The notes under the pieces were generated by a model, which was not told where the DNA came from, made no database searches, and was given only the letters and a program-made list of their open reading frames with translations. 30,359 bases of DNA from a virus. Shown one piece after another: positions 1-30,359 of the stretch (its first letter is position 1; every line of letters begins with the position of its first letter). The stretch spans positions 1 to 30,359 of the IMG/VR virus record IMGVR_UViG_3300032084_002699; one strand, written 5' to 3'. The translations under genes and the position numbers were made by a program.

Positions 1-330
1 TTTATCTTTACAATCTTTTTGTCTTTTCTTTTGGTCAAGATCTATTTTTGCTCTGGCTTCAACAGTTTTTTTCTTATATGCCTTATTGAAATTTTTATCT
101 TTTGAAAGTGTAGAATCCCATGATTTTATTGAATTTTTATCACCGTATTTCCAAGATCCATAGGTGATTTCTTGGTACATATTGCCTTTATAATTCCACT
201 CATGGGCATAGATCCAAATATGATCCTTTTTACCTAATCTTATACACTTATTATCAAAGGTAATTTCTTTGCTAATATCTTCCTGATACTTGTAGTTGAT
301 TTCTGATTCTAGCTTGGATAAGATATTCAC
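1..330 (-). CDS. Probable DNA primase, N-terminal part (cut by window edge)
   Basis: An open frame of 110 codons runs off the left edge. It starts with GTG at 330, ten bases after GGAG; an ATG at 346 in another frame hits a stop after 24 codons, so GTG is the better choice. The visible part contains WIYAHEWNYKGN, then YGSWKYGDKNSIKSW, then a highly charged helix (ARAKIDLDQKKRQKDCKDK). A 'gsW+.G....W.S' pattern followed by a charged helix resembles the region before the Toprim domain in TraC-like phage and plasmid primases. That is recalled family knowledge, and no catalytic motif is inside the window. The gene follows the VRR-NUC gene after 30 bases and fits as the next replication gene of the leftward early operon. 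It could be another phage replication protein. Confidence 0.5.
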   Translation of the reverse strand, partial: MNILSKLESEINYKYQEDISKEITFDNKCIRLGKKDHIWIYAHEWNYKGNMYQEITYGSWKYGDKNSIKSWDSTLSKDKNFNKAYKKKTVEARAKIDLDQKKRQKDCKDK

Positions 331-360
331 TATTAAAAAACTCCATTTTTATCGAGTGGT

Positions 361-723
361 TTAGTTTATGAGGCTTTCCACTCGATTTTTTAATTCTTCG
401 ATTTGAATATGGTAATCATCTCTGACCAGTAAGTAAATCCCACCTTTATTTTTTATGAATGATTCCCATACTTTCTGTTCTTTTGTTTGCGTTGCCTTTC
501 CTGTTTTTATCTCAATTTCAATATGTAAAAGACCGTTTTTAGTTGGAAGAATTGCATAAGCATCTGCCATGCCTTTTTTGTTAATCTTGATTCTAGCACC
601 ATTTTTTGTGAAAAATGTTCCAACGTGCCTTTCAAAGATCCTAATTCCTTTAATTTGATCATAACATTCTAATTTAAACTTTTTTAGAAGCTGTTGGTGG
701 GCGTGGTATTTATTTGTAGACAT
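361..723 (-). CDS. VRR-NUC domain nuclease
   Basis: Small PD-(D/E)xK-type nuclease of the VRR-NUC family, which includes phage structure-specific nucleases and Holliday-junction-resolvase-like enzymes. Numbered from the ATG at 723 (120 aa), the core reads KGMADAY (D54), then LHIEIEIKTGKAT (E71, K73), then Q83 in TKEQKVW, and ends with GGIYLLVRD. This is the standard 'G.aD....IE.K....Q..w' order, so the catalytic set is intact. The frame is open further upstream to an ATG at 765, but 723 has AGGA about eight bases before it and leaves only a small overlap with the helicase stop (710). It sits directly after an SF2 helicase, so it probably cuts branched DNA during replication or recombination. 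Confidence 0.82.
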   Translation of the reverse strand: MSTNKYHAHQQLLKKFKLECYDQIKGIRIFERHVGTFFTKNGARIKINKKGMADAYAILPTKNGLLHIEIEIKTGKATQTKEQKVWESFIKNKGGIYLLVRDDYHIQIEELKNRVESLIN

Positions 724-2260
724 TTTTTTGTTCCTTTTCCATGTTCTTCTTAACAATTTTCCCAACCCAGCTTGGAATTTTTAAATCTGGGTACTCATAA
801 ACAACATCACCAAAATCTTCATATATCTTAAAGAAAGGAAAATTAGGCTTTAATCCTTTTTCAAGTTTTATCTTTTCATATTCTAAAAGTCGGCGTTTTA
901 TATTTCCGAACTCATCATAAGGAACTATTGTACCATCTTTCTTTTTTACAGTCCTTTCAACTTTTTCGTTTTCATATCCACATTCAGGACATTTTTTTAA
1001 ATGTGCCAAAAAGTCTCTAAAACATTGTTTACATGATTTTAATTTAAGTTCATTACTTTCAATTTTCTTTTTCTTTTCAACGTCTTCTTTACTTAGAACC
1101 GCATGACGTTCTTTTAATGGATGGCCGTGATTTTGGCCCTCATAACTTATATTGTTTCCGTTATCTATGAATATCGCCTTAGTTTTAACAAAAAGAGGCC
1201 TATCATAATCACAAACAGGACATTTATCAGAGTTGTCATAAGTGGTCTTACACTTTCCGCAGATCCGGCAAGGTCTTAAAATTCTTCCCCATTGCTGAAC
1301 AGCTAGAATTTCTGATTTTGTAGGGCGACCAAAAAGGCCAACAATAGCTTCAGGACAATCAACACCAGTGCTAAAAATATTCACATTACAAAGAACAAAA
1401 GGCTCACCACTTAATAAATGAATCTTAACCTGAGCCAAGGCATAATCACGATCTTTTTGATTTGTAGATTCGTCACAATGTATGGCCCTTATTCCTTGAT
1501 TATTAAATTCTTGGCATACAGTTATAGAGTGCTCTTTATCGACTCCAAAGAATATAGCAGGATAATTCTCACCATATTTTTTATAGCTTTCCACAACATC
1601 ACCAACAATTTCAAGCTCTCTCATTCTCTCTGAAAGTTGTCCTTGATTAAAATCAGCTCCAACGGTTCTAATATCTGACAGATCTGTATCAAAGGCAGGA
1701 ATATAAATTTCAGGCTCAACTAAAAACCCCTCTTCAACTAACTGCTTAATTTCTATTGGCTTTACACAGCAATCCCAAAAATCATGGACTTTTCTACCAA
1801 CAGCAAAGGGAGTTGCTGTTAAACCAAAGTAAAGTTCTGCATTTAGTTTTTCAAAGAATTTTCTATAACTTGGTGAGGTAGTATCATGTGCCTCATCTAC
1901 AACAACAGCATAAAACCTTGCTAGAAATTGAATATCTTTTCTTCTTGAAATTGTATCAATAGAGCATATCTGAAGATCTTTATTTGGATCAAAACCCTTT
2001 GAATTTCCCATTACAATAGATGAATCAACACCATGTTTTGTAAAATGTTTTTGGGCCTGAAAGACCAGCTGCCGTCGTCGCATAACTAAGATAACAGGTC
2101 TTTTGCCTTTTATTAGATTATAAACCATGTGAAGAAAAATAATTGATTTCCCTCCACCAGTGGCCATAAAGAAAAGGATCTTCCGAAAACCATCAGAAAA
2201 AGCCTTTCTGGTTAGATTTAAACCCTTTTTTTGATAATGTCTTGGATCTGGTAAACTCAT
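710..2260 (-). CDS. SF2 DEAH-box helicase with two C-terminal zinc fingers
   Basis: ATP-dependent DNA or RNA unwinding enzyme, 516 aa. Seen in order: Q-like PRHYQ (10), Walker A ATGGGKS (33-39), DEAH (122-125), LTATP (147-151), GVDCPEA (299-305) and motif VI QQWGRILRP (322-330, QxxGRxxR). All motifs look intact. Two Cys clusters follow: CRICGKC with CPVC (331-350), fused directly to motif VI, and CKQC with CPEC (410-427), both likely zinc ribbons. Phage helicases of this layout act in recombination-dependent replication, like T4 UvsW. The start ATG overlaps the stop of the HicA-like gene (ATGA), so translation is probably coupled. Confidence 0.9.
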   Translation of the reverse strand: MSLPDPRHYQKKGLNLTRKAFSDGFRKILFFMATGGGKSIIFLHMVYNLIKGKRPVILVMRRRQLVFQAQKHFTKHGVDSSIVMGNSKGFDPNKDLQICSIDTISRRKDIQFLARFYAVVVDEAHDTTSPSYRKFFEKLNAELYFGLTATPFAVGRKVHDFWDCCVKPIEIKQLVEEGFLVEPEIYIPAFDTDLSDIRTVGADFNQGQLSERMRELEIVGDVVESYKKYGENYPAIFFGVDKEHSITVCQEFNNQGIRAIHCDESTNQKDRDYALAQVKIHLLSGEPFVLCNVNIFSTGVDCPEAIVGLFGRPTKSEILAVQQWGRILRPCRICGKCKTTYDNSDKCPVCDYDRPLFVKTKAIFIDNGNNISYEGQNHGHPLKERHAVLSKEDVEKKKKIESNELKLKSCKQCFRDFLAHLKKCPECGYENEKVERTVKKKDGTIVPYDEFGNIKRRLLEYEKIKLEKGLKPNFPFFKIYEDFGDVVYEYPDLKIPSWVGKIVKKNMEKEQKNVYK

Positions 2261-2448
2261 TCTTTTAAACCATTTTCCTTAATAAGTCTTCGACACATTG
2301 GAGTACAAAGATCCTTACCGCCACTTGTTGGTAAAGCAATTGTTCTTCCGTCCTCATGCTTATAAACGTGGTGCTTTCTTGTTCTGTCCAAATAAAATCC
2401 ATTTTTCCTTAATAATTTAACAAACTTTTTATAAGTGTAAGCTTTCAT
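2257..2448 (-). CDS. HicA-like mRNA interferase fold protein
   Basis: 63-aa protein with the HicA layout: FVKLLRKNGFYLDR, then the region around the catalytic His (RKHHVYKH, H26/H27), TIALP, and a C-terminal RRLIKENGL helix. HicA toxins have a dsRBD-like fold and cleave mRNA, and they are normally paired with a HicB antitoxin. No HicB-like frame is seen on either side; the neighbours are a C39-like peptidase and a helicase. The usual GSHH is KHH here, so the key histidine is kept. AGGA lies seven bases before the ATG. It may be an active toxin, an RNA-binding derivative, or a host-takeover factor. Confidence 0.72.
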   Translation of the reverse strand: MKAYTYKKFVKLLRKNGFYLDRTRKHHVYKHEDGRTIALPTSGGKDLCTPMCRRLIKENGLKE

Positions 2449-2456
2449 TAACCGTC

Positions 2457-2900
2457 CTAGTTATTTTCTATGTACTCCCAATCAAAATGATTAAAATAAT
2501 GACTAGGGAGCTCTACCTTAAGATCCCTTTTGCATATAATTGAATCTGCCATTGGAAAACCATTTACAAAATCTTTTGTACTGTAAGTTTTAAATCTTGA
2601 TGGATCATATATTTTTTCACCATTCCAATAAATATAATGAAAGGCCTTTCTATTTTTTCCTATCGCTGGAACGGACAAAATAGCTGGAGTATTTGGAAGA
2701 AGAGTAAAAACTTGCATTGGTTCATATCCGCATGATTTAAGGATTTTTGCCAATTCAACATTATTCATTCCATCAACAGGGGTTCTTCTTTTTAAATCTT
2801 CTTGAACTAAATATTCAGAAGTTTCATAAGGAACACCCATAAACATTGCTAAGCAAGCTACGCCGCAATCTCCAGAATTTCTTTGCTTAATAAGAGTCAC
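2457..2900 (-). CDS. Stand-alone C39-like cysteine peptidase
   Basis: 147-aa papain-fold protein resembling peptidase family C39, known from bacteriocin-processing ABC transporters and from stand-alone C39-like proteins. The N-terminus has the signature Q6, then DCGVACLAM with C12; a histidine follows in AFHYIYW (H88) and an aspartate in IYDPS (D99). The full Gln-Cys-His-Asp set is therefore present. No membrane segment, ABC domain or signal peptide is seen, so it acts in the cytoplasm. The start is GTG at 2900, with AGGAG seven to eight bases before it. It overlaps the end of the upstream gene. The substrate is unknown; possibilities are host-takeover proteolysis or maturation of a phage protein. 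Confidence 0.78.
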   Translation of the reverse strand: MTLIKQRNSGDCGVACLAMFMGVPYETSEYLVQEDLKRRTPVDGMNNVELAKILKSCGYEPMQVFTLLPNTPAILSVPAIGKNRKAFHYIYWNGEKIYDPSRFKTYSTKDFVNGFPMADSIICKRDLKVELPSHYFNHFDWEYIENN

Positions 2901-3207
2901 TAAAATACTCCTGATCAGTTAAAAGGCCTTTCTTCATTAACTCATCTTTTAAAGTCTCTTTTATTTTATCCCAAGAATATCTCTTATTCTTCATTTCAAT
3001 AAAAAGATTAAGGCAAGAAATTAAGTTAACCGAGTTATTTACACTCTTTTTATTTGCTCCAAGTTTTAAGAACGGCTCTCTTTTAGACTTCTGTTCTACG
3101 TTCAACTTGTCCCGATACCACTTCGCAAAGTCCATCACCTCTTTGCTCAGTGGATTGTTCTTGTAACTTCTGGTTGTCTCTTTTTCGCTTATTACGCATT
3201 TTTTCAT
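2887..3207 (-). CDS. Hypothetical small protein overlapping the HNH gene
   Basis: 106-aa unrecognised protein, charged, with a C-terminal region CLNLFIEMKNKRYSWDK followed by ETLKDELMKKGLLTDQEYF. The start at 3207 has GGAG five bases upstream. A second ATG at 3135 also has AGAGG, but too close to work well. The first 125 bases overlap the 3' end of the HNH gene in another frame. The ending (LMKKGLLTD) resembles that of the 98-aa protein upstream (MMDKGLLTN), which hints at a distant relationship or a shared binding motif. Function unknown. Confidence 0.6.
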   Translation of the reverse strand: MKKCVISEKETTRSYKNNPLSKEVMDFAKWYRDKLNVEQKSKREPFLKLGANKKSVNNSVNLISCLNLFIEMKNKRYSWDKIKETLKDELMKKGLLTDQEYFSDSY

Positions 3208-3526
3208 CTTTTCTCCAGTGGTTCTGGTTTTGACTAGGAGTTAATCTTTCAAGATTATCAATATGATTATTGGTGGTATCTCTATCAATATGATTAATTT
3301 CATAACCATCTATAGGGCCTAAGAAGCAAGCTGCTATAAGCCTTTGAAGAGTCCATTTTTTAGATTTTCCACGATAATAAAGACGAACACAAAGATCATA
3401 ACCACCACCCCTTCTTTCTCTTTTTTCTTTTCTTAGAGGTTTTCCTTTTTTACCTAATACCGTTCCATCACGATATATCGCATATCCATGGAAAATTATA
3501 AATTCTCTTGTACACCTATTTTCCAT
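3083..3526 (-). CDS. HNH homing endonuclease (NUMOD4-HNH type)
   Basis: 147-aa DNA endonuclease of the free-standing phage HNH type. The N-terminal part (GYAIYRDGTVLGKKGKPL) matches the NUMOD4-like DNA-binding start. The nuclease core is INHIDRDTTNNHIDNLERLT, with H79, N87, N91, N100 and H103 forming the HNH metal site. After about residue 105 it becomes basic and low-complexity, and this tail is read out of frame through the first 125 bases of the next gene. No good ribosome binding site precedes the ATG at 3526; translation may be coupled to the 98-aa gene that stops two bases before it. Such genes are usually selfish mobile elements within phage genomes. Confidence 0.87.
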   Translation of the reverse strand: MENRCTREFIIFHGYAIYRDGTVLGKKGKPLRKEKRERRGGGYDLCVRLYYRGKSKKWTLQRLIAACFLGPIDGYEINHIDRDTTNNHIDNLERLTPSQNQNHWRKDEKMRNKRKRDNQKLQEQSTEQRGDGLCEVVSGQVERRTEV

Positions 3527-3527
3527 A

Positions 3528-3824
3528 TTAATTAGTAAGAAGACCTTTATCCATCATTGATTTCTTAACCGCCTTACCTAATTCTTCCCAATACTTTTCA
3601 AAATCACTTTGCTTTAAGTAAAGGGCATTGAAGTTGCAGGCCAATTGCTCACACTCATATTCGTCGTACCAATTCGTTACAGGAACTTCCACTCCAAAAT
3701 CTGTTTTTTGCATTTCTTGCTTAGGAGAATTTCTTCTCTGAAGAACTATTGCCTGAGCAAAAATCTGAACCTTATATGCCGAGCTCTGTTCTGGATTGGT
3801 TGCCTGTTCGTTTGTAACTGCCAT
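3528..3824 (-). CDS. Hypothetical protein, 98 aa
   Basis: Unrecognised soluble protein in the early operon. The middle (NWYDEYECEQLACNFNALY) is acidic and aromatic, and the C-terminus is a probable amphipathic helix ending MMDKGLLTN. TAGGAAA lies eight bases before the ATG, so the start is well supported. It overlaps the 3' end of the DEDDh exonuclease by 53 bases. It could be an accessory factor of that exonuclease or of the SSB-like protein; nothing in the sequence proves this. Confidence 0.6.
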   Translation of the reverse strand: MAVTNEQATNPEQSSAYKVQIFAQAIVLQRRNSPKQEMQKTDFGVEVPVTNWYDEYECEQLACNFNALYLKQSDFEKYWEELGKAVKKSMMDKGLLTN

Positions 3825-4431
3825 TAAAATTTCCTATGTTAAAAAGAGCTTCTTTACTCCATAGCTCTTTACTTGTTATTAAATTATCAAATATTCTTTC
3901 TGTAGCCTCAACGTCTTCTTTTGCATTATGGTGATTAAAATCATCATCAAACAAATATTTATAAAGCGTTTTAAGCTTATAGTTTTCTGATGGTATCCTT
4001 AAGTTTTTAGCTATTGTGTGAGTGGATATCCATTTTAATTGTTTCTGAAGTAACCAGTAGTAAGTTTGGTCTTGAAATTGGGATGAACGAGCAAAAGCCA
4101 CCTGTTCAATAACTTGCTTATCAAAATAGCCATAAGTTCCAAAAACAAGGTGATTGGCATGGCAACAAAATAATCCATCCCCATATTTAGAAAGATACTG
4201 TAAAAGTTTACGAAAAGAATCCCATTTATCATCAAAGGTATCGCAATCTTCAATGCTGAGCTTGTGGATAGAATAACTGTCATGCAAATACTTTTCAGGG
4301 CGAAAAGTAAGATAAGACTCATTAATAATGGAAAAATCATTCAACCTCCGTGTTCGTAAAAATACCGTCAAAATCTCAGCAGAATTTGGGTTTTTACTCG
4401 TAGTTTCTAAATCTAAAAAAGTTATTTTCAT
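3772..4431 (-). CDS. DnaQ-like DEDDh 3'-5' exonuclease
   Basis: Proofreading-type exonuclease, 219 aa from the ATG at 4431. ExoI motif FLDLETT (D7, E9), ExoII region CHANHLVFGTYGYFD (D104), and ExoIII HHNAKED (H168, D173; HxAxxD) give all five DEDDh residues. The family removes nucleotides from 3' ends using two metal ions, and in phages it supports replication or host DNA breakdown. The frame is open to a GTG at 4449, but that codon lies inside a stable hairpin and has no ribosome site; the ATG at 4431 comes just after the hairpin, also without a clear Shine-Dalgarno, so translation efficiency may depend on the structure. It follows the SSB-like gene in the early operon. Confidence 0.87.
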   Translation of the reverse strand: MKITFLDLETTSKNPNSAEILTVFLRTRRLNDFSIINESYLTFRPEKYLHDSYSIHKLSIEDCDTFDDKWDSFRKLLQYLSKYGDGLFCCHANHLVFGTYGYFDKQVIEQVAFARSSQFQDQTYYWLLQKQLKWISTHTIAKNLRIPSENYKLKTLYKYLFDDDFNHHNAKEDVEATERIFDNLITSKELWSKEALFNIGNFNGSYKRTGNQSRTELGI

Positions 4432-4440
4432 AAATTTAAA

Positions 4441-4462
4441 GGACCGCACCGAAGTACGGCCC
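4441..4462 (-). promoter_or_regulatory. Stable hairpin with UUCG tetraloop
   Basis: Read on the minus strand this is GGGCCGTAC, TTCG, GTGCGGTCC: a nine-pair stem (two G-U pairs) closed by the extra-stable cUUCGg loop. It starts nine bases after the stop of the SSB-like gene and ends ten bases before the ATG of the exonuclease. The following sequence is only moderately T-rich (TTTAAATTT), so it is a weak terminator candidate. It could equally be an RNA 3'-end stabiliser for the SSB-like message or a translation control element for the exonuclease. Confidence 0.75.
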
Positions 4463-4470
4463 TGAGTTAT

Positions 4471-5037
4471 CTAAAAAGGAATATCGTCTGCGGTAAAGTC
4501 TGAATCAGAACCAGAAGTATCTTCTTGTTTCTCATCTTTCTTTTTACTAGAACCTTTGTTAGTTCCGAGCTCTTTTTGAAGCTTAAGTAACTCTCCATCT
4601 AGTCCAAGAGACTTAAACTTAACAACAGCTTGCTTATGATCAAATTTAGCAGGACCATAACCAATATTTACAAACTTAACCTTAGCTGACGTTCCTGTTG
4701 TACCGTCTTCTTTGTCAAATTCCTCATGCTCAACAACAATCTTAATACCTTCAACAACATTAAATAGATCTTCAACGTCTTTGTTAGTATCTGAAAGATC
4801 GGCAAGACTTCTACCAGCAAAACCAAGCTTAACAAGAGTTTTCATATTCTCTTTAGCAAGGGTAGTTTCTTTTCCATCTTTAACAAAAGTGCTATCTGTA
4901 AGATAAGCAATCCAAAAAATTGTTTCACCATCTACAGTTTCAAATTCAACACCATAATACGGTGTTTTCTTTTCTGCTGATTCACCTGTAAAAGCAGCAA
5001 TAATGCGCCTTACGCTGTGACTTCCTTCTGCAATCAT
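4471..5037 (-). CDS. SSB-like single-stranded DNA-binding protein
   Basis: 188-aa protein. The N-terminal two thirds look like an all-beta domain (HSVRRIIAAFTG, then TIFWIAYLT, then IKIVVEHEEF, then SAKVKFVNIGYG). They are followed by a Lys/Glu/Ser-rich linker and the C-terminal tip SDFTADDIPF. A flexible acidic tail ending DDIPF is the hallmark of bacterial SSBs, where it recruits partner proteins. The fold is not classical SSB and may belong to a phage SSB family. AAAGGAG before the ATG supports the start. Its place directly after the Sak4-like ATPase fits a recombination role: coating ssDNA and loading the annealing or recombinase protein. Confidence 0.75.
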   Translation of the reverse strand: MIAEGSHSVRRIIAAFTGESAEKKTPYYGVEFETVDGETIFWIAYLTDSTFVKDGKETTLAKENMKTLVKLGFAGRSLADLSDTNKDVEDLFNVVEGIKIVVEHEEFDKEDGTTGTSAKVKFVNIGYGPAKFDHKQAVVKFKSLGLDGELLKLQKELGTNKGSSKKKDEKQEDTSGSDSDFTADDIPF

Positions 5038-5052
5038 ATTTTCTCCTTTAGA

Positions 5053-6045
5053 TTAGGCTAAAATGCCATTAATCTTGTTTAATATTCTTGTTAGCTCCTT
5101 CTCGTTCCCCTTTGCTCTAGTAAAAGAAGAACTTACCGCTACCTTTAATTCTTCTGGAAGCTTTGGAAGCTTGTCTTTAATCTGGCCAATAAGATCCATA
5201 GCGGCAGGGCTAAATTCTTCACCTTTTTTCTCGGCCTGTTTTTTAGCTCCTTTAAAATGCTTAAGAACATGATCCCTAACGACTCCCCAAGTTCCTTCCT
5301 TATGAAATTCAATCTCATAAGGCATATCAAAACGGTTTTTAGCAACATGAGAAGGACGTTCTTCTGTGTAGATCATTCTTAGACCATCAGCACCTTCAGC
5401 ATATTCTTTACCAGAACTTGTTTCAGCTCTAACTAAGAAATAGTTAGCAAAAAGAATAGCACTTACCCAATCTTCAAATATCCCTTTAACTTTTTTATGG
5501 AGTGCTGTCTCATAATGATCATAACTGGTTAGAGTCATTGCTTCTTCATGCTTAACTTTTGAAGAATGACAAAGAAGAACAACATTCATACCCTTTTGAT
5601 CTCTAAGAGGAATTAGATATTTGTCTCTAATATTTAAAAACATATTAGAAAGTTTTTCGTACCCTTTACCGTAACCACCAAAGGCAGTAGCAAGAGTTTT
5701 TCCTTTTTGATTTGGATCATTAAGAATGAATTGTTCAGCAATTTGCTCAAGACCATCAACAGTATCAAGAACTAAGGTTTTATAATCGTGGTCTTCCTTA
5801 AGTAAACTTTCAAGAATGTTCACAAGCCCTAATTGTTGTTCTGCTTCTGACTTTTTGCCGTCAACCTCCCAAGTTTTAATCTTAAATCGAGGAACATCAA
5901 GTTCATCGTTTTCTTCATTACCAACATAAACTGGGCTTGGAGACTCAGCAGCAAAGGTAGATTTACCTATACCATGTGGCGCATGCATCATAATTGCAAG
6001 CGGTTTCAGCTTGCGTCCTTTTTGAACCTTTTTAAGTAAGCTCAT
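5053..6045 (-). CDS. Sak4-like RecA-fold ATPase (AAA_24 family)
   Basis: 330-aa phage nucleotide-binding protein. Walker A APHGIGKST (22-30), Walker B TLVLDTVDG (90-97) and a sensor strand VVLLCHSSK (155-163) form one RecA-type core. The family (AAA_24, including phage Sak4) binds ssDNA with ATP and promotes strand annealing, often together with an SSB and a YqaJ or RecE-type exonuclease; both partners are in this window. The C-terminal 80 residues are Lys-rich and helical. The start ATG overlaps the stop of the 53-aa Cro-like gene (ATGA), and AAAGGAG lies within the end of that gene, so the two are translated together. Confidence 0.85.
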   Translation of the reverse strand: MSLLKKVQKGRKLKPLAIMMHAPHGIGKSTFAAESPSPVYVGNEENDELDVPRFKIKTWEVDGKKSEAEQQLGLVNILESLLKEDHDYKTLVLDTVDGLEQIAEQFILNDPNQKGKTLATAFGGYGKGYEKLSNMFLNIRDKYLIPLRDQKGMNVVLLCHSSKVKHEEAMTLTSYDHYETALHKKVKGIFEDWVSAILFANYFLVRAETSSGKEYAEGADGLRMIYTEERPSHVAKNRFDMPYEIEFHKEGTWGVVRDHVLKHFKGAKKQAEKKGEEFSPAAMDLIGQIKDKLPKLPEELKVAVSSSFTRAKGNEKELTRILNKINGILA

Positions 6046-6203
6046 TTTAACTCCTTTATCGTATCAAGATATTTACTTGGAATCATTTTTCTCTGAAACC
6101 ATGCATCTATCGTTCTTGTATCTGTAACTTCTAAACTAACAGCTACTTTAGCCTTGCCGTATTTATCAATAAGCTTTTTAAGCTTCTCCAAATACTCTTT
6201 CAT
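6042..6203 (-). CDS. Small Cro-like helix-turn-helix protein (53 aa)
   Basis: A 53-codon frame that short-ORF filters miss. It begins MKEYLEKLKKLIDKYGKAK and continues VAVSLEVTDTRTIDAWFQR, KMIPSKYLDTIKELK. The pattern 'YG...vA..L.Vtd.rTI..W....iPs+yl..i' is that of XRE/Cro-type and YdaS-type DNA-binding helix-turn-helix proteins, with the recognition helix around TRTIDAWFQ. AAGG lies about seven bases before the ATG, and the gene ends in an ATGA overlap with the ATPase gene. It is the first gene of the leftward early operon, right beside the TGTCAAC repeats of the control region, so it is the obvious candidate to bind them, repressing one or both early promoters as Cro does. No larger repressor gene is visible here. 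Confidence 0.78.
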   Translation of the reverse strand: MKEYLEKLKKLIDKYGKAKVAVSLEVTDTRTIDAWFQRKMIPSKYLDTIKELK

Positions 6204-6233
6204 TTGTCAACCTTTTTTGTAGTACATTTTTTG

Positions 6234-6260
6234 TTGACACAATAATTGCAAACTTATAAA
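6234..6260 (+). promoter_or_regulatory. Probable rightward early promoter
   Basis: TTGACA at 6234-6239 and TATAAA at 6255-6260 with 15 bases between (an alternative TAAAAA gives 17). Transcription would start near 6267 and run into the 58-aa and YqaJ genes. The short spacing is a weakness; the perfect -35 is a strength. Confidence 0.5.
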
Positions 6261-6271
6261 AAGATTGTCAA
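6242..6271 (-). promoter_or_regulatory. Possible leftward early promoter
   Basis: On the minus strand TTGACA lies at 6271-6266, with AT-rich candidates for the -10 (around AATTAT) 16 to 18 bases further on, near 6242-6249. The -10 is poor. It would drive the Cro-like gene and the whole early operon, and it overlaps the rightward promoter. Confidence 0.35.
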
Positions 6272-6293
6272 CAAATAAAAAAGGAGATTTTTT

Positions 6294-6470
6294 ATGTCTA
6301 AACAGTACACAGTAAGGGAGTTTATCAGGCTGACTCCACCACAAAAACAAAGGCTTCAGAAAAGAGATCTAAAGCAATACAACGAATTGGTTCAAAAAAT
6401 GGAAAAACAATTTCCAAAAGAAGATCCAGATATTGCAGAGGTCGTAAACTCAAACCCAAAGGTTAGATAG
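6294..6470 (+). CDS. Hypothetical 58-aa protein, first gene of rightward operon
   Basis: Short frame starting MSKQYTVREFIRLTP and ending VVNSNPKVR, with AAGGAG eight bases before the ATG, so it is almost certainly translated. It is rich in Lys and Gln, predicted mostly helical, and has no motif I recognise. Its stop is two bases before the start of the YqaJ exonuclease, so the two are cotranscribed and probably coupled. It could be a partner of the exonuclease or an early regulator. Confidence 0.7.
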   Translation: MSKQYTVREFIRLTPPQKQRLQKRDLKQYNELVQKMEKQFPKEDPDIAEVVNSNPKVR

Positions 6471-6472
6471 TT

Positions 6473-7417
6473 ATGAAAAAAATTGATATGATTCAAAATT
6501 CTGATGATTGGTACAAAATGAGAAATAATTATCTTGGTGCTTCAGAATCCAATATAATTATGGGCCATGAAAAATTTATGACCGTTCTTGAGTTGTGGAA
6601 ACTTAAAACTGGTGAACCAAAAAAAGAAAATAAAGATCCTAACTTTATTCAAGCTAAAGGTCATAGGATTGAAGCAAAAATGCGTCCTACAATGGAAATG
6701 CTTTATGATACTGATATGGAACCAATTGTTGTTGTTTCTGAAGAGTATCCATTCTTAATGGCATCACTTGACGGTTACTCTGAAAGCGTTGGTTTCAATT
6801 GGGAGTGTAAGTATGTTGGTCAAGAGGATTATGAAAAAGTATCTAATCAAGAGATGCTTATGCACTATTACCCTCAGGTACAACATCAATTAATGCTTAC
6901 TGGAGCTCCATTCTGCGTTTTTACCGTTGCTGCTGATGTTCCTAAAGATAGTGCTGATTATAATCCTGACTGGCCATTTAAGTACGCTTATATGGAAGTT
7001 CAACCAGACCATGACTATATGAAAAATAAACTTCTTCCAAAGCTTGTGGAATTTTGGAATATGGTTGAAAATAAAATTAGTCCTGAAATTGGTGATAAAG
7101 ACGTTGTAGATCTAAGTGCAAACTCTAATCTAACAGATCTTCTTGGAGAATATCAAAGTGTAAAAGAAGCTGTTGATAGAGAAAAAGAGCTCAAGAAAGA
7201 GATTTTTAAATGTCTTGGTAAGGCCAAAAAAGCTGTTTGTAATGGTGTAAAAATCACTATTTCAAAATCTGCTGACAAAAAAGATCAGCCTGATCTTGAT
7301 GCTTACTTAAAAGAAAAAGGTATAACAAATGAAATTTTGGTAAAAGAGGGATTTACCAAAACTGTAAAGGGGCGTTCAAGCAAAAGGATTACGTTTCCCA
7401 AACCAAAATCCGCTTGA
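6473..7417 (+). CDS. YqaJ-type (lambda exonuclease family) recombination nuclease
   Basis: 314-aa 5'-3' double-strand exonuclease of the YqaJ/lambda Exo family, which trims one strand so that the annealing protein can pair the other. Seen: LGASESNIIM (21-30), GHRIEAKMRP (E67), LMASLDGYSE (D100), NWECKYV (E111, K113) and the YYPQVQHQLMLTG helix (Q135, Q137). The D-E-K catalytic triad and bridging glutamines are all present. A C-terminal extension of about 100 residues, Lys-rich, may bind DNA. The gene is transcribed away from the Sak4-like ATPase and SSB-like genes although they should act together. An intrinsic terminator follows at once. Confidence 0.9.
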   Translation: MKKIDMIQNSDDWYKMRNNYLGASESNIIMGHEKFMTVLELWKLKTGEPKKENKDPNFIQAKGHRIEAKMRPTMEMLYDTDMEPIVVVSEEYPFLMASLDGYSESVGFNWECKYVGQEDYEKVSNQEMLMHYYPQVQHQLMLTGAPFCVFTVAADVPKDSADYNPDWPFKYAYMEVQPDHDYMKNKLLPKLVEFWNMVENKISPEIGDKDVVDLSANSNLTDLLGEYQSVKEAVDREKELKKEIFKCLGKAKKAVCNGVKITISKSADKKDQPDLDAYLKEKGITNEILVKEGFTKTVKGRSSKRITFPKPKSA

Positions 7418-7431
7418 ATGAAAATTTAAAA

Positions 7432-7455
7432 GGCCCCGAATGGGGCCCTTTTTTT
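7432..7455 (+). terminator. Rho-independent terminator, possibly bidirectional
   Basis: GGCCCC, loop GAAT, GGGGCC, then C and seven T, fifteen bases after the YqaJ stop. On the minus strand the same stem is followed by TTTTAAATTTT, so it may also stop late transcripts arriving from the right after the last late gene at 7534. Confidence 0.88.
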
Positions 7456-7533
7456 GCCCTTTCCGTCATCCATGACAGAAAAAGAAGATTTGATAATTAA
7501 ATTCTAATTTATTCGAATATTATTTACACTGAA

Positions 7534-7866
7534 TCATTTCTGACATTTTGTGTCATCTTCAACACAGGCAATAGTCTCTCTTGCATGAGGTGTGATATTT
7601 TTGGCCCATGAACGAGCTGAGAATCCCACCAGATCATCGCAATAGTCATGGTTAGGTAATTGTGGAGAATCAGGGAAATTTTCGCTAAAAAAGTCCTCAC
7701 AGGGCTTTAAATCATCTATTTTTGATGCATTTCTAAAGGAATACCACTGACAACGGCACTCATTGAACTTAAGTGACCATACTCTCCTGATATCATTCTT
7801 TATTTTAAAGCAATTACAGCTAGATATCAGAAATAGTAGACCAATACTCATCAGGATTGTTTTCAC
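7534..7866 (-). CDS. Small Cys-rich lipoprotein, last gene of late operon
   Basis: 110-aa protein with an N-terminal hydrophobic stretch (MSIGLLFLISSC) and a lipobox ISSC, so C17 is probably lipidated after signal peptidase II cleavage. The mature part has seven more cysteines, spread through CRCQWYSF, CEDFF, YCDDL, IACVEDDTKC. It overlaps the preceding small gene by 47 bases in another frame. Small lipoproteins nested in or overlapping a membrane protein gene at the end of a late operon are typically outer-membrane spanins (Rz1-like), but the many cysteines are atypical. It may instead be a surface protein such as a superinfection-exclusion factor. Confidence 0.6.
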   Translation of the reverse strand: MKTILMSIGLLFLISSCNCFKIKNDIRRVWSLKFNECRCQWYSFRNASKIDDLKPCEDFFSENFPDSPQLPNHDYCDDLVGFSARSWAKNITPHARETIACVEDDTKCQK

Positions 7867-8134
7867 CCTTTGCCTTCCTTATTTTTCTTATACGGATAGA
7901 TCCCGAAGCTTTATCTACCATAAGCCAGCCTTTTCTCATAAACAAACGTACGGCCCTATCAGCAGTTTTATTCCAGACATACTCCAGAATCTTTTCGGTA
8001 AACCATTTTATAGGTCCACGATTAATTAAAACCCATGCTGTAGATAAAAAAGCAAGGGCGGTATCTACCGCCCCTGATTTGATTAAGGCGCTTGCCTTAT
8101 CTCTAAATTTTTTTCTTTCTTCAAGATTTGTCAT
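7820..8134 (-). CDS. Putative membrane protein, holin candidate
   Basis: 104-aa basic protein with one moderately hydrophobic segment (VDTALAFLSTAWVLINRG) followed by an amphipathic aromatic helix (IKWFTEKILEYVW) and a Lys/Arg-rich tail. I do not recognise the family. Position in a group of small membrane and lipoprotein genes at the end of the late operon suggests a lysis role such as holin or inner-membrane partner of the downstream lipoprotein. The single segment is only weakly membrane-like, so it may be a cytoplasmic protein. Confidence 0.5.
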   Translation of the reverse strand: MTNLEERKKFRDKASALIKSGAVDTALAFLSTAWVLINRGPIKWFTEKILEYVWNKTADRAVRLFMRKGWLMVDKASGSIRIRKIRKAKGENNPDEYWSTISDI

Positions 8135-8442
8135 TATTTTTTGAAGATCTGTCCAGCTTCATCAACAGCTTCAACAAGAGAAAGATTTACTTCAGCAGAA
8201 GGATCTCCATCTTTGTCAGTGTCAATAATTAAAGTCATTCCACCTAGAGGATCAAAATCAAACTTAACTGATTTAGCATCTACTTCAACAGAGGTTGCTT
8301 CACCTTTTTTAAGCTTGGCTAGAATCTCTTCAGCACCTTCACCAAGATGAATTTTTGCAGTCATTACCGGCTGACCATCTTCATTGGTGTCAAGAGAAGC
8401 AACAATAGATCCACCTTGAATTTCAACTTTTCCTTTACTCAT
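8134..8442 (-). CDS. Duplicated beta-hairpin protein with DxDxDG loops
   Basis: 102-aa acidic protein, unrecognised. It contains two similar units: GSIVASLDTNEDGQPVMTAK near the N-terminus and MTLIIDTDKDGDPSAEVNLS near the C-terminus. Each is a strand, a DT-D/N-x-DG loop of the kind that binds calcium in EF-hand and dockerin motifs, and another strand. A Lys/Glu helix lies between. No signal peptide. TAGGAGG before the ATG predicts strong expression, so it may be a virion or late structural component. Calcium binding is inferred from the loop only. Confidence 0.6.
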   Translation of the reverse strand: MSKGKVEIQGGSIVASLDTNEDGQPVMTAKIHLGEGAEEILAKLKKGEATSVEVDAKSVKFDFDPLGGMTLIIDTDKDGDPSAEVNLSLVEAVDEAGQIFKK

Positions 8443-8450
8443 GTTTCCTC

Positions 8451-8687
8451 CTACGGAAATAATTTATCTTTAAAGTGAGATAATAGCGTAAAAAGACCAC
8501 TAAATACAAATGTGGCTCCAGCTATAAAAGTTCCTACTTTGGTCTTATTAACAAGTGCAATATCATTAACCTTGTCAATTTTATCTTCATTTGAATCGAT
8601 ACGTTCATGGACTCTTTTAAAACCATTATTAACTTCAGACCTAAACGCCCTTATTTCATCAAATATGGCCTTTTCACCATCAGTCAT
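8451..8687 (-). CDS. XhlA-like holin or membrane-anchored coiled-coil protein
   Basis: 78 aa: residues 1-45 form a charged coiled coil (FRSEVNNGFKRVHERID and following), then one transmembrane helix (VGTFIAGATFVFSGLFTLL) and a short basic end. This is the architecture of the haemolysin XhlA family and of other small phage membrane proteins that help holins. It stops eight bases before the next gene in the row of small late genes. Lysis function is likely but not proven, since no endolysin gene is visible beside it. Confidence 0.65.
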   Translation of the reverse strand: MTDGEKAIFDEIRAFRSEVNNGFKRVHERIDSNEDKIDKVNDIALVNKTKVGTFIAGATFVFSGLFTLLSHFKDKLFP

Positions 8688-8690
8688 TAT

Positions 8691-9248
8691 CTATAAAGCC
8701 TTAAGTAAGAATTTAAGAACAGAACTAAGCTCAACTGGTGTCAATGTTTTACCAGATTCAAGTTTTAATCTAAGTGAAATTATACTATCTTTTTCAGCTC
8801 TTTTTGCATCATTCTTAACTTTCTCAGCCGCCATATATGAAGCTTTCAAAGTTGGATTTTCTTTGATTATCTTTTTCCCACTTAGTACTTGATTATAACT
8901 ATCAAGCCTACGGCAAGAAACCTCAAGTCTTTGAATATCCTTTACAGAATAAAAACCATTATCAAAATCGCAAGTTTTATCTAGGAATTTTTGATCACAA
9001 TCATCTTCATCCAAACATGATTCAACTGATATTGTTGTAAAATTAGGGCTATCATAATCATCAACCATTTCGTCAACTACTTCGCAGTAATTAATATTTG
9101 AACACTTGGAAATATCAACACATCCTGATCCGCACCTTTTTGGATCGTTAAAAACTCCACTTATTGACCTTGACTCAATTTCGCTAATTTTTGCGAAATT
9201 TCCCGCAAACAATGAAAAACTAACAAAAAATAATATTAAATACTTCAT
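8691..9248 (-). CDS. Exported Cys-rich protein
   Basis: 185 aa with a clear Sec signal peptide (MKYLILFFVSFSLFAGNFA, probable cleavage after LFAG or NFA). The mature N-terminal half contains nine cysteines (CGSGC, CSNINYC, SCLDEDDC, TCDFD, SCRRL), suggesting disulfides and a periplasmic or extracellular location. The C-terminal half is helical (a Lys/Ala-rich stretch from about residue 133, then LTPVELSSVLKFLLKAL). Family not recognised. It directly follows the exported 646-aa fibre-like gene, with no gap, so the two may act together. Confidence 0.6.
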   Translation of the reverse strand: MKYLILFFVSFSLFAGNFAKISEIESRSISGVFNDPKRCGSGCVDISKCSNINYCEVVDEMVDDYDSPNFTTISVESCLDEDDCDQKFLDKTCDFDNGFYSVKDIQRLEVSCRRLDSYNQVLSGKKIIKENPTLKASYMAAEKVKNDAKRAEKDSIISLRLKLESGKTLTPVELSSVLKFLLKAL

Positions 9249-11189
9249 TTATCTCGCTCCCGTGCAGCTAAAATTAAAATCTGCATCAACCCTAGTAATT
9301 GGACTTAGGTTACTTGTTATTACTGTGTAGCTAGTTGGACTATTTATAACAAGACTGTCTGAATCGTAATCGCCATACATTGATTGCACCTGACAAACTG
9401 GTGGCAATGAATAAGGATCAATTGTAACGTCAACACTCCCTGCACCTGTTCTATTAACAGATACAATCCAATCACAAAGACCCGATTCATTGTTAATAGT
9501 TGCTGTACCATTATTGTCAATCCTGCAATGCTCTGTTCTTACGCCGTCTTCGTATTGTGTTGCAACTTGATTTGCAACAAACAATTGGACTTCTGGAAGT
9601 TTGAAGTCTGCCTCTTGTTTTTGACAATGGATATAGAAAGGACCAGCGGTTGCTGTTGAACCACCATCTGTTCTAACGAAAAAGTTAACATCGCCAACTG
9701 CGTTTGAGAAAAAAACATCATAAGCAGGATTAGAGCCACTTATTTTACCACTTGAGCAGGCTAGTGGAGTTGTTAACTGCAAAGATGAGATTAACGGGCA
9801 ACCAAGCTGACCACTTGACTCTGTGCAATTTCCATCAATCCAGTTTACATTTTCGTTGGTAACTGTCCCATCTGATTCAATTCTTGCACTAAACTCGTTT
9901 GTAATTTCGTACTTGGCTGGAGCATTTGAATAAATAGTTTGCATTCCTTTTGCGTCAACCCCCTGCTTTGTTACCGTCACACTGAAATCAAAATCAGAAT
10001 CAACAAATCCACTATTTTCTGTTATTACGGAAAATCCACTAGCTGTAATATTGTAAACAGACTCGTTTTGTTGCCCTGTTATACCCGATTCACTCGATGC
10101 AACAACCGCAGGAGGAACTGTAAATATTCCAGACTTGAAAGTCACGTCAACTCTTCCTTCCGCCCCCCTAATAGCAGTGCCAATAAATTCACTACCTTGA
10201 CTAACTACTGTAGCCGTTCCATTGTTTTCTATTCTGGCACTAAAAACATTTAATTTTTCTGCAGGAATAAAGCCTTTTTCACTTCCAAGATAAGCTTTAT
10301 TGAGATCAATAGTTCCTGCTGCAGTTGAAGTAATTCTCATTTTAATCTGAGTTCCACCTGCAGGTTTTATAAATGAATCTGGCTCTTTAGGTCCCCAGTC
10401 AAGATTGTTCCCAAAACTTGTAGATGGATACAATGGTGAATTTCCAGAGTCTAAAACCTCGAGATTAAAAGAGGAAGAACCAGATGAATATCTAACATCA
10501 GCATTCATTGAAAATGTAAAATCATCAGGAACGGTAACAAGGTCAGATTCACAATATTGACCAGCTGCAGATGCAATAATTCTTAAGAATTTACCATCGG
10601 TTTCAGTCCCATTTACAAAATCTTCTTGCGAAGTTGTGCCACCAGAACAAGTCCAATTTCCAACAGGAGATCCAGAATCCTCAAAAGATGGATTGGCAAG
10701 AAGGTTTACACCGTCTTCACCACCACCAGATCCAGTTCCAAGATCTTTTTCAGAAGAACCATCAAGAGATTGTCTAAACTTATTTAAAGTAGAATCCCAT
10801 TTAATAAATGGATTTGAAGCACCTAGCCCAAGGTCAAATATCCATTTGATATCCTCATTTGAGCTTCTTCCCATTCTGAAGTTTTGGCCAAATAATGTAA
10901 AATTACTGTCAGATCCACTCCATCCAATACCGGCTCCATAGGTTGGATCTAATGTAAAAAACTTATCATTAGCACTGGCACCATCACCCATTTGAAATTG
11001 GTTTCCAGAAAATTTTGCTTTTCTGGTATCGTCAACTTTAAGAGTTACATTGTTGACACCATCTCCAGTGTTAAAAGTAAATCCTTTATCAACTGTTACT
11101 GATCCATCGCCAACTTGGTAATCATTGTTCGGCATTGTTCCTGCCAATAAATTAAAGCTAAAAAGTAGTAAAATTATAAAAAACTTCAT
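9249..11189 (-). CDS. Exported fibre or adhesin-like protein with repeated C-terminal domains
   Basis: 646 aa. A Sec signal peptide (MKFFIILLLFSFNLLAG) opens the protein, which is unusual for a tail fibre. Residues about 20-155 are Gly/Asp-rich beta repeats (DYQVGDGSVTVDKGFTF, FQMGDGASANDKFFTLD). Then comes a jelly-roll-like stretch beginning NLLANPSFEDSGSPVGNW, similar to carbohydrate-binding modules. After that the start pattern 'ARI-N/S-NGT' occurs three times (FSARIENNGTATV, FSARIESDGTVTN, EHCRIDNNGTATI), marking three related beta domains, the last with paired cysteines. The gene lies after the gpI and fibre genes where receptor-binding proteins normally sit. Likely role: binding cell-surface glycans, on the virion or on the infected cell. 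Confidence 0.65.
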   Translation of the reverse strand: MKFFIILLLFSFNLLAGTMPNNDYQVGDGSVTVDKGFTFNTGDGVNNVTLKVDDTRKAKFSGNQFQMGDGASANDKFFTLDPTYGAGIGWSGSDSNFTLFGQNFRMGRSSNEDIKWIFDLGLGASNPFIKWDSTLNKFRQSLDGSSEKDLGTGSGGGEDGVNLLANPSFEDSGSPVGNWTCSGGTTSQEDFVNGTETDGKFLRIIASAAGQYCESDLVTVPDDFTFSMNADVRYSSGSSSFNLEVLDSGNSPLYPSTSFGNNLDWGPKEPDSFIKPAGGTQIKMRITSTAAGTIDLNKAYLGSEKGFIPAEKLNVFSARIENNGTATVVSQGSEFIGTAIRGAEGRVDVTFKSGIFTVPPAVVASSESGITGQQNESVYNITASGFSVITENSGFVDSDFDFSVTVTKQGVDAKGMQTIYSNAPAKYEITNEFSARIESDGTVTNENVNWIDGNCTESSGQLGCPLISSLQLTTPLACSSGKISGSNPAYDVFFSNAVGDVNFFVRTDGGSTATAGPFYIHCQKQEADFKLPEVQLFVANQVATQYEDGVRTEHCRIDNNGTATINNESGLCDWIVSVNRTGAGSVDVTIDPYSLPPVCQVQSMYGDYDSDSLVINSPTSYTVITSNLSPITRVDADFNFSCTGAR

Positions 11190-12196
11190 TCTGTGTACTC
11201 CACATTTGTATAAGTTTGAGTTCCCTGATTATCAATATTAGAATCACAATTATTAAATCTTGGAGCGTCTAAATAAGTTCTTAAAGCTCCATTAGAAACT
11301 ATAATTCCAAAATCTCCAGCAGTATCAAAATCAACGAATCTACCATTAACAACTTTACAATCATTCCCGTCAATTTGAAGGCCTGCACCAGCAGCACCTT
11401 TGGTAAAAGATACGCCTCTTTTAAATACAATCTCTATTTTATTGTTGTTTACAACGGGAATCGTGTCAATTGATTCATCTTTAACTACAAGTATTTTCCA
11501 GCCATCTGAAGCATTATCTAGTGCTGCCTTAAGGTCTGCATGGGTAGCACCTTGATCAGATCCTAAATCTCCAACGATAGCATCAAATTGTTCATTTCCA
11601 GTATCACCAAGACCAGTTGCAGTTGGTAAAAGATCTCTATCATCAGCAACTCCACCACTTGCAGGAATACCTGTACTAGCAAGAACCTGAAGAGTGGCTA
11701 TTTTTAAGTATCCGGCTGGTGTAGCTGGCTCAGCAGGAGATCCTGCAGGAACACCAGCAACATATAAAATATCAGCTTTCCAATCGGTTGCAATTGTGAA
11801 ATTTTGGGTACTTACAGTTTCTGTAAATTCATCTTTAAATTTTCTATCTTCTGCTTCAGCATTAAATCTATTATGCTTTACACAGATTATATCTATTCTT
11901 GGATTAGATGAATTTGGAGTATCAATATTTACATTTGAATTAGCATCCAAAACAAGTGGTTTTCTTACTGGATCTTTTGTTCCCGTATCATCATCTTGGA
12001 AACCTAGTCCGGCTTTAACCTGAACGGAAGTAGCACTAATTCTACTTACTAAAAAACCGTCTTTAAAAAAAGCGTTGCTTTTTCTTCCCATTAGCTCATA
12101 AATGATCCTGTCATAAGTTCCCCTTTCCAATCTGCTTTGAAGGGAATTAAGATCTTCACTTATAATCTCTTGGCCTGTATTAAATTTTTGTCTCAT
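11186..12196 (-). CDS. Tail fibre or baseplate-attached fibre protein
   Basis: 336 aa. The N-terminal half (MRQKFNTGQEIISEDLNSLQ and a beta-rich stretch with RIDIICVKHNRFNAE) resembles the baseplate-attachment part of myophage fibres that follow gpI. The middle is Pro/Gly/Ala-rich, and the C-terminal 100 residues (NNKIEIVFKRGVSF, GLQIDGNDCKVVNGRFVDF, GIIVSNGALRTYLDAPRFNNC) show the short-strand rhythm of a right-handed beta-helix, as in fibre and tailspike tips. The start overlaps the gpI stop (ATGA) with GAGAGGG before it. Receptor recognition is likely; whether it has enzyme activity cannot be told. Confidence 0.7.
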   Translation of the reverse strand: MRQKFNTGQEIISEDLNSLQSRLERGTYDRIIYELMGRKSNAFFKDGFLVSRISATSVQVKAGLGFQDDDTGTKDPVRKPLVLDANSNVNIDTPNSSNPRIDIICVKHNRFNAEAEDRKFKDEFTETVSTQNFTIATDWKADILYVAGVPAGSPAEPATPAGYLKIATLQVLASTGIPASGGVADDRDLLPTATGLGDTGNEQFDAIVGDLGSDQGATHADLKAALDNASDGWKILVVKDESIDTIPVVNNNKIEIVFKRGVSFTKGAAGAGLQIDGNDCKVVNGRFVDFDTAGDFGIIVSNGALRTYLDAPRFNNCDSNIDNQGTQTYTNVEYTE

Positions 12197-12813
12197 GGAT
12201 TAGCCCTCTCAATCAATCTGTAAACTGTACCATAGGCCTTATTCTGATTTACAGTTTTTATAATATTATTAAAAACTGTATCACTTGAGGTATTTGATCC
12301 ATTCAAAAACTCTCTGTCTAAAAAGGCTTCCCTATCAAAAAAGGAAGTAGGTTCAGGTATTTGATAGTCAATTAATATTGTAAACGCATTGTATAAAACA
12401 TCAAAATCAATAATATTCCTGTTTAAAAAAGATTCCCTATTAAGAAAATTTCCAACAGTATCAGTATGTTCAATTATTGTTGACTCTCCCCTTATTAGTA
12501 AAGAATCAACAAGCTCTTTAATTGCAGGAATATTTGATTTATTTACGATCCTCTTAACTCTCTCACGATAAGCACTAAGAGTCTCACCTTCAAATTGTAT
12601 TACAGATCTTTCTTCACCATGAAGGCTCACATATTCAGCCGTAGCCTCATCAATAAAAGTCTCTGCTATATGTTGCTCTGCATCTAATTGTGATTGTTCT
12701 AAAACTTTTGCTAAGCCTTTGAAAATAGCTACGTTTTCAACATTTTTTTCAAATACCCAAGAAGGTATAAGATTTTTTAATTTGGTAAACCATTGATCTT
12801 GAGATAATGCCAT
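12193..12813 (-). CDS. Baseplate protein gpI-like (Mu gp48 position)
   Basis: 206 aa. It follows gpJ and has the character of the P2 gpI / Mu gp48 group: an N-terminal helical part (WFTKLKNLIPSWVFEKN), a helix ending TAEYVSLHGEERSV, then ETLSAYRERVKRIVNK, a pattern seen in these proteins, and a variable C-terminus with two FLNREFLDRE-like patches (SFLNRNIIDFD, AFLDREFLNG). gpI joins wedge and tail fibre. The family match rests on position and the central region rather than on an invariant motif. Confidence 0.75.
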   Translation of the reverse strand: MALSQDQWFTKLKNLIPSWVFEKNVENVAIFKGLAKVLEQSQLDAEQHIAETFIDEATAEYVSLHGEERSVIQFEGETLSAYRERVKRIVNKSNIPAIKELVDSLLIRGESTIIEHTDTVGNFLNRESFLNRNIIDFDVLYNAFTILIDYQIPEPTSFFDREAFLDREFLNGSNTSSDTVFNNIIKTVNQNKAYGTVYRLIERANP

Positions 12814-12821
12814 AATTAATT

Positions 12822-14027
12822 TTACACAATTTGAATACTGTTAGCTATTAGCTTCTCATTTGTTTCAATAGACACATTTCCACTTGGTACAGAGCTTGAA
12901 AAAGCAGATAAATCATTAGTTCCATCAGGCCCCCAAATACTTAAAACATAAGCATTTGCATCAGATTTATCAAAACCCTGACCAATATCAAGTACCGTAT
13001 TAACATACTCTGTCATGGTATCTATAATTTTTGAAAGATCAGAAGATAGTTCAGCAAAGTTAGGTCCACCACCATTAAGGGTTACACTTGCTGTCCAATC
13101 AAAAAGAACGGCCACAGCACCTCTAACCTCAATTCTTACGCCAGCAGCTCTAACAAGCCTTATAGCGTCTGATACAGCATCAATTAGATCTTGACTCGAA
13201 TTTCCGTTAGAGTCAGCAATATATAAAATTGGGTAAGGTATTCTGAAAAAAGAAGCTCCAACAGCTATATCTTCTTCAGCAATATCATAATCAATAACAA
13301 CTCTTTCAATTGTCGTAAGCTGTGCAAGAGATACACCAGAAACGGCAAGAGCTGCACCTTTTACAGATTCCTCAGTTGCTCCAGCAAGAGCAATGATTTT
13401 ATTTTTAATGATTTCACGGTACTCAGGATCTTGAGGTTCGCTAGTTCCTCCAGCTGTATTTCCACTATTTGTAACAACTACAGATGGATCTGATAAAGTT
13501 GATTCAATGACTGTGATTTTATCAGGAGAAGTTATATTTCCATTAGGGCCATCATCAACAGCTTCTACGCTTACTTCTATATCTGTTCCAACCATTGTTT
13601 TTTCTTCAGTGGTTTGAAACCTTACCTCTTCTCCATTTGCATCTTTTTTGGTTTTTACAATGGTTCCTACTGGTATAAGAACATCACCAGCATCATCATT
13701 TGGCCTAGAAAAATCAATAGGTCCAGTTGCCGGAGTAGCTTCTGGTCTAGCGAACGATTCTCCAAAATGATCAACAGCAAGTTTTTCAAGATCGTCTGTA
13801 TCACCAGCACCACCTTGAGCTTCAGTTCCACTTGCTAGATCAAAGAAAGTTTTTACAAATTCTGCTATAATTAATTCAGAAAGTTCATTTTGGCATGTTG
13901 AGAGTGCACCAGCTATAATATCGTGAAGAGATCCTTCAGAAAAATCAGTTAACTCATTTGCAAGGCCAAGAACCTCATCTCTATACTGTTCATAAAATTC
14001 TTGTTGTGATTTAACCGTTGTTGTCAT
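12822..14027 (-). CDS. Baseplate wedge protein gpJ-like (Mu gp47)
   Basis: 401 aa baseplate assembly protein J. Typical features: N-terminal helices (LTDFSEGSLHDIIAGALS), the AGAGDT-like region (TEAQGGAGDTDDLEKLAVDH), the beta domain IPVGTIVKTKKDANGEEVRFQT, then VEAVDDGPNGNI, and PEYREIIKNKI followed by the AVSGVS strand. In Mu- and P2-like phages J forms the ring around the hub and binds W (gp25) and I, its neighbours here. It overlaps the gp25-like gene by four bases. Confidence 0.9.
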   Translation of the reverse strand: MTTTVKSQQEFYEQYRDEVLGLANELTDFSEGSLHDIIAGALSTCQNELSELIIAEFVKTFFDLASGTEAQGGAGDTDDLEKLAVDHFGESFARPEATPATGPIDFSRPNDDAGDVLIPVGTIVKTKKDANGEEVRFQTTEEKTMVGTDIEVSVEAVDDGPNGNITSPDKITVIESTLSDPSVVVTNSGNTAGGTSEPQDPEYREIIKNKIIALAGATEESVKGAALAVSGVSLAQLTTIERVVIDYDIAEEDIAVGASFFRIPYPILYIADSNGNSSQDLIDAVSDAIRLVRAAGVRIEVRGAVAVLFDWTASVTLNGGGPNFAELSSDLSKIIDTMTEYVNTVLDIGQGFDKSDANAYVLSIWGPDGTNDLSAFSSSVPSGNVSIETNEKLIANSIQIV

Positions 14028-14428
14028 AACGTAATTTCTCCAAAAGGATCTACAGTTTCTTCAAGTAATTTTCCTCCAGAAACTTCAACTCTATAAGTGA
14101 CTTCAAAAGTCCCGTTTTCTTTTATTTTTTCAACTTTTACACCAACAACTTCATCAACCCTTTCATCTTGCTCAAACTGTTGCTTTATTGCCGTTGCAAG
14201 CTCTCTTTGCCTAGGGATAGATCCAATGTCATTTTGCCATAATTTTACACCAACACCATAAAGCGGTCTATGAACCAGAGTCCCTTGAACCGTTATAAGT
14301 CTATGAAATAGTGCTTGTTTAAGATTTACTATTCCTTTTGCTAATGCAAAATCCCCGTTAGGTGCAGCAACAAAATCTCCATCGTGAAGAAGATCTATTT
14401 TATAAAACTCATCAATAGGTGTGGCCAT
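14024..14428 (-). CDS. Baseplate wedge gp25/gpW-like
   Basis: 134 aa with the gp25 family layout: DGDFVAAPNGDFALAKGIVN, ALFHRLITVQGTLVHRPLYGVGVKLW, RELATAIKQQFEQDERVDEV. The segment 'l.T..Ge....p.yG..l' is the family core (VQGTLVHRPLYGVGVKL). In T4, P2 and Mu this protein nucleates the first sheath ring on the baseplate. It is tightly coupled to gpJ downstream and overlaps it by four bases. Confidence 0.92.
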   Translation of the reverse strand: MATPIDEFYKIDLLHDGDFVAAPNGDFALAKGIVNLKQALFHRLITVQGTLVHRPLYGVGVKLWQNDIGSIPRQRELATAIKQQFEQDERVDEVVGVKVEKIKENGTFEVTYRVEVSGGKLLEETVDPFGEITL

Positions 14429-14718
14429 TAGATAACACCTCCAGAAACGCTAGTATCTGTAACGTCCCATTCATCTGGAGCAACAGAAGTTTGATCAACA
14501 TTACTATCATTAAGATTAGCATTATTAAGCTCTGCATTTGCAGGAATATAATCCATGTATTTTTCAACAAGAACATCAGCCATTAAGTCAGTGAATTTTT
14601 TTAATTCAGCATTATCATAATCAGGATTTCCAACTAATCCATAAGCAGATTCGATTTCAGATTGTAAATCAGTAGATATATCAGATTTTAATGTAGCTTT
14701 ATTGTCTGCTAATGCCAT
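14428..14718 (-). CDS. Hypothetical baseplate-region protein, 96 aa
   Basis: Small acidic protein between spike and gp25 genes, overlapping each by one base (TAATG-type junctions). N-terminal helices (LKSDISTDLQSEIESAYG, FTDLMADVLVEKYMDYI) precede an Asn/Asp-rich tail. No family recognised. Many myophages have a small gene here with a helix resembling a PAAR- or spike-associated factor, but no metal-binding motif is visible. Confidence 0.6.
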   Translation of the reverse strand: MALADNKATLKSDISTDLQSEIESAYGLVGNPDYDNAELKKFTDLMADVLVEKYMDYIPANAELNNANLNDSNVDQTSVAPDEWDVTDTSVSGGVI

Positions 14719-15416
14719 TAATTGCCCTTTTCTGTAAAAGCAAGATCTGATAAAATTGCTTCATTTGTAACCTTGTCTTCTTTTAAGTCTATCAGATTTT
14801 GCCTAATTGTAGCAATTTGGGCTTTTATTGCTAACATGGCGGCTGAATTAGTCGGAGCAGAAGTTGGAATACCAATAACAATATGGGTATGTTCTGCCTC
14901 CTTTTGAATCTGGTCTTCAATCTTACTTAAAGCGTTGGTTATCTCATCAATATGGGTGGAATAAGTAGTTTTCCAGACTTGACCAAGAACTAGATTTTCA
15001 GTTGGTGCAGTTCCATCTTTTGATAGATATATTGCAGTATCAGATATATTCCAATACTTTTTACCGACTTTTGCCTTATGGACCTTATCACCAGTTAAAG
15101 CTTCTTCTGGAATCGTGTCATCAGAGCTAGTAAGTCTTTTTACTACAAAAGCATATTCTTCCATGTTTTCATCATCACCAAGATCTGCTTGAGCAAAAAG
15201 AACAAGATCATTAGTATCTGGAAAATCAAAATCACCACTATCAGCACCAACACTTTCCCAAGTCATTGTTGCTACAATCTCTCTCTCTTCAGGAAGAACA
15301 CTTAGAGTAACTTTCAGATAAGATCTGTCCTCAGCAATATGAAGTCTTTTTATTACACCAAGACCAACATGAAGATTGTCATCCTTTAAAATTTTTTTTA
15401 ATAGCTCAATATCCAT
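14718..15416 (-). CDS. Baseplate spike protein (Mu gp45-like, OB-fold)
   Basis: 232 aa. The N-terminal part (HVGLGVIKRLHIAEDRSYLK, then VTLSVLPEEREIVATMTW, DTNDLVLFAQADLGDDE) fits the OB-fold of gp45/gpV-type spikes. A coiled segment (EITNALSKIEDQIQKEAE) leads to HTHIVIG, an HxH motif which in spike tips coordinates iron. Unusually, another helical stretch of about 45 residues follows the HxH (LAIKAQIATIRQNLIDLKEDK), and no glycine-rich triple beta-helix is seen. The spike caps the tube and pierces the outer membrane. Confidence 0.75.
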   Translation of the reverse strand: MDIELLKKILKDDNLHVGLGVIKRLHIAEDRSYLKVTLSVLPEEREIVATMTWESVGADSGDFDFPDTNDLVLFAQADLGDDENMEEYAFVVKRLTSSDDTIPEEALTGDKVHKAKVGKKYWNISDTAIYLSKDGTAPTENLVLGQVWKTTYSTHIDEITNALSKIEDQIQKEAEHTHIVIGIPTSAPTNSAAMLAIKAQIATIRQNLIDLKEDKVTNEAILSDLAFTEKGN

Positions 15417-16822
15417 TAAATCTTACCCAAAGAAGATGAATCAATATCAATAAAATTAATAAAATCAATATTCATTCTAAATCCATCTTCTTGATCTAGT
15501 TCAAATTTTACATTTTTAACATAAAAAGCAGTATTTATTCTATTTAATGATTCTGCAAATGCATTTGCAATTTCTATAGGATAACCACGCCTTACAAGGA
15601 AATTTCTTTTTTGAGCATAAGTAGAATCTGATTTTATTTCACCGAGCTCATCCTGACTAAGATAAATTCTTATGGCCGTACCATTTCTTATTTTTGAAAA
15701 AAGAACAGGAAAAGTACCAGTTTGAAATTCGTTATCAACTTCTTCTGGTATCTCCATTTCAAACGTGGATAAACTTCCCTCTATTTGTTGCCTAGATAAT
15801 TCCTCATAAACGTCTTCGGCCATCGTTATCAATGTTTCTTTATCGTTTATATTAGGAACAGGGAAAGTAATATAATCAGCAACCTTTGGAGGATCTATCT
15901 TTTTTCCATCTTTATCAAGCTGGGCAATAGTTACTTCAGTATTACCAAACTCTGAAATAAAATCTTCACTTTTAGCCTCTTTTGGAATGTCTGCTGTTAT
16001 AACGGTTTTCTTTAAAAGGTTAGCAGAAGTAAGTCTGACATTATAATTCTTGGCCCTACCAAGCTTTCTTCTGAAGCTTAAATCCTTTATGTTACCGCCA
16101 TATATAAATTGCTTTATTTCTTTCTTTTCATAAATATTTCTAGGCTTAGTTATTACAAACTTATCAATTTCTATAAAACCAATAAGCCCAACCCTCCTTA
16201 AAATACTTTGCATTATATCCCAATAAGTTTCCTTTCTTTTTTGGTTCTTAACAGAAGTTGTGGGATTAAAATCAGGTGCTAATTTTGAAAGAGTAGGAAG
16301 ATCTTCACCAGATCTATTTACAACAATGATTTCTTCTGTTGATTTGAGCTCTTTTATAAGATCTTCCATGATTTGATCTATAGGCTTGGAAAGAGGTATA
16401 GGGCTAGTGTTTAGTCTTTTCTGATCAATAAAAAGAGAAGTAAAATCCCTCCCTTCTATCATAACGGTTCTGGTATCATCATTAAAATCAATACCACCCT
16501 CATCAGCAAAACCTTGAAAAATGATATTATCATCACTAGGTTCTATAAGATTTAAAGAGTTATTTCTTTTGAAAAGACCTTTTTTATCTTCCATATAAAC
16601 AGCTATACCAAGAGATCTTATGCATCTAGGATCAAACGGGAATGACTTATAATCAATTCTGGCCTTAAATGTATCTGCTTCAGTGTAATCATTTATATCA
16701 ACAGTTACACTTCTAGCTGATAATTGCATAACAGAAACTTGCTGAAGAACTTCAGAATTAGATCCAAAATCTTCCCAAATTACTCTAAGTGAAATAGCTG
16801 CTTGTGGATAATAAATACTCAT
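15416..16822 (-). CDS. Baseplate hub protein gpD/gp44-like
   Basis: 468 aa late-control-D type hub, the counterpart of T4 gp27 and Mu gp44. The N-terminus (SVTVDINDYTEADTFKARID) shows the hub's first tube-like barrel. The middle has DIMQSILRRVGLIGFIEIDK and FIYGGNIKDLSFRRKLGRAKNYNVRL, a strand-helix pattern common to gpD proteins. The protein forms a trimer that links tube and spike. Neighbours on both sides (LysM protein and spike) match the Mu order. The annotated start overlaps the upstream stop by four bases. Confidence 0.85.
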   Translation of the reverse strand: MSIYYPQAAISLRVIWEDFGSNSEVLQQVSVMQLSARSVTVDINDYTEADTFKARIDYKSFPFDPRCIRSLGIAVYMEDKKGLFKRNNSLNLIEPSDDNIIFQGFADEGGIDFNDDTRTVMIEGRDFTSLFIDQKRLNTSPIPLSKPIDQIMEDLIKELKSTEEIIVVNRSGEDLPTLSKLAPDFNPTTSVKNQKRKETYWDIMQSILRRVGLIGFIEIDKFVITKPRNIYEKKEIKQFIYGGNIKDLSFRRKLGRAKNYNVRLTSANLLKKTVITADIPKEAKSEDFISEFGNTEVTIAQLDKDGKKIDPPKVADYITFPVPNINDKETLITMAEDVYEELSRQQIEGSLSTFEMEIPEEVDNEFQTGTFPVLFSKIRNGTAIRIYLSQDELGEIKSDSTYAQKRNFLVRRGYPIEIANAFAESLNRINTAFYVKNVKFELDQEDGFRMNIDFINFIDIDSSSLGKI

Positions 16823-17946
16823 ATTCTAGGAATTTCAATCAATCTACCAATTTGCAGATCTGTATTAGTTAAATCGTTATAGTCATAAATTTCTTTCCAG
16901 TTTCCAGAATTTCCATAATATTCAACAGATATCTTTTGAAGAGTATCACCAGTTTTTACTAATCTTCTGGCCAAAGGAAGAGTATTAATAATATTTGAAA
17001 ATTGAGCAAAAAGCCTTTGAAGCAATGAGGTTAAGCTTGATGCTGCTGCAATACTTGAAGTCGTATATTTTCCATAATCATATCTACCAGCAATAGAAGT
17101 ACTTGGATCAAATGAAGCTAAAGATCCTAACTGTCTCTTATATCTTGATAGAACTTGCTGAGCATACTTTATCAATCCTTTTATTCTGTTAACCGATGAT
17201 TTTATATCTTGAACAGTCGTAAAGATAGCATCTACAAAATTTGTCACAGTTGCCAACACTTCTGCAACTTCACTTGTTACACCGTTTATAATATCAGCAA
17301 TTGAACGTGGTACAGAATCAGGAATAGTGCTTGAATTTAATTGAAATTCAGTAGCAAGAGCAATGAGCTCTTTATTTATTCCAAATGGAACTTCTTTTTT
17401 TCTTTGTAGGAAAATTGCATTTTTAGGAGCATTAAAACCAATAACGAAAAATGTTATTGAATAATTAATTCTTGAAAGTCTTTCTAAATCAAACTTTGTT
17501 TCTTCAATTATTGCGTATCTTTCAAACTCTCCAAGCTGCAATCTGACAACATTTCCACGAATCCTTACAGCATCAACTTCTTTCTGCATTTCTTCAGATA
17601 TGTTTTTTAGCTGAGGATTAGAAAACCTTTTATCTTTGAATGTTCCATTAATGGTTATAGGTAATTCTTCTGGCCCAAATACTTGAACAGATGGTTCAGA
17701 GTATCCAGAATAATACTCTTTTTTCATCCTTTGTTTACCGCCAAAAGAAAACGGTATCTTAGGCATCCAGTTACCAGCAAATACTATTTTGTCACCACTA
17801 GCACCAGTCGGAAGAATCTCTTCTATTTTAAAACCATCAGGAAAATCAGGAGCATCAAAATCAGCATTAACCGTTTGTTCAAACGGGTTTCTAATCTTAT
17901 TGGTAATGTCATTTACAGATCCTTGGAATCCGTTAAGTAAAGCCAT
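16819..17946 (-). CDS. LysM baseplate protein (Mu gp43-like position)
   Basis: 375 aa. The N-terminal half contains a beta domain (LPITINGTFKDKRFSNPQ, RGNVVRLQLGEFERYAIIEE) as in phage tail proteins between tape measure and hub. The C-terminal 50 residues form a LysM-type fold: RLVKTGDTLQKISVEYYG, NWKEIYDYNDL, LQIGRLIEIPRI. In myophages LysM baseplate proteins cement the hub region. The start overlaps the tape measure stop (17946) by one base. Confidence 0.82.
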   Translation of the reverse strand: MALLNGFQGSVNDITNKIRNPFEQTVNADFDAPDFPDGFKIEEILPTGASGDKIVFAGNWMPKIPFSFGGKQRMKKEYYSGYSEPSVQVFGPEELPITINGTFKDKRFSNPQLKNISEEMQKEVDAVRIRGNVVRLQLGEFERYAIIEETKFDLERLSRINYSITFFVIGFNAPKNAIFLQRKKEVPFGINKELIALATEFQLNSSTIPDSVPRSIADIINGVTSEVAEVLATVTNFVDAIFTTVQDIKSSVNRIKGLIKYAQQVLSRYKRQLGSLASFDPSTSIAGRYDYGKYTTSSIAAASSLTSLLQRLFAQFSNIINTLPLARRLVKTGDTLQKISVEYYGNSGNWKEIYDYNDLTNTDLQIGRLIEIPRI

Positions 17947-19877
17947 TAGATAGTCCCTGCCTGTTGAGCTGCTGTTTTAATACTTCTTGTGGATCTCCTA
18001 TTTTGACTTGCTTTTTCAAGCTGGTCTTGAATAGTAAAAGCAATTCTATCTGGTTGAAGAACCTCTTTAAAAGCATTGTTCATGGTAACATCATAATTAT
18101 TAACCTGTTGAACAACTTTTGCATTTTCAACACCTTCAGGCCCTAATGTAGGAGTTCTAAATCTATCAACAGTTTTCATAAACTCTTCAGCACCAGCACC
18201 CATTGCTTCTGAAAAACTATTTTCCATTCCATCAAAAAGCTTTCCATTTAGAAGATTTCCAGCAGAAAAATTCTCCAATAGAGTTGCGATATTAGTAACT
18301 AAAGAAGCAAGAAGAACAGTTATTCCAGCTATTATTCCTCTAAAGGCTGCATATAGTTCTAAAAACTTATCAGAAAGCGTACCTATGATATCGGTAACAA
18401 GCTTTAATCCATCTTTAAATAAATCAAGGAAAAATGTCCCTTCAGTAAATATGCTAAAAAGTTCCTCAAAACCTGTTATCATATCCATAATAGGAGCTAT
18501 AAATATTGAAAATGATCTCTTTAATGAAGTGAACATATCAATAATACTGGCCATATTATTCCCAAGCCACTCAAGAGCAGAAAGCTTACCTCTATCAAGA
18601 GCTCTGGAAAGACCTATAATTGGAATAAGAAGAATTGAAAACAATCCTGCCATTCTTCCTACGGTTAACATGACAGCTTTTAAAACACCTCCAAAAGTAG
18701 ATATCGGACCAACTTTAAATATGCTCATAAGATTTTTAAGAGCTCCACCAACAAAAGGTATTCTCATTATAAAATCAAAAACTCCCTGTAATGGTTTAAC
18801 TATTTTTGATAAATATGGAACCGTACTAAGAGCATGCATAATTTCCTGAAAGTGAGTAAGTGTAATTATGAGACTAACTATTCCAGCACTGGCGGCAATA
18901 TCACCAGCTAAACCATCAAGAGTCATCATGTTTAAAAGCATCTCTCTAGGGCTATCAATCATTGGCTTTATAAATCTTGCCATTGCCTCAACCATTTCTC
19001 TTCCTTGTTTATCGACAAATTTGATAAACATTTGAAATACCTCAACGATCAAAGGCATAAGAACATCACCAAGAGGTCTTAAGACAGAGTTAAAGGATCT
19101 AAATAAATCAGATGCAGATTGCATTACTCCGCTAAGAGTGTTTGCCCTCATCTCAAGTATTTTTGAGTTATTGGCAAATTTTGATAATGAATCATTTAAA
19201 ATATTAAATCTTTGAGCTGCTTTTAAGGCATTAAACCCTTTAGCATCTTTGATCCCTGCTTGCTGAAATGGTTCTGGTGCTTCTGTGACAAGTCTTCTAA
19301 AAAGAGTATCACCCATTGAAGCAGATCCTTCTATGGCCCTAAGAAGTTGACCTTGAACAAGTGAAGGATCTATACCTAAATTGGGAGCAGATTTAAGTAA
19401 ATTTCTGGACATTTTTCTAGCTGAACTAAAATCATCACCAGCCAAACCTTTTGGAATAAGCATAGCACTTAAAGTTTTAGTCATTTGCATTAACTCATCT
19501 GCTGGTAATCCAAATGTTCTTGCATCTTTTGCTATGTCACCCATAATTTTACGAGATGACATCATTTGTTCATTTATACTTCCAATCGTTCCAGAAAGAT
19601 GGGCAACATTAGAATCAATAATCTGAACAAAAGAAAGTTGAGATTGAGTGAATTTATCACTCATACCAATAGCATTTCCCAAAACGCCCAGTATTCCGGC
19701 ACTGGCACCAGTAAAATTAGCAATAAAACCAACACCAAGAGCCCTTACAGATCCTAAAGCGTTTTGTACGGTTGAATTTAAGCTATCTACCTTTCCTTCA
19801 AGCTTGTCTACACCTAAAATAGCTCCAGCAACGTCAAACTTAAATTCTGATACTACTGTAAACGCATTTATTGCCAT
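17946..19877 (-). CDS. Tail tape measure protein
   Basis: 643 aa, the longest tail gene apart from the exported fibre. It is helical, with hydrophobic stretches typical of tape measures (GDIAASAGIVSLIITLTHF, RMAGLFSILLIPIIGLSR, GIIAGITVLLASLVTNIATL). The N-terminal 300 residues include a helix ending SSRKIMGDIAKDARTFGLP, then ELMQMTKTLSAML and APNLGIDPSLVQGQLLRAIEG, recurrent in Mu-like tape measures. It sets tail length (about 1.5 angstrom per residue gives a tail near 95 nm) and is ejected at infection. Its ATG overlaps the stop of the frameshifted chaperone (TAATG). Confidence 0.9.
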   Translation of the reverse strand: MAINAFTVVSEFKFDVAGAILGVDKLEGKVDSLNSTVQNALGSVRALGVGFIANFTGASAGILGVLGNAIGMSDKFTQSQLSFVQIIDSNVAHLSGTIGSINEQMMSSRKIMGDIAKDARTFGLPADELMQMTKTLSAMLIPKGLAGDDFSSARKMSRNLLKSAPNLGIDPSLVQGQLLRAIEGSASMGDTLFRRLVTEAPEPFQQAGIKDAKGFNALKAAQRFNILNDSLSKFANNSKILEMRANTLSGVMQSASDLFRSFNSVLRPLGDVLMPLIVEVFQMFIKFVDKQGREMVEAMARFIKPMIDSPREMLLNMMTLDGLAGDIAASAGIVSLIITLTHFQEIMHALSTVPYLSKIVKPLQGVFDFIMRIPFVGGALKNLMSIFKVGPISTFGGVLKAVMLTVGRMAGLFSILLIPIIGLSRALDRGKLSALEWLGNNMASIIDMFTSLKRSFSIFIAPIMDMITGFEELFSIFTEGTFFLDLFKDGLKLVTDIIGTLSDKFLELYAAFRGIIAGITVLLASLVTNIATLLENFSAGNLLNGKLFDGMENSFSEAMGAGAEEFMKTVDRFRTPTLGPEGVENAKVVQQVNNYDVTMNNAFKEVLQPDRIAFTIQDQLEKASQNRRSTRSIKTAAQQAGTI

Positions 19878-20361
19878 TAAGACTTCCCAGATTCATCTGT
19901 TAATATTTCATTCAGTCTATCACAGTATATCTTAAATTCGGCAAGAGTCATAGATTCAGCCTCTTGCCTAGAAATATTAGAATATCTTTGAACCCAAGCT
20001 AGCTGCCTTATAAAGTTGTATGCTCTGGGGTTAAGTCTAAGTTTCCCTCGCCATCATCCACCATCATTTTAATAGCTTTTGAAACCTGACCATATTCTTT
20101 GAAAGTAAACAGCTTTTTAAGGTCTTGCTTTTCTTGAAGTGTAAGCTTTTTCTTATCAACTTGAACCAAAAGAAGTTTAATCATTTCTTTTTGAAAAAGG
20201 ACTGATAAATGTGCTTCATTTTCTGGACCAGCTTCTTTTCCTGCTATTTTTGTAGCATGTTCAGTATCACCAATTTCAGGATCTCTTAAGTAAATAACTT
20301 TGCCTGTACCTAAAGTGAATTTTGCTACTTGAACTTTTTCATTTTTCTTTGAATCAACCAT
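19877..20361 (-). CDS. Tail assembly chaperone frameshift fusion (gpGT-like)
   Basis: A -1 ribosomal frameshift at the heptamer G GGA AAC (minus strand, 20047-20041), in the exact X-XXY-YYZ phase of the chaperone frame, leads into a 54-codon open frame that has no start of its own. The extension begins LRLNPRAYNFIRQLAWVQRY and continues SNISRQEAESMTLAEFKIYC, DRLNEILTDESGKS, giving a fusion of 161 aa (107 + 54). The extension stops with TAA overlapping the tape measure ATG. In tailed phages the G and G-T proteins wrap the tape measure, and the frameshift sets their ratio. Gene position, slippery site, frame and stop position all agree. Confidence 0.85.
20008..20361 (-). CDS. Tail assembly chaperone, unshifted product (gpG-like)
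   Basis: 117 aa, preceded by AGGAG. The sequence (VAKFTLGTGKVIYLRDPEIG, EMIKLLLVQVDKKKLTLQE, LFTFKEYGQVSKAIKMM) is the small alpha/beta protein expected between tube and tape measure genes in myophages, equivalent to lambda gpG and Mu gp41. It binds the tape measure during assembly and is absent from mature virions. Ten residues after the slippery site it stops at TAA; the -1 product continues, see the fusion entry. Confidence 0.85.
   Translation of the reverse strand: MVDSKKNEKVQVAKFTLGTGKVIYLRDPEIGDTEHATKIAGKEAGPENEAHLSVLFQKEMIKLLLVQVDKKKLTLQEKQDLKKLFTFKEYGQVSKAIKMMVDDGEGNLDLTPEHTTL
20041..20047 (-). other. Slippery heptamer GGGAAAC for -1 frameshift
   Basis: On the minus strand the bases read GGGAAAC, aligned with the chaperone frame as G GGA AAC, that is codons GGA (20046-20044) and AAC (20043-20041). 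After slipping, tRNAs pair with GGG and AAA and reading resumes at CTT. I did not identify a clear downstream pseudoknot by eye. Confidence 0.85.
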
Positions 20362-20384
20362 GATTACTCCTATCGTATCTTATC

Positions 20385-20416
20385 AAAAAAAAAGAGTTCC
20401 GTTTTATTTACGGAAC
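20385..20416 (-). terminator. Strong intrinsic terminator after tail tube gene
   Basis: On the minus strand: GTTCCGT, loop AAATAAA, ACGGAAC, then TC and nine T. It starts about twenty bases after the tube stop codon and lies 24 bases before the chaperone ATG. Downstream tail and baseplate genes must therefore rely on partial read-through, antitermination, or another promoter. It fits the need for much more tube and sheath protein than chaperone and baseplate proteins. Confidence 0.85.
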
Positions 20417-20437
20417 CCCTAGTAACTACTTTTTAAA

Positions 20438-20860
20438 TTATAAACCAACCCTTCCAGAAGCCTGAAAGTTAATGGTTTTTGTTACCTTTTCATTTAGGCC
20501 GGGCTTTGTCTTAGAAAGACTAAACTGACAATCAAAGTAAACATAACTTTTACTTGTTCCATCAGGATAAAACTCGGTATCAATAAAGGTATCTTCAGTT
20601 ACACCAATTCCATTTAAGTTATTAGCAACTAGAGCATCAATAAACTCTTCAATGGTTGCATTTTTAACTTCCATATCAAATTGACCTGACCAACCTTCAA
20701 TAGACTGATCTCCTTCTGGAATAGGAGCTCCTACATAGAAAGATTTTTGAAAATTTGAATCTTGGTTAATTTGAACATTTGTAATAGTGTCAATGACAAC
20801 AGGTGCGCCATCTCTATACATTTCAAATCTTGCCTGATGGCCTCTTATACTTGCTGGCAT
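20438..20860 (-). CDS. Tail tube protein
   Basis: 140 aa, following the sheath gene as in all Mu- and P2-like myophages. The N-terminus (MPASIRGHQARFEMYRDGAP) and the strands SIEGWSGQFDMEVKNATIEE, SYVYFDCQFSLSK, VTKTINFQASGRVGL match the beta-barrel tube protein with its long loop. It polymerises into hexamer rings inside the sheath. AAGGAG lies before the ATG. A strong terminator follows, as expected for an abundant product. Confidence 0.87.
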   Translation of the reverse strand: MPASIRGHQARFEMYRDGAPVVIDTITNVQINQDSNFQKSFYVGAPIPEGDQSIEGWSGQFDMEVKNATIEEFIDALVANNLNGIGVTEDTFIDTEFYPDGTSKSYVYFDCQFSLSKTKPGLNEKVTKTINFQASGRVGL

Positions 20861-20864
20861 AGTC

Positions 20865-22316
20865 TTATTCTCCTTCTAGCACAACAACAGATTCACCGAT
20901 CTCAGCTTTAAGAACAATAAACCTCATGCTGCTGTAAATTCTTTGTTTGTAATCAATGAAAAACTTACCTTCGGCAAGAGTGTCATCAGTATTGGGCCCA
21001 TCAATATCAACACTTTTTGCAAGACCACCTTGAACTTCACTATCCTTAGGAAGAACACCCAGATCTTCTTGTTGCCTAATAAATCTGAGGATTGCAGCCT
21101 TAGCAGCAGTTCTCTCAGTAGCTCTGTTAGGAGCATTTTGATAATTTTTAAGAAACCTACCGATACTATCAGTAAGAAAATCAGCCATTCTTCTTCTCAG
21201 AATAGTCAGCTTAGAACTATTTGCAACCTGAGTTACAATAGCAGACTTCAGCTTGAATCCGATATCATTATCAAACTCAAAAGCACTTACACCAGCTTCT
21301 TTAAGAGCGATATAATCAGTTCTGGTAAGTTCCTTCTTAAGTCCAGTAATACCAAAAAGAAGACCAGAATTAGCAGCATAGGCAAGATCAACATTTGGAG
21401 CAACTTGACTGAAAAGAGAAGCAATCCATGCAGCAGGAGAAGTATAAACTGACTCACCATTGATTGTTGTTTGAACCCAGTTTGAAGCATAAATAATCCT
21501 TCCGTCAGTATCTCTTAAAAGAGCAACATCAGTTTCATTATCTGCTACAGTATCTTCTTCCTCTTCAGAAAGAATAACCATTTTATCCTGAGTGGTTCCA
21601 GCGTGAGTTTTTAGATACCCGTTTCTAGTCTGGTTGTACTCATCTAAGAAAAGCACATTCCCAGCACCTTCAACAGCAGCTTTTGCAATTGCATCTTGAT
21701 AATCAGTATCAGCAAGAGTCCCGTCAGATCCAGTAGCTAATGCTGTAGAAACAGTATTAACAGGCTCACTTGTAGCATCAAGAACAGTTACATCAATAAG
21801 TTTTGAATCCTTAAAAACCTTATCAGATACAACATTTCCAATTTCAATATTGTCATAAATTTCATCTGGAAAAAATTCAGTAGCACCTTCACTTGTATCT
21901 TGGATAGTATATTTCTTACCCCCAACAGATCCGGCCTCAACAGTAACTTTAATACTGTTCCCATAAACACCCTTGTATTTAGCATCAAATTTGATACTTG
22001 GAACAGTGGCATTATTTATTGATAAAGTTCCCAAAACAGCATCATCAGCAAGAACTCTGATGATCTTTAAAATTGAAAACTTTTTATTTTTTAATTGGAT
22101 ATTTCCAAGGTAATCAGACTTTCCATATCTCTCATGGAAATCTTTAATACCAGAAATTCTGGTAAGAGCTGTTGAACCTCTTTGCAGCTGAGCAATCATA
22201 ACAGCAACACCCGTTCCAACGCCTTGTACATTTGGTGATGGTGCTTGTTCATCAACTACGATTCCATCAACTTCATCGTATTGTAATGGATTATTTGTTC
22301 TAAAGATTGAGCCCAT
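20865..22316 (-). CDS. Contractile tail sheath protein
   Basis: 483 aa. The N-terminus (VDEQAPSPNVQGVGTGVAVM, IAQLQRGSTALTRISGIKDF) and the C-terminal part (FIDYKQRIYSSMRFIVLKAE, IGESVVVLEGE) are typical of the phage sheath superfamily, with conserved N- and C-terminal arms and a variable middle. It makes the outer contractile cylinder. TTAGGAG is placed before the ATG. Length is normal for this family (about 390-660 aa). Confidence 0.95.
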   Translation of the reverse strand: MGSIFRTNNPLQYDEVDGIVVDEQAPSPNVQGVGTGVAVMIAQLQRGSTALTRISGIKDFHERYGKSDYLGNIQLKNKKFSILKIIRVLADDAVLGTLSINNATVPSIKFDAKYKGVYGNSIKVTVEAGSVGGKKYTIQDTSEGATEFFPDEIYDNIEIGNVVSDKVFKDSKLIDVTVLDATSEPVNTVSTALATGSDGTLADTDYQDAIAKAAVEGAGNVLFLDEYNQTRNGYLKTHAGTTQDKMVILSEEEEDTVADNETDVALLRDTDGRIIYASNWVQTTINGESVYTSPAAWIASLFSQVAPNVDLAYAANSGLLFGITGLKKELTRTDYIALKEAGVSAFEFDNDIGFKLKSAIVTQVANSSKLTILRRRMADFLTDSIGRFLKNYQNAPNRATERTAAKAAILRFIRQQEDLGVLPKDSEVQGGLAKSVDIDGPNTDDTLAEGKFFIDYKQRIYSSMRFIVLKAEIGESVVVLEGE

Positions 22317-22328
22317 GAGGTTTTTCTC

Positions 22329-22949
22329 CTAAAAAATTTGAATATTTTCTTCCAATTCCTCGTTGTCTTCACTTACGTCAGAGTTGTCAGAAATTTGATG
22401 ATTTATTGTAGCTTCTTCAATTCTAGGTACAGATTTTACAGCAACCTTTGAATAATTTACAACCAAATCTATCTTCATTCTCCATTGCGACTTTTGGGAA
22501 TTTTCTTCGTTATCAATATAAGTGTAGCCCACCTGATCATATCTCGCAATTATGTTGTGATAGTCAGCAAGTGTAAGGGACAATCCTTGAGGTATGCCTT
22601 TTTCCAGATAATCTTTATTCAATGCATTATCAATAAGGTCAAATATTCTTCCTCTTTGGATCTTATATTCACACCAAATATCTAACTGTATTGTAGCATC
22701 AAATTGGCCTATTTTTTCAACAATAATGTCATTCTGAGGAATTTCTGGATCTTGAGACTTTGAATGAATTATGAAGTTAGAATAATTCATATAAGTAGGA
22801 GTCCCAGCCGTAATGACAGAAGCACATGGAAGCTTCATTTCCTGCTTAGGATTAGGCCATTCATCGTAGACCTTTTTAAGCTCTGGAACATTATCTTGTA
22901 AATATTTTTGAAGGCCTCTAATAGCCGCCATATCTGCTGGTATAATCAT
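22329..22949 (-). CDS. Putative tail terminator or neck protein
   Basis: 206 aa. Located between the gp10-like protein and the sheath, where myophages have the tail terminator (Mu gp37/gp38 region). It contains helix RGLQKYLQDNVPELKKVYDE, then strands ATIQLDIWCEYKIQRGRIFD, LIDNALNKD, and SQWRMKIDLVVNY, an alpha/beta arrangement seen in tail terminators. The C-terminal 40 residues are acidic and disordered. Annotation rests on position and fold impression. Confidence 0.65.
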   Translation of the reverse strand: MIIPADMAAIRGLQKYLQDNVPELKKVYDEWPNPKQEMKLPCASVITAGTPTYMNYSNFIIHSKSQDPEIPQNDIIVEKIGQFDATIQLDIWCEYKIQRGRIFDLIDNALNKDYLEKGIPQGLSLTLADYHNIIARYDQVGYTYIDNEENSQKSQWRMKIDLVVNYSKVAVKSVPRIEEATINHQISDNSDVSEDNEELEENIQIF

Positions 22950-23395
22950 CTAAAGTTTTTCCTCAAATTTATTCTAATATCATTTACTATTTTATCCAAC
23001 TGATTAGTCAATACGTGCTTTGGCTCCATTCCATGTTCTTCAATTTTAGATTGAGTATATCTGGCAAGTGCCCAAACTTCTGAAGTATAATTACCAACCT
23101 TTAAGACCCTTTTTGCCCATTCTAACAACGGCTTAAGTGGTGGTCTGAATGGTCTAGCACCAAATTCAATAATACCAGCATGAGGTGCATAATTACCAAG
23201 AAGTGCATTTTTCTCAGTTAAAATAAGATCCCATGACTGAGCATAAAGACCAGTATCAACTGGAGAGTTTTTAACAATATCTTGAAAGTTTTTTATAAGA
23301 GCTCCTGTAACTGATTTTTTATATTTTTCAATATCGTCTTCAGCGTACTTTCTGAGCTCTTTTGAGAATTTATCTAATGGGACTTTCTTTGCCAT
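22946..23395 (-). CDS. HK97 gp10-like head-tail/neck protein
   Basis: 149 aa with the family signature NSPVDTGLYAQSW (SPVDTG, residues 40-45), followed by NYAPHAGIIEFGARPFRPP, the usual 'Y...vEyGt+pfr' region. HK97 gp10-family proteins act at the head-tail joint. It overlaps the next gene by four bases and starts one base before the stop of the previous one. Confidence 0.88.
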   Translation of the reverse strand: MAKKVPLDKFSKELRKYAEDDIEKYKKSVTGALIKNFQDIVKNSPVDTGLYAQSWDLILTEKNALLGNYAPHAGIIEFGARPFRPPLKPLLEWAKRVLKVGNYTSEVWALARYTQSKIEEHGMEPKHVLTNQLDKIVNDIRINLRKNFR

Positions 23396-23649
23396 TATTC
23401 AGTGGTGGTATCATAAAGAAGAGTTATTCTTGACTGACTTGCCCTCTGTTTTATCGCATCAACAGTGGCACTAGCTAACTCTCCACAAAAATGAAAAATT
23501 ACAGGTCCATTTATAATTAAAACCCTGACGTTTTTACTTCCTTCTGCAGTTCCTTCCCAGATCTCAACAGTACCATCCATGCCTCTGTTTTTAACATCAT
23601 TTAAGACAAGATCCATTCTAGGCCATGGTAATTCAAAATACATAATCAC
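23395..23649 (-). CDS. Hypothetical neck-region protein, 84 aa
   Basis: Small protein, unrecognised. Strands (TVEIWEGTAEGS, NVRVLIINGPVIFHFCGE) and a helix (ASATVDAIKQRASQ). It lies between a repeat-bearing exported protein and the gp10-like protein, so it may be a head-completion or neck component. Start could also be the internal ATG two codons later. Confidence 0.55.
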   Translation of the reverse strand: MIMYFELPWPRMDLVLNDVKNRGMDGTVEIWEGTAEGSKNVRVLIINGPVIFHFCGELASATVDAIKQRASQSRITLLYDTTTE

Positions 23650-23652
23650 TCC

Positions 23653-24666
23653 TTAATTTGGTTCTTCATAACCAATCAAATATCCAGCTATTTCAACAGA
23701 TCCAGTTATTTCTATAAAATTAAGATCTACTGTAAATGGTAAAGGTTCCGGCAAAGTTGGAGCAGTTACGGAAAATGAAGAAGGTGAAGAACCACTAACC
23801 CTAGAAGGAACCAAAAAATCAACATATACAGTAGTGCTATTTCTTAATTGAAACTGACCATCTTGAGTAGATGAATTAAGGGCCGTTATCAAAAAAGAAG
23901 ATATATAAAGCGTAGATCCAACTGTTGGCGTATAATAAACTGTTGGGGTACCAGTAAGAGAAGCTCTTGCTATTGGAATAATAACCCTCGTCCTCCCTCT
24001 TATCTCACTAGGTCTATCAGATATTGCGACCTTAACACTATTAGAAGGTGAAAGCTCAACAGGCTCATACAACCCACTATCTTGATTTTTTCCTTTCATT
24101 ACCGCATTAGTTACAATGCCATCAGTAGTATTATTTATTTCTTCATTTATCTGCTTTGTTACGTTATCAATTTGGGCCTGACTCTGATCAAATTCAGTTT
24201 GCAAAATTGTCTGTGTCTGATCAGTTTGGGTATTGTAATCTAACCTAAAGCCCTGAGTCTCACTAAGTTGACTATCTTGCTTTGACTGAGTTTCATCAAA
24301 TTCAGCTTGAAGTATCAATTGAGTTTGATTAGTTTGGGAAGTGTACTCTGATTTAAAATCTAAAATATTAGTATTTACGTCATCAATCTTTAATTGAGTT
24401 TCATCAGTCTGATTATTATAATCCAATCTAAAACCTTGAGTCTCAGACAATTGACTATCTTGCTTTATTTGGGTTTCATCAAATTCATCTTGAACAATCT
24501 GTCTAAGAACAGGATCATTAACAGTAAGATTTCCAGAAGCATCAGATTGAAGAACACCAAAAGTATCATCTGGTTTTTGAACATTTAAAATTGAATCACT
24601 TAATCTAGCAAAACAATCTAAAGAAAATATTAAAAAAAATATTAAAATTAATTTATTCCCAACCAT
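23653..24666 (-). CDS. Exported trimeric-fibre-like protein with TQ-punctuated coiled coil
   Basis: 337 aa. The N-terminal hydrophobic stretch (KLILIFFLIFSLDCFARL) is a Sec signal peptide, cleaving near CFA. Residues about 58-180 carry two 61-residue repeats. Each has FDETQ and SQLSETQGFRLDYN, and the TQ pairs recur 11 or 14 residues apart (65, 76, 90, 115, 126, 137, 151, then SQ at 162), as in long coiled coils. The C-terminal 130 residues are beta-rich (TVYYTPTVGSTLYISSF, QFQLRNSTTVYVDFLV, FIEITGSVEIAGYLIGYE), a likely knob. Position in the head-neck block suggests a neck or head fibre. Confidence 0.65.
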   Translation of the reverse strand: MVGNKLILIFFLIFSLDCFARLSDSILNVQKPDDTFGVLQSDASGNLTVNDPVLRQIVQDEFDETQIKQDSQLSETQGFRLDYNNQTDETQLKIDDVNTNILDFKSEYTSQTNQTQLILQAEFDETQSKQDSQLSETQGFRLDYNTQTDQTQTILQTEFDQSQAQIDNVTKQINEEINNTTDGIVTNAVMKGKNQDSGLYEPVELSPSNSVKVAISDRPSEIRGRTRVIIPIARASLTGTPTVYYTPTVGSTLYISSFLITALNSSTQDGQFQLRNSTTVYVDFLVPSRVSGSSPSSFSVTAPTLPEPLPFTVDLNFIEITGSVEIAGYLIGYEEPN

Positions 24667-25012
24667 AAATCACCACTATGTCAGCTACATTATTTTCAGT
24701 CTTAACAAAAAGATAATTAGTTGGAGCTTTTGAAGGCTCCCAATTTCCACCAGCTGGTATTTTTATTCCTTCAGTACCAACCTGACCTTCTTCAAATGCT
24801 ATATAAACAGCCCTAGTTCCCTTGTTTTGAATTAAAATATATCTTCTCTTAAGATCTGTATCTAAGAATTTTTGAGTTGTATCAGTGGCCGTAAGCTCTA
24901 GTTTTTGCCTTATGTAAGTTTGGACTTGCTGAGCATTAGCAACAGATATTAAACTAAGCAATATAAGTATCTTGCTTAGCTGTTTGACGTATGTGAATGT
25001 TCCAGTAAACAT
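24653..25012 (-). CDS. Exported small beta-sandwich protein
   Basis: 119 aa with a signal peptide (KILILLSLISVANAQQ, cleavage after ANA). The mature part is about 90 residues of beta strands (KRRYILIQNKGTRAVYIAFE, GTEGIKIPAGGNWEPSKAP, NYLFVKTENNVADIVVIYGW), a pattern seen in phage decoration and neck proteins. AAGGAAG lies five bases before the ATG. The gene begins inside the end of the connector gene, with a 59-base overlap, and overlaps the next exported gene. Both exported genes may form one surface complex. Confidence 0.6.
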   Translation of the reverse strand: MFTGTFTYVKQLSKILILLSLISVANAQQVQTYIRQKLELTATDTTQKFLDTDLKRRYILIQNKGTRAVYIAFEEGQVGTEGIKIPAGGNWEPSKAPTNYLFVKTENNVADIVVIYGWE

Positions 25013-25382
25013 AATCTTCCTTTACATGAATTACTTCATATAGTTTTTCATTAATATAATAATACTTCTCAGTAACATCATCAGTCACCTTTAAGCTTAC
25101 CACATCAAAATCAGGATAGGATTGCTTACTTATGTGCTTTACCATCAGATCCCCTTCCTCAATTTTTCCACCTTCTCTTAATCTAATATTTGCAAATAGA
25201 TCTATAAGATAAGGAGTAGGAAGAATCTGTGCTGTAGCATCAACAGGATTTCCATCACCAACTTCTGAACCATCCCAAGTTCTGGTTAGAATATGAACAG
25301 TGTGCTTTATGGCCCCAATATCATCTCTGATACCAAGAATTTCATCTGTGCAAGCTAGAATGTCATCTACAAGACTAGGCAT
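24954..25382 (-). CDS. Putative head closure/stopper protein
   Basis: 142 aa. Strand-rich centre (ATAQILPTPYLIDLFANIRL, GGKIEEGDLMVKHISKQSY, KYYYINEKLYEVIHVKEDYV, YWNIHIRQT) fits the small beta-barrel of head closure proteins. Located right after the connector genes as expected. The 3' end is shared with the start of the next gene. Not a strong family match. Confidence 0.55.
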   Translation of the reverse strand: MPSLVDDILACTDEILGIRDDIGAIKHTVHILTRTWDGSEVGDGNPVDATAQILPTPYLIDLFANIRLREGGKIEEGDLMVKHISKQSYPDFDVVSLKVTDDVTEKYYYINEKLYEVIHVKEDYVYWNIHIRQTAKQDTYIA

Positions 25383-25729
25383 CCCATTCCTCCACCGCCA
25401 ACTTTACACCTGTTGGAAATATCAAGAAGTTGGGATAATTCTTCAAGAAGCCTTTTAAGCTCCTTTTGTTTATTGGATCTGCTCATTTTTGTATCAAGTT
25501 CAATGTCACCAATTCTTTTAACATTGTCTTTTTGATAAGAACTTAAAGCTGTTTTTAATTCTTCGATAGAAGTAACAAGCTCTAATGCTCTTGCCTCAAC
25601 TTGAGCAGGAAGATTCTCCAGCCTATCAGCAAAGATTTTACTGTAACTGGTAGAATTAGGACTCAAAATCTTGCCCTCATGACAGAGGGCAAAGATTATT
25701 GAATATTTTTGATCATCAGTAAAAGCCAT
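25367..25729 (-). CDS. Putative head-tail connector protein, 120 aa
   Basis: Mostly helical: QKYSIIFALCHEGKILSP, EARALELVTSIEELKTALS, then SNKQKELKRLLEELSQLL, and an unusual ending KVGGGGMGCLVL. Head-tail adaptors of the gp6/gp15 type are small helical proteins in this position. It overlaps genes on both sides by a few bases. Family is inferred from location only. Confidence 0.5.
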   Translation of the reverse strand: MAFTDDQKYSIIFALCHEGKILSPNSTSYSKIFADRLENLPAQVEARALELVTSIEELKTALSSYQKDNVKRIGDIELDTKMSRSNKQKELKRLLEELSQLLDISNRCKVGGGGMGCLVL

Positions 25730-26328
25730 TATGACTCAAAATGTTTTCTAATTTTCTTTAAATAACCGTTTTTACTTGAAGAGTTTCCAATATCTACACC
25801 ATGAGATTCAGCATAGGCCTTAACTTCTTCTTCTGAAAGAGCTTCAAGTTCTTCTTCAGATTTTAGTTCTGGAGACTCAGGATCTTTATCTTCATCAGAA
25901 GGATCTTTGTCATCATCAGAACCATCATTATTTTCAGGATCTGCATCAGGATCAGCTGGTGGATCTCCATCATTATTTTCAGGATCTTCATCCTCAAATA
26001 AATCCTCTACACAATCATAAGGAGCTGATTGAAAATCGTGATTATAGAGCTCTTTATAGATCTCATCCTTGGTTTTACCTTCATCAAAAAACTTTTTAAC
26101 AAGTTCTTCTAATGTTGGTTTTTTAGGCTTTTTATCAGCCTCACTTGCTTTCTGTTTTGAATTTTTGTAACCCAACTCAAACTCCTTTTTAGCTTTAGCA
26201 ATTATCATTTTTTCTGCTTTATCTTTTTCAGATCCGGTTAAAGATCTTAAAACTTCCCTTTTCTCAGCAAGTTTTTCCCTTAAGAATTTCTGAAAAGCAG
26301 CTTGTTTTCTGGTTCTTTGATAGTTCAT
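25729..26328 (-). CDS. Acidic protein with C-terminal HeH/SAP-like motif
   Basis: 199 aa. A Lys-rich helical N-terminus (FLREKLAEKREVLRSLTG) is followed by a very acidic, Pro/Asn/Asp-rich linker with the repeat DPENNDG twice. The C-terminus (EEVKAYAESHGVDIGNSSSK, NGYLKKIRKHF) looks like the HeH/LEM or SAP helix-extension-helix fold often found in phage head-region proteins and in Rho N-termini. Role may be DNA or head binding. AAGGAT is placed before the ATG, in an unusual intergenic region with two palindromes. Confidence 0.55.
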   Translation of the reverse strand: MNYQRTRKQAAFQKFLREKLAEKREVLRSLTGSEKDKAEKMIIAKAKKEFELGYKNSKQKASEADKKPKKPTLEELVKKFFDEGKTKDEIYKELYNHDFQSAPYDCVEDLFEDEDPENNDGDPPADPDADPENNDGSDDDKDPSDEDKDPESPELKSEEELEALSEEEVKAYAESHGVDIGNSSSKNGYLKKIRKHFES

Positions 26329-26344
26329 ATCGTATCCTTAAAAA

Positions 26345-26387
26345 AGTATAGAAATATACTAAAAAAATATCAGTATACTCCTATACT
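26345..26387. promoter_or_regulatory. Two identical AGTATA-N4-TATACT palindromes
   Basis: Perfect six-base arms with four-base centres at 26345-26360 (centre GAAA) and 26372-26387 (centre CTCC), 27 bases apart start to start. They fill the gap between the probable decoration gene and the acidic-protein gene. They could be operators for a dimeric protein, or two RNA hairpins in the late message. Confidence 0.7.
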
Positions 26388-26396
26388 ATTTTCTAA

Positions 26397-26774
26397 TTAG
26401 TTTCCAACAACTTCTAAGTCAAGCACTAGAATTGAATCTGTACCTTCTACAAAGTCACCTGTTTCAGCAACATCAAGTGAAAGATACTCACCTTTTTCAA
26501 GGATCAATTCTTCTCCTTCATCAAGAAGCTCAAGAGCAGTTCTTGCAGCAAGACCAGCTTGAGTATCTTTAGGAGTGGCCAAAGAAGGCGCATCTTGAAT
26601 CTTAAGATCAAGAGTTAGATAGTTAGCACCTGAAGCTGAAATAGCTCCTTCCTGAATAATTGCAGCACCCAAGACTTTCATCTTTTTGTGAGCATATAAA
26701 GCAGGAAGAACTTGAGCAGCGTTGAGTGCTCCAAGATTCACTACTACTGTAGGTCTGTTATTATGGTTAATCAT
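26397..26774 (-). CDS. Probable capsid decoration protein
   Basis: 125 aa, next to the major capsid gene, with AGGAG before the ATG. It is beta-rich: PTVVVNLGALNAAQVLPALY, ASGANYLTLDLKIQD, EELILEKGEYLSLDVAETG, SILVLDLEVVGN. Many phages encode a small beta-sandwich stabilising protein here (lambda gpD and others of different fold). The Ig-like or jelly-roll character is my reading of strand spacing. Confidence 0.6.
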   Translation of the reverse strand: MINHNNRPTVVVNLGALNAAQVLPALYAHKKMKVLGAAIIQEGAISASGANYLTLDLKIQDAPSLATPKDTQAGLAARTALELLDEGEELILEKGEYLSLDVAETGDFVEGTDSILVLDLEVVGN

Positions 26775-26803
26775 TTTAATTCTCCTGAAAAAATCTTTCT
26801 TTT

Positions 26804-26834
26804 AAAAATTGGGGTGGTTTAAAAGCTCCACCCC
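26804..26834 (-). terminator. Hairpin after major capsid gene (weak terminator or mRNA stabiliser)
   Basis: On the minus strand: GGGGTGG, a ten-base loop, CCACCCC, then AATTTTT. The stem is seven perfect pairs, but two A separate it from the T run. It lies between the stop of the capsid gene (26863) and the decoration gene, and probably reduces downstream transcription or protects the capsid message. Confidence 0.65.
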
Positions 26835-26862
26835 TTTTAGCTATTTTTGATTAAGTCTCTAA

Positions 26863-27873
26863 TTAAGAGGCACTTACAGTAGTTTCAAAAGCAGCAATCT
26901 TTTTATCAAGAGTAGAAACTTTCTTGTCAAAGTTCTTAACAGCATACCACTCGTTACCAGTAACGATGATTTCTCTGGCAAGAATATCTTTGTCAGAATC
27001 CATTTCCATTTCTTGTTTGGTCATAATACCGTAAGCATTTTCTTTACAGATAAGCCCTCTGTAAACGTCCTTTCCTCCAACTTGACCAGCTGGATTTTTG
27101 GTCATGCTATCAACAGTAACAATGGCCATACCAAGAAGCCTACCCTCAAAACCTTCAATCATATACATTGGATCGTTAGCATCTGCTTTCAAGAATCCAG
27201 CAGTGTTATCATTCACAATATCTAGGAATTGAAGAGAGTGCATAAAAGCAACTACTGATTGCTTATGCTTGTCACCAAAGGCAACAATTTTACCCTGATT
27301 AAGAGTTCTTACTGTAGTAACGTCACCAGCAGCCTGTGCTTGATAACCAGTAGTAAAGGAAGTTTCCATTTCAGCAAGAAGCTTTTTATCCAGCTTTTCA
27401 GCATGAACTCTAGCAATTTGCCTTTGGGCTTCAGCCATAATTCTGTCTGCTGAAGCAGCAGATTTCTTAAAGGCCCTTTTCTTAAAGCCAACGGCTTTAC
27501 CAACTTCAAAGACTGTAGCACTAAAGCTGTCATCCCCAAGAGAATCAACAGTTAGGACTTCATCTTCTGCAGGTTCCTCAGCATCTCCAATTGACTTAAA
27601 GTAAGGAAAGTTGACGGTTTCACCACTGCCCTCTGCCTTTAAATCATCGTTTCTAAGTGCAAAAGCACCAAAAACAAGATACCTATCAAAATAAGCCTGA
27701 ATATGATCAGACCAAACCTTAGGAACAAAGACAAAATCTGCAGAACCCGTAGAGTCCCCAGCAGTTTTCATTCCCATAAAATTAATACTCTTTTCAATAC
27801 TATGATTGATCAAGAAGTTTACCCCAAACCCTAAAAGAAGGACTGAGAAAACAGTTAAAAGTAATTCTTTCAT
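26863..27873 (-). CDS. Major capsid protein (HK97 fold) with hydrophobic N-terminal leader
   Basis: 336 aa. Residues from about 44 on (ADFVFVPKVWSDHIQAYFDR, GETVNFPYFKSIGDAEEPAE, VFEVGKAVGFKKRAFKKSAA, RIMAEAQRQIARVHAEKLDK) have the order of an HK97-fold coat: N-arm, E-loop, spine helix. It lies downstream of the scaffold gene. The surprise is the start: MKELLLTVFSVLLLGFGVNF is a hydrophobic stretch, like a membrane anchor or signal sequence. The start at 27873 has TGAGGT eight bases ahead, overlapping the scaffold stop. Later ATGs at 27777 and 27771 would give a normal coat, but only a weaker AAGAG precedes them. Confidence 0.88.
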   Translation of the reverse strand: MKELLLTVFSVLLLGFGVNFLINHSIEKSINFMGMKTAGDSTGSADFVFVPKVWSDHIQAYFDRYLVFGAFALRNDDLKAEGSGETVNFPYFKSIGDAEEPAEDEVLTVDSLGDDSFSATVFEVGKAVGFKKRAFKKSAASADRIMAEAQRQIARVHAEKLDKKLLAEMETSFTTGYQAQAAGDVTTVRTLNQGKIVAFGDKHKQSVVAFMHSLQFLDIVNDNTAGFLKADANDPMYMIEGFEGRLLGMAIVTVDSMTKNPAGQVGGKDVYRGLICKENAYGIMTKQEMEMDSDKDILAREIIVTGNEWYAVKNFDKKVSTLDKKIAAFETTVSAS

Positions 27874-27884
27874 TTTTCTTTACC

Positions 27885-28616
27885 TCACATTGCGGAGCTA
27901 TTAGCTCTCAATTTTTCATAAAGCTCTGGGTTCTTTTGATAAAGAGCAGACTTACCCATCATACCCATTTTATCAAATTCTTCCTGAGTGACTTCACCAT
28001 TTTGATCACCCTCAGGCTTTTTCTTCCCTTTACCTTTGTCTCTGGTGGAAGTATTTGCTTTTTCTCCACCACCCTTTGCAGAACATTTTTCCAGAATTTC
28101 TTCCAGTTGTTCCTCAGTCATCTCATCACCCTCATCAAGAGAATTTAGAGCTTTACCCATAAGGAACTCAAAATATTCTAAGTTTTCGCTACCAGAAATT
28201 CCATTCTCTAAGGCCAGCTCAAGAACAGCGGTTCTAGTAACAGCAGATTCATAATCACTGGTAATAGCATCTAGCTTTTTATCAGGATCATCGTCATCGT
28301 CGTCACCTCCGAGGACTTTTAAAGCTTTCTCGAACTTGTTCATCTTTTCAGCGTTTTTCTTTTCTTTTAAACGCCTCTTAGCATTTTCAGCTCTAAGCTT
28401 TTTAATCTGCTTTTTATATTCTTCGGGAGTGAGGTCATCATCTGGATCATCATCACCATCGTCATCGTCGTCGTCGCCACCTGAGCCATCGTCGTCGTTG
28501 CCGCCCTTTTTTCCATTATCATCATTATTCCCAGCATCGTCATCGTCGTCATCATCGCCGCCATCGTCACCAGAAACCCTTAAATTAAACTTCTTCAATA
28601 AAGATTCAGTCCACAT
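27885..28616 (-). CDS. Capsid scaffold protein with Asp-rich N-terminal region
   Basis: 243 aa, directly before the major capsid gene. Residues about 17-60 consist mainly of Asp, Gly and Asn, then a charged coiled coil follows (EEYKKQIKKLRAENAKRR, KKNAEKMNKFEKALKVL), a second DDDDDD block, and a C-terminal region with DEMTEEQLEEILEK and GMMGKSALYQKNPELYEKLR. A coiled-coil middle and a C-terminal capsid-binding helix are usual for phage scaffolds (DUF4355-like). AGGAG is well spaced before the ATG. Confidence 0.82.
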   Translation of the reverse strand: MWTESLLKKFNLRVSGDDGGDDDDDDDAGNNDDNGKKGGNDDDGSGGDDDDDDGDDDPDDDLTPEEYKKQIKKLRAENAKRRLKEKKNAEKMNKFEKALKVLGGDDDDDDPDKKLDAITSDYESAVTRTAVLELALENGISGSENLEYFEFLMGKALNSLDEGDEMTEEQLEEILEKCSAKGGGEKANTSTRDKGKGKKKPEGDQNGEVTQEEFDKMGMMGKSALYQKNPELYEKLRANSSAM

Positions 28617-28643
28617 CGTAACACTCCTATATCGTAACTTGTT

Positions 28644-28820
28644 TTATAATTTGTTGATAGCTTTCTTTCTTTTAGTAAGCTCTTTGTCTACCAACTTCAT
28701 CAACTTTTCATCTTCTTTAATTTCTTCTGCCCTTATAAGAGTATCAGCAGCACTTTTGACTTCCCACTCTTCAATTTTTCTCTTCTCTAACTTGGCAGCA
28801 ACACTCTCTTTATTTGGCAT
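28644..28820 (-). CDS. Hypothetical 58-aa helical protein
   Basis: Begins MPNKESVAAKLEKRK and continues as charged helix (EEWEVKSAADTLIRAEEIKE, DEKLMKLVDKELTKRKK). The frame is open back to an ATG at 28859, but the one at 28820 has AGGGAAAG at good distance and only an 11-base overlap with the MuF gene, so I prefer it. Small coiled proteins between MuF and scaffold genes are common in phages, and their role is mostly unknown; scaffold accessory is one idea. Confidence 0.65.
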   Translation of the reverse strand: MPNKESVAAKLEKRKIEEWEVKSAADTLIRAEEIKEDEKLMKLVDKELTKRKKAINKL

Positions 28821-29634
28821 CGTAACTTTCCCTATACGGAATAAGAATCGCCCTGTCATTTGGTCTGTCAGGAGGATTCATAAAGATTCTATCCTTTCCC
28901 TTAAAAGTATATTTGAACGGCTTATCCAATGCAACAATCATTTTAGGTGATTTGGAAGCTTTTATTGAATCATCCCCAGTTCTAATATCCATTGGATGAT
29001 AAAGCGTTTTCTTTAGATCTTCAAAATACTTTCCTCGGATCCTATCAAAACCCTTTAATTTCGATACGTTATAAATATTATGCAATTCAGTTCTAGCTAA
29101 TCTTTGGAGTCTCCATTCAGCACCAATGAAGACTTGCTCCATATCAAAAACCGCCTGACTCCAAGATTTTTTCTGAATTAATGATTGGCCTAAAGATCTT
29201 TGAAATTCAACTCTTAAACTTTGATTGTAAGCTTTAATAGATTCTTGATATTGATTGAATAAAAATGATTCAGGCTGAGAAGATGCAATAACTGCTTCAA
29301 TTGAAACTGGAGGGCTCTTTAGGCCATTAAACTTTTTCTCAAGAGCATTAATTTCTGAAGCAGAATCTTCAACACCTTGAAGATGGAGATTTTCAAAGCC
29401 AAACTTTAATTCTTCATCTAGCTTTTTCTGCATCCTAATAATCATGGCATCTACTTGTTCTAAAGCATATTCCATCCTTGCCCTAGTAAAAGTGTTATCA
29501 GGAGTAAAAAGAATATTATTAGTTAATTGCTTTTTGGCCTCTTTATACATTTTGATAAGTCTACGGATCTGGTTCATCTCTAAACCATCAAGGCGTGATA
29601 CATTTCTTTCAAATAACTTTTCTTCTCCGAACAT
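28810..29634 (-). CDS. MuF-type minor head (head morphogenesis) protein
   Basis: 274 aa. The C-terminal MuF/SPP1 gp7 domain is recognisable: LARTELHNIYNVSKLKGFDR (179-198), YHPMDIRTGDDS (212-223), then FMNPPDRPNDRAILIPY (251-267), the usual pattern of the 'H....R..h' and 'PP.HPnDRc' region, though the typical H-P-N-C-R is RPNDR here. The N-terminal 170 residues are helical and probably dock on the portal. It is a minor capsid component needed for head assembly. Its ATG overlaps the stop of the GNAT-like gene (TAATG). Confidence 0.85.
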   Translation of the reverse strand: MFGEEKLFERNVSRLDGLEMNQIRRLIKMYKEAKKQLTNNILFTPDNTFTRARMEYALEQVDAMIIRMQKKLDEELKFGFENLHLQGVEDSASEINALEKKFNGLKSPPVSIEAVIASSQPESFLFNQYQESIKAYNQSLRVEFQRSLGQSLIQKKSWSQAVFDMEQVFIGAEWRLQRLARTELHNIYNVSKLKGFDRIRGKYFEDLKKTLYHPMDIRTGDDSIKASKSPKMIVALDKPFKYTFKGKDRIFMNPPDRPNDRAILIPYRESYDAK

Positions 29635-30110
29635 TACTTTTTGACCCTAACAGGAATAACTCTCCCGTTCTTACGTATAAACTTAACTTTTCCTGTAGAT
29701 CTGTTTTTTGATTTTTTGAAACCTTCTTTTGGAATATCTGTTTCTGCAATACTGTGTTTTATTTTTGTACCAGAAAATTTTTCCCTTATTCTTTTTTGAT
29801 GATGGTGAAGAAGATCTCCCTTTAATTTCTTGCCTCTCATTCTTTTGGATAGCTTTTCAAATAGCTCAGTTCCAATTCCTTTGCCTTTATACTTTTCTCT
29901 AACTTCAGTTAAATCAACCTCTTTTACACCCTTTCCAGTGGCCCTTGTCTCTATGTGACCAATGACCCTTCCAGATCTTTTGTGTATGAGATTTATATCA
30001 ACAGACTTATTACCTTTTCTTTTATACTTCTCAACACGCCTTTTTAAACCAATCTTCTGACTTGGGCTTTTGCTTTTAGATAAAAATCTAGCTAATTTTT
30101 TAACTGACAT
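29634..30110 (-). CDS. GNAT-like acetyltransferase domain protein, very basic
   Basis: 158 aa. After a Lys/Arg-rich N-terminus comes DINLIHKRSGRVIGHIETR, then LTEVREKYKGKGIGTELFEK with the acetyl-CoA-binding loop K-x-x-G-x-G (73-78), the core of GNAT motif A, and a helix with three His (DLLHHHQKRIREKF). The C-terminus KVKFIRKNGRVIPVRVKK is a short basic tail which I recall from other phage virion-associated proteins. The protein lies between the putative portal and MuF genes, so it may be packaged in or act on the capsid. Substrate unknown; only motif A is clear, so activity is uncertain. Confidence 0.7.
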   Translation of the reverse strand: MSVKKLARFLSKSKSPSQKIGLKRRVEKYKRKGNKSVDINLIHKRSGRVIGHIETRATGKGVKEVDLTEVREKYKGKGIGTELFEKLSKRMRGKKLKGDLLHHHQKRIREKFSGTKIKHSIAETDIPKEGFKKSKNRSTGKVKFIRKNGRVIPVRVKK

Positions 30111-30111
30111 A

Positions 30112-30297
30112 TTAGAGCCTTGTAATTTTACGACCCTTATACTTTACGCCTCTTTTAAGCTCATTGGAATAGTTTTGCTTGGGAATTGGTTTAATTTCAT
30201 TTTCTGAGTGCTTAACAATAATACTGGTATCTAATGGCCTTTCTTTGACCATGTTCTTTTTCTTCATCTTTTCCAGTTTCTTATTCAAGTCTTTCAT
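30112..30297 (-). CDS. Hypothetical basic protein, 61 aa
   Basis: Lys-rich protein beginning MKDLNKKLEKMKKKNMVK and ending LKRGVKYKGRKITRL. The frame is open to a TTG at 30309, but the ATG at 30297 is closer to the stop of the upstream gene (30299). No good ribosome site precedes it, so translation would depend on coupling. It is placed before the GNAT-like gene. Function unknown. Confidence 0.5.
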   Translation of the reverse strand: MKDLNKKLEKMKKKNMVKERPLDTSIIVKHSENEIKPIPKQNYSNELKRGVKYKGRKITRL

Positions 30298-30298
30298 A

Positions 30299-30359
30299 TT
30301 AAAAATCAAAATTTAGTTGAGTGCCCTTTCTTTTTCTTGAAGGATCAAATTTAGTTGAA
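30299..30359 (-). CDS. C-terminus of upstream gene (possibly portal), cut by window edge
   Basis: The last 19 codons of a leftward gene end STKFDPSRKRKGTQLNFDF and stop at 30299. Nothing in this fragment identifies it. In phages with MuF, scaffold and capsid genes downstream, this place is usually taken by the portal protein. That is inference from gene order only. Confidence 0.4.
   Translation of the reverse strand, partial: STKFDPSRKRKGTQLNFDF

Follow-up and report, generated by a model that had tools for sequence, protein, structure and literature searches.

Frameshifting in tail assembly chaperone genes is a known device, widespread in tailed phages. In phage lambda, gpG (abundant) and gpGT (rare) both attach to the tape measure protein; the major tail subunit is the target of the T domain (PMC5009743). 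The heptamer G_GGA_AAC has been reported as the slip site of HCTV-1 and so occurs in prokaryotic viruses; it is also listed as one of the most slippery on mammalian ribosomes, and in E. coli G_GGA_AAG has a high propensity to shift (PMC5009743). According to PRFect, GGGGGAA is frequent at annotated actinophage frameshifts (PMC10885494). Here we describe an uncultivated phage with a contractile tail in which, on comparative sequence evidence, the gene for the tail assembly chaperone very probably undergoes programmed -1 ribosomal frameshifting of the lambda G/GT type. The locus lies in a virus record of 30,359 bases, the whole of which was analysed and is referred to below as the window. The instance is new, and belongs to a group without cultured close relatives.

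All coordinates are those of the window, and features lie on the minus strand unless stated otherwise. The 0-frame ORF (20008-20361, ATG to TAA) encodes the short form of the chaperone, 117 aa. It contains the heptamer G GGA AAC (20041-20047) in phase with the 0 frame, in the context GAG GGA AAC, and exactly 10 codons separate AAC from the 0-frame TAA (20008-20010); an earlier note on this DNA had placed the in-phase heptamer ten codons before the chaperone stop, which is correct to the base. These codons (20011-20040) encode the 0-frame tail LDLTPEHTTL, which would be lost in the long form. The -1 frame stays open for 58 codons from stop to stop (20053-19880), of which the 54 after the heptamer form the extension (19880-20041; LRLNPRAYNFIRQLAWVQRYSNISRQEAESMTLAEFKIYCDRLNEILTDESGKS). 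The extension ends, as the same note had described, at a TAA (19877-19879) overlapping the tape measure ATG, with base 19877 common to both. Translating the 0-frame part together with the -1 extension gives a fusion of 161 aa, so the two predicted product lengths (117 and 161 aa) also agree with the ORF and fusion translations. Since -1 overlaps are seen at many of the neighbouring genes, the length of the -1 opening says little by itself; it is the comparative evidence that carries the frameshift claim.

The chaperone ORF immediately precedes the tape measure gene, in the order sheath - tube - chaperone - tape measure. The sheath protein (20865-22316, 483 aa) matches phrog_23 (E 6e-17), with Pfam sheath domains below cut-off, and its gene indicates a contractile tail. 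The tube-like protein (20438-20860, 140 aa) is recognised by its position after the sheath, by a match to phrog_12993 (E 9e-18), a family of unknown function in PHROGs, and by a weak match to phrog_10528 'major tail protein' (E 0.04). The tape measure protein (17946-19877, 643 aa) matches phrog_1272 (E 2e-7). Genes for baseplate-type proteins follow further downstream and head protein genes lie further upstream; taken together with the sheath, tube and tape measure genes, they show that the window belongs to the genome of a contractile-tailed phage. Immediately after the tape measure gene comes a gene for a protein with a C-terminal LysM domain (16819-17946), likely a baseplate or tail-hub component. 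Elsewhere in the window, a RecE-like exonuclease (6473-7417) is encoded on the plus strand amid minus-strand genes and adjoins a Sak4-like annealing protein (5053-6045, minus strand); the two are probably a recombination pair.

Searches of the window protein against Pfam and PHROG returned no family match, including to PF10109 (Phage_TAC_7), and the PDB sequences searched by profile yielded nothing beyond weak, unrelated matches. For predicted structure, the short form and the extension were modelled separately in AlphaFold. The 117-aa form gave a confident model (pLDDT 85), whose best PDB structure match was 2ob9, the HK97 tail assembly chaperone (probability 0.87, E 0.34, TM 0.52); every other PDB match had a probability of 0.15 or less. 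Several of its matches in BFVD, a viral library, are named tail assembly chaperone. These fold matches lie below strict E-value thresholds, and the evidence they give for a chaperone fold is moderate, not decisive. The extension was predicted as three helices (pLDDT 89), and its structure search returned nothing informative. Among the relatives described below, one fusion exceeds the PF10109 cut-off (25.8 vs 25 bits); its best stretch lies in the -1 extension, and its 0-frame part alone scores 13.3 bits, below the cut-off. The name 'tail chaperone' is thus supported by gene order, by the predicted HK97-chaperone-like fold and by this one Phage_TAC_7 match; along with the relatives, these also bear out the tail chaperone frameshift that the earlier note had proposed.

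To gather relatives, we used a profile of the 140-aa tube-like protein as anchor in IMG/VR; sheath or chaperone queries alone reached few. This yielded 42 close loci; one was set aside as truncated before the chaperone gene, and collapsing copies that were identical or nearly so left 35 distinct loci, all on uncultivated-virus contigs and drawn from many metagenomes. The 50,697 phage records searched contain no match to the fused protein or to the tube protein. Scanning bacterial and archaeal genomes with the tube profile gave no confirmed relative.

The arrangement is the same in all 35 distinct relatives: the extension lies in the -1 frame and overlaps the ORF at the chaperone position, and a slip motif occurs in phase, at the equivalent place, 8-19 codons before the 0-frame stop. 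What had been suggested as a check, that related phages keep the heptamer and an open -1 frame, thus came out in favour of the frameshift, with the letters of the heptamer varying. The motifs are GGGAAAG (11 relatives), GGGAAAC (9), GGGGGAG (5), CCCAAAG (5) and AAAAAAG (2), with GGGGGAA, GGGGGCA and TTTTTTG in one each; at loci with two or more candidates, one was picked by position, and a few of these assignments are a matter of judgement. Counting the window, 29 of 36 genes have a strict X XXY YYZ heptamer in phase inside the overlap, against 4.0 expected from the rate elsewhere in the same genes (17 in 3187 positions, or 0.53% of codon positions). In the two remaining phases, strict heptamers fall within these overlaps in only 3 and 4 genes. 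The seven relatives without X XXY YYZ have GGGGG-type sites (GGGGGAG, GGGGGAA or GGGGGCA).

This restriction to one phase is what the re-pairing of tRNAs needs and what a slipping polymerase does not, and it makes transcriptional slippage at the site extremely unlikely. Homopolymer-rich sequences such as AAAAAAG and TTTTTTG could in principle serve a polymerase, but they are found in a few relatives; the GGGAAAC of the window and the GGGAAAG or CCCAAAG of most relatives have runs of just three bases.

More distant tube relatives (25-35% identity) follow the same pattern, with a -1 overlap in 29/29 distinct loci that could be parsed and a slip motif in 28 of these, mostly AAAAAAC or AAAAAAG and 0-1 codon before the stop. 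The extension motif of this distant set (L071-L108) differs from that of the close group.

Could the extension instead be a small gene of its own, translated by re-initiation or from an internal start, with no fusion made? The -1 frame of the window does contain an ATG (19951), so the earlier statement that the extension has no start codon of its own is literally wrong; it stands for GTG and TTG, neither of which is present in this frame. That ATG, however, is the only one and sits inside the extension domain, where it would yield no more than the last 24 residues. Some start codon precedes the conserved core of the extension in 9 of the 35 relatives, while the other 26 have no ATG, GTG or TTG upstream of it. 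A separate gene would also leave the in-phase slip motif of every relative unexplained, and we consider it very improbable compared with a frameshift.

A one-base indel, whether an assembly error in the contig or a mutation in a decaying gene, would likewise shift a conserved C-terminus of a once continuous chaperone gene into another frame. Such an event would have to account for the same -1 arrangement in 35 distinct contigs from many metagenomes, with a slip motif at the junction each time. It would also have to account for selection on the extension: in all eleven pairs tested, pN/pS of the -1 frame beyond the 0-frame stop was 0.26-0.43, similar to that of the 0-frame part, with synonymous sites near saturation in many pairs and the ratios accordingly rough. 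These ratios indicate protein-level constraint, that is, purifying selection on the extension, and an indel of either kind is extremely improbable next to programmed frameshifting.

The slip sequence itself has been far less stable than the frame. On a tree built from the tube protein and the N-terminal part of the chaperone, with the slip region excluded, a minimum of 20 changes of slip sequence (19 with the five-G sites pooled) is counted against none of frame; several branches are weakly supported and the count of changes is approximate. Even the nearest relative (L029) has GGGAAAG at the site where the window has GGGAAAC. It is the capacity for a -1 slip, and no one sequence, that has been conserved. 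The 0-frame tail after the slip site also shows some conservation, as an E-x-V-like motif recurs in most of the 35 loci, with E113 in at least 90% of rows; residues 113-116 form a predicted beta strand. Perhaps the ten-odd residues unique to the short form are themselves selected. In that case frameshifting would exchange one working C-terminus, a strand that completes the sheet, for another, a helical domain that recruits the tube, instead of merely adding to the protein, although we regard this reading as rather doubtful.

We also looked for RNA elements that might stimulate slippage. Downstream of the window site, a test of pseudoknot-free folding found no stable structure, with z-scores of 1.11 (80 nt) and -0.45 (70 nt), no better than shuffled sequence, and there is no Shine-Dalgarno-like stimulator upstream. 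Nor did we see any stimulatory element shared across the relatives, where strong folds or Shine-Dalgarno-like motifs occur only at scattered loci. Upstream of the slip site, seven of these (L036, L045, L046, L047, L062, L063 and L070) have a GGAGG-like motif at a distance of 14-20 bases, possibly a Shine-Dalgarno stimulator that the window lacks. In two others (L041 and L043), a very stable hairpin is predicted directly downstream of CCCAAAG (z about -4), a candidate lineage-specific stimulator. As neither a stable structure nor a Shine-Dalgarno stimulator was found at the window site, its slippage efficiency could be low; tailed phages are known to frameshift at low levels in the absence of stimulators (PMC5009743).

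In the mechanism we propose, most ribosomes would read the 117-aa chaperone through to the TAA at 20008-20010. At G GGA AAC a minority would move back by one base, with the tRNAs pairing anew to GGG AAA, and would read 54 more codons to give the 161-aa chaperone-extension fusion. Both the slippage and the 161-aa product are what we infer from the nucleotide sequence. By the lambda gpG/gpGT analogy, the part shared by both forms may coat the tape measure protein, and the helical domain at the C-terminus, the rare one, may recruit tube subunits; a division of labour between chaperone part and extension as in lambda would follow from the same analogy.

If this is correct, the tail chaperone frameshift extends to a group of contractile-tailed phages without a match among the 50,697 phage records, and supplies a 54-residue domain that ORF calling based on start codons misses. 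Within the group, at least 19 replacements of the slip sequence have left the frame and the predicted products in place, and this natural series could be used to study how slip sites evolve.

Compared with known systems, the slip motifs recall two sets of viruses. The haloarchaeal tailed viruses HCTV-1, -2 and -5 (PMC5009743) resemble the present group in motif, as G_GGA_AAC and G_GGA_AAG are the two commonest here; they are archaeal siphoviruses, however, and the likeness seen here is one of slip motif. Similarly, the GGGGGAA 'fivetwo' sites of SEA-PHAGES actinophages (PRFect, PMC10885494) belong to the motif class common to seven relatives here. Those sites come from phages of Actinobacteria and, like the ones described here, are annotated or predicted sites.

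In tail type and gene arrangement, the locus resembles P2 E/E+E' and Mu gp41 (PF10109, Phage_TAC_7), which likewise combine a contractile tail with frameshifting in a chaperone gene that precedes the tape measure gene. The link to this family through PF10109 itself comes from the one relative's fusion and not from the window protein. Mu differs in that -2 frameshifting has been reported for it (PMC5009743), whereas the shift is always -1 here. Lambda differs in other respects: the tail here is contractile, the slip site ends in AAC, and no sequence relative is detectable among the 50,697 phage records, even for the extension. Yet the locus shares with lambda gpG/gpGT (PMC5009743) a -1 shift late in the chaperone gene and upstream of the tape measure gene, no evident stimulatory structure and, presumably, a short abundant and a long rare form of the chaperone.
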